From an uncultured Hyphomicrobiales bacterium (GTDB lineage Bacteria > Pseudomonadota > Alphaproteobacteria > Rhizobiales > Beijerinckiaceae): a DNA stretch of 53,812 nucleotides. This document shows, one piece after another, positions 1 to 53,812 of the stretch; within the stretch, counting starts at the first letter, position 1; the number at the start of each line of letters is the position of its first letter. The stretch covers positions 1-53,812 of the forward strand of contig CAIKAR010000132.1 in assembly GCA_903825465.1 (NCBI GenBank), read 5' to 3'. A program made the position numbers and the translations under genes. Below the pieces are notes generated by a model. It was not told where the DNA came from and searched no databases. It saw only the letters and a program-made list of their open reading frames with translations.

Positions 1-207
1 CGGTTGCTCGCCGATTTCGTCGTGTCGGAGGAAGGGCAGACGATAGCCCGGGACCGCGACTACATCCCGGTCAATCCGAAAGTCGCTCCGCGCGATCCCG
101 ACGTGCGGCCGGATGGCGTGACGTTTCGCGCCGTCACGCTGACGCCCGAGCAGGTCGACGCCGCGACGCCCGGCTGGGTGAAAGTGTTCAACGACCTGTT
201 TCGGTGA
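1..207 (+). CDS. ABC transporter periplasmic binding protein, C-terminal end (partial)
   Basis: Only the last 68 residues are in the window; the frame is open to the left edge. The visible part reads LLADFVVSEEGQTIARDRDYIPVNP in two overlapping stretches (LLADFVVSEEGQ, then RDRDYIPVNPKVAP) and ends in WVKVFNDLFR. The same elements (LLxFLxSEEGQ, DYLPAMP, F-N/K-ELFR) end the two binding proteins at 11.8-13.9 kb, so this is a third member of that Fe(III)/polyamine-type extracellular solute-binding family. Such proteins capture a ligand in the periplasm for an ABC importer. No permease or ATPase lies downstream. The ligand cannot be read from this fragment. Confidence 0.75.
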   Translation, partial: RLLADFVVSEEGQTIARDRDYIPVNPKVAPRDPDVRPDGVTFRAVTLTPEQVDAATPGWVKVFNDLFR

Positions 208-308
208 GCGCGCCGTCGCCGACAACCGCGATTTCACGCGCGCCACGCGCGTGTTAGGGTCGCCGAAACCAGGCGGTCATCCGCGCCAAAAGCCGACAGG
301 GAAACGCC

Positions 309-1304
309 ATGCTGCCCGCGACCCGTTTCGATCCGCCGTTTCGGATCACACGCACGAGCCATTTTGTCATGACCTCGCGCGACATCGACGCGAGCGCGGC
401 TTTCTACACCGAAGTGCTGGGCCTGATCGTGTCGCACAGGGACCGCGACGCGGTCTATTTGCGGGGGATCGAGGAAGCCTGCCACCACAGCCTCGTGTTG
501 CGCCGCGCCGACGGCGAGCCCGCGTGCCGGCGCGTTGGCATGCGCGTCATGACCGAGGACGACCTTGACCGCGCCCACGACGCCTTCGCGGCGGCGGGAC
601 GCGCGCCGAAGTTCGTCGACGCGCCTTATCAGGGCCGCACGATTCACCTGACCGACCGCGTCGGAACGCCCATCGAACTGACCGCGCGCATGGACGCGAT
701 GCCGCGCATGATCACGAAATTCACCGCCCACCGCGGCGGCTGCGCCCAGCGGATCGACCATTGCCAGATTTTGACTCCCGACGTGCGGGGCGCCTGCGAA
801 TTCTGGATGGAACACGGTTTCCGCCTCAGCGAATATATTTCGCCCGACGGCGCCGACGAGATGTTCGGCGTGTTCCTCCAGCGCAAGGGCAATCCGCACG
901 ACATCGTCTTCTTCAACGGCGCCGGGCCGCGGCTGCACCATTTCGCCTACGCCGCCGCCGAGACGCACAACCTGCTGCGCGCCTGCGACATCGCCGGCGA
1001 ACTCGGCTTTGGCCGCGAGGTCGAACGCGGGCCCGGCCGCCATGGACCCGGACACGCGTTGTTCGTTTATTTCCGCGATCCCGACGGTCACCGCGTCGAG
1101 TTGTTCAACACGCACTATCAGGTTATGGACCTGGAAAACGAGGCCGTGCGATGGGACCCCGGCGACCCCAATATATCACTGCCTTGGGGCTTGCCGGCGC
1201 GGCGCGCCTGGTTTGAGCAGGCCACGCCTTTCGAAGGCGTCGATTCCCGCGCGCCCGCGCTTCCCCCCCGCCCCATGACGCTGGAGGCGTTTCTGGCGCG
1301 GTAG
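309..1304 (+). CDS. VOC-superfamily extradiol ring-cleavage dioxygenase-like protein
   Basis: A 331-residue protein with two vicinal-oxygen-chelate modules, roughly residues 12-125 and 145-270. The C-terminal module carries the expected metal triad of type I extradiol dioxygenases: His151 (RIDHCQ), His210 or His211 (LHHFAY) and Glu264 (HRVELFNTHY). Length and layout resemble 3,4-dihydroxyphenylacetate or catechol 2,3-dioxygenases, which open catecholic rings with Fe(II) or Mn(II) and O2. ATG at 309 follows AGGGAAACGCC. It sits 100 bp after a binding-protein gene on the same strand, which suggests uptake and ring cleavage of an aromatic compound. The exact substrate is unknown; a glyoxalase-like role is the alternative. 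Confidence 0.8.
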   Translation: MLPATRFDPPFRITRTSHFVMTSRDIDASAAFYTEVLGLIVSHRDRDAVYLRGIEEACHHSLVLRRADGEPACRRVGMRVMTEDDLDRAHDAFAAAGRAPKFVDAPYQGRTIHLTDRVGTPIELTARMDAMPRMITKFTAHRGGCAQRIDHCQILTPDVRGACEFWMEHGFRLSEYISPDGADEMFGVFLQRKGNPHDIVFFNGAGPRLHHFAYAAAETHNLLRACDIAGELGFGREVERGPGRHGPGHALFVYFRDPDGHRVELFNTHYQVMDLENEAVRWDPGDPNISLPWGLPARRAWFEQATPFEGVDSRAPALPPRPMTLEAFLAR

Positions 1305-1321
1305 GCCGGCGCGCGAATTGT

Positions 1322-2017
1322 TTAGAGCTTTTGGAACACGCCGTCGTCGGAGAACACGTTTGGCCTCAACGCGTCGTCCCGTCCATAGACAGGCGGCGCG
1401 CCGGGCGTCTCCCATACCCGGCGAAAACCCGCCGAAGCCGCCGTGTCGGCGAAGCGGAAATTGGCGGCGCGAAGGGCCAGCAGACCCTTCGGCTTCAGAC
1501 AGCGGGCCAGATCGGCGACCGCGTTTTCGAAAATCGCGAAATCCAAAGCCGGCGCGCAGGAGGCTGGCCGATTTTTCGCCACCATGCCGTTGCGGAACAC
1601 CGACATCGCGAAGATCGCGTCGTAGGCCGCGTCCGGCTCGCGCGCCGTGGAATCGGCGATTTCGAAAACAACGTCCGCGTCGCCGCCGCGCCGCGCCACA
1701 TTCCGCCGGCTCGCGCGCACACGCGCGCCATCGACATCGAGCCCCTTGATCGAGGCGTTTGGGAAATAGCCGCGCAGCGTGAACACCTCTTCGCCGGTGG
1801 AGCAGCCAAACGACAGCAACTGGCGGCGCGTGTCGCTTCCAAGCTGGTCGCGCACGAATTCAAAGAACGGTGGATAGCGGTTATCGCGGGTGTCGCCGAA
1901 TGGCTGAAAGACGGTCCGGCGGCCGGTCCGCGTCATCTGCCGCAGGCTGCGCGCGTCTGAACGCAGGGCGCTCAGCGCGGCGCCGGCCAACGATGAAATT
2001 CGCGATCCAAATCCCAT
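1322..2017 (-). CDS. Class I SAM-dependent methyltransferase (CheR-like core)
   Basis: A 231-residue protein starting MGFGSRISSLAG. The sequence LLSFGCSTGEEVFTLRGYFP is a SAM-binding motif I of the type seen in CheR-like methyltransferases (GCSTGEE), followed by KGLDVDGARV for motif II and YDAIFAMSVFR for the acidic loop. The domain ends in a short C-terminal tail with DDGVFQKL. The ATG at 2017 lies only 11 bp after the stop of the nucleotidyltransferase gene on the same strand, so the two are probably cotranscribed. The 3' end converges on the dioxygenase gene with a 17-bp gap. The substrate is unknown; there is no methyl-accepting protein next to it that would argue for chemotaxis. Confidence 0.75.
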   Translation of the reverse strand: MGFGSRISSLAGAALSALRSDARSLRQMTRTGRRTVFQPFGDTRDNRYPPFFEFVRDQLGSDTRRQLLSFGCSTGEEVFTLRGYFPNASIKGLDVDGARVRASRRNVARRGGDADVVFEIADSTAREPDAAYDAIFAMSVFRNGMVAKNRPASCAPALDFAIFENAVADLARCLKPKGLLALRAANFRFADTAASAGFRRVWETPGAPPVYGRDDALRPNVFSDDGVFQKL

Positions 2018-2028
2018 CGTGTCCGCGC

Positions 2029-3261
2029 CTAGTTCCCGGCCCGCCCAGCCGGCTTGGAGGCCGAAACGCCGGAAACAGCGCGCGTGAAAAACCGGCGCCG
2101 CCAAACCGACAGGGGAACTCGCAAAGCGGGATACAGAAATTCGAAGGAGCGCGGCAAGGGCGCTTCCACAATGTCATGTGGCCCAACCCAGCCGGATCGC
2201 AGTTGCTCGAAATGAAAAGACCAGCCCTCGCCAAGCGAATACGGCCGAAAATATTCGCGGATCATGACGCCCGGACGCCGCTCCTCCTGGTTCAACGGCG
2301 CCGTCGATGCCAGGCCGGCGAGGCCATCCGCGACAAGTTTCGCCACCCGCGGGTTCGCCGCGAACTCCGCACGCAAACCCATGGGCAGGGCCAGGCCGAA
2401 AAGCCCACCGCATAGCGACAGCGTTTGCGCCGCGCACAGGCCCGCGCCAATCGACCGCGCGTGGCGATAGAGCTTCCCGATCTCCTGGCCGCCGCGGCGC
2501 GCGACAAACGCGTTCGCGTCGGCCAGCCACTTGAGCCGCGCCCAGCGGTGGTCGGCGCCATGCACGCACAGATAGGCGAAGAGATCGCGATCGCTCAACG
2601 TGCGAACGCCGCGTCCGCCGGCCAGATCGACGCGCTGGGTCGGCGACTTCGCGTCAACGCCGCGCAGCAAACGGGAATTGTCACAGATGCGCCAATGCAG
2701 TTCCACATGCGCGCCCGTGCGGACATTGACGAGCTCGATATCGCCGAAATTCCTGAAAACCAGATGTCGGCGTTCGCTTCCGATATCGCGATGCAGCCCC
2801 GACAAGCGATAGCCATTCGCCATCAGCGTGTTGAGCGCGGCCGGCGCCGAATCCGGCTTCACCAGCAAGTCGATATCCTTGCCATGCTTCACGGCGAACG
2901 TGCCATAGGCGAGCATCGCGAGCGAAGCCCCCTTGAGGAAAACGGCGGGGATGTCGGCTCCGTCCAGCAACTCCTGCAAACGGCAGGCCTCGGCCGCGAG
3001 CGCGAGCGCCTCGCCGGCGACGCCCAAAGCCCGCCTCCGCATCTCCGCGGCGATGGCGGGCGGCGGCTCCAACCCCGCCCGCATCGCGCCGTGATGAGCG
3101 AGGGCGACGATTCGGTGGCGTTCCGCTAGCGCGAGCAATTCATCCCACGCCGAAAACCCGAGCGCCGCCCGCTCGACCGCCGTCACGCGCTCTTTGTCCA
3201 TGGGCCAGGCGCAGCAGGCCGCCAACAGCCGAAACGCGCTCCCCAATTCGAAAGTGGACAA
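2029..3261 (-). CDS. Nucleotidyltransferase-fold protein (NTP_transf_5-like family)
   Basis: About 410 residues. The centre contains AVFLKGASLAMLAYG followed by KHGKDIDLLVKPDSA, the Lys-Gly and Asp-x-Asp arrangement of the uncharacterised nucleotidyltransferase family PF14907. The N-terminal part (FRLLAACCAWPMDKERV) and the histidine-rich ERHRIVALAHHG segment also fit that family. I chose the TTG at 3261 because it has GGAG seven bases upstream and keeps the conserved FRLLAACC start; a TTG at 3309 and an ATG at 3201 are alternatives. Family members often sit in polysaccharide or peptide-modification loci. Here the partner is the downstream methyltransferase 11 bp away. The real reaction is not known. 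Confidence 0.7.
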   Translation of the reverse strand: MSTFELGSAFRLLAACCAWPMDKERVTAVERAALGFSAWDELLALAERHRIVALAHHGAMRAGLEPPPAIAAEMRRRALGVAGEALALAAEACRLQELLDGADIPAVFLKGASLAMLAYGTFAVKHGKDIDLLVKPDSAPAALNTLMANGYRLSGLHRDIGSERRHLVFRNFGDIELVNVRTGAHVELHWRICDNSRLLRGVDAKSPTQRVDLAGGRGVRTLSDRDLFAYLCVHGADHRWARLKWLADANAFVARRGGQEIGKLYRHARSIGAGLCAAQTLSLCGGLFGLALPMGLRAEFAANPRVAKLVADGLAGLASTAPLNQEERRPGVMIREYFRPYSLGEGWSFHFEQLRSGWVGPHDIVEAPLPRSFEFLYPALRVPLSVWRRRFFTRAVSGVSASKPAGRAGN

Positions 3262-3469
3262 ATTTCCGACTCCGATTCGCGCCGCGAATTCAGGGCGCCG
3301 TTGTGGCAAAGCCCGATAACACGCCGTCTATGGCGCGCAAAACGCCCGCCTTACCAGGGGCGGCGCGCCGAAGGAACGACCGACGAGGTTAAGTCGTTAT
3401 GGATTTCGCGTGGTCAGGCCCAACAGGGCGGTTCGGCGCGCGCTGAGCGGCTTTAGGCGACCGGATTTC

Positions 3470-4603
3470 ATGACCCCCGACCTCCAGACAAGCGAGCCCG
3501 CGTCGTCGGGAACGGAAATCGACGTGGAAGCTTCCCCGCCCGATGGGTCGTCGGCGCCGGGAACGAACCGGCTTCAAACATTCTTTTTGGGCGGCCTCTT
3601 CATCTTCGCGACTCTCGCCGCGCTTCGCTACGCCAGCGCGATTGTGCTGCCCGTCGTCGTCGCCATGATGTTGAAGCTGTTGCTGCAACCCGTGGTGCGG
3701 TTTTTTCAACTCGCCCGCCTCCCAGCGTCTCTGGCGGCTCTCGTGGTCATACTTTTCGCCGTTGGCTCCCTCGCGGGGGTGGTGGCGGCGCTGTCGGTTC
3801 CCGCCAGCAGTTGGGCCGCCAAACTGCCGGAGGGAGTTCCGCGACTCGAAGCGCGCCTCATGGCGTTAAAATCGCCGATCCAGGCTTTGCAGAACCTCAT
3901 CCAGGCGACCGAACGCATTGCCTCGTCGCCTTCGCCGGACGCTCTGGTTGTGTCCACCCAGCCGGATTTGGGACTCGCCGGGGCACTCGTGGCGGGAACA
4001 CAAGCCGTCGCCGACGGCCTCCTGACAATGATTATCGTCCTGTATTTCCTGCTCGCTTCGAGCGACGTGTTCCTGCGGCGGCTGGTCGAGGTTTTGCCGC
4101 GCTTCGCCGACAAGCGGCAGGCTGTCGAAATAACCTCGCAAATAGAGGCCGATATCTCCAGCTACCTGGTCACCATCACCGGGATGAACGCCGCGGTGGG
4201 GATCGCCACCGCCATTGCGATGCGCTTCAGCGGATTGGACGATCCGTTGCTGTGGGGCACCACCGCGTTTCTTCTCAATTACGTGCCTATCCTCGGCCCG
4301 CTCACCGGCATCGTTATTTTCCTGCTGGCGGGGATGCTGACAATCGACGGACTTGGGGCGGCGTTTTTGCCGGCGGGACTCTTCGCGTTGATCCACATCG
4401 TCGAGGGAGAGTTGGTGACGCCGATGTTGCTGGCGCGCCGGTTCACGGTGAACCCAGTCCTTCTGATCCTGTCGCTCGTGTTCTGGTACTGGATGTGGGG
4501 CGTGCCCGGCGCCATTCTCGCGATGCCGGTGCTCGCGGTTACGAAAATCGTCTGCGACCGCGTCGAGTCGCTCAGGCCGCTCGGGCATTTTCTGGAAGGC
4601 TGA
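3470..4603 (+). CDS. AI-2E family transporter (PerM-type membrane permease)
   Basis: A 377-residue integral membrane protein with about seven to eight hydrophobic segments. The N-terminal hydrophobic block (FFLGGLFIFATLAALRYA), the soluble middle region, and the C-terminal signature PILGPLTGIVIFLLAG followed by EGELVTPMLLARRF are typical of PF01594. Family members export varied solutes, including AI-2 in TqsA or sodium in some relatives; family membership alone does not show AI-2 transport. ATG at 3470 follows AGGCGACC; an upstream in-frame start at 3410 would add 20 residues of poor composition. It stands alone, divergent from the nucleotidyltransferase gene across about 210 bp and convergent with the HAD gene six bases away. 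Confidence 0.85.
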   Translation: MTPDLQTSEPASSGTEIDVEASPPDGSSAPGTNRLQTFFLGGLFIFATLAALRYASAIVLPVVVAMMLKLLLQPVVRFFQLARLPASLAALVVILFAVGSLAGVVAALSVPASSWAAKLPEGVPRLEARLMALKSPIQALQNLIQATERIASSPSPDALVVSTQPDLGLAGALVAGTQAVADGLLTMIIVLYFLLASSDVFLRRLVEVLPRFADKRQAVEITSQIEADISSYLVTITGMNAAVGIATAIAMRFSGLDDPLLWGTTAFLLNYVPILGPLTGIVIFLLAGMLTIDGLGAAFLPAGLFALIHIVEGELVTPMLLARRFTVNPVLLILSLVFWYWMWGVPGAILAMPVLAVTKIVCDRVESLRPLGHFLEG

Positions 4604-4609
4604 CCGCGT

Positions 4610-5287
4610 TTATGGGTTGCGGGCGACTTCCTCGAGCAGACCGGCGAGGCCCGGCAGGGTTTTCGCCGGCGCGAGGTCGGCGTATTCCTCTGGCGCGTCC
4701 GTCCTGTTGATCCAGACGCCGCGAAATCCAAATTTCACGCCGCCCGCGACATCCCAGCGGTTCGACGACTGAAATGACACATCGCCCGGAGCGACGCCCA
4801 GATATCTTTCGACGAGGCCATAGGCCGCGGGCGTGGTCTTGAACGCGCGCAGCTCGTGAATCGACAAGCTGGCGTCGAGCAGGTCGCCCATACCCGCCGA
4901 GGCGACGGCTTTGGCGAGCATATCCGGCGTTCCGTTGGAGAGTATCGCCGTTTTCACGCCCGCCTTCTTCAGGGCGGCGAGCGTCGGCTTCGCGTCGGGA
5001 TAGGCGTCGAGGGTCTCGTAGGCCAGGAGCAGTTTCCCGCGCGTCGCCGCCGAAATTCCGCCATGCCGCGCGGCGGCGAAATCAAGCGCCTGCGCCGTGA
5101 CCTCGCGGAAGTCGCGATAGGCGCCCATGAGCGTGCGCGTCCAAGTGTATTCGAGTTGTTTGACTCGCCAGAGATCGGAGATTTCAGCGGCTTTTGGCCC
5201 AACGGCGCCGCGGTGGCGCGCCACGGCGGAATGAACGTCGAACAAGGTGCCGTAGGCGTCGAACACATAGGCCGGATATGGCGTCAA
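4610..5287 (-). CDS. Haloacid dehalogenase, type II (HAD superfamily hydrolase)
   Basis: A 225-residue protein. HAD motif I is YVFDAYGTLFD with nucleophile Asp10, motif II is ILSNGTPDML (Ser117), the motif III lysine is in ELRAFKTTP (Lys150), and SFQSSNRWDVAGG (Ser174-Asp179) is the signature loop of L-2-haloacid dehalogenases. The family hydrolyses the carbon-halogen bond of short 2-haloacids with inversion. The start is a TTG at 5287 with GGAGG eight bases upstream; it overlaps the murJ stop as TTGA, so translation is probably coupled. A housekeeping phosphatase role is possible, since the residues fit but the neighbours give no halogenated substrate. Confidence 0.85.
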   Translation of the reverse strand: MTPYPAYVFDAYGTLFDVHSAVARHRGAVGPKAAEISDLWRVKQLEYTWTRTLMGAYRDFREVTAQALDFAAARHGGISAATRGKLLLAYETLDAYPDAKPTLAALKKAGVKTAILSNGTPDMLAKAVASAGMGDLLDASLSIHELRAFKTTPAAYGLVERYLGVAPGDVSFQSSNRWDVAGGVKFGFRGVWINRTDAPEEYADLAPAKTLPGLAGLLEEVARNP

Positions 5288-6837
5288 CTCACGCCTCCCT
5301 TTTTCTCGGCCCGCGGCCGCGCCAACCGCACCCCCAGCAGGCGGAACAGGACCATCAGGACCGCCCCGTAAGCGAAGCCGCCCACCACGCCAAGCAGAGC
5401 GAGACCCGTTTCCGCTTCGAAATGGCCCCACGCGCGCCCCGCCGCCAGCGCCGGTTCGCGGCCAACCCAGGCCACGAAACAGAGCGCCAGAGACGCCACG
5501 GCCACCGAAACGCAGACCTTTCCCAGCGTCGCGTCGGGGCGCATCGAGCCCTGCCGCAGCGCCAGGAATAAGAGCGCCGCCAGATTGATCCACGCGCCGA
5601 CGGCGGTCGCGAACGCGAGGCCCGGCGCGCCGAGGGGCTGGTAGAGCGCGAGTTTCAAAACCACGTTCAGCGCGACCGCGGCGAGCGACACCATCATCGG
5701 CGTGCGCGTGTCGCCCCGCGACTGAAAGCTCGCCCGCGCCGAGGCGATGAGCGTGATCGCCATCAGCCCGATTCCATAGGCCGCGAGCACCTCGGCGGAG
5801 GCGGTCGCCGCGTCGTCGGTGAAGGCGCCGCGCAGAAACACGCCGCGCATGATTTCGCGCGGGACGAGGAGGAACGCGACAAAAAACGGCGCCGACAGGG
5901 CGATGGTCAGCGCCATGGTCCGGTTTTGCGCGTGATAGGCGGCGCCTGGATTGCCGGCCGCGAAGCGCCGGCTCATCTCGGGCAGAAGCACGGTGCCCGC
6001 CGCGATGCCGATGACGCCGATCGGCAACTGGTAAATGCGGTCGGCGTAATAGATCGACGACACCGCCCCGGTCGGCAACAGCGAGGCGATGATCGTGTCG
6101 GCGAAGACGGCGATCTGAAACCCAGCCGAGCCAATGACCGCCGGAGCGAGCGCCGTGAAAAACCGCTTCACGTCCGGCGTCCAGCGTGGCCGGGTCAACA
6201 CGCCAAGCGCCCCCGCGCGCATGGCGGACCACGTCAGCCACGCGAATTGCAGCGCGCCCGAGATCGTCACGCCCCAGGCCGCCGCGTGGGAAGCGCTCGG
6301 AAAAAGAAACGCCAACGCGAGCGTCGCCATCATCGCGACGTTGAGCAGCACGGGCGCGAAGGCGCCGACGGCGAACCGCCGGTTGGCGTTGAGCGCGCCG
6401 GTGTGCAGCGTCACCAGCGTGATGAACAGCAGATAGGGAAAGGTGATCCGCGTGAGCTCGACGGCGAGATCGAATTTCGCGGGATCGTCGGCGAAACCGG
6501 GGGCCAAAAGGCCCACCAATTGCGGCGTGAAGGCCCAGGCCAGCGCCAGCAACACCACCTGCGACGCCAGCAAAAGCGTGAATATCTGACTGGCGAAGCC
6601 TTTCGCCTCGCCGCCGCCCTTCGTTTCGAGCACGCGCGAATAGGAGGGCACGAAAGCGGCGTTGAACGCGCCTTCGCCGAAGATGGCGCGGAAATGGTTG
6701 GGCAGGCGGAACGCCACGTAGAACGCGTCCGCCGCGAGCCCCGCGCCGAGCACCGCGCCAAGCATCACATCGCGCAGAAAACCGGTGACACGCGACAACA
6801 GCGTCAGGCCCGCGACGGAAAAGAGGTCGCGATACAC
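5284..6837 (-). CDS. murJ: Lipid II flippase MurJ (MviN)
   Basis: A 517-residue polytopic membrane protein with about 14 hydrophobic segments. The N-terminus LLSRVTGFLRDVMLGAVLG and ADAFYVAFRLPNHFRAIFGE (read as two blocks) carry the conserved arginines and the FR.PN.fR..f.EGAF motif of MurJ, followed by GEGAFNAAFVPSYSR. It moves lipid-linked peptidoglycan precursor across the inner membrane. The GTG at 6837 begins three bases after the stop of the upstream glycosyltransferase, and its stop overlaps the downstream HAD start, giving a tight three-gene operon. In many alphaproteobacteria murJ lies by glnD and trpS instead; those are not here. Confidence 0.95.
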   Translation of the reverse strand: MYRDLFSVAGLTLLSRVTGFLRDVMLGAVLGAGLAADAFYVAFRLPNHFRAIFGEGAFNAAFVPSYSRVLETKGGGEAKGFASQIFTLLLASQVVLLALAWAFTPQLVGLLAPGFADDPAKFDLAVELTRITFPYLLFITLVTLHTGALNANRRFAVGAFAPVLLNVAMMATLALAFLFPSASHAAAWGVTISGALQFAWLTWSAMRAGALGVLTRPRWTPDVKRFFTALAPAVIGSAGFQIAVFADTIIASLLPTGAVSSIYYADRIYQLPIGVIGIAAGTVLLPEMSRRFAAGNPGAAYHAQNRTMALTIALSAPFFVAFLLVPREIMRGVFLRGAFTDDAATASAEVLAAYGIGLMAITLIASARASFQSRGDTRTPMMVSLAAVALNVVLKLALYQPLGAPGLAFATAVGAWINLAALLFLALRQGSMRPDATLGKVCVSVAVASLALCFVAWVGREPALAAGRAWGHFEAETGLALLGVVGGFAYGAVLMVLFRLLGVRLARPRAEKKGGVS

Positions 6838-6840
6838 GCC

Positions 6841-7857
6841 CTACACCAGCCGCCGCGCGTGCGAGCGCGGCGCGGGGTCGGAGAGCGGATCCGCCGGCAT
6901 GCCGACGCGCTCGCCAACAAGATAAAGCGGCCGGCGCTTCACTTCGGCGAAAATGCGGCCGATATATTCGCCGAGCACGCCAAGCGACAGCAACTGAACG
7001 CCGCCGAGGAACATGACCGACACGATCAGCGACGCGAAGCCGGGGACATCGACGCCGTAGATCGCCGTGGAAATCAGGAACCGCAACGCCATCAGCATCG
7101 AAAACGCGGAGATGGCGGTGCCGATGTAGGTCCACACCTTCAATGGCATGGTCGAAAACGACATCAGCCCGTCGAGGGCGAAACGCGTCAGCTTGCGATA
7201 GCTGAACTTGGATTCGCCGGACGCGCGCTCGGCCACCTGGAACGGCACGCCGATGGATTTGAAGCCTATCCAGGCGTAGAGGCCCTTGGAGAAGCGCGCC
7301 CGTTCGCCCATCGCCCGCAACGCCAGCACGCATTGCCGATCGAGCAGGCGGAAATCGCCGGCGCCTTCGGGCAAGCTGGTTTCGCCAAGCGCCGCGAACA
7401 TTTTGTAGAAGCGCTTCGAAAAGACGCGGCGCACCACGCTGTCGGTGTCGCGATCGACGCGCGCGCCGTAAACATTCTGATATCCCTCGCGCCATTTGGC
7501 GACGAACTGCTCGATGACCTCGGGGGGATGCTGAAGATCGGCGTCCATGATAACGACGGCGTCGGCCTCGGCGTTGTCGAGCCCGGCGGCGATGGCGATC
7601 TCCTTGCCGAAATTGCGCGAGAACGAGACCGCGGTCACGTTGTGGTCCGCTTCGTTGGCCGCGCGGATGGCCTCGATCGTGTTGTCGCGCGAGCCGTCGT
7701 CGACAAAAACAATCCGATGCGAGGAGGCGACGCGCTCCAGCAGCGGCGTCAGCCGTTCCAGCAAGCGCGGGATGTTCTCCGCCTCGTTGTAGACGGGCAC
7801 AACGACGGCGATCTCGACTCCCGCGCTGGCGCCGTCCCTCGTCTGATTGGCGCTCAT
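6841..7857 (-). CDS. Undecaprenyl-phosphate glycosyltransferase, GT2 (GtrB/ArnC/DPM1-like)
   Basis: A 338-residue protein. A GT2 catalytic domain (about residues 15-230) opens with VVVPVYNEAENIPRLLERL and contains FVDDGSRDNTIEA and the metal-binding VIMDADLQHPPEVI. Two C-terminal hydrophobic segments and LGVLGEYIGRIFAEVKRRP are typical of polyisoprenyl-phosphate glycosyltransferases that load a sugar onto undecaprenyl phosphate at the cytoplasmic face. ATG at 7857 has GGAG a few bases upstream; a TTG at 7869 would add four residues. It is first in the operon with murJ, so both handle undecaprenyl-linked intermediates. The sugar is unknown. Confidence 0.88.
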   Translation of the reverse strand: MSANQTRDGASAGVEIAVVVPVYNEAENIPRLLERLTPLLERVASSHRIVFVDDGSRDNTIEAIRAANEADHNVTAVSFSRNFGKEIAIAAGLDNAEADAVVIMDADLQHPPEVIEQFVAKWREGYQNVYGARVDRDTDSVVRRVFSKRFYKMFAALGETSLPEGAGDFRLLDRQCVLALRAMGERARFSKGLYAWIGFKSIGVPFQVAERASGESKFSYRKLTRFALDGLMSFSTMPLKVWTYIGTAISAFSMLMALRFLISTAIYGVDVPGFASLIVSVMFLGGVQLLSLGVLGEYIGRIFAEVKRRPLYLVGERVGMPADPLSDPAPRSHARRLV

Positions 7858-7929
7858 GCGAAACTCCAAACCGGCCCCCGCCGGCGAATTATCCGATAGG
7901 CAAGGGCCGGCGATAAGGCAAGCGCCCGC

Positions 7930-9534
7930 TCACCCCGCCCGTATCAGGTCGGCGGCCTTCTCGCCCATCATCAGCACGCACGCGTTGATGTGCGCCGACA
8001 CGATGTCGGGCATGGCCGACGCGTCGGCGACGCGCAATCCGTCGACGCCGCGCAGCCGCATCGCGGGGTCGAGCGGCGCCATCGGGTCGTTCCCCATCTT
8101 GCAGGTGCCGCAAGGATGGTGCGCGGTGATCGTCACGCGGCGAATATACGCTTCTATGTCGGCGTCGGTGGCGCATGCGGGACCGGGCGTGGCTTCAGCC
8201 GCGCGATAGGGCGCCATCGCGGGCTGTTCGCCGACGTCGCGGGCGCGTTTGAAGCCCGCGACAAGCCGCGGCATGTCGTTGGGCGATGAGAAGAAGTTGT
8301 ACACGATGCGCGGCGAATCATGGGGATCGGCCGAGCGCAACAATATCTCGCCGCGGCTTTCCGGGTGCAGCAGCGTCGGGCGGATGGCGTAGGCGTCCTG
8401 ATACGGCGCCGACACTCCCGGGAACCACAGCTTCGTCTGCGGCGGCACGGTGTGGAACATGAACTCGATGTCCGGAACCGCGACGCCAGGCTCGATTTTC
8501 ACAAAAGCGTGCAAGCCGCCGGGAACCACGGTCCCAGGACCGCTTCCCAGAAAGTACGCGCGCAGCATGCTGACCGCCATGCGGTCGAAGCGCATTTCGC
8601 CGTGGAAGCGGCCGGGCGACGTTCGGTTCCAGGTTATCCAGACACCGAGGTGGTCTTGAAGGTTTTTGCCGACGCCGGGGGAGTCGAGAACGGGCGTCAC
8701 GCCCATGCTCCTAAGATGGTCGGCGGGGCCGATCCCCGACAGCATCAGCAATTGCGGCGTGTTGAACGCGCCCGCCGACACGATCACCTCGCGGTCGGCG
8801 TGGACATGCGCGACGAGCGAATCCTTCACATAGTCGACGCCGGTGGCGCGCTTGTTTTCGATCGTGATCCTCAGCGCGTGGGCTCCGGTTTCGACAACCA
8901 GGTTCTCGCGCGCGCGAATGGGCCGCAGATAGGCGCGGGACGAGGAAGCGCGCCGGCCGTCGCGAATAGTGAACTGGCCGCGGCCGAAGCCTTCCTGCTG
9001 CAGCGAATTGTAGTCTGCGGTGGCGGGAAAGCCCGCCTGTTTGCCCGCTTCGACCCAGGCGTCGAATATCGGGTCGGGCGTCTTGGCGAACTCGGTGCCA
9101 ACCGGCCCGTCGCCGCCGCGGAACTGGTCGGAGCCCCGCTCGAAGGATTCGCCGCGGCGGAAATACGGCAGAACGTCGCCGTAGCTCCAGCCCTTCGCCC
9201 CTTCGCGGTCCCAGCGGTCGAAGTCGCCGGGGTTGCCGCGCGTGTAGGCCATGACGTTGACCGACGAGCAGCCACCCAGAACCTTGCCGCGCATGGCTTC
9301 GACGCGGCGGCCGTTGAGCGCCGCCTCCGGCTCGGTCTCGTAACCCCAGTCGTGCAGCTTGTATTGATGCATCTTTCCCATGCCGAGGGGAATGGAAATC
9401 AGCGGATCGATGTCGCGGCCGCCGGCCTCGAGCAACAGCACCTTGCAATCCGGGTCTTCCGACAGGCGCGCGGCGACGACGCAGCCGGCGGAGCCGCCGC
9501 CGACGACGACGTAATCGTAGCTTCGTTCATTCAT
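7930..9534 (-). CDS. GMC-family flavin oxidoreductase (choline dehydrogenase-like)
   Basis: A 534-residue protein starting MNERSYDYVVVGGGSAGCVV, with the FAD-binding GxGxxG at residues 12-17 and the ERxSEDP.. continuation of GMC enzymes. GMC signature 1 is MRGKVLGGCSSVNVMAYTRG (about residue 80), signature 2 is SAGAFNTPQLLMLSGIGP, and the C-terminus has ITAHHPCGTCKMG with the catalytic His and a final VADASAMPDIVSAHINAC block. Such enzymes oxidise alcohols to aldehydes with FAD. No signal peptide is visible, so it is cytoplasmic. It diverges from the MFS gene across 122 bp, suggesting a shared control region and that its substrate is brought in by that carrier. Confidence 0.92.
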   Translation of the reverse strand: MNERSYDYVVVGGGSAGCVVAARLSEDPDCKVLLLEAGGRDIDPLISIPLGMGKMHQYKLHDWGYETEPEAALNGRRVEAMRGKVLGGCSSVNVMAYTRGNPGDFDRWDREGAKGWSYGDVLPYFRRGESFERGSDQFRGGDGPVGTEFAKTPDPIFDAWVEAGKQAGFPATADYNSLQQEGFGRGQFTIRDGRRASSSRAYLRPIRARENLVVETGAHALRITIENKRATGVDYVKDSLVAHVHADREVIVSAGAFNTPQLLMLSGIGPADHLRSMGVTPVLDSPGVGKNLQDHLGVWITWNRTSPGRFHGEMRFDRMAVSMLRAYFLGSGPGTVVPGGLHAFVKIEPGVAVPDIEFMFHTVPPQTKLWFPGVSAPYQDAYAIRPTLLHPESRGEILLRSADPHDSPRIVYNFFSSPNDMPRLVAGFKRARDVGEQPAMAPYRAAEATPGPACATDADIEAYIRRVTITAHHPCGTCKMGNDPMAPLDPAMRLRGVDGLRVADASAMPDIVSAHINACVLMMGEKAADLIRAG

Positions 9535-9656
9535 GCGCGTCGACCTCGAAACACAGGCTTTTTCGTCCGGACGCAATTTGACAAGGCGGGGCGCCGCTGG
9601 CAACCTCGGAACCCAGTGAAAAAGCGGCGACAGAACGCGCGAAGGGGGAAGCGGAC

Positions 9657-10949
9657 ATGAGCGTCACGCACATGGGCGGCGCGGGCACGGCGGCCGACGC
9701 CGCGACGCGGGTGCGCTGGACGCGCATCGCGCCAACGTTGCTCGTCATCTGGATCATTTCGATGTTCGACAAGGCGAACATGTCGATCGTCCAGAACAAC
9801 ACGGATTTCCTCAAGGACTTCGCCCTTGAGGGCAAGCAGGCGGAAATCGGCTTCCTCACCGGCGCGATGTTCCTCGCCTACGGCTTTTTCGCGCCGTTCT
9901 GGGGCTGGAGTGTCGTCAAAATCGGCGCGCGCAAGACCGCGGCGATCAGCCTGATCGTGTGGGCGCTCGCCTGCTTCTGGTCGGCGATCTCGACAACCTA
10001 TCAGGAACTCGTCTGGTCGCGCGCCTTCCTCGGCTTCGGCGAGGCCGCGCTTTATCCCTACACGGTGGCGTTGGTCGCGAGCTGGTTCGCGTTGAAGGAG
10101 CGCGGGCGCGCCACGTCGTTCTGGTGGATAGGCACCATGATCGGCCCAATGGTCATGGGCCTTGTGGTGACGTGGCTCGTCATCAACTTCGGTTGGCGCG
10201 GACAATTCAACGCCATGGCGGTTTTGGCGCTCGTGCTGCCGTTGCCGATGATTTGGATTCTCGTGCGCGACACGCCGTCCCAACACGCCGGCGCGAACGC
10301 CGCGGAAGGCGGCCTCGTCGTCGCCGGAGCGCTTGAGAAGAACGAGGACGCGCCGGGCCGCCTGCTCGACCTGACCCTGCCGTGGTGGAAGAACACGCGG
10401 TTCTGGCTGGTGACGATCGCCATGTCCTCCAACGCGATCTTCTACTGGGGCTGGTCGATCTGGCTTCCAACTTATCTGCGGACAGCGCGCGGGTTTTCCT
10501 TCGCCATTTCAGGCTACCTGACGTTCGTCATCTATGGCTTCGCGATGGTGACGATCCTGATCGTCGGCCACTACTCCGACAAGATATTCCGCCGCGCGCC
10601 GCTCGCCTGCGCCGGGTGGATCGGCGCCGCGGTGTTCGTGATGGCCTCGGCTTTCGCGCCCGGGCAATTGTGGAGCGTCGTCTTTTCCATCTGCGCACTG
10701 TGCTGCCTGCAGGTCGGCATTTCCTGCGCGGAAATGCTGATCCACAGCGTGGTCAGCCAGAAGGACATGGGCGCCTCGCAGGGCTGGCGGGCGTTTTGCA
10801 CGCTTATGACGGGCGCGTTGTCGCCGGTCCTGATCGGCAAAATCCTCGACGCCACCGGCAACAACTACATCAGCGCCTTCGCGGTGCTGGCGGCGGCGGT
10901 CGTGATTTCGGCCGCCTGCATGATCAAGCTGATCCGCGAAGGCTACTAG
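9657..10949 (+). CDS. MFS transporter, anion:cation symporter-like
   Basis: A 430-residue protein with about 12 membrane segments. The N-terminal half has ISMFDKANMSIV, a variant of the DR..n..i motif of the ACS branch (phthalate, glucarate, tartrate permeases), and GFGEAALYPYTVALVASWF followed by ERGRATSFW, the cytoplasmic loop pattern. The second half starts with PWWKNTRFWLVTIAMSSNAI. ATG at 9657 follows AAGGGGGAAGCGGAC. It probably imports an organic anion. The hydrolase gene follows after 12 bp, and two binding proteins come next on the same strand, so 9.6-13.9 kb reads as one transcription unit. A TTGACA at 9578-9583 is seen upstream but with no convincing -10. Confidence 0.88.
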   Translation: MSVTHMGGAGTAADAATRVRWTRIAPTLLVIWIISMFDKANMSIVQNNTDFLKDFALEGKQAEIGFLTGAMFLAYGFFAPFWGWSVVKIGARKTAAISLIVWALACFWSAISTTYQELVWSRAFLGFGEAALYPYTVALVASWFALKERGRATSFWWIGTMIGPMVMGLVVTWLVINFGWRGQFNAMAVLALVLPLPMIWILVRDTPSQHAGANAAEGGLVVAGALEKNEDAPGRLLDLTLPWWKNTRFWLVTIAMSSNAIFYWGWSIWLPTYLRTARGFSFAISGYLTFVIYGFAMVTILIVGHYSDKIFRRAPLACAGWIGAAVFVMASAFAPGQLWSVVFSICALCCLQVGISCAEMLIHSVVSQKDMGASQGWRAFCTLMTGALSPVLIGKILDATGNNYISAFAVLAAAVVISAACMIKLIREGY

Positions 10950-10961
10950 TCGGAGAATTCC

Positions 10962-11786
10962 ATGTCCGTTCCGTCGTTCCGGGTCGGAGACCTCGAAATC
11001 AAGGGCTACAGCGACGGCGTTCTGCGCACGTCGCTGGACATGATTTTGAACATGGAGCGCGCGCGGTCGGAAGCGCTCGTCGGGGGAACCGACGGCGGCT
11101 GGCTCTACATTCCCGTCAACAACTTCGTCTTCCAGCGCGAGGGCAAGACGATCATGATCGACGCCGGCTCGGGCCACGACATGCAGCCGACTCTCGGCAA
11201 GCTGCCGGAAAACCTGCGCGCCGGCGGCGTCGATCCAAAAAGCGTCGGCTACATCGTGCTCACCCACATCCATCCCGACCACGCCAACGGGTTGATAGAC
11301 CCTCGGGGCGAGGCGATTTATCCGAACGCTGAAATCCTCGTGCACGCGCAGGAATACGACTTCTGGATGTCCGAGGACAAAGGCGGCGAGCCCGAAAAGC
11401 TGAAGGCGGTGAAGGCCCGCAACAAGCGCAACATGAAGCCCTACACGGAGCGCGTCAGGCGCATGCGCGAGGGCGAGGAAGTTCTGGGTTGCACGCCCAT
11501 TCTCGCCGCCGGCCATTCGCCCGGCCACACCTGCTGGCGGGTAATGTCGGGCCGCGAGTCCTTCCTCGCCTGGGGCGACATCGTTCACCTCTCGGCGATT
11601 CAGATTTCGCACCCCGACACGACGCTGAGCTACGACCTCGACGGCGACGCGGCGCGCAAGTCGCGCCATCGCATTCTCGACATGACGGCGAACGAGCGCA
11701 TCGTCGTCGCCGGCGCGCATGTCAACGCGCCCGGCTTTGGCCACGTCGTGCGAAAAGGGACGACATACGCCTTCGAAAGCGTGTGA
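10962..11786 (+). CDS. Metallo-beta-lactamase-fold hydrolase (AttM/lactonase-like)
   Basis: A 274-residue enzyme with the complete dinuclear metal site: THIHPDHANG gives His102, His104, Asp106 and His107; GHSPGHTCWR gives His189; AWGDIVH gives Asp206; and AGAHVNAPGFGH gives His253. Spacing fits the MBL lactonase/hydrolase group that opens lactones, esters or beta-lactam-like amides. No signal peptide is seen, so it is cytoplasmic. ATG at 10962 has GGAG seven bases upstream. Its position between the carrier and the binding proteins suggests it hydrolyses the imported compound or the lactone made by the GMC enzyme. Acyl-homoserine-lactone degradation is possible but not shown. Confidence 0.88.
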   Translation: MSVPSFRVGDLEIKGYSDGVLRTSLDMILNMERARSEALVGGTDGGWLYIPVNNFVFQREGKTIMIDAGSGHDMQPTLGKLPENLRAGGVDPKSVGYIVLTHIHPDHANGLIDPRGEAIYPNAEILVHAQEYDFWMSEDKGGEPEKLKAVKARNKRNMKPYTERVRRMREGEEVLGCTPILAAGHSPGHTCWRVMSGRESFLAWGDIVHLSAIQISHPDTTLSYDLDGDAARKSRHRILDMTANERIVVAGAHVNAPGFGHVVRKGTTYAFESV

Positions 11787-11824
11787 CGGTTCCGCGGCGA
11801 CGAACATCGATGGGACAGCTGCGG

Positions 11825-12856
11825 ATGAAACACATGCTATTCAAAACGCTCGCGCTCGCTCTCCCGCTCGCCATTGGCGCCGTCCCCGCTCGGGCCGCCG
11901 ATTCCGCCGCCATCGCCGCCGCCCAAAAAGAGGGCCACGTCGTTTGGTACACGACGCTCATCGTCAATCAGGCCGTCCTGCCGTTGAAGGCGGCGTTCGA
12001 GAAGAAATATCCCGGCGTGACGCTCGACTACTCCCGCAACGACGAGGGTCCGACCGCCATCCGCCTGCTGGGCGAGGCGAAGTCCGGCCACATGCAGGCC
12101 GACATATTCGACGGCGTCACCAACAACATCGCCATGCGCCGCGAGGGACTGCTCGCTCCCTCGGCTATCCCAAACGACGCCGACTATCCCGCCGAGATGA
12201 AGGACAAGGACGGATATTGGCGGGCGCTGCTCCTGTTCGTGTTCACGCCCGGCTTCAACACGGCGATGGTGTCGCGCGCCGAGGCGCCGAAGTCCTACGC
12301 GGACCTGCTCGACCCCAAATGGAAGGGCAAAATGGCGTGGAATCCCAATTCCAGCGCCGGCGCGGTCGGCTTCGTCGGCAACATCCTGACCTCGATGGGC
12401 GAGGAAAAAGGGATGGACTACCTGCGCAAGCTCGCCGCGCAAAAGATCGTCGGCGTCGAGGCTTCCGCGCGCGCCATCCTCGATCAGGTGATCGCGGGCG
12501 AATATCCGATCGGCCTGATGATGTTCAACCACCACGCGGTGATTTCCGCGCGCAAGGGCGCGCCGGTCGACTGGCTCCCGATGGAGCCGGTGCCCGTCGC
12601 CTTCGATTCGCTCAGCCTGCTGAAGGACGCGCCGCATCCCGCCGCCGCGCGCCTGCTGTTGGAATTCCTGCTGTCGGAGGAAGGTCAATTCGTCCTGAAA
12701 GACGCCGATTATCTGCCGGCCATGCCCAAGGCGCCCGCGATGATGAAGGGCCTGCGGCCCGAGGATGGCGGGTTCCAAGCCACATGGCTGCGGCCCGATT
12801 TCGTCGATCCCTTGACGCCGAAATGGGCCGCCGTCGCCAAGGAGCTGTTCCGATGA
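11825..12856 (+). CDS. Extracellular solute-binding protein, Fe(III)/polyamine ABC type (copy A)
   Basis: A 343-residue secreted protein. Residues 1-24 form a signal peptide ending PARA, after MKHMLFKTLALALPLAIG. The mature start HVVWYTTLIVNQAVLPL and the later LLDPKWKGKMAW and DQVIAGEYPIGLMMFNHH are hallmarks of the iron/polyamine-like SBP family. ATG at 11825 is preferred because it opens the signal peptide; an ATG at 11810 would add five residues. Its TGA overlaps the ATG of the next gene (ATGA), so the two are translationally coupled. No permease or ATPase accompanies it. The ligand is not known; the cassette suggests an organic acid. Confidence 0.88.
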   Translation: MKHMLFKTLALALPLAIGAVPARAADSAAIAAAQKEGHVVWYTTLIVNQAVLPLKAAFEKKYPGVTLDYSRNDEGPTAIRLLGEAKSGHMQADIFDGVTNNIAMRREGLLAPSAIPNDADYPAEMKDKDGYWRALLLFVFTPGFNTAMVSRAEAPKSYADLLDPKWKGKMAWNPNSSAGAVGFVGNILTSMGEEKGMDYLRKLAAQKIVGVEASARAILDQVIAGEYPIGLMMFNHHAVISARKGAPVDWLPMEPVPVAFDSLSLLKDAPHPAAARLLLEFLLSEEGQFVLKDADYLPAMPKAPAMMKGLRPEDGGFQATWLRPDFVDPLTPKWAAVAKELFR

Positions 12857-13869
12857 AGCGCGGTTCTATCGCGATCGCCGCGCTGCTCGCGGCCTGTCCG
12901 GCGCGCGCCGACGAGGCCTCGCTTTACGCCGCGGCGAAGAAGGAGGGCCAGGTCGTCTGGTACACGACGCTTATCGTCAATCAGGCGGTGTTGCCGCTGA
13001 AATCCGCCTTCGAGAAAAAGTATCCCGGCATCGAGGTTCAATTCAACCGCGCCGATTCCGTCCCCACCGCGATCAAGGTGCTCGACGAGGGCAAGGCCGG
13101 CGCCGTGCGCGCGGATGTCGTCGACGGGATCGAAACGGAGCCGCCCATCGCCAAGGCTGGCCTCGTCGACAAATATGTGTCCGTCCACGCCGACAAATAC
13201 CCGGCGGAGCTGAAGGATCCGAATGGTTTGTGGATCGCCACGAACCTCTATTTCCTGACGCCCGGCTACAACACCACCCTCGTGCCACCGGCGAGCGCCC
13301 CCAAAACCCTCGACGATCTGCTCGACCCCAAATGGAAGGGCAAGATGGCGTGGAGCACGGCGCGCGGCGCGGGCGGCCCGATTTTCGCCGGCGCGGTGTT
13401 GCGCATGCTGGGGCAAGACAAGGGCATGGACTGGCTGAAGCGCTTCGCCAGCCAAGACGTCGTCAACACCGACATCACCGCGCGCGCTGTGCTCGATCAG
13501 GTGATCGCGGGCGAGTACCCGATCGGGCTGGAAATCTTCAACCACCACGCGTCGCTCAGCGCGCAAAAGGGCGCTCCGGTGGACTGGATCAAGCTCGATC
13601 CCATCGCCGCGCCTTTGCAGGTCGCAAGCGTGCTGAAAGGCGCGCCGCATCCAAACGCCGCGCGGCTGCTGCTCGACTTTCTGGTGTCCGAGGAGGGACA
13701 ACACGTTCTGGCGGCGTCCGACTATCTGCCGGCGATGCCAAGCGTCGAGGCGAAGACGCCCTCGTTGAAACCCGAAGCCGGTGGGTTCAAACCCTATTAT
13801 TTTCCGCCAGATTCCTTCGCGCGCGACGCCGAGGGTTGGCAGCGGGTATTCAACGAGTTGTTTCGATAA
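12853..13869 (+). CDS. Extracellular solute-binding protein, Fe(III)/polyamine ABC type (copy B)
   Basis: A 338-residue secreted protein with a short signal peptide (MKRGSIAIAALLAACPARA, residues 1-19). It is colinear with the upstream copy: QVVWYTTLIVNQAVLPLK, LLDPKWKGKMAW, DQVIAGEYPIGLEIFNHH, LLDFLVSEEGQ and a final RVFNELFR. By eye about half of positions are identical, and the pair also matches the fragment at the left edge of the window. ATG at 12853 overlaps the previous stop (ATGA). The middle third diverges most, which is where ligand contacts usually lie, so the two copies may bind different compounds. It is the last gene of the unit; a perfect hairpin follows 14 bp downstream. Confidence 0.88.
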   Translation: MKRGSIAIAALLAACPARADEASLYAAAKKEGQVVWYTTLIVNQAVLPLKSAFEKKYPGIEVQFNRADSVPTAIKVLDEGKAGAVRADVVDGIETEPPIAKAGLVDKYVSVHADKYPAELKDPNGLWIATNLYFLTPGYNTTLVPPASAPKTLDDLLDPKWKGKMAWSTARGAGGPIFAGAVLRMLGQDKGMDWLKRFASQDVVNTDITARAVLDQVIAGEYPIGLEIFNHHASLSAQKGAPVDWIKLDPIAAPLQVASVLKGAPHPNAARLLLDFLVSEEGQHVLAASDYLPAMPSVEAKTPSLKPEAGGFKPYYFPPDSFARDAEGWQRVFNELFR

Positions 13870-13882
13870 ACCGACGCGCGAA

Positions 13883-13904
13883 CGGCCTCCCCAAGGGGAG
13901 GCCG
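13883..13904. terminator. Perfect 10-bp hairpin between binding-protein and sodB genes
   Basis: CGGCCTCCCC, loop AA, GGGGAGGCCG form a perfect stem 14 bp after the plus-strand stop and 29 bp after the minus-strand sodB stop. Neither side has a real T-run, so it is a probable but weak bidirectional terminator, or it stabilises mRNA ends. Confidence 0.5.
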
Positions 13905-13932
13905 CCAACCAAAATCGCGCGTGGCGAACAGC

Positions 13933-14532
13933 CTACTTGGCCGCGTGCTCGTAGAGCTCGGCGACGTATTCCCAGTTCACGAGGTGCTCGATGAACGCCT
14001 TGCAATAGTCCGGGCGGCGGTTGCGGTAGTCGATGTAGTAGCTGTGTTCCCACACGTCGTTGCCAAGAATTGGAACGCCGCCGTGCACGAGCGGGTTCTC
14101 GCCGTTGGCGGTTTTGGTGCAGACAATCTTGCCGTTTTGCACCGCGAGCCATGACCAGCCCGAGCCAAACTGCGTCACGCCCGCCGCGATGAAGTCTTCC
14201 TTCATCTTGTCGAGCGAGCCGAAGGAATCGATCAGCGCCTTTTCCAGCTTGCCCGGAATCTTTCCCCCGCCGTTTGGCTTCATCCACTTCCAGAAGTGCG
14301 TGTGGTTGTAATGCTGCGCGGCGTTGTTGAAGAGGCCGGCGTTTTTGCCGAACGAGCCCTTGACCACGTCTTCGAGAGACTTGTCCTCGAGGCCCGACCC
14401 CTTGAGCAGGTTGTTGCCGTTGGTCACGTAGGCCTGATGGTGCTTGTCGTGGTGAAACTCCAGGGTTTCCTTCGACATATAGGGCTGCAACGCCTCGTAG
14501 GCGTAAGGCAGGGCTGGCAGGGTCAGTTCCAC
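13933..14532 (-). CDS. sodB: Superoxide dismutase, iron type
   Basis: A 199-residue Fe/Mn-family superoxide dismutase, full length. Metal ligands are His27 (LEFHHDKHH), His77 (YNHTHFWKW), Asp159 and His163 (NDVWEHSYY). Gln73 in NNAAQHYNH sits at the position that marks iron enzymes (manganese enzymes have Gly there), and FGSGWSWL follows. It dismutates superoxide in the cytoplasm. The start is a GTG at 14532, eight bases after GAGGAG, with the usual second-residue start ELTLPALPY. It is transcribed alone, with 231 bp upstream that also contain the terminator of the chemoreceptor gene. Confidence 0.95.
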   Translation of the reverse strand: MELTLPALPYAYEALQPYMSKETLEFHHDKHHQAYVTNGNNLLKGSGLEDKSLEDVVKGSFGKNAGLFNNAAQHYNHTHFWKWMKPNGGGKIPGKLEKALIDSFGSLDKMKEDFIAAGVTQFGSGWSWLAVQNGKIVCTKTANGENPLVHGGVPILGNDVWEHSYYIDYRNRRPDYCKAFIEHLVNWEYVAELYEHAAK

Positions 14533-14713
14533 GGCGCTCTCCTCGGGTTGAAAATCAAATCCGGCGCGGCCGGAATTTGAAGCCGACAGTACGCCGAAAC
14601 CCCGGATGTTGGCAACAATTCACCAGTCCGGCGCGCCTCCGGGCGTAGGCGGAGACCAGCGGTCGAAAACGCGCGGCGCCCGATTTTGTTCCGGTTCGCG
14701 ATCGCCGCGGCGA

Positions 14714-14740
14714 AACAAAAAGCCCGCGCGAAGCGGGCCT
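14714..14740 (-). terminator. Intrinsic terminator of the chemoreceptor gene
   Basis: On the minus strand GCCCGC, loop TTCGC, GCGGGC is followed directly by TTTTTG. It begins about 23 bp after the chemoreceptor stop at 14764. Within the 231-bp gap 14533-14763 this is the only structured element I see. Confidence 0.8.
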
Positions 14741-14763
14741 TGTCCCCGGCGAATGGCGGGCCT

Positions 14764-16068
14764 TCAGCCGCGCCCGACGCCGCGTAAAAACGTGTCGATG
14801 GTGTCGTTGAGCTCGCGCGCCTGGCCGGCGACGTCGTTGGCCGCCTGATGCACCTGCGCCGCGGATTCGTCGGTCTTCGCCACCATCGACGACAGGCCCG
14901 CCATGTTTTCCGAAGCGGCGGCGGCCCCGGACACGGCATCGGAGACGCCACGGGAAATTTGGTTGGTGGCGGCGGCCTGTTCCTCGATGGCGACGGCGAT
15001 GCCGGCGGTGAAGCCTTCGGCTTGGTTCATCGTCGTCACGATGGAGTTGATCGCCTGAACCGCCTCGCCCGTGGCGCTTTGAATCGCCTGCACGTGTTCG
15101 GCGATGCGGTCCGTGGCGCGGGCGGTCTGGTTGGCGAGCGATTTCACTTCCTGCGCGACGACGGCGAAGCCACGGCCCGCTTCCCCGGCGCGCGCGGCCT
15201 CGATGGTGGCGTTGAGCGCGAGCAGGTTCGTTTGCGCGGCGATCGCCTGGATCAGGCCGATGATTTCGCCGATCTGCTGCGCCTTCTCGGCGAGGCCCCC
15301 GATGGTCTGGGTTGTCGTGGTGGTGGTGCGCGCGGCTTCCACGACCACCGACCGGGTGCGGATGACCTGGTCCTCGATTTCGCCGATGGAGGCGGAAAGC
15401 TCCTCGGCGGCGACGGCGACGGTTTTGACGTTGGACGAAGCGTCGGAGGTGGCGGACGCCGCCGCGCGCGAGCGGCGCGCGCTCTCCGCGGCGATGGAAG
15501 ACAGGCCATCGGCCGCGTTCGCCATCCGATCGCTGTGCGCGGTGACCTTGCGCAAAGCGTCGCCGACGGCGCCGCGGAACTCCAGTATGAGGGCGTCGAC
15601 TTTCTTCTGACGATCCGAGGCGTTCGTGGCGTGTGTCGCGAGTTCGTTCTGCAAGGCTTCGCGTTGAATCAAGCCGTCTCGGAAATGCGCGACCGCGCCG
15701 GCCATGTCGCCGATTTCGTCGCCTCGGTCCAGCGCCGGGACAGCGGCGCCGAGATCCCCCTTGGCGAGCGTCAGCATGCAGGCGGTCAATTCTTCGATCG
15801 GCGCCGTCACGCGCATGAGGATAACATGCATGACGCCCGCGACGCTCGCCATGATGACCGCGCAAATCAGCGCCGACCACAGCATTTCGCTGGTGGAGGG
15901 AAAGCCCCGGCTGAACAGCATGACGGCGAACAGCGAGGCGACGACCGCGCCGAGCACAATCGTCGCCTTCAAGACGATGGCGCCACGCAGCGAGCCGGAT
16001 TTTCGAGCTCCCTTTCGGCGCCAGGCTTGCGTCGCGGTGGAAGGGGATTTTGATTTGGTGAGGGGCAT
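14764..16068 (-). CDS. Methyl-accepting chemotaxis protein with minimal extracytoplasmic region
   Basis: A 434-residue chemoreceptor. Two membrane segments (about residues 30-53 and 62-84) are separated by only about eight residues, so there is no periplasmic ligand domain. A HAMP domain (about 85-140, [20 protein letters not shown]) leads into the signalling coiled coil, whose hairpin tip reads [20 protein letters not shown] and [19 protein letters not shown]. The C-terminus ends in FLRGVGRG with no CheR-docking pentapeptide. ATG at 16068 is taken; an upstream in-frame start at 16119 exists. It may sense membrane state, or the cytoplasm, or signal through partners. It is isolated from other chemotaxis genes. 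Confidence 0.9.
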
Positions 16069-16166
16069 GGACGTCCCGGGCCGGCGCTGAGGTCTTGATC
16101 GCCGTGTTTTAACGACCAAGTCTTGAGGATCGGGGCCAAGATTGCCGCAACAGAATTAAATTGGCG

Positions 16167-17015
16167 TTAAGCAAACCCATTCCAGCGCGCGAGCCGCGCC
16201 CCGCGCGCCTTGAGAACCGCCGAGAACCCGTCGGACAGGAGAAACGCCAACTCGGACTGGCGCGATTCCTCGATTTCGCCGAGCTTCGCCAATTCCCGAT
16301 CGGCGTGGCCCGGATGGCACATGACGAGGTGGCGCCGCCCCGGGGCCGACAGGTAGGTGGCGAAATCGACGGCGTAGCAGCGTCGGTCGTCGAAACTCGA
16401 AAAGCCCGAGAAACCCCGGTTGACGCCCATCCCCATGGAACCGGCCATTGCGGCGAAACCCAGGCTCAGCGTCGCGATTTCAGCGGCCTTGAATGCCTCG
16501 ACGCGGCGGGCGAGCAGCGCGCTCCAGCGGTCGCCGCTGTCGCGCAGCCAGACCTCGCCGGCCCACCCGCGTCGAACCATGTCCTCCATCAGCCAGCGCC
16601 GCACGCCGCGCAAGACCTGGACGTGCTGATGCCCGTCGATGAAATCGGGCGGGCGGCCCATGGCTTCCACGAAAGCGTCGATCTGGCGGGTGATTTCGGC
16701 GCGGATTTCGACCTCGGGCAACCGGCCAAAGAGGGCGCCGGCGACCACCGCGCCAATTTTGGGGAACGCGCCGCCGCGCGCGAAGCCGGGCATGGACCCA
16801 AGCGGCGCGCCGCACGTCAGGTTGAGATGGACGCCGACGTCGGCGCGGTCGGCGAAGCCCGCGAGCCCGCGCGCCGCCGACGGCCACGAAGGCATGTTGG
16901 TCATGGCCGAGGTCGCCGTCAGTCGGCCCGCCGCGATCGCCTCCAGAATCCCGCGGCTGACGCCCGGCGCGAGTGCGTAGTCGTCGGCGCACAGCATGAA
17001 TGAAAAAGGCGGCAT
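16167..17015 (-). CDS. ChbG/HpnK-family (YdjC-like) carbohydrate deacetylase
   Basis: A 282-residue protein of the YdjC fold. The N-terminus FMLCADDYALAPGVSRGILE carries the metal/catalytic pair Asp11-Asp12, His63 is in GVHLNLT, and FIDGHQHVQ gives His129 and His131. The family removes acetyl groups from N-acetylated sugars (ChbG) or acts in hopanoid side-chain tailoring (HpnK). No other hopanoid genes are adjacent, so the substrate is left open. ATG at 17015. It diverges from the aldo-keto reductase across about 70 bp. Confidence 0.85.
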   Translation of the reverse strand: MPPFSFMLCADDYALAPGVSRGILEAIAAGRLTATSAMTNMPSWPSAARGLAGFADRADVGVHLNLTCGAPLGSMPGFARGGAFPKIGAVVAGALFGRLPEVEIRAEITRQIDAFVEAMGRPPDFIDGHQHVQVLRGVRRWLMEDMVRRGWAGEVWLRDSGDRWSALLARRVEAFKAAEIATLSLGFAAMAGSMGMGVNRGFSGFSSFDDRRCYAVDFATYLSAPGRRHLVMCHPGHADRELAKLGEIEESRQSELAFLLSDGFSAVLKARGARLARWNGFA

Positions 17016-17085
17016 GGCGGAAGCCTAGCACAGGCCGGGCGACGCCGACAAAAGCGGTGGATTGACCATTGCGGACGGCGCTCCT

Positions 17086-18096
17086 ATGCCAGCGCCTCGT
17101 TCGTTGGATAGTGGAGCGCGTCGCGTGGATTTCAGACATGTCGGCAGGTCGGGCCTGAAGGTCTCGACGCTGGGGATTGGCTGCAACAATTTCGGCGCGC
17201 GCCTCGACGAGGCGGCTTCCCTCAAGGTGATCCACGCCGCGCTGGACGCGGGCGTCAATTTCTTCGACACGGCGGACGTTTATCCACTCGGCAACTCAGG
17301 CGCTTCGGAGGAGATCCTTGGCCGCGGCCTCGGTTCGCGCCGCCGGGACATCGTTGTCGCAACGAAATTCGGCTTGCCGATGGACCCCCTGTCGAAGGCG
17401 CCGAACGGCTCGCGCCGCTATCTCGTCGAGGCCGCCGAAGCGAGCCTCAAGCGACTCGGCGCCGACTACATCGATCTTTACCAAGTGCATTTCCCCGACC
17501 GCCAGACGCCGATCGAGGAAACGCTGCGCGCGATGGACGACCTCGTTCGCCAAGGCAAGGTCCGCTACATCGGCGTCTCCAACATGCCCACCTGGGAAGT
17601 GGTGGATTCCCTGCACGCGTCGGAACGCATGGGAACGGAGAAGTTCATCTCCAGCCAAAACCAGTATTCGCTGCTCGCCCGCGAGGTCGAGGCCGAATTG
17701 CTGCCGGCGTTGAGCCGCCACGGGCTTGGTTTGCTGCCCTTCTTCCCGCTCGCGAGCGGATTGCTGTCGGGCAAATACCGGCGCAACGTCGCCATGCCGC
17801 AAGGCGCCCGGCTGACAAAGAGCCAACAACTCGCCGATATCTTTTTGAACGACGCCAATTTCGAGATCGTCGAGCGGCTGGAGGGCTTTTGCCAGCGTCG
17901 CGGCGTCACGATGCTGCAACTCGCGTTCCGCTGGTTGCTGGCGCGTGAATGCGTGCCAAGCGTCATCGCCGGAGCGAGCACGCCCGAACAGGTCGCGCAA
18001 AACGCGGCCGCCGTCGATGGCGCGCTCTCGGCGGAGGACGTGGCCGAAATCGACAAGCTCGCGGGCAACGCGCCGCGCCTGTTCTGGGCGCATTGA
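17086..18096 (+). CDS. Aldo-keto reductase
   Basis: A (beta/alpha)8 NAD(P)H-dependent oxidoreductase, 336 residues from this ATG. Catalytic residues are Asp61, Tyr66 (FFDTADVY), Lys94 (VVATKFG) and His135 (YQVHFPD). The family pattern YIGVSNMPTWEV and SSQNQYSLLAREVE follow, and the C-terminus has PSVIAGASTPEQV for cofactor binding. It resembles the YajO/Tas-like AKR group that reduces aldehydes or ketones. A GTG at 17125 with GGAG nine bases upstream gives the more usual VDFRHVGRSGLKVS start, so the true N-terminus may be 13 residues shorter. Cytoplasmic, monocistronic; its 3' end converges with yebC. Confidence 0.9.
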   Translation: MPAPRSLDSGARRVDFRHVGRSGLKVSTLGIGCNNFGARLDEAASLKVIHAALDAGVNFFDTADVYPLGNSGASEEILGRGLGSRRRDIVVATKFGLPMDPLSKAPNGSRRYLVEAAEASLKRLGADYIDLYQVHFPDRQTPIEETLRAMDDLVRQGKVRYIGVSNMPTWEVVDSLHASERMGTEKFISSQNQYSLLAREVEAELLPALSRHGLGLLPFFPLASGLLSGKYRRNVAMPQGARLTKSQQLADIFLNDANFEIVERLEGFCQRRGVTMLQLAFRWLLARECVPSVIAGASTPEQVAQNAAAVDGALSAEDVAEIDKLAGNAPRLFWAH

Positions 18097-18111
18097 GGTT
18101 TATCGAGGGGC

Positions 18112-18139
18112 CGGGCTGGCGAGGGCGGCGAGCCAGCCG
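18112..18139. terminator. Hairpin between convergent aldo-keto reductase and yebC genes
   Basis: GGCTGGC at 18114-18120 pairs with GCCAGCC at 18132-18138 around an 11-base loop. It fills the 48-bp gap between two convergent genes and lacks a T-run on either strand, so it is only a candidate bidirectional terminator. Confidence 0.4.
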
Positions 18140-18144
18140 GCCAT

Positions 18145-18891
18145 TCAGCCGCTCAGCTTCTTCAGCAACGCGTCCGAAATCTCGAAGTTCGCGTAGACGT
18201 TCTGCACGTCGTCGTTGTCTTCGAGCGCGCCGATGAGCTTCAAGACCTTCTCGCCCGCCTCGTCGTCAATGGCGACCGAGGTCTGCGGCTTCCACACGAG
18301 CCTGGACTTTTTCGGCTCGCCGAACTTCGCTTCGAGCGATTTCGCCACCTCGGCGAAGGACTCCATGGACGTCGTGATCTCGTGGCCGTCTTCGGTGGTC
18401 GCGCAATCTTCGGCGCCGGCCTCGATGGCCGCTTCCATCACGGCGTCTTCGGAGCCAGCCTTCGCGTCGAATTCGATGGAGCCGACGCGGTCGAACATGA
18501 AGGCGACCGCGTTGGTTTCCGCCAGCGCGCCGCCGGCCTTGGTGAAGTAGGAGCGCACCTCGCCCGCCGTGCGGTTGCGGTTGTCGGTCAAGGCCTCGAT
18601 GATAATGGCGACGCCGCCCGGCATGCGGCCCTCGTAGCGGACCTCGTCGTAGTTCTCCGCGTCGCCGCCGCTGGCCTTTTTAATGGCGCGGTCGATATTG
18701 TCTTTCGGCATGTTTTCGGAGCGCGCGGCCAACACCGCCAGCCGCAACCGCGGGTTCATCGCGGGGTCGGGCATTCCCATCTTGGCGGCGACGGTGATTT
18801 CGCGGGCGAGCTTGCCGAATATCTTCGAGCGGATAGCGTCCTGCTTCCCCTTCTTGTGCATGATGTTTTTGAACTGACTATGGCCGGCCAT
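18145..18891 (-). CDS. YebC/PmpR family protein (TACO1-like translation/transcription regulator)
   Basis: A 248-residue protein, normal length. It starts [19 protein letters not shown], the invariant YebC opening, and contains [15 protein letters not shown] and [19 protein letters not shown] (both family signatures). YebC proteins have been linked to DNA binding and to relief of ribosome stalling at polyproline; which applies here cannot be told. ATG at 18891 has AGGGGCGAAA upstream. In many genomes it lies with ruvC/ruvA; those are not here. Confidence 0.95.
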
Positions 18892-18938
18892 TTTCGCCCC
18901 TGATGTCCTGGACCCCGAGTTGGCCGGCCTTATACGCC

Positions 18939-18969
18939 GGCGCGCCGCGTTGGAAAAGCGCGGCGCGCC
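18939..18969. terminator. Perfect 11-bp GC stem-loop downstream of the hydrolase gene
   Basis: GGCGCGCCGCG (18939-18949) pairs with CGCGGCGCGCC (18959-18969) around loop TTGGAAAAG. It starts seven bases after the minus-strand hydrolase stop and ends 48 bp before the yebC start, so it fits termination of the receptor/hydrolase unit although no T-run follows. Confidence 0.5.
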
Positions 18970-18975
18970 CCGCGC

Positions 18976-20118
18976 TTACTTCACGGTCTTGTCGGTCCAG
19001 TCGGCCAACACCGCCGCGATGTCCATGTTGTTCTTTTCCAGCATCATCATGTGGTTGTTGCCATGAATGCCGACATCCGGCAGCCGGATATAGGTGGGAT
19101 GAACGCCCGCCTGTTCGAGATACCTGACCGTGCAATGGTCGTAGGGCGCGTGGTACGAGGCCTCCGAAGTCACGATCAGAATTGGCATTTTCTGAAGATT
19201 CGGAAGTTGCCGCGCCGGCGTGGCCTGCGACCAGCAACGAACGAGGTCGGGCGAATCGGCTTTCTCCTGCCGAACGAAGGACAATTCTTTCGGATCCGCC
19301 GCGGCGGGCGCGTAGGTCAGCTTTTCATAACCCAACCCCCAGGGCTTGGTCTCCGTCTGGTCTTTGAACCAGTCGGGAGCGCCCGTGTAATCGGTGTCGC
19401 GGACGGGCGGACCGCTCGGCTCAACCTGCACCAGCGCCTTGACGAGGTTGGGACGGTCGTCGGCGACCGGCCAGCCAAACGCGCCCGACTGCGAATGCGT
19501 GAGAACGATCGACGGGCCGATACGGTCGAGCAGCGCCACCAACGCCAGCCGGTTCAGTTTCTGCTGTTGCGGAAAATCGCTGATCGACGGAAGTTGCGCG
19601 GCGAGAAACTCCAGCGTCACAGGGTCGTTCGGATCGCCCTTGCCGGGCCATTGCGTGTGCAGCTTCGCCTGTGGCCAGAGATTGTATTGCTCGGGCGCGA
19701 CAAAGCGCTGCATGACCGTCGCGACCGGCGTCGAAGCGGTCTTGGCGTAAAGTTCGGGACGGAAGGCCGCTCGGCCGCGGCCGACCTGATCGACCACGTA
19801 AACCGCGTAGCCTCGCCGCAGAAAATACTGCGCCCAACCCTCGCGCCCGTCCGGCGTGCCTGTGAAGTTGGAGCCCGACTGCGAGCCTCCATGCACCATG
19901 ATCACGGGATAGGGGTCGGTTTGTTTCGCGGGGATTTGGAACTCCGCGTAAAGCTGGCCGCCGGGTATGTCTTTGCCGTCGATTTTGACCAGCGACTGTC
20001 CGGCGAAGAGATAGCCCTGTTTGGCGATGGACAGCGGCTCCTCGGCGCGCGCCGCGCCGCACTGGGAAGAGAAAGCGAGCGCGACAAAAGCGGCGTGGGC
20101 TAGGGATAGGCGCGGCAT
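18976..20118 (-). CDS. Secreted alpha/beta hydrolase
   Basis: A 380-residue protein with a signal peptide (about residues 1-25, ending AARA). VIMVHGGSQSG (HGG at about 76-78) forms the oxyanion hole, LTHSQSGAFGW gives the nucleophile Ser209, and DVGIHGNNHMMM near the C-terminus gives a histidine for the triad. WAQYFLRRGYAVYVVDQVGRGRAAF is a conserved alpha/beta-hydrolase strand and turn. ATG at 20118 follows GGAGG at ideal spacing. It lies 88 bp downstream of two Bug-type receptors on the same strand, so it likely cleaves an ester or similar compound in the periplasm to release the ligand they bind. Confidence 0.85.
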   Translation of the reverse strand: MPRLSLAHAAFVALAFSSQCGAARAEEPLSIAKQGYLFAGQSLVKIDGKDIPGGQLYAEFQIPAKQTDPYPVIMVHGGSQSGSNFTGTPDGREGWAQYFLRRGYAVYVVDQVGRGRAAFRPELYAKTASTPVATVMQRFVAPEQYNLWPQAKLHTQWPGKGDPNDPVTLEFLAAQLPSISDFPQQQKLNRLALVALLDRIGPSIVLTHSQSGAFGWPVADDRPNLVKALVQVEPSGPPVRDTDYTGAPDWFKDQTETKPWGLGYEKLTYAPAAADPKELSFVRQEKADSPDLVRCWSQATPARQLPNLQKMPILIVTSEASYHAPYDHCTVRYLEQAGVHPTYIRLPDVGIHGNNHMMMLEKNNMDIAAVLADWTDKTVK

Positions 20119-20206
20119 GGGTGTCCTCCAGTCGCGCTTTTTTCCGGCGCGTCGGGACGAGTTTAGGCCCGCGGCCAAGGAAGGCAAGGCAAGGTAAGAC
20201 GCTGTC

Positions 20207-21223
20207 TCAACCACCAGTCGCTATCGCCGCGCGCATTTTCAGAACCGTCTCGGGTGGAAACGCGTAAAGCCGCTTCATCATGGCGACGATGTCGTCGCCG
20301 CTGGCCGGAACGACTTCAAGTTGCAGCTTGGCCATGTCGTCGAGAAAGGCGGCATCGCGCATGAGCTTGTCGAAGGCCTCGCGCAACGCGGCGCCGCGTT
20401 CGGCGGGAACGCCCGGCGGCGCCACATAGGGCCGCGAGGCCTCTTTCGGCGCGACGATCAAATCCCAGACGTCGCGCTCCTGTTGCGTTTTCGCGAGCTC
20501 GAATATCGACGGCAGGCCCTTCAGGTCCGGGTGTGGTTTGAGCCCGCTTTGCAGGATCAGGCGGATTTTTCCCTGCGCCAGCCAGTCGGCTTTTTTTGTC
20601 TTGACGTAGGACCACGAAATACCGTGGACGCCCTGCGCCTCGCCGCGCTCGACCGCCAGAAGCGCTTCCGGCGTGCCGCTGTAGCCGCTGATCAGATTGA
20701 TCGGCGCGCCGTGCAGGCGGCGCATCGCCGTCGCCTCGACTTCGCTGTCGGTGCCGGCGCCGAGGTTCGCCAGAATGAGCGGCTTGGCGAGCACGTCGGC
20801 TGGAACGCGATGCGGCGCGTTCTTGTCGACGAGCAACACCGCGGTTTCCGATGTCACGCTGCCGAGCCAATTGAACTTGAAGGGATCGTAGCGGGCGGCG
20901 GCGTTGCCGCGCAATGGCTCAACCGTGATCTGACGTTGCGGCGCGCCAATCCACAAGCCGTCGCGCGGCGCCGAGTTGTAGAGGTAATTCGCCGCGACGA
21001 GTCCCGCGGCGCCCGGCATGTATTTAACGACGACGCTCGGCTCGCCGGGGATCAGCGCTCCCAAATGACGCGACACGGGGCGGGCGTAGGAATCGTAGCC
21101 GCCGCCGGGGTCGGATCCGACGATAATCGTCACGGTCTGGCCGCGGAAAAAGTCCGCGACAGGATCGGCGGCGGCGGTCGAGAGGATCGAGGTGGCGAAC
21201 AACAACGAACAAACGAACCGCAT
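20207..21223 (-). CDS. Bug/TctC-type tripartite tricarboxylate receptor (copy 1)
   Basis: A 338-residue secreted receptor with a signal peptide (about 1-20, LLFATSILSTAAA). VTIIVGSDPGGGYDSYARP and PGAAGLVAANYLYNSAPRDG are the ligand-loop signatures of the TctC/Bug family, which bind carboxylates and amides for TctAB carriers. SGYSGTPEALLAVERGE and a C-terminal PPETVLKMRAAI follow. ATG at 21223 has GGGAGG upstream. It follows copy 2 by 20 bp, so the two form an operon, with the hydrolase downstream. No TctA or TctB membrane genes are present. Confidence 0.88.
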   Translation of the reverse strand: MRFVCSLLFATSILSTAAADPVADFFRGQTVTIIVGSDPGGGYDSYARPVSRHLGALIPGEPSVVVKYMPGAAGLVAANYLYNSAPRDGLWIGAPQRQITVEPLRGNAAARYDPFKFNWLGSVTSETAVLLVDKNAPHRVPADVLAKPLILANLGAGTDSEVEATAMRRLHGAPINLISGYSGTPEALLAVERGEAQGVHGISWSYVKTKKADWLAQGKIRLILQSGLKPHPDLKGLPSIFELAKTQQERDVWDLIVAPKEASRPYVAPPGVPAERGAALREAFDKLMRDAAFLDDMAKLQLEVVPASGDDIVAMMKRLYAFPPETVLKMRAAIATGG

Positions 21224-21243
21224 CAAGATGCCTCCCCGTCACG

Positions 21244-22278
21244 TCATTGCCGCGCGATATCCTCGGCGAATTTTCGGGCCCGCGCGAGCGCGCCGGGCGA
21301 AATCGCGAACGTGTCGGCGGCGATTTTCGCCACGCCCGCGCCGTCGAGGAAATCGAGGTCCATGTTCGCCGCCGCCGCGTCGGCGCGCAACTCCGGGCTC
21401 GCCATGGTCGCCGCGACCGCTCCGCGCCACATTTCGACCATGTCCGCGTCAAGACCCGGCGGAGCCGCGATCGAGGTGCCAAGCGCTCCGCCGGACGCGA
21501 AGAGGCCGAATAGTTCGCGTTCTTCGGCGTCGCGCGCCACATCGACAACGGCGGGCGTGTCGGGCAGTTCGCGCCACCGTTCGCGCGTGTATTGCATAAT
21601 GGGCGTTATTTCGCGGTTTTTCAGCCGGTCGGCTTCGGTCGCCTTGAGCGACGACCACGGCTTGACGATGGCCGCGACCTCGCCTCGTTCCATCGCCAAT
21701 TCAGCGGACCGCGGGCCGGGGTAACCGGTCACCAACTTGAATTTCGTGCCTATAACCTGGTTGAGCAGCTTTGGAAAAACGACCGACGACGACGTCGGGC
21801 CGGTGCCGGCGACGACCACTTCGCTTTGCCGGGCAATGTCGAAATTCGTGAAACCGAACCGCGTCAGAGAGTGTTGCAGTTCGACATTCGACGTCATCCG
21901 GCCCAGCCAGCCGAGCTTTTCAACGTCGTATTTGAGCCCCGGCGCCACGCCCAACGCCTGGCCGATGGCGAGTGTTTGCGACAGAACGCCGATCGAGGTT
22001 CCATCGCGCGGCGACGCGTTGAACAAGTAGTTCGCGCCCACCATGCCGCCGGCGCCGGGAAGATTGCGAACGACAACGGCGGGCGCGCCGGGAAGATGCG
22101 CGCCGAGCCGCCGCGCCAGGAGCCGCGCGTAGAGATCGTAGGGACCGCCCGCCTCGAAGGCGATTAAAACCTCGACTGTTTTGCCTTTGAGAGTCGGCGC
22201 TTCAACGGCGCGCGCCGGGCTGGCGGCGCACAATGCGGGCGGGAAAACGACAGCCAAAGCCAGCTTCGGAAGTTTCAC
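21244..22278 (-). CDS. Bug/TctC-type tripartite tricarboxylate receptor (copy 2)
   Basis: A 344-residue receptor. The signal peptide is LPKLALAVVFPPALCAASPARA (two halves, about residues 2-23). VEVLIAFEAGGPYDLYARLL and NLPGAGGMVGANYLFNASPRDG (as separate motifs) align with copy 1, but the middle differs (FTNFDIARQSEVVVAG, TGYPGPRSAELAMERGE). The start is a GTG at 22278 with GGGGGG about six bases upstream; a longer upstream open frame has no signal peptide and poor composition. It is the first gene of the receptor-receptor-hydrolase unit and diverges from the dehydrogenase gene across 144 bp. Ligand unknown. Confidence 0.85.
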   Translation of the reverse strand: MKLPKLALAVVFPPALCAASPARAVEAPTLKGKTVEVLIAFEAGGPYDLYARLLARRLGAHLPGAPAVVVRNLPGAGGMVGANYLFNASPRDGTSIGVLSQTLAIGQALGVAPGLKYDVEKLGWLGRMTSNVELQHSLTRFGFTNFDIARQSEVVVAGTGPTSSSVVFPKLLNQVIGTKFKLVTGYPGPRSAELAMERGEVAAIVKPWSSLKATEADRLKNREITPIMQYTRERWRELPDTPAVVDVARDAEERELFGLFASGGALGTSIAAPPGLDADMVEMWRGAVAATMASPELRADAAAANMDLDFLDGAGVAKIAADTFAISPGALARARKFAEDIARQ

Positions 22279-22422
22279 CGCGGCCCCCCGTTTCCTCAAC
22301 CGTTGCTGTTGCGGCGCAGGGAGAATAGGTGCATCCCGGAACCGTCTGTCAACCTTGGATGTTTCGGGGCGCTTTCGCCGCCGCGCGGCGCTTCCGACAG
22401 CTGGACTGAAGGAGGGATGACA

Positions 22423-23403
22423 ATGCCGGCGGGGCGAACGACGGCGACAGGGCTGTGGTATGTCGCGCCCGGGCGCGCCGAATTGCGCGAAATCGCGCTT
22501 GGCGCGCTCCAGGAGGGCGAAGCGCTGGTGCGCGCGACGCATAGCGGCGTCAGCCGTGGCACCGAGCGGCTGGTGTTTTCAGGCCTCGTGCCGGCGTCGG
22601 AATTCCAGCGCATGCGCGCGCCGATGCAACGCGGCGATTTTCCTTTCCCGGTGCAATACGGCTATTGCGCGGTTGGCGTGGTGGAGGCGGGGCCAGCGGA
22701 GGTTGTCGGCAAGCCGGCGTTCTGCCTGCATCCCCATCAGGATTTTTTCCGGGCGCCCCTGTCAATGCTGACGATTTTGCCGGCGGGGCTGCCGCCGCGC
22801 CGCGCGACGCTCGCGGCCAATATGGAGACCGCTCTCAACGCGCTTTGGGATTCCGGCGCGGGGCCAGGAGATCGGATCGTCGTCGTCGGCGCGGGGGTCG
22901 TCGGCCTGCTTGTTGGCTATCTCAGCGCGCGCCTGCCCGGGGCGGATGTGTCGTTGGTCGATATCGACCCGACGCGGCAACCCATCGCGCGCGCTTTGGG
23001 CGTGCCCTTCGCGTCGCCCGATGACGCCTTGAGCGGCGCGGATGTCGTTTTTCACGCCAGCGCCAGCGCCGCGGGGCTCGCCCTCGCGCTTAATTCGGCG
23101 GGCAAAGAGGCGGTTGTCGTCGAAATGAGCTGGTATGGAGCGAAGGACACATCCGCGCCCCTGGGCGGCGCTTTTCACAGCCAACGGCTGCGGCTGGCGT
23201 CGTCGCAGGTGGGCGAGATCGCGCCGTCGCGCCGTCCACGTTGGACATACGCGCGCCGCATGGCGAAAGCGCTCGAACTGCTCAGCGACAACCGGCTCGA
23301 CGCGTTGATCGCCGACGACGTTTCCTTCGTTGATTTGCCGGCCGCCTTGCCGACGCTGCTCGCGCCCGGCGCGCCCGGTTTGGCGAGCGTCGTTCGCTAT
23401 TGA
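22423..23403 (+). CDS. Zinc-binding-type (MDR) dehydrogenase
   Basis: A 326-residue medium-chain dehydrogenase/reductase-like protein. THSGVSRGTERLVF and FPVQYGYCAVGVVEAG mark the substrate domain, and DRIVVVGAGVVGLLVGYL gives the nucleotide-binding GxGxxG. The structural-zinc cysteines typical of alcohol dehydrogenases are absent. Similar alphaproteobacterial proteins are annotated as zinc-binding dehydrogenases and resemble the BchC branch; no photosynthesis genes are near, so a BchC role is unlikely. ATG at 22423 has GGAGGG seven bases upstream; the ATG at 22417 lies too close to it. The 3' end overlaps the convergent gene by seven bases. Confidence 0.8.
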   Translation: MPAGRTTATGLWYVAPGRAELREIALGALQEGEALVRATHSGVSRGTERLVFSGLVPASEFQRMRAPMQRGDFPFPVQYGYCAVGVVEAGPAEVVGKPAFCLHPHQDFFRAPLSMLTILPAGLPPRRATLAANMETALNALWDSGAGPGDRIVVVGAGVVGLLVGYLSARLPGADVSLVDIDPTRQPIARALGVPFASPDDALSGADVVFHASASAAGLALALNSAGKEAVVVEMSWYGAKDTSAPLGGAFHSQRLRLASSQVGEIAPSRRPRWTYARRMAKALELLSDNRLDALIADDVSFVDLPAALPTLLAPGAPGLASVVRY

Positions 23404-23903
23404 TCTATTGTTTTTTTCGCGGTCTGGATTGACGACAAGAGCGCCGGCAACGCGTCCGGATTGGCGTTCTCGCCATCGTCGGAAGCCCAATAAGTGATCA
23501 TCAACGCGCCCGCCTCGCTGACTTGCAGGACGGAAACGACGACATGCGTCGGGCCGTCCTCGTCGCGACCCTCGAAGGAGAGCGAAAAGCCCGTGTAACC
23601 ATTGATCTCGATGTCTTTTGGCGCCGTCGAGGCCTGATCGACGACGATGCCCTTGTCGTCGAAGAACGCGCGAGCGGCGGCCAGCGCCCCATCCGGATCG
23701 TAACGATCGGCGGCCTCTACCGCGACATAGACCGCTTCGTCCGGCGACACCGCCTCGATGCCGTCGTCGAGGTCGTCGGCGGCCCAAGCATCGGGCAAGG
23801 CGATCAACGCCACCGGTTCGTCGTCCGGAAGCATATAAGTTTTCGCCCGCGAGGCCGCCGGAAGGCAGAGGGCGATCAAAGTCGCGATCAACAGCGCTTT
23901 CAT
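23397..23903 (-). CDS. Secreted protein of unknown function
   Basis: A 168-residue protein with a clear signal peptide (MKALLIATLIALCLPAASRA, cleavage near residue 20). The mature part is acidic (DDLDDGIEAVSPDEAVYVAV) and has the pattern EINGYTGFSLSFEGRDEDGP and MITYWASDDGENANPDA. I do not recognise a family; the fold looks like a small periplasmic beta-rich domain similar to lipoprotein or DUF-type stress proteins. ATG at 23903. Its 3' end overlaps the dehydrogenase gene by seven bases on the other strand. Confidence 0.65.
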   Translation of the reverse strand: MKALLIATLIALCLPAASRAKTYMLPDDEPVALIALPDAWAADDLDDGIEAVSPDEAVYVAVEAADRYDPDGALAAARAFFDDKGIVVDQASTAPKDIEINGYTGFSLSFEGRDEDGPTHVVVSVLQVSEAGALMITYWASDDGENANPDALPALLSSIQTAKKTIDQ

Positions 23904-24063
23904 GGGCGTTTCTGCGTTTTGGAAACGAGCGCGACGCTCAATCTCTTGTGCGCCGCACAATATCCCCTGCCCCGGCTCCGAGCAAGCCCGAGTTAGCGAC
24001 ACCGGGTGGAATTTTTCACCGGTGTTGGTCGAAAAAAAGGCGGCAACCTTGTCGCCGCCGGGG

Positions 24064-24435
24064 TCAAATCAATTCCAGATCGAACGCCGCCGAAAGATGT
24101 TCGGGCAGGCGCCGCGGAGACACGAACACGGCGTCCACGCGAAGATTGTAGCCATTGGCCCAACGGTTTTGCGACAGCCAGGCGCGCGCCGCGCGCGCGA
24201 CGCGCCGACGCTTTTGCTCGGAAATCGCGGTCCGCGCCGCCTCGATTTCAGGCCGAGCCTTGACCTCCACGAAGGCGATTGCTTGTCCACGGCAGACGAT
24301 CAGATCAATCTCGCCGCCGGGCGCGGAATAATTGCGCGCGAGAATTCGATACCCCTTGAGAACCAGCAGGATCAACGCCGCCCACTCGCCGCGCCGACCG
24401 AAGCCACGGGCGCGCTGGCGATTTTCCCGCGTCAT
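24064..24435 (-). CDS. yraN: YraN family protein (UPF0102, nuclease-like fold)
   Basis: A 123-residue protein. RGFGRRGEWAALILLVLKGY, RILARNYSAPGGEIDLIVC and AFVEVKAR (as separate blocks) carry the Glu, Asp and Glu-x-Lys of an archaeal-Holliday-resolvase-like nuclease core. Its role is not settled. ATG overlaps the rsmI stop (ATGA), so it is cotranslated with rsmI, a pairing seen widely in proteobacteria. The usual third gene of this group in alphaproteobacteria, gshB, is missing downstream. Confidence 0.92.
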   Translation of the reverse strand: MTRENRQRARGFGRRGEWAALILLVLKGYRILARNYSAPGGEIDLIVCRGQAIAFVEVKARPEIEAARTAISEQKRRRVARAARAWLSQNRWANGYNLRVDAVFVSPRRLPEHLSAAFDLELI

Positions 24436-25349
24436 TTCCGGCTTTCGCTCGCGAGTTCGATGGCCCGCGCGTAAACCTCGCGGCGAGGCTGGCCTGTTTT
24501 GGCCGAGACGACGGCCGCGGCGTCTTTCACCGAAAGCACGCCGAGCGACGCGCGGATCAACGAATCGACATCCTCCGCCAAGGGTGCCACGCCTTCCTCC
24601 GGGGGACCAACAATCAACACGATTTCGCCCTTGGGATCGGGCTCCCCCGCGAGCGCGGCGGCGAGGTCGGTTAGCGAGCCGCGCCGCGCGGTCTCAAACC
24701 GCTTGGTGAGTTCACGCGCGATGACGGCGGGCCGCGGGCCGAGAACTTCGGCGAGATCGGCAAGGGTTTCGGCGACCCGGCGCGGCGATTCGAAGAACAC
24801 CAGGGTGCCGGGGATCGGAGCCAGCGCCGCGATCCTCGATTTTCGGGCGGCGCTTTTTGGCGGCAAGAAACCCTCGAAGAAGAAGCGGTCGGTCGGCAGG
24901 CCCGCGATCGAAAGCGCGGCCAGCACGGCGGAAGCGCCCGGCACCGAAATCACCTCGATTCCAAGCGCCACCGCCTCCGCCACCAGCTTGAAGCCGGGGT
25001 CTGAAATCAGCGGCGTTCCGGCGTCGCTGACCAGCGCCAGCGCGTCGCCGTTTTGAAGGCGCGCCAGGATTCGCGGGCGAATAATGGCCGCGTTGTGCTC
25101 GTGGTAGCCGACCATCGGCGTCGCGATGCCGTAATGGGCGAGCAAATGGCTGGTGACGCGCTTGTCCTCGGCCAGAATCGCGTCGGCGGCCGCGAGCGTC
25201 GCCAGCGCCCGGAACGAGATATCGCCGAGATTGCCAATGGGCGTCGCGACAACGTGAAGGCCGGACCTCAACGGCTCCGCTTCGGCGCGCAGGCCGAAAG
25301 CGGTGAAGGCGGAAGCCTTGGTTTTGTCGGAAGGAGCATCGCCGGGCAT
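24432..25349 (-). CDS. rsmI: 16S rRNA (cytidine-2'-O)-methyltransferase RsmI
   Basis: A 305-residue tetrapyrrole-methylase-fold enzyme. LHVVATPIGNLGDISFRAL and SDAGTPLISDPGFKLV are RsmI signatures, followed by GASAVLAALSIAGLPTDRF and FFESPRRVAETLADL. It 2'-O-methylates C1402 of 16S rRNA with SAM. ATG at 25349. The gene diverges from a Bug receptor across 132 bp; in related genomes it usually diverges directly from the LppC-type lipoprotein gene that here lies beyond that receptor. Confidence 0.95.
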   Translation of the reverse strand: MPGDAPSDKTKASAFTAFGLRAEAEPLRSGLHVVATPIGNLGDISFRALATLAAADAILAEDKRVTSHLLAHYGIATPMVGYHEHNAAIIRPRILARLQNGDALALVSDAGTPLISDPGFKLVAEAVALGIEVISVPGASAVLAALSIAGLPTDRFFFEGFLPPKSAARKSRIAALAPIPGTLVFFESPRRVAETLADLAEVLGPRPAVIARELTKRFETARRGSLTDLAAALAGEPDPKGEIVLIVGPPEEGVAPLAEDVDSLIRASLGVLSVKDAAAVVSAKTGQPRREVYARAIELASESRK

Positions 25350-25481
25350 AGCGTTCTCTATTTAGGTACGAATGTTTGATATTTAGAACAAGCGATCCAC
25401 AGTTGCAATCCATGGTACATCTTTTCCAAATGCGAAGAGATGGATCGGTCCACGGAAAGCGCGGCCAAGGGAGGATGGGGA

Positions 25482-26459
25482 ATGTTGCACCGGCGAAACT
25501 TTGTGTTGGGCGCGGCTGTGGCTGGCGCCGTCAGCGCCAGAGGGCGCGAGGCGAGCGCCGCCGACTATCCCAACGGCGTCATCCACGCCATCGCCATGTT
25601 CGCGCCAGGCTCCGGCGCCGACGTCAAGATCCGCTTTTACGCCAACAAGCTCGCGCTGAAATGTGGCGGCTCCGTCGTGGTCGAGAACAGGACGGGAGCG
25701 ATGGGTTATATCGCCACCCAATATGTCGCCCGCGCCAAGCCCGACGGGCTGACGATTTTCATCGCCCCCGGCAGTTCCATGTTCGCGGCGGCGCCGGTGC
25801 TGTTTAAAACCCTCGAATTCGACCCAATCAACGATTTCGAACATTTGACGACGTTGAACTACTCGACCTTCGTGCTGTGCGTGTCGAGCGAAAGCCCGAT
25901 CAAGAGCATACCCGAACTGACAACGCTCCTGAAACAAAAGGGCGCGTCCGGCACCTACGCCTCGATCGCGCCGCCAAGCGTCGCTTTCGGCGAGACCTAC
26001 AAATCAAGGTTCGACCTGCAAACCGTCGAGGTGAAATACAAGGACCAGGGCCCTTTGATCGCGGACGTCGTCAATGGCGTCGTCGATTTCATGTGCATCG
26101 ACATCATCTCGGTGGCGGGCTTGATCAAGGCCGGTCAGTTGCGGCCGCTCTGCGTGGCGACCGCCGAACGGCTGAAATCGATCCCCGACATTCCTGGCGC
26201 GCGCGAAGCGGGCATTCCGGGTCTCGACATCAAGAACTGGTGGTCGGTGTCCGTGCCCGCCAAAACGCCCCGCGACATCTGCGACAAGTTGGAGACGTGG
26301 TTCAACGACATCAACGCCGAGCCGGACACAGTGAAATTTCTCTACGACAACGGCTCCGATCCCATGCCCGGCAACGCCGCCTCGGTGAAGGCGCTCTTGC
26401 TGGAGGACACCAAAAATTGGCGCGAATACGCGCGTATCGCGCATATTGAACCGGTGTGA
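25482..26459 (+). CDS. Bug/TctC-type receptor with Tat-like signal
   Basis: A 325-residue receptor starting MLHRRNFVLGAAVAGAVSAR, a twin-arginine-type signal peptide. IAMFAPGSGADVKIRFYANK, ENRTGAMGYIATQYVARAKP and KPDGLTIFIAPG fit the family, and DIPGAREAGIPGLDIKNWW leads to the C-terminus. ATG at 25482 follows GGGAGG at good spacing. It lies between rsmI and the LppC-type gene, a pair normally adjacent, and its upstream 30 bases are markedly richer in A and T than the surroundings. This suggests insertion of the receptor gene into a conserved divergon. Ligand unknown. Confidence 0.85.
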   Translation: MLHRRNFVLGAAVAGAVSARGREASAADYPNGVIHAIAMFAPGSGADVKIRFYANKLALKCGGSVVVENRTGAMGYIATQYVARAKPDGLTIFIAPGSSMFAAAPVLFKTLEFDPINDFEHLTTLNYSTFVLCVSSESPIKSIPELTTLLKQKGASGTYASIAPPSVAFGETYKSRFDLQTVEVKYKDQGPLIADVVNGVVDFMCIDIISVAGLIKAGQLRPLCVATAERLKSIPDIPGAREAGIPGLDIKNWWSVSVPAKTPRDICDKLETWFNDINAEPDTVKFLYDNGSDPMPGNAASVKALLLEDTKNWREYARIAHIEPV

Positions 26460-26469
26460 ATCAAGCGAT

Positions 26470-26498
26470 TTGTGCGTGTTCGCGGGCGCTGATATGCT
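26470..26498 (+). promoter_or_regulatory. Sigma70-like promoter for the LppC-type lipoprotein gene
   Basis: TTGTGC at 26470-26475, a 17-base spacer and TATGCT at 26493-26498 lie 33 bases before the ATG at 26531. It would let the lipoprotein gene be expressed independently of the upstream receptor gene. Confidence 0.45.
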
Positions 26499-26530
26499 CG
26501 TCCATTGAAAGTGCCAGAGTAAAGGTCGCG

Positions 26531-27772
26531 ATGTTTTTATCGGGGAATAGTTCGCTTGTTCGCCGGCGTTTCGCCGGCCTGTTGGTCTTGGCCGCGAGTT
26601 TCGCCCTGACGGGATGTGGGCCCACAGGCGCGCCCGGATTGAACCCTTTCGCGCCGCCCGCGGGCCTCCAGACACAACAACCGTCCGACCAAACGCCTGA
26701 AAGCGCCGACACAATTGGCTCTGGCCCGATTCGGGTTGGCCTGATTTTGCCGATGACGCAGGCGAGCGGCCCGAGCGCCGTCGGCGTTTCCCTTCGCCGC
26801 GCGGCCGAACTCGCCTACGCCGATTCGGGCGGCAACGACGTGACGATTCTGGTCAAGGACGATCAATCCACGCCCGACGCGGCGCGAGAGGCGGCGAAGG
26901 CCGCCCTTGGCGAAGGAGCCGAGATCATTCTTGGCCCGCTGTTTGGCCCCAATGTGCGCGAAGCCGCGAGGCTGGCGCGCGGCGCCGGCAAATCGATGAT
27001 CGCGTTTTCGACGGATTCCGGCGTCGCTCAACGCGGCGTCTACCTGCTGTCGTTCCTTGTCGAGAACTACGTCGACCGCATTGTCGATTACGCCGCCTCG
27101 CGCGGCAAAAAGAGCTTCGCCGCGCTCGTCCCGGACAACGACTACGGCCGTGTGGCGGAAGCGGAGTTTCAGGGAGTCGCGGCGCGCCGGGGCGTGCGGG
27201 TGCAGGGAATCGAACATTACGCGCCAGGCGGCGCCGGCGAAGCCGCGAAGAAGATCGCCTCCCTCGGAGATCAAATCGACGCCTTGTTCATACCCGATCA
27301 AGCGGACGCGATGGCTTCCGTGGCGCAGGCGTTGACGGCGGCGGGCATCGGCGGCGGCAAGATACAGATCCTTGGCACCGGCGTTTGGAACGACGCGCGC
27401 GTGTTGCGCATGCCGGCGTTGCAAGGCGCCTGGTTCGCGACTCCCGAAAACGGCGGGTTCAATAATTTCGCCGCCCGCTACCGGCAGAAGTTCGGAGCCG
27501 ATCCCACCCGTATCGCGACATTGGCGTATGACGCGACCTCGCTCGTCGCGGCGCTGGCGCGCCAACAGGGCGCCCGGGGCTTTGGCGAAAGCGCGCTGAC
27601 AAATCCCTCGGGCTTCAACGGCGCGGACGGCGTCTTCCGTTTCCGCCCGGACGGCACGAACGAGCGCGGCCTCGCCGTGTTGCAAATCGCGAACGGCTCC
27701 GTGACGGTCCTCAGCGCCGCGCCGAAATCGTTTTCCGGCGCCTCCGACGGAAGCCAGGCGCGGCTGAATTAA
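26531..27772 (+). CDS. LppC/LpoA-like lipoprotein (penicillin-binding-protein activator family)
   Basis: A 413-residue lipoprotein. The signal peptide ends in the lipobox FALTGCGPTG, and a short Pro/Gln-rich linker precedes a periplasmic binding-protein-like domain (IRVGLILPMTQASGPSA through the C-terminus) with the YDATSLVAALAR block. This resembles LpoA, which activates PBP1A in gammaproteobacteria, and the alphaproteobacterial family next to rsmI. The PBP partner is not shown here. ATG at 26531 with a promoter upstream. In this lineage the gene is usually divergent from rsmI; here a receptor gene lies between. Confidence 0.85.
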   Translation: MFLSGNSSLVRRRFAGLLVLAASFALTGCGPTGAPGLNPFAPPAGLQTQQPSDQTPESADTIGSGPIRVGLILPMTQASGPSAVGVSLRRAAELAYADSGGNDVTILVKDDQSTPDAAREAAKAALGEGAEIILGPLFGPNVREAARLARGAGKSMIAFSTDSGVAQRGVYLLSFLVENYVDRIVDYAASRGKKSFAALVPDNDYGRVAEAEFQGVAARRGVRVQGIEHYAPGGAGEAAKKIASLGDQIDALFIPDQADAMASVAQALTAAGIGGGKIQILGTGVWNDARVLRMPALQGAWFATPENGGFNNFAARYRQKFGADPTRIATLAYDATSLVAALARQQGARGFGESALTNPSGFNGADGVFRFRPDGTNERGLAVLQIANGSVTVLSAAPKSFSGASDGSQARLN

Positions 27773-27814
27773 AAGCTCGCGAACGCGGGCTGCGAACGAA
27801 CACAGGGGGGACGC

Positions 27815-28510
27815 ATGGCGATCCGCAAACGACGCTTGGCCATGGTCTTGATGACCGGGTTGTGCGCGGCGACGGGCGCCTCGCGCGCGGTCGCGCAAAC
27901 GCCCGCGCCGCCAGTCGCGGCGTGGCCCGCCGACATCGATCCGCGATCCGGGTTCCGCTTGCCGTTGCCCAATCGCGAAGACCTCGATGAAGAAACGAAG
28001 AAAACCTACGACCGTGGCGCGACGCCGGGCGCCAATATCGCCGGCTTGCAAGGCCCGGCGGGCGTGCAACTCTACAGCCCCCGCACCACCGGACCCCTCG
28101 CCGCCTTGTTGAAGTATTTGCGGCGGGAGGCTGGACTCGGCTCCCGCGCGCGGGAAATCGCGTTGATCACGACGTCCCGCGAAATGGACAGCCAGTTCGA
28201 ATTCACCGCTCACGAGCCGGAGGCGGTCAAGGCCGGCGTGCCGCCCGAGACCATCGACGCCATCAAGTTTCGCGGGCCAACGTCCGGCCTCGACGAGAAG
28301 GACGCGGTCATCATCGATCTTGGCCGCCAAATCTGGCGCGACCATAAGGTGACTTCGGACACCTTCAAAAAGGCGCGCGCCATCTTTGGCGATCGCGGCC
28401 TTGTCGATCTCGTGCTGCTGATGGGCTCGCACGCGCAGACGGCCGCCCTGCTGACGGCCTTCGATATGCAACTGCACAAGGGCGACAAGCCGCTTCTGCC
28501 AATGCCCTGA
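27815..28510 (+). CDS. Secreted carboxymuconolactone decarboxylase-like (AhpD-fold) protein
   Basis: A 231-residue protein with a signal peptide (about 1-28, ending AVAQ). The core LGSRAREIALITTSREMDSQ and EFTAHEPEAVKAGVPPETID resembles the CMD family helix pair, with His in TAHEPEA and a C-terminal FGDRGLVDLVLLMGSHAQTA block. The CxxC of peroxidase-type AhpD is absent, so it is more like the gamma-carboxymuconolactone decarboxylase relatives. Such proteins are usually cytoplasmic; the signal peptide places this one in the periplasm, which is unusual. ATG at 27815 follows GGGGGGACGC. Function unknown. Confidence 0.8.
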   Translation: MAIRKRRLAMVLMTGLCAATGASRAVAQTPAPPVAAWPADIDPRSGFRLPLPNREDLDEETKKTYDRGATPGANIAGLQGPAGVQLYSPRTTGPLAALLKYLRREAGLGSRAREIALITTSREMDSQFEFTAHEPEAVKAGVPPETIDAIKFRGPTSGLDEKDAVIIDLGRQIWRDHKVTSDTFKKARAIFGDRGLVDLVLLMGSHAQTAALLTAFDMQLHKGDKPLLPMP

Positions 28511-28542
28511 CAGATGTCGAGCGGCGCGCGCGGGCTCGCCGC

Positions 28543-29847
28543 CTACCCGTCGTTTGGCGGAGTCACAGGGGTCACCTTGAGCAAGGTGATCCGGTTGCGC
28601 TGGCGACGCGTCACTTCGAATCGAAAGCCGTGGAAGGAAAACACCTGGCCCGCCTCGGGGATGGCGCGCGCCTCGTGGATGACCAGACCCGCGATGGTGG
28701 TGGCGTCCTCGTCTGGAATCGACCAGTCCATCACGCGGTTGAGGTCGCGGATCGGCACCGAGCCCTCCACGGCGACCGAGCCGTCGGCCAATTGACGCAG
28801 GCCCTGCACCGCGAGGTCGTGCTCATCCTTGATGTCGCCGACGATTTCCTCGAGGATGTCTTCGAGCGTCACCAGGCCCATCACCGATCCGTATTCGTCG
28901 ACGACAAGCGCGACGTGCGTCTTGCGATCGCGAAAGGCCTGCAACTGGTCCTTCAGAGTCGTCGTTTCGGGCACGAACCACGGCGGCGCGGCGATGGCGG
29001 CGGCGTCGAGTTTCGTCGCGTCGCCGTTGGCCGCGAACAGCGCGCGCAGCAAATCCTTCGCGTGCAGCACGCCGACGATGTTCTCCGGTTGGCGCTTCCA
29101 CAACGGCAAGCGCGTGTAGGGCGAAGCCAGCGCTCCAGCGACGATGTCGCGTGGCGGCAATTCCGCGTCGATCGTCCGCATCTTGGTGCGGTGAATCATA
29201 ACATCCTCGACCGTGAGTTCGCCAAGGTCGATGACGCCGCCGAACATGTCGCGGCGCGAGCGCTCGACGTCGCCCTCGCGGTGCATGAGATCGACGGCGC
29301 TTTTGAGCTCCTCGTAAGGCGACATGAGCGCGGCGTGCTCGCCAGCGCGCAGGCCGAAGAGCCGCAGCACGCCGCCGACGAGCCATTCGACGGCCATGAG
29401 AATGGGCGCCGACACCGCGACGAACATCCCGGCGGCGCGCGCCGCCCGCAACGCCACCCCGTCGGGAAAATTGATGCCGATGGTTTTGGGCAGAACTTCC
29501 GCGAACACCAGCAATATCAGCGTCATCGATATCGTCGCGTACAGCACCCCGGCGTCGCCGAACAACCGGGTAAGCGCGTTCGTCGCCAGCGCCGAGGCGC
29601 CGATATTGACAATCGTGTTCCCCAGCAACATCGCGCCGATCAGCCGCGCGCGCGACGAGATCAGCCGGTTCACGGTGGCCGCGCGTTTGTCGCCCGCCCG
29701 TTCCAAGCCATGCATCCGCGCCCGCGAAGCGGCTGTCATCGCGGTTTCAGAACCCGAGAAAAACGCGGACAACGCCACGCAAGCCAGCAGAATTCCCAAA
29801 GTCAGCCAAATATCCACGGGCGCCGCGACGCCATCTCCGCCGGGCAT
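28543..29847 (-). CDS. CorC/HlyC-type CNNM-CBS membrane protein
   Basis: A 434-residue protein. The N-terminal CNNM (DUF21) membrane domain (about 10-190) has SAFFSGSETAMTAASRARM and VFAEVLPKTIGINFPD; a CBS pair follows (EDVMIHRTKMRTIDAEL, VDEYGSVMGLVTLEDILEEI), then the CorC_HlyC transporter-associated domain (about 350-430). Such proteins are linked to magnesium and other divalent-ion homeostasis. ATG at 29847 with GGGA upstream; it begins two bases after the aroK-aroB stop (TGACGATG), so it is cotranscribed. Not an actual haemolysin. Confidence 0.92.
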   Translation of the reverse strand: MPGGDGVAAPVDIWLTLGILLACVALSAFFSGSETAMTAASRARMHGLERAGDKRAATVNRLISSRARLIGAMLLGNTIVNIGASALATNALTRLFGDAGVLYATISMTLILLVFAEVLPKTIGINFPDGVALRAARAAGMFVAVSAPILMAVEWLVGGVLRLFGLRAGEHAALMSPYEELKSAVDLMHREGDVERSRRDMFGGVIDLGELTVEDVMIHRTKMRTIDAELPPRDIVAGALASPYTRLPLWKRQPENIVGVLHAKDLLRALFAANGDATKLDAAAIAAPPWFVPETTTLKDQLQAFRDRKTHVALVVDEYGSVMGLVTLEDILEEIVGDIKDEHDLAVQGLRQLADGSVAVEGSVPIRDLNRVMDWSIPDEDATTIAGLVIHEARAIPEAGQVFSFHGFRFEVTRRQRNRITLLKVTPVTPPNDG

Positions 29848-29849
29848 CG

Positions 29850-31601
29850 TCAACGTCCCGTTTCAGCTTGTAGAAAGGCGAGCGCTTCGGCGGCGGCGAC
29901 GCCTTTCGCGACGAACGCCTGGCCGACGCCACGCGCCAGAATGAACGTCAGCGCGCCGCGCTCGACCTTCTTGTCTTGGTACATGGCCTCGAGAATGGCG
30001 TCGGGCCCCGCGTTGAAGCCCGCGATGTCGGCGACGCGGCTCGGCAGGCCAACGGCCCGAAGATGCGCCTCGACCCGCGCGGCGTCGTCCTCCGGGCAAA
30101 GACCAAGCCGGGCCGAGAACCGAAAAGCGCAGGCGAGGCCGATCGCGACGCCCTCGCCGTGGTTCAGCCGTTCAGTGTTGAAATGCGCCAGCGCTTCCAA
30201 CGCGTGGCCGAACGTATGGCCGAGATTGAGCAGCGCGCGGTCGCCCTGTTCGGTCTCGTCGCGCGCGACAATCGCCGCCTTCGAACGACACGACGCGGCG
30301 ATGGCCTCCGTCAACGCCGGCCCGCGGGAAAAGACCTCGCGCCAGTGGTTTTCCAACCATGACAGGAAGGGCGCGTCGTTGATCAGCCCGTATTTGAAGA
30401 TCTCGGCGTAGCCGGCGCGGAATTCGCGCGGCGGCAGGCTGGCGAGAGCGCCCGTGTCGGCGAGCACAAGCGAGGGCTGATGGAACGCGCCGACGAGGTT
30501 TTTGCCATGTTCGGAATTGATCGCGGTCTTGCCGCCGACGGACGAATCGACCTGCGCCAACAGTGTGGTGGGAATTTGCACAAAGCGCATGCCGCGACGG
30601 ACGGTCGCCGCGGCGAATCCCGCCAGGTCGCCAACGACCCCCCCGCCCAGCGCGACGACGAGATCGCCGCGCTCGGCCTTCGCCGCGACAACGCCTTCGC
30701 AGACCCGCTGGAACATAGGCCACGACTTCGATCCCTCGCCGGCGGGAACGACAATCCGGTGGTGGCGGATGGCGGCCGCGTCAAACGACGCCTCCAGCGC
30801 CGGCAGACAATGGCGCGCGACGTTTTCATCGGTCACGACGACGCAGGCGGCGCCGGGAGCGAGACGCGCGATTCTCGCGCCCGCTTCCGTCAAAAGACCG
30901 TCGCCGACAACGATCTCGTAGCGGCGCGAGCCAAGTTCGACAGCGACGACCGAATGCGCCGATTCCCGCGTTTCGGGCGGCCGCGCGAAAATCGCCGGCG
31001 CGACGAACTCCGCTTGCACCGGCGCGCATAGCCGCGGCAGCTCGTCCAGGCCCGAGCCAATCGTATCGAGAATTTCCGCGATCACCGCGTCGTGCGGCAG
31101 ATCGCGGGACACGACGCAAAAATCGGCGAGCGCGTATACGGGATAGCGCTCGTCGATCAAACGACGCAACGTCTGTTCCTGATCGTCCACGGACAAAAGC
31201 GGCCGGTTGACCCGTTTTCGGACGCGCCGCAGGAGCACGTCCGCGTCCGCCTTGAGCCAAATGGAAATGCCCCGTTCGCCTATTTTTTCACGCGTCGCCG
31301 CGTTCATATAGGCGCCGCCGCCCGTGGCGACCACACGTTGCGCCTCGCCTAGAACGCGCGACACCACGCGGCGTTCGCCGTCGCGGAAATACGCTTCGCC
31401 ATGCCGGGCGAATATTTCGGCGATGGTCATGCCCGCCGCCGTCTCGATCTCCGCGTCCGCGTCCACGAAGGGCAAACCCAGCGCGGCGGCCAAACGCTTG
31501 CCGACGGATGTCTTTCCCGAACCCATCATGCCGACGAGCACAATCGAGCGGCCGCCGAGGCGCGCCACGATATCTCCCGGCCTAGGGGTCGCGGATGTCA
31601 T
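29850..31601 (-). CDS. aroKB: Fused shikimate kinase / 3-dehydroquinate synthase
   Basis: One 583-residue reading frame with two complete enzymes of the shikimate pathway. Residues 1-190 are AroK: Walker A GMMGSGKT (24-31), DADAEIE (47-53), Arg73 (YFRDGE), TGGGAYMN and NRPLL (Arg133). Residues 216-583 are AroB: VVALGGGVVGDLAGFAAAT, TTLLAQVDSSVGGKTAINSE and GHTFGHALEAL with zinc-binding residues. A 25-residue linker (PRLCAPVQAEFVAPAIFARP) joins them. AroB makes 3-dehydroquinate; AroK phosphorylates shikimate four steps later. I chose ATG at 31601. The usual arrangement in this order is two adjacent genes. Downstream CorC starts two bases after. Confidence 0.93.
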   Translation of the reverse strand: MTSATPRPGDIVARLGGRSIVLVGMMGSGKTSVGKRLAAALGLPFVDADAEIETAAGMTIAEIFARHGEAYFRDGERRVVSRVLGEAQRVVATGGGAYMNAATREKIGERGISIWLKADADVLLRRVRKRVNRPLLSVDDQEQTLRRLIDERYPVYALADFCVVSRDLPHDAVIAEILDTIGSGLDELPRLCAPVQAEFVAPAIFARPPETRESAHSVVAVELGSRRYEIVVGDGLLTEAGARIARLAPGAACVVVTDENVARHCLPALEASFDAAAIRHHRIVVPAGEGSKSWPMFQRVCEGVVAAKAERGDLVVALGGGVVGDLAGFAAATVRRGMRFVQIPTTLLAQVDSSVGGKTAINSEHGKNLVGAFHQPSLVLADTGALASLPPREFRAGYAEIFKYGLINDAPFLSWLENHWREVFSRGPALTEAIAASCRSKAAIVARDETEQGDRALLNLGHTFGHALEALAHFNTERLNHGEGVAIGLACAFRFSARLGLCPEDDAARVEAHLRAVGLPSRVADIAGFNAGPDAILEAMYQDKKVERGALTFILARGVGQAFVAKGVAAAEALAFLQAETGR

Positions 31602-31671
31602 GAGCGCCACATAACACGATGGCGCGCGGGAATTAAGCCGCGTGGCCGCCCATTGCGTTCCAACTCCTTCC

Positions 31672-31854
31672 ATGATCGAAAAGGCGCGTTCTCCGGAAAG
31701 GGATTCGGTGCCGAGCCTCGTTCGATTCGTCATTGTGGTGGGCGTTCTGGCCGCCATCGGCTACGGCGCGATGCTGGCCCTGGTCACATTCGTCGAGCCC
31801 CAACAACGCGAGATGAGCCAGACGATCCCGTCAAGCAAGCTGACGGGCAAATGA
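31672..31854 (+). CDS. Small single-pass membrane protein upstream of xerD
   Basis: A 60-residue protein: a short polar N-terminus, one hydrophobic segment (LVRFVIVVGVLAAIGYGAML, about residues 17-37) and a polar tail ending SSKLTGK. It has no recognised function. Its TGA overlaps the xerD ATG (ATGA), so it is translated together with xerD, as in other Hyphomicrobiales where a similar small protein precedes xerD. It diverges from the aroK-aroB gene across 70 bp. Confidence 0.7.
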   Translation: MIEKARSPERDSVPSLVRFVIVVGVLAAIGYGAMLALVTFVEPQQREMSQTIPSSKLTGK

Positions 31855-32801
31855 ACGCGCCCCGCGCCGTTCCCGCGCGAAGGCTCGTCGATCTCTTCCT
31901 CGATATGATCGTGGCCGAGCGGGGCGCCGCCGACAATACGCGGCAAGCCTATCGGCGCGATCTCGGCGACTACGTCGAATTTCTCGCCGGGCGGGCGCAA
32001 GGGCCGCTCGACGCCGACTCGAATTCGATCCGCGCGTGGCTGACGGACATCGAAAAGCGCGGATTGAAGGCGACCTCGGCCGCCCGGCGGCTGTCGTCCG
32101 TTCGACAGTTCCACAAGTTCCTGTACGTCGAAAACCGTCGGGGCGACGACCCCGCCATGGTCATCGAAGGCCCGAGGCGGGGCCAGCGCCTGCCAAAAAC
32201 GCTGGGCGTCGACGACGTTATGCGCCTCTTGACCGTGTCCGCCGATGGGGTGGACGACGCCACGCGCCCGCCGGGGGAGCGCATGCGCGCGGCGCGGATG
32301 AACTGTCTGCTGGAGATCCTGTACGCGACCGGCCTGCGCGTGTCGGAGTTGGTGTCGCTGCCGCTGCGCGGAGCGACTTCGGGCGAAGCCATGCTTTTCA
32401 TCAAGGGCAAGGGTGGCCGTGAGCGGCTCGTGCCCATGTCGCAACCCGCGATCACAGCCATCGCTCGCTACCGCGAGGCGCGGAAGAAATTCGCGGGCGT
32501 CGGGGAAACCGCGTGGCTGTTTCCCGCCGACAGCGAAAGCGGCCATATCACCAGACAGGCGTTCGCCCGCGATTTGAAGCTTGTCGCGGCGATGGCCGGC
32601 ATCGACTCGCGGCTGATCAGCCCGCACGTCCTGCGTCACGCCTTCGCGAGCCACCTGCTTCAAAACGGCGCCGATTTGCGCGTGGTTCAGGAACTGCTCG
32701 GCCACGCCGATGTCTCGACGACGCAGATCTACACGCATGTGCTCGACGAAAGGGTTCGGGCGATGGTGAGGGACCTGCATCCGTTGGGGGACGAGGCCTG
32801 A
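31851..32801 (+). CDS. xerD: Site-specific tyrosine recombinase XerD
   Basis: A 316-residue tyrosine recombinase. The SAM-like core-binding domain (about 8-95) precedes the catalytic domain with Arg163 (ATGLRVSEL), Lys187 (FIKGKGGRERL), His259-x-x-Arg262 (PHVLRHAFASHLL), His285 (ELLGHADVST) and Tyr294 (QIYTHVLDE), all present. With XerC it resolves chromosome dimers at dif near the terminus. ATG at 31851 overlaps the preceding stop. Genomic context with aroK and CorC matches the chromosomal XerD rather than a phage integrase. Confidence 0.95.
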   Translation: MNAPRAVPARRLVDLFLDMIVAERGAADNTRQAYRRDLGDYVEFLAGRAQGPLDADSNSIRAWLTDIEKRGLKATSAARRLSSVRQFHKFLYVENRRGDDPAMVIEGPRRGQRLPKTLGVDDVMRLLTVSADGVDDATRPPGERMRAARMNCLLEILYATGLRVSELVSLPLRGATSGEAMLFIKGKGGRERLVPMSQPAITAIARYREARKKFAGVGETAWLFPADSESGHITRQAFARDLKLVAAMAGIDSRLISPHVLRHAFASHLLQNGADLRVVQELLGHADVSTTQIYTHVLDERVRAMVRDLHPLGDEA

Positions 32802-32816
32802 AACCGGAATCGCGGC

Positions 32817-33380
32817 CTATACCGGTCGCGCCAACTCCTCGACGCCGGCCCGGTGCTCGCGCAGGTATTTTCGGAACCAGACCGTATAACTCTCCGGATG
32901 AGCTTCCGTATCCGTCATCAGCGCGTCGATGCCAATCCATCGGACGGCGTCGACCTCAACCGGGTCGGGCGCGACAGGGCCGTCATAAACACCGCCGAAC
33001 ACGTGGACCACTTCGTCTTCGATCAATTCGCCGACCGCCGCGCGATAATGGACGATGAACAGCGGCTTGATGGGACAGGAAAACCCCATTTCCTCGCGCA
33101 ACCGCCGCGCCGCCGCCGCGACCGGCGGCTCTCCGGGGCGGGGATGGCTGCAACAGGCGTTCGTCCAAAGTCCGCCTGAATGATATTTGCCGGCATGCCG
33201 CCGTTGCAGCAACATTTGACCGGCCGGATTCACAACGATCACGGAGATCGCCCGGTGCCGCAGCCCCTCGGCGTGGGCGCGCGATTTGGAGGCCAAGCCG
33301 GTCTCGCGGTCGTGCTCGTCGACAAGCACGACCTGTTCCTCGGCGGACGTGGCTTGAGGCGGCGACAACGGGTTTGGCAT
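32817..33380 (-). CDS. idi: Isopentenyl-diphosphate delta-isomerase, type I
   Basis: A 187-residue NUDIX-family enzyme. LWTNACCSHPRPGE gives the catalytic cysteine (Cys77 aligns with E. coli Cys67), the NUDIX box is AAAARRLREEMGF, and LIEDEVVHVFGG gives the catalytic glutamate. It interconverts IPP and DMAPP. Many alphaproteobacteria on the DXP pathway lack it or hold it in carotenoid or photosynthesis clusters; here it is alone, converging on xerD across 15 bp. ATG at 33380; a longer upstream open frame has composition unlike protein. Confidence 0.92.
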   Translation of the reverse strand: MPNPLSPPQATSAEEQVVLVDEHDRETGLASKSRAHAEGLRHRAISVIVVNPAGQMLLQRRHAGKYHSGGLWTNACCSHPRPGEPPVAAAARRLREEMGFSCPIKPLFIVHYRAAVGELIEDEVVHVFGGVYDGPVAPDPVEVDAVRWIGIDALMTDTEAHPESYTVWFRKYLREHRAGVEELARPV

Positions 33381-33420
33381 GACGTTCTGTACCGCCTCGC
33401 GACCCCCGGCGGAAGGGCCT

Positions 33421-34386
33421 CTATTCCGGTTTGATCCCCGCCGCCTCGACGACAGGCTTCCATTGCGCCAATTGGCCGCGCAACCAGGCGTCGGTTTCCT
33501 CGGGCGTCGAGGCGCGCGCGTCGACGCCAAGCTTGCGCAGCCGTTCGACGCCCGCCGGCGATGTCAGGAACGCGGCGAGCGCGGCGTTCAGCTTGTCGAT
33601 AACGGGTCGAGGCGTGCCGGCGCGGGCGAAAACGCCCGTCCAGCTCAACGCCGAAAAGCCCGGAACCGTCTCGCCGATCGTTGGCGTGTCCGGCATGTTG
33701 TAATGGCGCGTCGGCGCGGTCACCGCCAGCGCTTTGACTTTGCCGGATTTCGCCAGCTCGATGGCCGGCGCCATGTCGAGCAGGGTCATCGACACCTCGC
33801 CCGACATGACAGCGAGGCTCGCCGGCGCCGAGCCGGGAAACGGCACGTGCTGCATCTTGATTCCAACAAGATTGGAAAAATATTCAACTGACAGGTGCGA
33901 GGGCGTGCCGACGCCATTCGAAGCGTAATTGACTTTTCCCTCGGCTTTCCTCGCGTAGTCGATGAAATCCTTGACCGAATTGACGGCCATATCGGGCGAC
34001 ACGACCATTACGGTCGCCGAGGTGCCAATCAGCGACACCGGCGCGAAGTCGGCCAGCGTGTCATAGGGCAGGTTTTTGTAGATGAAGGGCTGGATGCCGA
34101 AAGCCGTCGGCGCGGCGAGCAACGTGTAGCCGTCCGGCGACGAGCGCGCGACGTAGCCATTGCCGAGAAGACCGCCAGCGCCCGCCCGGTTTTCGACAAC
34201 GACGGTTTCATTCAATCCGGTTTGCAGGGCTTCGGCGGCGAAGCGGCCCAGCGTGTCGGTGATGCCTCCCGGCGTGTAGGCCACGACAACCGTTATGACA
34301 CGCGAGGGAAACACGTCTTGCGCGCGAGCCGCGATCGGCGCCAGCGCGGCGGCCGCCAGCAATTCCCGTCTGGAATGAATGAACAT
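33421..34386 (-). CDS. Bug/TctC-type tripartite tricarboxylate receptor
   Basis: A 321-residue receptor. The start MFIHSRRELLAAAALAPIAA has a twin-arginine-like signal. ITVVVAYTPGGITDTLGRFA, VVENRAGAGGLLGNGYVARS, YKNLPYDTLADFAPVSLIG and PGFSALSWTGVFARAGTPRP are all classical Bug motifs, closer to the family consensus than the other three receptors in the window. ATG at 34386 follows GGGAGGGGAA. The idi gene starts 41 bp downstream on the same strand. No TctAB genes. Ligand unknown, probably a carboxylate. Confidence 0.92.
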   Translation of the reverse strand: MFIHSRRELLAAAALAPIAARAQDVFPSRVITVVVAYTPGGITDTLGRFAAEALQTGLNETVVVENRAGAGGLLGNGYVARSSPDGYTLLAAPTAFGIQPFIYKNLPYDTLADFAPVSLIGTSATVMVVSPDMAVNSVKDFIDYARKAEGKVNYASNGVGTPSHLSVEYFSNLVGIKMQHVPFPGSAPASLAVMSGEVSMTLLDMAPAIELAKSGKVKALAVTAPTRHYNMPDTPTIGETVPGFSALSWTGVFARAGTPRPVIDKLNAALAAFLTSPAGVERLRKLGVDARASTPEETDAWLRGQLAQWKPVVEAAGIKPE

Positions 34387-34718
34387 TTCCCCTCCCGCTT
34401 GACGCGGCGCCGCGCGGCGCTCGTTTTCTCTCTCCCCGAAAGTATGAAATTTTGCGCGCGGCCGGGCAAGGCCAATCCGGCCAGTTACCCTGAACAACCG
34501 GACCGCGCCTTCGAAGCCGCTGCTTCGCGCCTGGCTTTGCAACGCGATGCCTGTGCGCGCCAGCACCGCGTTAATTCTTGTTCATGTGTAGGGCTGTTCA
34601 TGTGGCGTTAGCCTTCGGTGTGACATGAACAATCCAATTCAAGCCACACCGTCGCCGTTAACCCAAGCGAAACCATCGGCGTGGCAGTCGATATACACAC
34701 ACGGAGTCAACACAGGTC
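34387..34718. other. 332-bp intergenic region between receptor and YbjQ-like genes
   Basis: The longest stretch without a gene in this window. It separates divergent genes and holds a set of three TGTTCATGT-type repeats at 34578-34632 (listed separately). Apart from those and the receptor's ribosome-binding site at 34387-34396 I see no further reading frame with coding character, and no tRNA or terminator. Confidence 0.6.
34578..34632. promoter_or_regulatory. Operator-like repeat set TGTTCATGT (two direct, one inverted)
   Basis: TTGTTCATGT at 34578-34587 and TGTTCATGT at 34595-34603 lie in the same orientation; ACATGAACAA at 34623-34632 is the perfect 10-base reverse complement of the first. 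The pattern suggests a binding site for a dimeric regulator, or a hairpin. The alphaproteobacterial LexA box (GTTC-N7-GTTC) does not fit, because the spacing between GTTC units here is 12. Confidence 0.5.
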
Positions 34719-35003
34719 ATGCGTATCAGCTTCAATGAACAGGTCGAAGGCGGCCGCGTCGTGCGATCCTACGGTCGCGTTTGCGCCGCGACAACCTGGC
34801 ACGCTCCCGGCGCTCCCTGCGCGCGCGGCGACTGGAAGGCCGAGGCGCTGCGGGCGCTCGTCGGCGCGGCCGAAGATTTCGAGGCGGACGCCCTGATCGA
34901 TGTCGCCTACGAGGTCGATGGCGTGGTTGCGAGCGACTTGGGCGCGTTCCCGCTGCAGCGCGTGATGGCGACCGGCGTGGCGGTGAAACTGGCGCGGGCC
35001 TGA
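34719..35003 (+). CDS. YbjQ-like (UPF0145) small protein
   Basis: A 94-residue protein. The second half, ALVGAAEDFEADALIDVAYE followed by FPLQRVMATGVAVKLARA, has the order of the YbjQ/heavy-metal-binding family: helix, ADAxxxVxY strand, then a final strand with ATGVAV. The N-terminal EGGRVVRSYGRVCAATTW also fits. YbjQ proteins form pentamers of unknown function. ATG at 34719. It diverges from the receptor gene across the repeat-bearing region and is followed by a strong terminator. Confidence 0.6.
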   Translation: MRISFNEQVEGGRVVRSYGRVCAATTWHAPGAPCARGDWKAEALRALVGAAEDFEADALIDVAYEVDGVVASDLGAFPLQRVMATGVAVKLARA

Positions 35004-35058
35004 TTTCACGCGCCCCGGCAATCTTTGCCGAGCGCCGCCTCTTCGGTGGCGCAAAACA

Positions 35059-35085
35059 AAAACGGCGGCCCATGGCCGCCGTTTT
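35059..35085. terminator. Bidirectional intrinsic terminator
   Basis: AAAACGGCGGCC (35059-35070), loop CAT, GGCCGCCGTTTT (35074-35085): a perfect stem with A-tract on one side and T-tract on the other, between convergent YbjQ-like and pckA genes. It serves both strands. Confidence 0.85.
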
Positions 35086-35108
35086 CGCGTTCAATTCGCC
35101 GATAAAGC

Positions 35109-36725
35109 CTATTCCGCCGCCAAGCGCGACACCGGCGCGGCTTCGCGGACTTTCACATCGACATGCTCCTCGAAGGGCGTGAAGTTCTTGTTGAACATCT
35201 CGACAAGGTGCTTGGCGGTGGCGGCGAATTCGGCCTTGGACGGCCAGGTCTTCACGGGCTCAAGAATGTGAGGCTCGACGCCCGGCACCGAGGTCGGCAC
35301 GGCGAGCCCAAAATAGGGGTCGGTGCGGAAGGTCGCGCGGTTGAGCGAGCCATCAAGCGCGGCGGTCAACAGGCGGCGTGTCACACGGATTGGCATGCGG
35401 CGGCCGACCCCGGCCTTGCCGCCGGTCCAGCCTGTGTTGAGAAGCCAGCAGTCCGAGTGATGCTTGGCCATCAACTCGCGCAGCAACTCGCCATAAACCG
35501 AAGCGTGGCGCGGCAGGAAGGGGTGGCCAAAGCAGGTCGAGAACGTCGCCGTCGGCTCCGTCACGCCCTTGACGGTGCCCGCGACAACGGCGGTGTAGCC
35601 GGACAGGAAATGGTACATCGCCTGCGCCGGATCGAGCTTGGCGATCGGAGGCAAGACGCCGAAGGCGTCGCAGGTCAGCATGATGATGTTCTTCGGATGC
35701 CCGCCGCGACCGGTCTCCGACGCGTTCGAAATGAAATCGATCGGATAGGCGATGCGGGTGTTCTCGGTCTTCGACTCGTCGTCGAAATCGGGCTTGCGCG
35801 TGTTTGGATCGAGAACGACGTTCTCCATCACCGTGCCGAAGCGCTCGCTGGTGGCGTAGATTTCAGGCTCGGCCTCGCGCGACAGCTTGATCGCCTTGGC
35901 GTAGCAGCCGCCTTCGAAGTTGAAGACGCCTTCCTTGCCCCAGCCATGCTCGTCGTCGCCGATGAGGATGCGGTTCGGATCCTGCGACAGCGTGGTCTTG
36001 CCGGTGCCCGAAAGGCCGAAGAAGATCGCCGTGTCGGAGCCATCCTTGGCGATGTTGGCCGAGCAGTGCATCGGCATGACACTGTGCGCGGGCAGCTTCC
36101 AGTTGAGGAAGGTGAACACCGATTTTTTCATCTCGCCGGCGTAGCTTGAGTTGGCGATCAGCACGATCTTGCGCGTGAGGTCGAGCGCGATCACCGTGTC
36201 GGTGCGGCAGCCGTGACGCTTGGGATCGGCCTTGAACGTGGGCAGATCGATGATCGTCATGTCGGCGACGAAGGACTTCACATCCTCCGCGGGCGGCCGG
36301 ATCAGCAGGTTGCGGATGAACAGCGAATGCCAGGCGTATTCGCAAATAACCCGGGTCTTGACGCGCAACGCCGGATCGGCGCCGCCGTACAAGTCCTGCG
36401 CGAAGAGATCCTTGCCGGCCGTGTGCGCCAGCATGTCGCCAAGCAGAAGTTCGAATTGAGCGGGCGTGATCGACTGATTGTTGCCCCACCACACGTCCTT
36501 CTCGACGGCGGCGTCGCGCACGGTGAACTTGTCGCGCGGCGAGCGGCCGGTATGCACGCCCGTCTCGGCGACGATGGCGCCGCCAGCGGCGACCATGGCT
36601 TCCTTGCGGCTGAGCGATTCTTCGTAGAGCGCCGGCGCTTCGAGATTGTAAAAGACGTTCGCGGCGTTGGTTATGCCGAATTTCTCAACCCCGAAGGCGG
36701 GATTGAACACGCCGGATTGTTTCAT
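35109..36725 (-). CDS. pckA: Phosphoenolpyruvate carboxykinase (ATP)
   Basis: A 538-residue enzyme, full length. [13 protein letters not shown] is the substrate-binding RxxxxKF segment, [11 protein letters not shown] precedes the P-loop [18 protein letters not shown], and GDDEHGW and [12 protein letters not shown] follow. It converts oxaloacetate plus ATP to PEP, the first gluconeogenic step. ATG at 36725; the reading frame upstream has no coding character. A 193-bp gap precedes the start on the minus strand. Monocistronic, closed by the strong terminator. Growth on organic acids fits the many carboxylate-type receptors. Confidence 0.96.
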
Positions 36726-36918
36726 CTGATGGCTCCAAAAGATCGCGCTGGACTGGACGGCGCGCTTGGGTTTCCTCCTCGCGCGTCCGTCTCGGCGGCG
36801 CGCGAGTCGCGCGTATCTAGCCCCTGCGCGGGCCTGGAGCAAGACAATGGTCCGAAATAGCGGCCAACTCTTAAGCTAATGTTTAATGGCGATACCGCGG
36901 CTTTCGCGAAACAGCTTT

Positions 36919-37704
36919 TCACACCGCGGCGCGAGCCCGCGCGGCCATTTCCACCAACGCGTCGCGCAGTTCTCCGGGCGCGACGACCCGTCGCGGAAAA
37001 GCCACGCGCGTCGTCAGGTCGCCCGCCGCGAGGTCGATCCCCTCGGGATCAAGGCCCGTCGCCCGCCAGCGGCCCTCGGGCTCGCCCGCGAGTTTCGTCG
37101 CGTAAAGCGACAGCGCCGCCGGGTGGTCGGCGTTCATGTGCTCAAGCGCGGCTTCCTCCGCCGTCAGCAGGTCGCCGGCGCCTTCTAGCGGCGTCAGGAA
37201 CTCCGCCGCGGAAAAATCCGCCGCCTTGGCGAAGCCGCCGTTCAGATGCGCGGCGCTCAACTCCAGCCGCCAGAAAGCGAAGTCGCCGAAATCGGCGTAA
37301 AGCGCGCTCTTCGGATTGCGGCGCAAAAACCGTCCCTTCAACCGCTCGCGGATAGCGGGGTCGCCTTGTTTTTCCGCCCGCCCGATCAACGTGACGCGCG
37401 GATGGGCCAGCGGGTCGCCCTTGCCGCCCTGCGCCAGCAAAATCGAGGCGCGGGGATCGGCGTCGAGGTTTCGCGTATGCGCCGACAATTGCGAGAGCAG
37501 CAGAATGGGCGCGCCGTCATAGTCCGTCGCCATCGTGGAAAGCGTCGCGATCGGGTGTCCGGTGGCGCGGTCGATCGTGCACAGCGACCCAAGCTTTATG
37601 CCGCGCGCCAGGCGCTTGGCCTCGCCGATGGCGTCATAGCCCGCCGGTGGACCGGGCAGTTTGCGCTCGCCGGCTGGCACGGGCGATTTCTCGGATTCGG
37701 ACAT
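36919..37704 (-). CDS. HugZ-like pyridoxamine-phosphate-oxidase fold protein with DUF2470
   Basis: A 261-residue cytoplasmic protein. Residues about 25-170 are a split-barrel flavin-type domain (GSLCTIDRATGHPIATLSTM, LILLSQLSAHTRNLDADPRA), and the C-terminal DUF2470 domain has EEAALEHMNADHPAALSLYA. This architecture is that of HugZ/HutZ and related haem-utilisation proteins. The MNADH histidine is where haem binds in relatives. ATG at 37704. The cytochrome/propeller gene ends 25 bp upstream on the same strand. Confidence 0.85.
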   Translation of the reverse strand: MSESEKSPVPAGERKLPGPPAGYDAIGEAKRLARGIKLGSLCTIDRATGHPIATLSTMATDYDGAPILLLSQLSAHTRNLDADPRASILLAQGGKGDPLAHPRVTLIGRAEKQGDPAIRERLKGRFLRRNPKSALYADFGDFAFWRLELSAAHLNGGFAKAADFSAAEFLTPLEGAGDLLTAEEAALEHMNADHPAALSLYATKLAGEPEGRWRATGLDPEGIDLAAGDLTTRVAFPRRVVAPGELRDALVEMAARARAAV

Positions 37705-37729
37705 CGCTTGGTTCCTTCGCGCGGCGTCC

Positions 37730-38965
37730 CTAGTTCGCGCCGCTCTTGACTTCGACCAATCCCAGTTCGTTGTCGAGACTGTTGGCCATCACGGGGTTGC
37801 CGTCCTTGCTCACCGTGATGTTGCGCACAATGTCGCCGCCGCCGGGGATGGGCCAGCTCTGGAATTTTTCGGTCTTGGGATCGAAGCGAACGACGGTGTT
37901 CGGCTTGACGAAGGTTTCGGCGTACCAGATCGCGCCTTTGGTCGCCGCGATTCCGTAAGGCTGCGTTTTCGGACCGCTCGGCGTCGGCCATTCCTTGACT
38001 TCGCCCGTCGCTGGATCAAGCCGACCGAGATAGCCGCGGGCGAAATCCGAATACCAGATCATGTCGTCGGGCGAGATGGCGATGCGGCGGGGTCTCGCGC
38101 TCTCGTTCGGCAACTGGAATTCGTGGATCGACATGTTGTCGTCGATTGTCGCGATCTTGTTGGCGCCGAACTCGACGAACCAGACGACGTTCTTCGAATT
38201 CACCGCCATGCCATAGGGCTTGGCGTTGCGGGTCGGCGGCGTCGCCAATTTGAACGCCCCGGTCGTCGGATCGAATCTGCCGACGAAGTTGCCGTTCTGC
38301 ACGCTGAACCAGATGATCCCGTTGTGGTCGATCACCAGCGTGTGCGGATCCTTCGCCTTGGCGTCCGGGATTTGATATTCCGTGACGTCGCCAGTCTTGG
38401 CGTCGAGACGCCCGATGAAGCCGCGGAAATTGCCGGTGAACCAGATTTCGCCGTCCTTGCCCTCGACAAGCCCGTGCGGCGCGGACACCGGATTGACCGG
38501 ATACTCCCGGAATTCGCCGGTGGCGGGATCGAGCCGGCCGAGTTTGTTGGCGAGTTGCCCCGACCACCACAGCGAACCGTCGCGGGCGGCCATCGGGTCG
38601 TGCGGCCGCGAGCCCGGCGTCGGCAGCGGCCATTCGTGGATATCCACTTGAACGGGCCCGGGCACGATCACCGCCGGCGGCCGCGGCCTTTCCGGGAAGG
38701 ATTTGATGAGATACGCGCGCACGGTGTCCCACTGATCGTCGGGCACCGGCGCGCCGAAATTCCTCATCATGTTGGTGACGGTCAACCAGCCGTTGGGCGA
38801 ATAACCCGCCGTCAGGCGGTTGATGTCGTGACAACCGTTGCAAACGGAAACCACGGTTTGCTTGCCCAAGCCTTCGGGAAAGTTCGCGCCCGGCTGCTGC
38901 GCGCGCGCCGCGAAAGTGGCGGAAAGAACCACCGCCGCGGCCAGAGCCACGCGAGAAAAGGCCAT
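37730..38965 (-). CDS. Secreted cytochrome c / streptogramin-lyase-like beta-propeller protein
   Basis: A 411-residue protein with a signal peptide (about 1-22, ending AARA). Residues 42-46 are the haem c site CNGCH in VVSVCNGCHDINRLTAG, with a Met pair in TNMMRNFG as possible axial ligand. From about residue 105 a six- to seven-blade propeller of the Vgb/streptogramin lyase type follows, with repeats such as DGEIWFTGNF, NGIIWFSVQN and DDMIWYSDFA. Vgb itself opens streptogramin B, but the fused cytochrome domain suggests an electron-transfer role, perhaps a dehydrogenase partner. ATG at 38965 has GGGGA upstream. A degraded thioesterase frame overlaps its 5' end. Confidence 0.85.
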   Translation of the reverse strand: MAFSRVALAAAVVLSATFAARAQQPGANFPEGLGKQTVVSVCNGCHDINRLTAGYSPNGWLTVTNMMRNFGAPVPDDQWDTVRAYLIKSFPERPRPPAVIVPGPVQVDIHEWPLPTPGSRPHDPMAARDGSLWWSGQLANKLGRLDPATGEFREYPVNPVSAPHGLVEGKDGEIWFTGNFRGFIGRLDAKTGDVTEYQIPDAKAKDPHTLVIDHNGIIWFSVQNGNFVGRFDPTTGAFKLATPPTRNAKPYGMAVNSKNVVWFVEFGANKIATIDDNMSIHEFQLPNESARPRRIAISPDDMIWYSDFARGYLGRLDPATGEVKEWPTPSGPKTQPYGIAATKGAIWYAETFVKPNTVVRFDPKTEKFQSWPIPGGGDIVRNITVSKDGNPVMANSLDNELGLVEVKSGAN

Positions 38966-39852
38966 CGTTTCGTCCCCGGATCGACGTTGTTTCCCGAGGC
39001 GAAATTCAGCCGCGCGATTTCCGGCGCGCCGCGTCCCACCGGCTCGGGCCGACGCGCAATAACTGCCGCAAGCGGCGTGTTTTGGCAAGCGAGCGGAGAG
39101 GCCGCGGCGAAGCGTGGCAAAATGGAAGATCGCAAAGACGCCCGCGCCGGCAACGACGACGCCCGCGCGGCGCAAGGGTCGACCACCGCCGCTTCGATGG
39201 CGTCAAACAAATTGCGCATAAACATTTGTTGTCGCAGGGGAAATCGGTCGAAATCATTGACCACTCCCAGCACTGGATGACCGGCGAACGCTGAATCCCG
39301 TGTTCGTTTCCGGTGGAACTTGCTGAAAACGCGCGCGAAAAGCTGTTTTGGATCGTGGGTCAGAGCGCTTGGCAGATTCAACGCGACCTTGACGACATAG
39401 CCGAGGCGCGAGGTTCCGATTTTCATCAGTTTTGGCGCGCCGTCGATCGCCGCGAGAAGCCCGACCTCCCTCCCTTGCGCCTTGATTTTCCTCGCTAATT
39501 CGAGGGCCAGGAGCGCGCCCGACGACCATCCCCCCAGATTGATCGGACCGTTCGGCTGGGCGGCCAGAATCGCGTTCAAGTGGTTTTCGAGGATAAGGTC
39601 GAGCCGGGGTGTTTCGTTGAAAGCGGCCATTAGTTTGGCTGGTGCCTGAACAGCGAAAAACCGTGTGTTTTCAGGCATTTCCCCCGCCAACTCGGCGAAG
39701 TCGCCGGCCGCCAGTCCGGTGATGGCGTGAACGCAAAAAAACGCCGGGGCCGTCGAATCGGTTCGCTTGGCCTCCCCGTTCAGGGGCACCACGGTTCTCG
39801 ACGACGCGCCAGCCAACATGCTGAAAAGACGCGTTTTTTCGTCATCCATCAT
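38812..39852 (-). pseudogene. Thioesterase-domain protein with lost C-terminus, overlapping the cytochrome/propeller gene
   Basis: The frame is open for 346 codons, but only residues 1-222 look like protein. APAFFCVHAITGLAAGDF, GGWSSGALLALELARKIKAQ with nucleophile Ser110 and LLAAIDGAP with Asp137 match a PKS/NRPS-type thioesterase. After NLFDAIEAAVV near residue 222 the sequence becomes arginine-rich and shows no thioesterase strand; the catalytic His expected in the last 60 residues is absent. The last 154 bases overlap the start of the cytochrome/propeller gene in another frame. Either the gene is truncated and dead, or a frameshift lies near 39.19 kb. ATG at 39852 (39849 also possible). 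Confidence 0.7.
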
Positions 39853-39980
39853 GTCCGATTTTCACGCGGGAGGCCGGCTGCCCGAAGGCGGGAGGTCGTG
39901 AGGTTGGCGCAACGACCACTGTTGTCAACGCGCGCGAATTGGGCGACCTTTGGCGACAACATGATGACGGAGGAAACGCC

Positions 39981-40526
39981 ATGCGCCCCGCGCTTACATT
40001 CACGCGCAACATATTGGCGTTCTTCGGTTTTGCGTCGATCGCCGCGGGAGTTTTCGCGTCGGTGTTTTTCCTTGGCGGCTGGTACAGCGTCGCCTCCACC
40101 GCCTGGGAGCCTGAAATCGTTCGCGAAACGCTGATATTCACACGCGAAAATTCCGTGCGGCGACACGCAGTGGATTTCCCACCCGCCGAATTCGACAACG
40201 CGGCGGGTCTGCGCGCTGGCGCCCGCGCCTATCTCGACCGCGGCTGCGTCAATTGCCACGGGGCGCCGGGCGCCGAATGGGCGCGTTTTTCGGAGGGGTT
40301 GCGGCCCGACCCGCCCGATCTCAAGGAGGTTGCGAAAGAGCGGTCTCCCGCGGAAATTTTCTGGGTGGTGAAAAACGGAATTAATATGACGGGCATGCCG
40401 TCCTTCGGCGACGCGCCAGACCCGGAGCTCTGGTCCATCGCCGCGCTGGTGAAAAAGCTGCCTGATCTGTCCGACGAAGACTTCAAATCCCTCGCCCCCC
40501 CGCCGCCGGCCGCGCCAAATCCTTAG
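39981..40526 (+). CDS. Membrane-anchored c-type cytochrome
   Basis: A 181-residue protein. An N-terminal hydrophobic segment (about 10-35, ILAFFGFASIAAGVFASVFF) anchors it, and residues 89-93 form the haem site CVNCH in RGCVNCHGAPG. GINMTGMPSFGD gives a Met axial ligand (Met139 likely). The tail is Pro-rich (APPPPAAPNP). ATG at 39981 follows GGAGGAAACGCC. It diverges from the thioesterase frame across 128 bp. It probably takes electrons from a periplasmic dehydrogenase; the partner is not evident here. Confidence 0.88.
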   Translation: MRPALTFTRNILAFFGFASIAAGVFASVFFLGGWYSVASTAWEPEIVRETLIFTRENSVRRHAVDFPPAEFDNAAGLRAGARAYLDRGCVNCHGAPGAEWARFSEGLRPDPPDLKEVAKERSPAEIFWVVKNGINMTGMPSFGDAPDPELWSIAALVKKLPDLSDEDFKSLAPPPPAAPNP

Positions 40527-40578
40527 GCGTTCGCCTCGCCCGACGACTCTATGCGACTGTGGCCCGGTTAGCCGCGCC

Positions 40579-40875
40579 TCAACGCCGCCGATGCCTTCGC
40601 GGCCCCGCTTGCGCGTAGTCGAGGCGGAGATCGCCGACGCCCAGCGCCAGATTGACGCCGGTTTGCGCCTCGACCGAAAGCGGCTGCAACGGAAACGCGT
40701 GGTCCGAGCCGCCGACAAGGGCGTTGGCGCCCACGCCGACGCCCGCCGATATGGCGCCGCTCGCGCCAGCGTAGTCGCCGGTGAGCGCGCCGCGGCCGGG
40801 CCGCGTGTCGGCGAAGACGCCCCAGACGAGGCGCCCGGCGCCGGTGACGCCGACATCAAGGCCGAAGCGCCGCAC
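40579..40875 (-). pseudogene. DUF992-family remnant (C-terminal part only)
   Basis: The 98 codons from GTG at 40875 read RRFGLDVGVTGAGRLVWGVF, GALTGDYAGASGAISAGVGV and GGSDHAFPLQPLSVEAQTGV, the conserved C-terminal half of the alphaproteobacterial secreted DUF992 family. The frame stays open upstream (a further EHYVGS just before the GTG is also family-like), but the signal peptide and N-terminal cysteines expected about 60 residues earlier are not found. So this is a gene that lost its 5' half. There is no suitable ribosome-binding site at the GTG. Confidence 0.6.
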
Positions 40876-41147
40876 CGAGCCGACGTAATGCTCGACGCCG
40901 CGATTACGCCCTAGCCTGAGAATCGATCCTTGATGATTGGACCGCGCTTCGAACGGAAAATTCTCGCCAAAGCCCGCGTTGATTACACGTCCGTCATCCT
41001 ATTAAGCGCTTGTAACTTGCGGTCGCGCGCGCCGCGGGGAACTATGCGGGCGTGTTAGGGTTGAACCTTGGCCGGGGCGCGTTGACCGGAACGCATGGGC
41101 CGCGCTACGCGATCATGATCGCCGGGCACCCGGTTTTGGAGGGGAAT

Positions 41148-42332
41148 ATGGCGAGTCGGGCCTCGGTAGCCGTGCTTTCGATCGCCGCGCTGGGCGTGGC
41201 GGGCGGTGGCTGGTATTATTGCCGCCATCGCGCCGAGCCGGCCGCAAATTCCGCCGGTCAAAACGCCAAGGGCGGACAGGCGGCCAACTCGGCCCCGGTG
41301 CCGGTGACGCTGGGCAGCGCGACGCGTGGGGATTTTAAGATCTTCATCGAAGGGCTCGGCAACGTTCAAGCCCTGAACAACGTGACGGTTCGAACGCGGG
41401 TCGATGGCCAGATAACCAAAGTGGCGTTCACCGAGGGCCAGATCGTCAAGGAGGGCGATTTGCTGGCTCAAATCGACCCCGGACCGTTTCAGTCCCTGCT
41501 CGACCAGGCGAAGGCCAAGCAAACGCAGGACGAAGCGCTGCTCGCCAACGCCAAGCTCGACCTTCAGCGGTATTCGAAGCTTGGCACAGAGGATTTCGCC
41601 ACGCGGCAGCAAATCGACACCCAGCAGTCTTCGGTCGCGCAAGCGACAGCGCAGGTCGCGTCCGACAAGGCCGCGGTGGACAACGCCCAGATTCAGCTGG
41701 GATACACCACCATCAAGGCGCCGCTGACGGGCCGCGTCGGATTTCGGCTGGTCGACCAGGGCAACATCGTCAACGCGTCGAGCCAAAGCGGCATCGTCTC
41801 CATCCAGCAAACGCAGCCCATCAGTGTTGTCTTCGCGACGCCGGAGGCTGACGTGACCCGCGTCAACCGCGCCATGAGCGCCGGCAAGCTGCCCGTGACG
41901 GCGTTGTCCGCCGACAAGAGCGAAACGCTTTCCACCGGCGAATTGACCACCATCAACAACGAAGTCGATGTAGCCAGCGGCACCATTCGCCTCAAGGCGA
42001 CCTTCGCCAACGCGGACGACGCGCTCTGGCCGGGTTTGTCCGTGGTGGTGCGGCTGCTTGTCGGAACGGACAACAACGCGCTGCTGGTGCCGTCGGACGC
42101 GATACAACACGGGCCTGCCGGCCTCTACGTCTATGTGGTTGACGACCAGAACATCGCGCATGTGAAGCCGGTGAAGGTTTCGCGGTCGGACGATACAAAC
42201 ACCGTCGTGACAGACGGCTTGCAGGGCGGGGAGCGTGTCGTCGTCGGAGGGCAGTACCGGGTCGTCGACGGCGGTCCGGTCTCGGTGAACACGGCGTCGG
42301 CGGGCGCCGCCGCGACGCAGCCGGAAAACTAG
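41148..42332 (+). CDS. RND efflux periplasmic adaptor (MdtA-like)
   Basis: A 394-residue membrane-fusion protein. A single N-terminal hydrophobic segment (ASVAVLSIAALGVAGGGWYY) anchors it. VDGQITKVAFTEGQIVKEGD and LLAQIDPGPFQSLLDQAKAK form the first lipoyl half, a helical hairpin follows to about 190, and TTIKAPLTGRVGFRLVDQGN is the second lipoyl half. It links an RND pump to an outer-membrane channel. ATG at 41148 follows GGAGGGGAAT. The pump gene starts 19 bp downstream. No TolC-type gene is in the window. Confidence 0.92.
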   Translation: MASRASVAVLSIAALGVAGGGWYYCRHRAEPAANSAGQNAKGGQAANSAPVPVTLGSATRGDFKIFIEGLGNVQALNNVTVRTRVDGQITKVAFTEGQIVKEGDLLAQIDPGPFQSLLDQAKAKQTQDEALLANAKLDLQRYSKLGTEDFATRQQIDTQQSSVAQATAQVASDKAAVDNAQIQLGYTTIKAPLTGRVGFRLVDQGNIVNASSQSGIVSIQQTQPISVVFATPEADVTRVNRAMSAGKLPVTALSADKSETLSTGELTTINNEVDVASGTIRLKATFANADDALWPGLSVVVRLLVGTDNNALLVPSDAIQHGPAGLYVYVVDDQNIAHVKPVKVSRSDDTNTVVTDGLQGGERVVVGGQYRVVDGGPVSVNTASAGAAATQPEN

Positions 42333-42350
42333 ACGCAGCTGGGAATTTAA

Positions 42351-45300
42351 ATGATGGAATCGCCGCGAAACGCCGCGCCGGTCGAGGGTGTTTCCGCTCC
42401 CTTCATCCGGCATCCCGTCGCCACTTACCTCATCATGATCGGCTTGCTGCTGACCGGCGTGGTGGCGTTTCCGTTGCTGCCGATCGCGCCTCTGCCGCAA
42501 GTCGATTTCCCCACCATCCAGGTCGCCGTCTCCTATCCGGGCGCGAGCCCGGAAACGATGGCGTCGGCGGTGGCGCAGCCGCTTGAAACGCAGTTCACCC
42601 AGATTCCCGGCGTGTCCCAGATGACATCGTCGAGTTCGCTCGGCTCGACGTCCATCACGCTGCAATTCGACCTCGACCGCAGCATCGACGCGGCGGCGAA
42701 CGACGTGCAGGCGGCGATCAACGCGGCTGGCGGGCAGTTGCCGCGCAATCTTCCCAGTCCGCCGAGCTACAGAAAGACGAACCCGGCGGATTCGCCTATC
42801 ATGTTGCTCGCGGTCAATTCGGACAATCTGCCCCTGACCGAGGTCGACGACGCCGCCGAACTGCTGCTCGCGCAACAGGTCAGCCAGATTTCCGGCGTCG
42901 GCCAGGTGAGCGTCGGTGGACAGCAGAAGCCCGCCATCCGCATTCAGCTCGACCCCGGCAAGCTGGCCGCGGCCGGCCTCACGCTCGAGGATGTGCGGAC
43001 GCAGATCTCGGTCACCACCGTCGACAGCCCCAAGGGCTCGATCAACGGGGCCACCCGCAACTACACGATCTACGCCAACGATCAGATTTCCGCCGCGAAG
43101 GACTGGAACGACGCGGTCATCGCCTATCGCGCCGGCGCGCCGCTTCGGATCCGCGACGTCGGCCAGGCGGTCGCCGGCCCGCAAGACACGGAGCAAGCCG
43201 CGTGGGCCAACGGCAAGCGCGGCGTTTTCCTCACGGTGTTCAAGCAGCCGGGCGCCAACGTCGTTCAGGTCGTCGACCGCATCAAGAAAGCGCTTCCGCT
43301 GGTGCAGGCGGCGGTGCCCGCGGGCGTCCACGTCACCGTCATCAGCGACCGCACGCAGACCATCCGCGCCGCGATGACGGACGTCGAATGGACGCTGGCG
43401 ATAACGATCGCGCTGGTCGTCGGCGTTATTTTCCTTTTTCTGCGCAGCTTCTGGGCGACGATGATCCCCGCGATCACCGTGCCGCTGGCGCTGCTCGGCG
43501 CCTGCGCGCTGATGTGGGCCACGGGCTACAGCCTCGACAATCTTTCGCTGATGGCCCTGACCATCGCGGTCGGCTTCGTCGTCGACGACGCCATTGTCAT
43601 GCTTGAAAACATAACGCGCTACATAGAAGAGGGCGAAGAACCCATGGCGGCCGCGCTGCGGGGCGCGGGAGAGATCGGCTTCACCATCGTGTCGATCAGC
43701 GTGTCGCTGATCGCCGTCTTGATTCCGCTGTTGCTGATGACCGGAATCATCGGCCGCCTGTTCCGCGAATTCGCCGTCACGCTGGCGATGACGATCGTCG
43801 TGTCGGCGGCGGTGTCGTTGACCCTCACGCCGACGATGGCGTCGCGATATCTGCGCAACTCCCACGAGGTCAAGCATGGGAAGTTCTACAAATGGAGCGA
43901 GCGCGCCTTCGACTCGCTGCTGAGGGGATACGAGTCCGGACTCGATTTCGTTCTGGCGCGCCGTTTTCCCACCTTGCTGGTTTTCCTCGGCACCATCTGC
44001 CTGTCCGGATATCTGTTCGTCATCATCCCGAAGGGCTTTTTTCCGCAGCAGGACACGGGCCTTATCAGCGGAACGTCGGAGGCGTCGCAGGATATTTCCT
44101 TCGACAAGATGCGCGAGGCGCAGGAGGCGCTCGGCGCGATCGTGCTGAAGGATCCCGGCGTCGCGACCGTCGCCATGAGCGTCGGCGCCGGCAACGGCAA
44201 CGCCCTGAACAACGGCAAGATGTTCATCACGCTCAAGCCGCGCGACGAACGCGACGCCAGCGCCGACCAGATCATCGCGCGGCTGCGTCCGCAACTCGAC
44301 AAGGTCGAGGGCGCGAAGCTGTTTTTGCAGGCGGCGCAGGATGTTCGCGTCGGCGGACGGTCCAGCCGCACGCAATATCAGTTCACGCTTCAGGACAGCC
44401 AGCTCGACGAGCTCAACAAATGGTCGCCGCGGGTGCTCGACGCGATGAGGGCCCTGCCGCAGTTGCGCGACGTCGCGAGCGACCAGCAGAGCAGCGGCAC
44501 GACCCTGACGCTTTCCATCAACCGCGACCAGGCGGCGCGCTACGGCGTCACCCCGCAATTGATCGACGACACGCTCGACGACGCCTTCGGTCAGCGGCAG
44601 GTGGCGCAGTACTTCACGCAACAAAGCAGCTACTTCGTGATTCTGGAGATCGCCCCCGCCGCGTTGGGCGACGTGAAATCGCTGTCGGAAATCTACGTCA
44701 AGTCGCCGGCGACCGGCTCGCTCGTGCCACTCTCGACATTCGCGAACTGGACGACGGCGCCCGTGCAACCGCTCTCCATCAGCCATCAGGGCCAGTCGGC
44801 CGCGGTGACGATCAGCTTCAACCTCGCGCAAGGCGTCGCGCTTGGCGACGCGACCGCCGCGGTGCAGGGCGCGATGGAAAAGCTGGGGACGCCGCCGACC
44901 CTCATCGGCGCGTTTCAGGGCACCGCGCAGGCGTTTCAGGACTCGCTGTCGTCTGTGCCCCTGCTCATTCTCGGCGCCCTCGTCGTCGTTTATCTGATCC
45001 TCGGCGTTCTGTATGAAAGCTACATCCACCCGTTGACCATTCTGTCGACGCTGCCTTCGGCCGGCGTCGGCGCGCTGGCGATGCTGATGTTGTTCCACTT
45101 TGACTTCAGCCTGATCGCGCTGGTGGGGTTGATCCTCCTGATCGGCATCGTGAAAAAGAACGGCATCATGCTGGTCGATTTCGCGATCAGCGCGGAACGT
45201 GACGACGGACTGTCGCCGGTGGACGCGATTCGCCAGGCCGCGCTTCTGCGCTTCCGCCCCATTCTGATGACGACCATGGCCGCGCTGCTCGGCGGCGTGC

Positions 45301-45536
45301 CCCTGATGCTCGGCCACGGCACCGGATCGGAGATCAGGCAGCCACTCGGCTACGCGATGGTCGGCGGGCTCTTTGTCAGCCAGGCGCTGACGTTGTTCAC
45401 GACGCCTGTTGTCTATCTTTATCTCGACGACCTCGCGCGGTGGTTCAGCCAATGGGGCCGCAAAGGCGCCAAAGACATCGACGCGGCGCCAGCGCGGCGC
45501 GAGGACGAAACGCCGCTCCCGATGTCGGCCGAATAG
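42351..45536 (+). CDS. RND multidrug efflux permease (MdtB/MdtC-like)
   Basis: A 1061-residue inner-membrane pump. The N-terminus FIRHPVATYLIMIGLLLTGV leads to the first porter domain (QVAVSYPGASPETMASAVAQ). Membrane segment 4 contains AVGFVVDDAIVMLENITRYI with the proton-relay Asp pair, and the second half repeats the pattern with GLILLIGIVKKNGIMLVDFA. The fold and the TQIPGVSQMTSSSSLGSTSI block match the MdtBC/MuxBC branch, which works as heteromers in E. coli; only one permease is encoded here, so it may act as a homotrimer. Operonic with the adaptor. Substrates unknown. Confidence 0.95.
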   Translation: MMESPRNAAPVEGVSAPFIRHPVATYLIMIGLLLTGVVAFPLLPIAPLPQVDFPTIQVAVSYPGASPETMASAVAQPLETQFTQIPGVSQMTSSSSLGSTSITLQFDLDRSIDAAANDVQAAINAAGGQLPRNLPSPPSYRKTNPADSPIMLLAVNSDNLPLTEVDDAAELLLAQQVSQISGVGQVSVGGQQKPAIRIQLDPGKLAAAGLTLEDVRTQISVTTVDSPKGSINGATRNYTIYANDQISAAKDWNDAVIAYRAGAPLRIRDVGQAVAGPQDTEQAAWANGKRGVFLTVFKQPGANVVQVVDRIKKALPLVQAAVPAGVHVTVISDRTQTIRAAMTDVEWTLAITIALVVGVIFLFLRSFWATMIPAITVPLALLGACALMWATGYSLDNLSLMALTIAVGFVVDDAIVMLENITRYIEEGEEPMAAALRGAGEIGFTIVSISVSLIAVLIPLLLMTGIIGRLFREFAVTLAMTIVVSAAVSLTLTPTMASRYLRNSHEVKHGKFYKWSERAFDSLLRGYESGLDFVLARRFPTLLVFLGTICLSGYLFVIIPKGFFPQQDTGLISGTSEASQDISFDKMREAQEALGAIVLKDPGVATVAMSVGAGNGNALNNGKMFITLKPRDERDASADQIIARLRPQLDKVEGAKLFLQAAQDVRVGGRSSRTQYQFTLQDSQLDELNKWSPRVLDAMRALPQLRDVASDQQSSGTTLTLSINRDQAARYGVTPQLIDDTLDDAFGQRQVAQYFTQQSSYFVILEIAPAALGDVKSLSEIYVKSPATGSLVPLSTFANWTTAPVQPLSISHQGQSAAVTISFNLAQGVALGDATAAVQGAMEKLGTPPTLIGAFQGTAQAFQDSLSSVPLLILGALVVVYLILGVLYESYIHPLTILSTLPSAGVGALAMLMLFHFDFSLIALVGLILLIGIVKKNGIMLVDFAISAERDDGLSPVDAIRQAALLRFRPILMTTMAALLGGVPLMLGHGTGSEIRQPLGYAMVGGLFVSQALTLFTTPVVYLYLDDLARWFSQWGRKGAKDIDAAPARREDETPLPMSAE

Positions 45537-45603
45537 CGCCGGCTTGACCAGCGGTGTCGCGGCGGCCACTTCCCCGCGCGGCTCCTCGCGAAAGGATCCC
45601 TCG

Positions 45604-46239
45604 ATGTCGGAAACGCGCGGCGCGGCGGCCGGCGCCGTTCTATGGACGCTGTGCCTCCAGTATTTTGTCGCGGAGGCGGTCGCGATCCACGCGTGGACCG
45701 GCGCCTACAGTCTTTCCACCAATTACATCAGCGATCTCGGCGCGGCGGCCTGCTTCGGTGGCGCGGGTGTTTGCTGGAGTTCGCCGCTGCGCTGGCTCAT
45801 GAACGCGTCTTTCGTCCTGCAGGGCTGCCTGATCGCCGGCGGCGCGGCGTTGACGCGGCGCGTGTTGCCGCGCGGCGCCCTCGCCGGCGCGGGCGCGGGG
45901 CTCATCGGGCTTTCCGGTCTCGGCGTCATCGCCGTCGGTCTCGCGCCGGAGGACGCCAATCCCGCCATCCACGATTTCACCGCGGCCGAGAACCTGATCT
46001 TCTGCAACCTGGGCATGTTGGCGCTCGGCCTCGCCATGTCCGTATCGCAAGGGGCGTCGCGGTTGATCGCGCGGGCGGGCGTGGCCGCGGGCGTCATCGG
46101 CCTCGCCGGGCTGGCGTGCCTGGCGAGCGGACATTACGCGGGCATCGGCCCGGGCGGCGTCGAACGAGTCGCCGCCTATCCCTTTCCGCTCTGGTTGTCC
46201 GCGACCGGCGCGTGGATATTGACCGCGCGCCGCGCGTAA
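45604..46239 (+). CDS. DUF998-family membrane protein
   Basis: A 211-residue protein with about six hydrophobic segments. AVAIHAWTGAYSLSTNYISD and LGAAACFGGAGVCWSSP are the loop signature of DUF998, and NPAIHDFTAAENLIFCNLGM the central one. Function unknown. ATG at 45604 with AAAGGA eight bases upstream; an upstream in-frame extension is poor in protein character. It lies 67 bp after the RND pump on the same strand and may be cotranscribed. Confidence 0.82.
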   Translation: MSETRGAAAGAVLWTLCLQYFVAEAVAIHAWTGAYSLSTNYISDLGAAACFGGAGVCWSSPLRWLMNASFVLQGCLIAGGAALTRRVLPRGALAGAGAGLIGLSGLGVIAVGLAPEDANPAIHDFTAAENLIFCNLGMLALGLAMSVSQGASRLIARAGVAAGVIGLAGLACLASGHYAGIGPGGVERVAAYPFPLWLSATGAWILTARRA

Positions 46240-46249
46240 GGTCTTCCGC

Positions 46250-47020
46250 CTATTTATCGGTCTTGGAGAAGCCCGGACCCATGTTCCAATCCATTGGGTA
46301 ATAGGGCCGGTCGGTCAGGCGGCACCAGTTCTCCCAGCCGCGCTCCAGCGTGAAGCCCGCGCGGCCGCCGGAGTTCGCCGCGATTTCGCCGTCCGACAGG
46401 GGCGTGATGTCGCCTTCGCCGAGCTGATAGGCCTTGAGCAGCATCTCGGCGTTGATTTCCATGTAAATCGAAGTGAACACGACTTCGCGCAGCGACTTGG
46501 CGACGACGACGCTGCCGTGGCCGCGCATCAGCGTCACGGTCCGGTTGCCGAGGAAGGAGGCGAGGTCGGCGCCCATTTCGGTCGAGGTGACGAGCAGGTT
46601 CGTCACGCCGAACTTGTGCGAGATGTCCCAGGTCGGAATGTCGGAGCCGATCGGCGCGCACATGTGCATGATCGGCTTCATCTTCTTTTTCGACTGCACG
46701 GTGAAGGGCACGACGTTGGGCGAATGATTGTGAACGACGGCCATGACATCGGGCCGCGCCGCGTAAACCGAGCCGTGGATGAAGCGCTCGGAATAGGGCT
46801 TGCCGGGCTCGTGGCCGACGATCGCGCCGTCGTGGGTGAACTCGGTGATGTCGCCGATCTCGACGCAGTTGGGCGCGCGCGCGCGGGACAGGAAGAAGTG
46901 CGCGGGGTTTTCCGGATTGCGCATCGACACGTGGCCGAAGCTGTCGACGACGTTGTGGTGCGCGAGAACGCGGTTGGCGGTGACGAGGTCGTCCTTGAGC
47001 TGGGTGAGATTGGTGGCCAT
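46250..47020 (-). CDS. Class II aldolase/adducin family protein
   Basis: A 256-residue protein. Zinc ligands are His97 and His99 in AVVHNHSPNV and His168 in LMRGHGSVV, with Glu78 (YSERFIHG) in the catalytic position, as in fuculose-phosphate aldolase. SFGHVSMRNPENPAHFFLSR is the family start. Members cleave or epimerise small sugar phosphates, or decarboxylate hydroxy acids; the last seems possible given the organic-acid setting. ATG at 47020 follows AGGAGG. It lies 79 bp downstream of the permease gene end, and both face the same way but with different substrates likely. Confidence 0.9.
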   Translation of the reverse strand: MATNLTQLKDDLVTANRVLAHHNVVDSFGHVSMRNPENPAHFFLSRARAPNCVEIGDITEFTHDGAIVGHEPGKPYSERFIHGSVYAARPDVMAVVHNHSPNVVPFTVQSKKKMKPIMHMCAPIGSDIPTWDISHKFGVTNLLVTSTEMGADLASFLGNRTVTLMRGHGSVVVAKSLREVVFTSIYMEINAEMLLKAYQLGEGDITPLSDGEIAANSGGRAGFTLERGWENWCRLTDRPYYPMDWNMGPGFSKTDK

Positions 47021-47099
47021 GTGTTCCTCCTGGGGCGTCCGGCGGCGCGCGCCCTTCGCGGCTTCCTTAGCACAGGCCGCCCGTTTCAGGGCAAGCGCC

Positions 47100-47885
47100 C
47101 TACCGCCCTTCGCCGGCGCCGGGCCGCCATTTCATCAACCGGCCCTCGATCAATGTCACGCCATGGTCCACGATCAGCACGAAAGCCGACAGCACGACCA
47201 TGCCAGCGAAAACGCCAGTGACGTCGAACGTGCCTTCGGCCTCGTGAATGACATAGCCGAGGCCCGAGGCCGCGCCGAGATATTCGCCGACCACCGCCCC
47301 GACCAGCGCGAAGCCGACCGACGTGTGCAGCGAGGAGAACATCCACGACAGCGCCGAGGGCCAATAGACGTGGCGCAGCAATTGCCGCTCGTTCATGCCG
47401 AGCATGCGCGCGTTGGCGAGCACGACGGGGCTGACCTCCTTGACGCCCTGATAAACGTTGAAGAACACAATGAAGAACACCAGCGTGACGCCGAGCGCCA
47501 CCTTCGACCATATGCCAAGCCCGAACCACAGCATGAAGATCGGCGCGAGCACGACGCGCGGCAACGCGTTCGCCATTTTCACATAAGGGTCGAACACGGC
47601 GGCGACGCGCGGCTGGCGCGCGAACCAGAAGCCCACGGCGACGCCCGCGCCGGCGCCGATGACGAAGGCGAGCAGCGTCTCTTCAAGGGTGATCCACAGA
47701 TGTTTCCAGATCATCCCCGTGGCGAAGAACTTCCAGATTTTCAACGCCACGTCGCCGGGCGTCGAGAAGAAGAAGCGGATCGTCTTCACATCGCCGAACA
47801 CCGGATAGTTCGACGCGATGTGCCAGCCGCCGATCAGGACGACCGCGACGGCGATCCGCCACGCGAGGAGTTGGCCGCGGCTCAC
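47100..47885 (-). CDS. ABC transporter permease, SsuC/TauC type
   Basis: A 261-residue inner-membrane protein with about six segments. The family EAA loop appears as RMLGMNERQLLRHVYWPSAL, and the end LGYVIHEAEGTFDVTGVFAG is typical of nitrate/sulfonate/taurine permeases. The GTG at 47885 overlaps the stop of the ATPase gene (GTGA) and has GGGGAGAT upstream. It forms the transmembrane half of an importer with the ATPase. The cognate periplasmic protein is not adjacent; the orphan receptors of this window are of other families. Confidence 0.92.
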   Translation of the reverse strand: MSRGQLLAWRIAVAVVLIGGWHIASNYPVFGDVKTIRFFFSTPGDVALKIWKFFATGMIWKHLWITLEETLLAFVIGAGAGVAVGFWFARQPRVAAVFDPYVKMANALPRVVLAPIFMLWFGLGIWSKVALGVTLVFFIVFFNVYQGVKEVSPVVLANARMLGMNERQLLRHVYWPSALSWMFSSLHTSVGFALVGAVVGEYLGAASGLGYVIHEAEGTFDVTGVFAGMVVLSAFVLIVDHGVTLIEGRLMKWRPGAGEGR

Positions 47886-48709
47886 GGCGCGATCTCCCCG
47901 AACTGCTCGCCATAGGCCTTCATCACCTCGGCCTTGAGGTCGCTCCAGATGGCGCCCCGCAGGGCGTGGAACGCGGGATCGAGCCTGATGTCGGCGCTTT
48001 CGCGCGGGCGCGGCAACGCGACGACATGCCGCGAGACGACGCGCGACGAAGGCCCCGCCGACATCACCACCACGCGGTCGGCGAGCGCGATGGCCTCGTC
48101 CAGATCGTGCGTGACGAACAGCACCGCCTTGCGGTCGGCCTGCCACAGCGACAACAAAAGATCGCCCATCAGGCCGCGCGTCTGCGCGTCGAGCGGACCA
48201 AAGGGCTCGTCCATCAGCAGAACGGCGGGATCGCGGATGAGCGTCTGCGCCAGCGCGACGCGCTTGCGCTGGCCGCCGGAGAGCTGATGCGGATAACGTT
48301 CGGCGAAACGCGCGAGGCCGACGCGCGCCAGCCATTTTTCGGCGCGCGATTTCGCCTCCGCCGGCGCGACGCCGCCGACTTCGAGCGCCACCGACACGTT
48401 GGCGAGCGCCGTCTTCCACGGCATCAGCGCGTCTTGCTGAAAGAGGTAGCCGGCGCTGGCCGCGACGCCGCGAACCTCGACGCCGCCGACGCGGGCCTTG
48501 CCGCGCGCTGGCGCCAACAGGCCCGCGACCACGTTCAGAAGCGTGGACTTGCCGCAGCCCGTCGGACCGACGATGGCGACGAACTCGCCCGGCGCGACGC
48601 GGAGATCGACATTGGCGACGGCTTCATAGGCGGACGCCCCCGCGCCGAAGACAATCGACACGCCTTCCAGCGCGATGGCGGGGCACGGCCCCGCGGACGC
48701 GGGAGTCAC
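47882..48709 (-). CDS. ABC transporter ATP-binding protein, SsuB/TauB type
   Basis: A 275-residue ATPase. Walker A is GPTGCGKST, the signature is LSGGQRKRVALAQ, Walker B with the Glu is VLLMDEPFGPLD and the H-loop is VLFVTHDLDEA. YLFQQDALMPWKTALANVSV is the Q-loop region. The start is a GTG at 48709 with no strong ribosome site; other in-frame starts exist. It lies 15 bp after the ilvC stop in the same direction, so it may be read through from ilvC. Partner of the downstream permease. Confidence 0.93.
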   Translation of the reverse strand: MTPASAGPCPAIALEGVSIVFGAGASAYEAVANVDLRVAPGEFVAIVGPTGCGKSTLLNVVAGLLAPARGKARVGGVEVRGVAASAGYLFQQDALMPWKTALANVSVALEVGGVAPAEAKSRAEKWLARVGLARFAERYPHQLSGGQRKRVALAQTLIRDPAVLLMDEPFGPLDAQTRGLMGDLLLSLWQADRKAVLFVTHDLDEAIALADRVVVMSAGPSSRVVSRHVVALPRPRESADIRLDPAFHALRGAIWSDLKAEVMKAYGEQFGEIAP

Positions 48710-48724
48710 GCGGCGCGGCGAAGA

Positions 48725-49930
<1,206 letters not shown>

Positions 49931-49960
49931 TTAATCGCGTCAATGGAATTGCGTGGCGTC

Positions 49961-50173
49961 CTATTGCTCGCTCACAAGCTCGCAATTGTCCGCCGCGATC
50001 GCCCAAAGCACATGCTTGGCGTCCAATTGGACATCGATATATTCGCCGCGTCGAAGCTCGGGGCGCAGATGCTCATAGCTGCACAGAACCAAGCCAAACG
50101 CGCCGGGGCGAATGCGCCTGTTGCGCGCGAGTGGCGACTTTTCCTTGATGCGTACTTTCTGACCTGGCGTCAT
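49961..50173 (-). CDS. Hypothetical 70-residue protein in the ilv locus
   Basis: A 70-residue protein starting MTPGQKVRIKEKSPLARNRR. It is basic in the first half (IKEKSPLARNRRIRPG) and acidic in the second, with GAFGLVLCSYEHLRPELRRG and DVQLDAKHVLWAIA. The opening resembles an SH3/KOW-like beta-barrel strand pair, but I cannot name a family. ATG at 50173 has a perfect AAGGAGG eight bases upstream, which supports translation. A palindrome lies about 85 bp upstream. Its link to branched-chain amino acid synthesis is positional only. Confidence 0.6.
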   Translation of the reverse strand: MTPGQKVRIKEKSPLARNRRIRPGAFGLVLCSYEHLRPELRRGEYIDVQLDAKHVLWAIAADNCELVSEQ

Positions 50174-50255
50174 GACAGTCCTCCTTCGAGGAGCCGCGCC
50201 CCGGCCACAACAGCGACCGGGAAACATGCTGCGTCACGGCAGAATATTCACAATT

Positions 50256-50270
50256 TGTTGCAATGCAACA
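50256..50270. promoter_or_regulatory. Perfect palindrome TGTTGC-AAT-GCAACA
   Basis: Two 6-base arms, TGTTGC and GCAACA, surround AAT. It lies in the AT-richer part of the 200-bp gap between the ilvN stop and the 70-residue gene (minus strand), where a promoter for that gene would be. It could bind a dimeric regulator; the identity is unknown. Confidence 0.45.
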
Positions 50271-50373
50271 TAAAAGTGGTGCCGATGACGCTTCCGTGTC
50301 GGAAACGCGTCAGGTCGGCTTGCGATCCCAATATTCCCCGGATTTGAACGGCACCCGGCGGCGAACGCTGGAA

Positions 50374-50934
50374 TCACATGCCTTCCGCGCCCCGCGTGAT
50401 CGCCGCGATTCCGGTGCGCGAGAATTCCACAAGGCCCACGGGCCGCATCAACTCGACGAAATCATCGATCTTCTCGGGCGCGCCGGTCAACTCGAAAATG
50501 AAGCTTTCAATGGTGGCGTCGATCGTCTTGGCCCGGAAGGCCTCCGCGAGCCGCAGCGCTTCCATGCGGTTGTCGCCCTTGCCGCGCACTTTCACCATGG
50601 CGAGTTCGCGTTCGATGGAGCGCTTTTGAACGGTGAGGTCGGTGACCTTGTGAACAGGCACAATCCGCTCAAGCTGATGCGTGATTTGCTCGATGGCCTC
50701 GGGCGGCCCGGAGGTGACGATGGTGATGCGCGAGAGATGCTCGCCATGCGCCACTTCGGCGACGGTGAGGCTCTCGATATTGTAGCCGCGGCCGGAAAAC
50801 AGGCCAACAACGCGCGCGAGCACGCCGGGCTCGTTGTCGACCAGCGCGGAAAGCGTGTGCCGCTCGCTGTTGGATTTACCGAGCGCCGAGGAATAGGGCG
50901 ACGGCGGGAGGGGGGCGGTGACGGGAGCGTTCAT
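50374..50934 (-). CDS. ilvN: Acetolactate synthase small (regulatory) subunit
   Basis: A 186-residue protein (IlvN/IlvH). The N-terminal ACT domain (about 28-100) begins RHTLSALVDNEPGVLARVVG and has GYNIESLTVAEV, the valine-binding core; the second domain has RELAMVKVRG and RPVGLVEFSRTGIAAITRG. It confers feedback inhibition by valine. ATG at 50934. It is separated from ilvB by 57 bp on the same strand, so the two form one operon under the ilvB attenuator. Confidence 0.95.
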   Translation of the reverse strand: MNAPVTAPLPPSPYSSALGKSNSERHTLSALVDNEPGVLARVVGLFSGRGYNIESLTVAEVAHGEHLSRITIVTSGPPEAIEQITHQLERIVPVHKVTDLTVQKRSIERELAMVKVRGKGDNRMEALRLAEAFRAKTIDATIESFIFELTGAPEKIDDFVELMRPVGLVEFSRTGIAAITRGAEGM

Positions 50935-50991
50935 GGGGTCTGCTTTCTGTGATTTGGCGGAAAACACGGAGACGGCGCCGAGACAAGCGCG

Positions 50992-52764
50992 TCACACCAG
51001 CATTTTGCCCTTCTCGTCGATCACCCCGCCAAGGTCGAGCCCCGCGTCGTCGCCGAGTTCGGCGAGCAGCATGTCGTTGTGGGCCTTGCCCGACGGAATC
51101 ATCGGGAAGCAGTTTTCCTCGGCTTCGACCACGCAGTCGAAGATCACCAGGCCCGGATGGTCGATCATTTCTTTGATCGCGCGGTCGAGATCCTTCGGGT
51201 CGGAGCAGCGGATTCCACGCGCGCCATAGGCTTCGGCGAGCTTGACGAAATCGGGCAGCGAATCCGTGTAGCTCTCGGCGTAGCGGCCGCCGTGCAGCAG
51301 TTCCTGCCACTGCCGCACCATGCCCATGTACTGGTTGTTGAGGATGAAAACCTTCACCGGCGCGCGGTACTGTTTGGCTGTCGACAGCTCCTGAATGTTC
51401 ATCAATATCGAGGCGTCGCCGGCGATGTCGATGACGAGCGCGTCCGGATGCGCCATCTGCGCGCCGATGGCGGCGGGCAGGCCGTAGCCCATTGTCCCGA
51501 GCCCGCCCGAGGTCATCCAGCGGTTGGGCTCGTCGAAGTGGAAATACTGCGCCGCCCACATCTGATGCTGGCCGACTTCGGTCGTGATGTAGCAGTCCTT
51601 GCCGCGCGTCGCCTCGTAGAGGCGCTGGATCGCGTGCTGCGGCTTGATCTTCGTCTTCGAGGGCCGGTAGGCGAGCGATTTCCGCGCCCGCCAGGTCTCG
51701 ATCTGCTTCCACCATTGCGCCAGCGCCGTCTTGTCGACGGCCGCCTTCGCGGCCTTCCATTGCGCGATCATGTCGGTCAGCACATTGCCGCAATCGCCGA
51801 CGATGGCCAGATCGACGCGCACATTCTTGTTGATCGACGAGGGGTCGATGTCGATGTGGATCTTCTTCGAAAACGGCGCGAAGGCGTCGAGCCGGCCGGT
51901 GATGCGGTCGTCGAAGCGGGCGCCGACGCAGATCATCAGATCGCAATCGTGCATGGCGTGGTTGGCTTCGTAGGTGCCGTGCATGCCCAGCATCCCGAGC
52001 CAGTTCGCGCCGGACGCCGGATAGGCGCCGAGGCCCATCAGCGTCGAGGTGATGGGAAAGCCCGTCAGCGCGACAAGCTCGCGGATCAGTTCGGACGCCT
52101 TGGGGCCGGAATTGATGATTCCGCCGCCGGTGTAGAAGATCGGCTTCTTCGCCACCGCCATCATGGCCACAGCTTCGGCGACGCGGCCCGCGTCGCCCTT
52201 GACGCGGGGCTTGTAGGTCTTGTGGCTCGCGATTTCGGGCTTCTCGTACGCGCCGGTCGCGAACTGCACGTCCTTCGGCATATCGATGACGACCGGACCG
52301 GGGCGTCCGCTCGCCGCGACATAGAAGGCCTCGTGCAGAACGCGCGGAAGATCCTCGATGTTGCGCACGAGATAGTTGTGCTTCGTGCAATGGCGCGTGA
52401 TGCCGACCGTGTCGCATTCCTGGAACGCGTCCGAACCGATCAGATGGGTCGGCACCTGGCCCGTGATGCAGACCAGCGGGATCGAATCCATCAGCGCGTC
52501 GGTGAGGCCGGTGACGGCGTTGGTCGCGCCGGGGCCCGACGTGACCAGCAGCACGCCGACCTTGCCGGTGGAGCGCGCGTAGCCCTCCGCCGCGTGCGCC
52601 GCGCCGCCTTCCTGCCGGACGAGGATGTGGCGAACGTGGTTTTGCTGGAAAATGGCGTCGTAGATCGGCAGCACCGCGCCGCCGGGATAGCCGAACACCG
52701 TGTCGACGCCCTGGTCCTTCAGGGCCTCGACAATCATTTCCGCGCCGGTCATCTGCTTCGACAT
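50992..52764 (-). CDS. ilvB: Acetolactate synthase large (catalytic) subunit
   Basis: A 590-residue thiamine-diphosphate enzyme. The N-terminal domain has GVDTVFGYPGGAVLPIYDAI and the catalytic Glu in RQEGGAAHAAEGYARSTGKV; the ThDP-binding GDASILMNIQELSTAKQYRA is near the C-terminus with NNQYMGMVRQW. It makes acetolactate from pyruvate, the committed step. ATG at 52764 with GGAGACC eight bases upstream. The 200 bp before the start hold a promoter, leader peptide and attenuator (listed separately), so transcription is controlled by charged branched-chain tRNAs. Confidence 0.96.
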   Translation of the reverse strand: MSKQMTGAEMIVEALKDQGVDTVFGYPGGAVLPIYDAIFQQNHVRHILVRQEGGAAHAAEGYARSTGKVGVLLVTSGPGATNAVTGLTDALMDSIPLVCITGQVPTHLIGSDAFQECDTVGITRHCTKHNYLVRNIEDLPRVLHEAFYVAASGRPGPVVIDMPKDVQFATGAYEKPEIASHKTYKPRVKGDAGRVAEAVAMMAVAKKPIFYTGGGIINSGPKASELIRELVALTGFPITSTLMGLGAYPASGANWLGMLGMHGTYEANHAMHDCDLMICVGARFDDRITGRLDAFAPFSKKIHIDIDPSSINKNVRVDLAIVGDCGNVLTDMIAQWKAAKAAVDKTALAQWWKQIETWRARKSLAYRPSKTKIKPQHAIQRLYEATRGKDCYITTEVGQHQMWAAQYFHFDEPNRWMTSGGLGTMGYGLPAAIGAQMAHPDALVIDIAGDASILMNIQELSTAKQYRAPVKVFILNNQYMGMVRQWQELLHGGRYAESYTDSLPDFVKLAEAYGARGIRCSDPKDLDRAIKEMIDHPGLVIFDCVVEAEENCFPMIPSGKAHNDMLLAELGDDAGLDLGGVIDEKGKMLV

Positions 52765-52807
52765 CGTCGGTCTCCGTGGGTTACGCGTCACATCAGGAAT
52801 TTGGACA

Positions 52808-52832
52808 ATAAAAAAGGCCCACTCGGGGGCCT
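52808..52832 (-). terminator. Attenuator terminator of the ilvB leader
   Basis: On the minus strand GGCCC, loop CCGAGT, GGGCC and then TTTTTTATT. It ends about 44 bases before the ilvB ATG and follows the leader peptide by 31 bases. The 5' arm overlaps CCCCG (52828-52824), which can instead pair with CGGGG at 52871-52867 inside the leader coding region. Confidence 0.85.
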
Positions 52833-52862
52833 GGGTCAGCGCCAATGGCGGGCAAACGAGGT

Positions 52863-52916
52863 CTATCCCCGTCCCGTCGCTGGCGCTGTCGATACTACGA
52901 TAAGGTTCGCGCGCAT
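52863..52916 (-). CDS. ilvB leader peptide (MRANLIVVSTAPATGRG)
   Basis: A 17-codon reading frame with ATG at 52916, TAG at 52863-52865 and GGAG seven bases upstream. Codons 5-8 read Leu-Ile-Val-Val, the three products of the pathway in a row, and end 12 bases before a segment that pairs downstream (CAGCGCCA 52888-52881 with TGGCGCTG 52844-52837). Ribosome stalling on these codons when charged tRNAs run low would favour the antiterminator. Too short for ordinary gene prediction. Confidence 0.85.
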   Translation of the reverse strand: MRANLIVVSTAPATGRG

Positions 52917-52941
52917 GCGCCACTCCATTGGTCTAGCGATG

Positions 52942-52970
52942 TTTCTAGCCGAGCGCGCGCACGGGGTCAA
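52942..52970 (-). promoter_or_regulatory. Sigma70-like promoter of the ilvBN leader
   Basis: On the minus strand TTGACC (52970-52965), a 17-base spacer and TAGAAA (52947-52942). Transcription would start near 52935, about 20 bases before the leader ATG. The -35 lies six bases after the stop of the Sel1-repeat gene. Confidence 0.65.
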
Positions 52971-52975
52971 GCGCG

Positions 52976-53812
52976 TCACGTGCTCGTCGTCTTGCGTTTG
53001 GGCGGCGCTTTGAGCGCTGGCGTCGGCGCCGGCGGATAGAGATCGCGCTTTGGCTCCATGCGGGCGGTCGGGGCGTCCCAGCCGCCGGGCGGCGACGCGA
53101 CTTCGTTGGCGGCCTTGTCGGTGGTTTTCGGATGGAACGCGGCGAGGAAAGCCTTGGCGTCGGCCATTTGCTTGCTGTCGAGGCGGGCACCGACATCATC
53201 CTGCTTCTTGGCGGCGTCGGTGTCGCCCTGCGCCGCGGCGATGCCAAACCAGGCCCAGGACAGGCTCAGACTCTGTTCAACGCCAAGGCCGCGGGCGTAA
53301 AGGATCGCGAGATTGTACTGACTGTCCCGCACGCCGTAATCGGACGCCTTGCGGAACCACGACGAGGCCGCCGCGTAGTCGGGCTTGCCGTCCACGCCTT
53401 CGGCGCTCAACACGGCGATGTTGTGCATGGCGCGTATGTTGCCGGCGTCGGCGGCCTTCATGTACCAGCTCCGAGCCTTCGCCAAATCGCGGTCGGTCCC
53501 CGTTCCACGCTCGTACAACGAACCAAGTCGATAGGCCGCCGGCGCTAGATTCTGGCTGGCCGCCTTTGTGAACCACTCGATGGCGCGCCGCGGATCGCGC
53601 GCGACGTTGCGGCCGTCGGCGTAGCGGGCGCCGAGTTCGTATTGCGCAGATGCGCTGCCCGTGTCGGCAGCGGCCTGCAATCCGGACGACGGGGCCGCGT
53701 TTTGGGTGTTTGGCGATCCATTGATGGAACCGACGGGCGAGGGGTCGCTGGCGATCGCGTTGCCGGCGCTCGCGCCAGAGCTCGGCACGACCGGATTTTC
53801 AAGCGACGCGCC
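52976..53812 (-). CDS. Sel1-repeat protein, C-terminal part (PodJ-like; partial)
   Basis: At least 278 residues; the frame is open at the right edge of the window, so the N-terminus is missing. About four Sel1-like repeats follow one another: SAQYELGARYADGRNVARDP, AAYRLGSLYERGTGTDRDLA, RAMHNIAVLSAEGVDGKPDY and DSQYNLAILYARGLGVEQSL. A Pro-rich, low-complexity tail (YPPAPTPALKAPPKRK) ends it. In Hyphomicrobiales large polarity factors such as PodJ carry C-terminal Sel1 repeats before a peptidoglycan-binding domain; here there is no such final domain. The Ser/Pro-rich upstream part fits a long linker. The ilvB promoter begins beside its stop. Confidence 0.7.
   Translation of the reverse strand, partial: GASLENPVVPSSGASAGNAIASDPSPVGSINGSPNTQNAAPSSGLQAAADTGSASAQYELGARYADGRNVARDPRRAIEWFTKAASQNLAPAAYRLGSLYERGTGTDRDLAKARSWYMKAADAGNIRAMHNIAVLSAEGVDGKPDYAAASSWFRKASDYGVRDSQYNLAILYARGLGVEQSLSLSWAWFGIAAAQGDTDAAKKQDDVGARLDSKQMADAKAFLAAFHPKTTDKAANEVASPPGGWDAPTARMEPKRDLYPPAPTPALKAPPKRKTTST

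Follow-up and report, generated by a model that had tools for sequence, protein, structure and literature searches.

A predicted ribosome-mediated attenuator upstream of ilvBN, conserved across an alphaproteobacterial genus and in many loci beyond it

We analysed a stretch of 53,812 nucleotides, hereafter the window, from an uncultured bacterium of the Beijerinckiaceae, and we propose that positions 52970-52810 of its minus strand very probably form a ribosome-mediated transcription attenuator of ilvBN. An ilvBN attenuator with a leader peptide had been suggested in an initial annotation, and the suggestion is borne out by the anatomy of the locus, by conservation in 30/30 loci of the genus and by covariation in the leader hairpin. 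In the proposed mechanism, when charged tRNAs for Leu, Ile and Val are plentiful, the ribosome would read the leader up to its stop codon; with the ribosome at this position the terminator would form and transcription would end ahead of ilvB. When these charged tRNAs are scarce, the ribosome would stall on the control codons and cover CAGCGCCA; the freed TGGCGCTG would then hold the 5' arm of the terminator (CAGGCC), leading to read-through into ilvBN.

The elements of the locus are given in Table 1. The promoter motif, the GGAG, the 17-codon leader, the run of control codons, the stem and the T-run are all present on the minus strand where the initial annotation had placed them. With ilvB and ilvN scoring above their NCBIfam cut-offs, the products of the operon match the residues that the control codons specify, and ilvC, which lies further on past ilvBN, also exceeds its cut-off. 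On the other side, a gene for a Sel1-repeat protein stops at 52976, so that the promoter motif sits just beyond its end. We also observed that the ilvB frame is open upstream, through the attenuator, as far as a GTG at 52923 (643 aa; 50992-52923, minus strand); a gene caller could therefore choose a premature ilvB start, and the leader would be overlooked.

Table 1. Elements of the putative ilvBN attenuator and the adjoining genes in the window
Feature	Position	Strand	Details	Basis
Promoter motif TTGACC-N17-TAGAAA	52942..52970	-	TTGACC 52970-52965, 17 nt, TAGAAA 52947-52942	read in sequence
Leader ribosome binding site GGAG	52926-52923	-		sequence
Leader peptide gene, MRANLIVVSTAPATGRG + TAG	52863..52916	-	ATG at 52916, 17 codons, TAG 52865-52863	
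Control codons CTT ATC GTA GTA (Leu-Ile-Val-Val)	52904-52893	-	last one, Val8, at 52895-52893	sequence
Arm 1, CAGCGCCA	52888-52881	-	5' outer arm of leader hairpin	covariation, permutation test
Inner leader hairpin, CGGGACGGGG + its 3' partner	52849..52876	-	stop codon in loop	helices 2/3, fold
CGGGG / CCCCG	52871-52867 / 52828-52824	-	pair proposed in the initial annotation	sequence
Arm 2, TGGCGCTG	52844-52837	-	3' outer arm of leader hairpin; candidate holder of terminator 5' arm when freed	folding
Terminator 5' arm segment CAGGCC	52833-52828	-		sequence
Intrinsic terminator AGGCCC-CCGAGT-GGGCCT + T6	52810..52832	-	stem 52832-52815, T-run 52815-52810	sequence, terminator scan
ilvB, acetolactate synthase large subunit	50992..52764	-	ATG 52764-52762	NF006581, 1122.9 bits, cut-off 974
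ilvN, acetolactate synthase small subunit	50374..50967	-		NF008864, 221.5 bits, cut-off 119

We then compared the regions upstream of ilvB, matches to which were present in 61/61 genomes of the genus and the order. The set of 110 loci comprised the 30 best loci out of 37 genomes of the genus, the window's own included, and the best 80 of 591 loci from a scan of named genomes; one of these, L080, was left out because its upstream sequence is too short, so that 109 loci were judged. We looked upstream of ilvB for a leader of 9-25 codons containing an Ile/Leu/Val run and followed by a hairpin and a T-run. In this comparison of orthologous regions, which had been named as a check by the initial annotation, leader and terminator proved to be kept: the arrangement was found in 90/109 loci, that is in 30/30 of the genus and in 60/79 of the others, the latter coming from the best 80 of 591 and including L071, which is probably from the same genome as L105, and L033, the match of which looks spurious. 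By comparison, the count was 22/3272 for random windows taken from these loci and 17/1070 for dinucleotide-shuffled upstream regions. All 30 leaders of the genus carry an Ile/Leu/Val run, and in each of these loci a terminator is located 43-62 nt past the leader stop; that of the window lies at 52832-52810, as annotated. We also derived a model, R1, from the alignment of the genus; searched against the non-genus loci, with L071 left out, it found 60/79 at E<=0.01, on the strand of ilvB and upstream of it.

The arrangement was absent from 19/79 non-genus loci. Some of these are near misses: L020, L022 and L028 have a leader and a hairpin with a broken T-run, and L047 has a leader and a terminator and lacks a run of three Ile/Leu/Val codons. 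In others, such as L024 (Hyphomicrobium), L027, L030 and L036 (Parvibaculum), inspection by eye revealed no such leader upstream of ilvB, and judging from the Hyphomicrobium and Parvibaculum loci some branches of the group seem to lack the attenuator or to have lost it. In a separate case, L064, in the region about 90-150 nt ahead of ilvB, the leader stop codon abuts the 3' half of the terminator and its T-run. The hairpin and the 5' arm of the terminator are missing, owing either to a deletion in nature or to faulty assembly.

Concerning the promoter, TTGAC-N17..19-TA was observed 54-73 nt ahead of the leader start in 28/30 genus loci, a count made without a null, and was not found in L095 and L096. 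The window promoter itself was not reported by a sigma-70 consensus scan at the threshold of that scan.

The annotated role of Leu-Ile-Val-Val as control codons is supported by the alignment of the 30 genus sequences (A2), in which the last GTA codon is invariant (30/30). In L083, L088 and L107 this invariant GTA is followed by one extra Ile or Leu codon. The end of the peptide, TGRG, was considered as a functional peptide motif and rejected: in four leaders (L100, L101, L110 and L111) Ala-Pro is followed directly by the stop codon, behind which AC(A/G)GGAC(A/G)GG nevertheless persists. Since 4/30 leaders end before TGRG while the RNA segment beyond is kept, we read this peptide end as a reflection of the conserved leader hairpin RNA. 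The ilvB match of L100 (G025:C229:6080-7849) contains one in-frame TAG, perhaps a sequencing or assembly error.

The leader hairpin was examined on the same alignment. Overall, 95.5% of its 468 cells are paired, and 6/16 pairs have changed on both sides (29 cells, versus 8.7 in shuffles), whereas pairing in the slid controls amounts to 35-47%. The outer helix is paired in 97.8% of cells, with both-side changes in 2/6 pairs, and the inner helices 2 and 3 are paired in 94.7% and 93.5% of cells, respectively. We also carried out a cross-species duplex test with the 29 distinct rows, in which the arms of a given sequence pair better with each other than with arms from another sequence; for the outer as for the inner arms, 0/5000 permutations were as good. 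The covariation and the duplex test together argue that the leader hairpin is conserved as an RNA structure. Arm 1 starts 6 nt past the invariant GTA codon in 30/30 genus sequences, and this spacing is fixed because A2 is gapless between the codon and the outer arm of the hairpin. Assuming a mask of 15 nt, stalling on the last Val codon would place the ribosome over 52895-52881, which includes the whole of arm 1. A hairpin between CAGCGCCA and TGGCGCTG that a stalled ribosome could mask, as had been annotated, agrees with both the covariation and the fixed 6-nt spacing, and masking of arm 1 as the trigger of the switch is, on these alignments, well supported.

The step that follows the masking is more delicate. 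When the locus is fitted to the classical scheme, arm 1 is CAGCGCCA, arm 2 is TGGCGCTG, arm 3 is CAGGCCC and arm 4 is GGGCCT. In the stalled prefix, with arm 1 masked, the 2:3 pairing has a probability of 0.507, versus 0 without a ribosome. Against this pairing, a ribosome placed on the stop codon also gives it 0.46 in the prefix, and 0.001 in the full RNA. We detected no coevolution in the genus between arm 2 and the 5' arm of the terminator (2726/5000 permutations as good), and the two arms of the terminator, coarsely cut, fail the same test (1021/5000).

The initial annotation had assigned the antiterminator differently: in the same attenuator, the G-rich leader segment CGGGACGGGG would pair with the 5' arm and loop of the terminator, through CGGGG and CCCCG. 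This assignment, which we consider possible though doubtful, finds some favour among the relatives. Pairings of this type exhibit a weak coevolution in the genus (-12.80 kcal/mol for own arms versus -12.20 for mixed arms, 74/5000 permutations as good), in a test that ignores kinship and on a segment that the leader hairpin constrains as well. They exceed a probability of 0.3 in the stalled prefixes of 10/30 genus loci, the window not being among them, and of 8/60 other loci, and they reach 0.99 in L090, L099 and L102. For the window sequence itself, however, the pairing is unsupported: its probability in the stalled prefix is 0.011 and, when forced, it is 2.5 kcal/mol worse than the best fold, because CGGGG folds with a local partner just past the stop codon when CAGCGCCA is masked. 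In our modelling, the exact antiterminator pairing is the least certain step of the mechanism, and we retain TGGCGCTG as the candidate partner of the terminator 5' arm.

Folding with and without the mask had also been named as a check. In the full RNA of the window, masking of arm 1 drops the terminator from 0.98 to 0.55. With the stalled mask, full-RNA equilibrium folds across the loci leave the terminator above 0.5 in 30/30 of the genus, the window being at 0.54 in this series. As controls we used the thr, trp, his, leu, ilvG and ilvB attenuators from E. coli, pheA being left out as its stretch was without a leader, and in 6/6 of them the terminator is kept at 0.86-0.99. We therefore rejected full-RNA equilibrium folding with a mask as a test of switching, since it reveals no switch even in these known attenuators.

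In the prefix test, the transcript is folded up to a point ahead of the 3' arm of the terminator, with the ribosome stalled, at the stop codon, or absent (naked). The difference between stalled and stop states is at least 0.27 in 5/6 E. coli controls, his being the exception; for ilvG even the stalled value is surpassed by the naked one. In the genus, this difference is at least 0.27 in 8/30 loci, as calculated from rounded values, and the window is not among them, with 0.73 stalled and 0.68 at stop. The stalled value exceeds the stop value in 24/30 genus and 46/60 other loci, and the naked value in 19/30 and 38/60, respectively, counts that ignore kinship.

Such values for the window could be taken to mean that there is no switch at all and that a constitutive terminator merely lies behind a leader frame due to chance. 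Indeed, the window taken alone is less striking, with values near those of shuffles: the stability of its fold is moderate (-52.1 kcal/mol, z -2.6, 3/200 shuffles as good), one terminator-like site was found versus 0.9 expected in such a region, and the prefix folds display no clear switch. It is the conservation that makes the attenuator more than chance. Every genus locus retains the leader, the control codons, the spacing and the hairpin, and conservation extends far outside the genus, and the full-RNA folds miss the switch in the E. coli attenuators too, so that we give the absence of a switch very little credence and keep the ribosome-mediated attenuator as our reading.

At the gathering score the window has no Rfam match. 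In a lax search, its positions 52921-52799 match the full model (1-122) of RF02502, Atu_C8, with an E-value of 0.0059 (301 bases) and a score of 25 bits, which falls short of the gathering cut-off of 50. Among 20 chosen loci we observed 8 RF02502 matches over the cut-off, all of them immediately ahead of ilvB, and a lax search of 10 loci at E<=0.1 gave 4 with a match and 6 without. In the 61 genomes, a match at E<=1 is present in 46; it is over the cut-off in 5, none of them from the genus. Matches at E<=0.01 number 25, in 24 of the 61 genomes, and a comparison by eye placed 25/25 of them 29-161 nt upstream of an ilvB match and on the same strand. Between E 0.01 and 1, many matches are at sites away from ilvB, and the lax search also matches 5/14 control genomes, none over the cut-off. 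We dismissed as chance a second match in the genome of the window (G000:C22:20424-20546, E 0.04), since a long reading frame encloses it.

The RF02502 alignments cover the leader, the hairpin and the terminator. Given this span and the position of all E<=0.01 matches upstream of ilvB, the family Atu_C8, filed in Rfam as a Rhizobiales sRNA, appears to be the ilv attenuator RNA. The literature searched on Atu_C8/RF02502 and on the Agrobacterium ilvI attenuator or sRNA, including passages of PMC5913331 and PMC2573895, showed no statement equating Atu_C8 with an ilv attenuator. Examples of RF02502 matches coinciding with the RNA from ilvB leader to terminator are L043:2320-2440 and L059:2301-2420. 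In one relative, G059, ilvB is present twice, and both copies are preceded at short distance by an over-cut-off match (G059:C1559:78136-78257 and G059:C1049:7949-8069). Elsewhere, L043:6440-6568 and L084:1099-1152 are over-cut-off Rfam matches to ar35 (sRNA) and terC RNA (cis-regulatory). That the region would be primarily the gene of a trans-acting small RNA of the Atu_C8 type, with ilvB adjacent only incidentally, is suggested by the Rfam class and by the match of the window to the whole model, and we judge it highly improbable, the cis role being primary because 25/25 matches at E<=0.01 in the 61 genomes lie upstream of ilvB on its strand and because leader, hairpin and terminator all fall within the model.

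A secondary role in trans is a different matter. In Sinorhizobium meliloti, rnTrpL, the attenuator RNA of the trp leader, is reported to have a function in trans (a reference title and passages of PMC10117765). By analogy, the terminated leader RNA (Atu_C8 type) might accumulate when amino acids are plentiful and act in trans as a regulatory sRNA; we regard this as a long shot. If true, the attenuator would couple Leu/Ile/Val status to other genes. As a trans-acting product, the peptide would be a weaker candidate than the RNA, since its conserved end is missing from 4/30 leaders, in which the RNA segment behind the stop codon nevertheless persists.

This analysis documents an amino-acid switch, as predicted here, in an alphaproteobacterial genus, with 30 aligned relatives on which alternative pairings can be tested. 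Relabelling Atu_C8 as an ilvB leader would correct automatic annotation in Rhizobiales. No new mechanism is involved, and what deserves attention is the question of the antiterminator and the Rfam label.

Attenuators of this kind are already known, and the window is a real, widely conserved and ordinary example. An alphaproteobacterial "ilvB leader peptide" is mentioned among elements already described in a passage of PMC1273637 citing Vitreschak 2004, and the "ilvIH cis regulatory" element of S. meliloti, in a passage of PMC2573895, is also from Vitreschak 2004; these ilvB/ilvIH leaders, described before 2005, are of the same kind as ours. Atu_C8 shares with the window its place upstream of ilvB and its full-length architecture, and differs in its Rfam class of sRNA gene and in a cut-off that the window does not reach. 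In E. coli, the ilvXGMEDA and ilvBN attenuators also possess branched-chain control codons, a leader and a terminator, whereas their leader peptides have 32 residues and their predicted stalled-minus-stop differences are 0.27 and 0.32, versus 0.05 for the window. Caulobacter crescentus belongs to another bacterial family, and the Caulobacteraceae loci in our set carry other leaders (VRTYTIVLIERPSSV in L041, VRNILVLVGRP in L063). Its ilvBN operon is, according to a passage of PMC4117421 citing Tarleton 1994, attenuated through a leader in which Ile and Val codons stand in tandem; as in the window, an alphaproteobacterial ilvBN thus follows a leader with tandem branched-chain codons and an intrinsic terminator, the formation of which, in Caulobacter, is blocked by the paused ribosome (PMC4117421, same passage).
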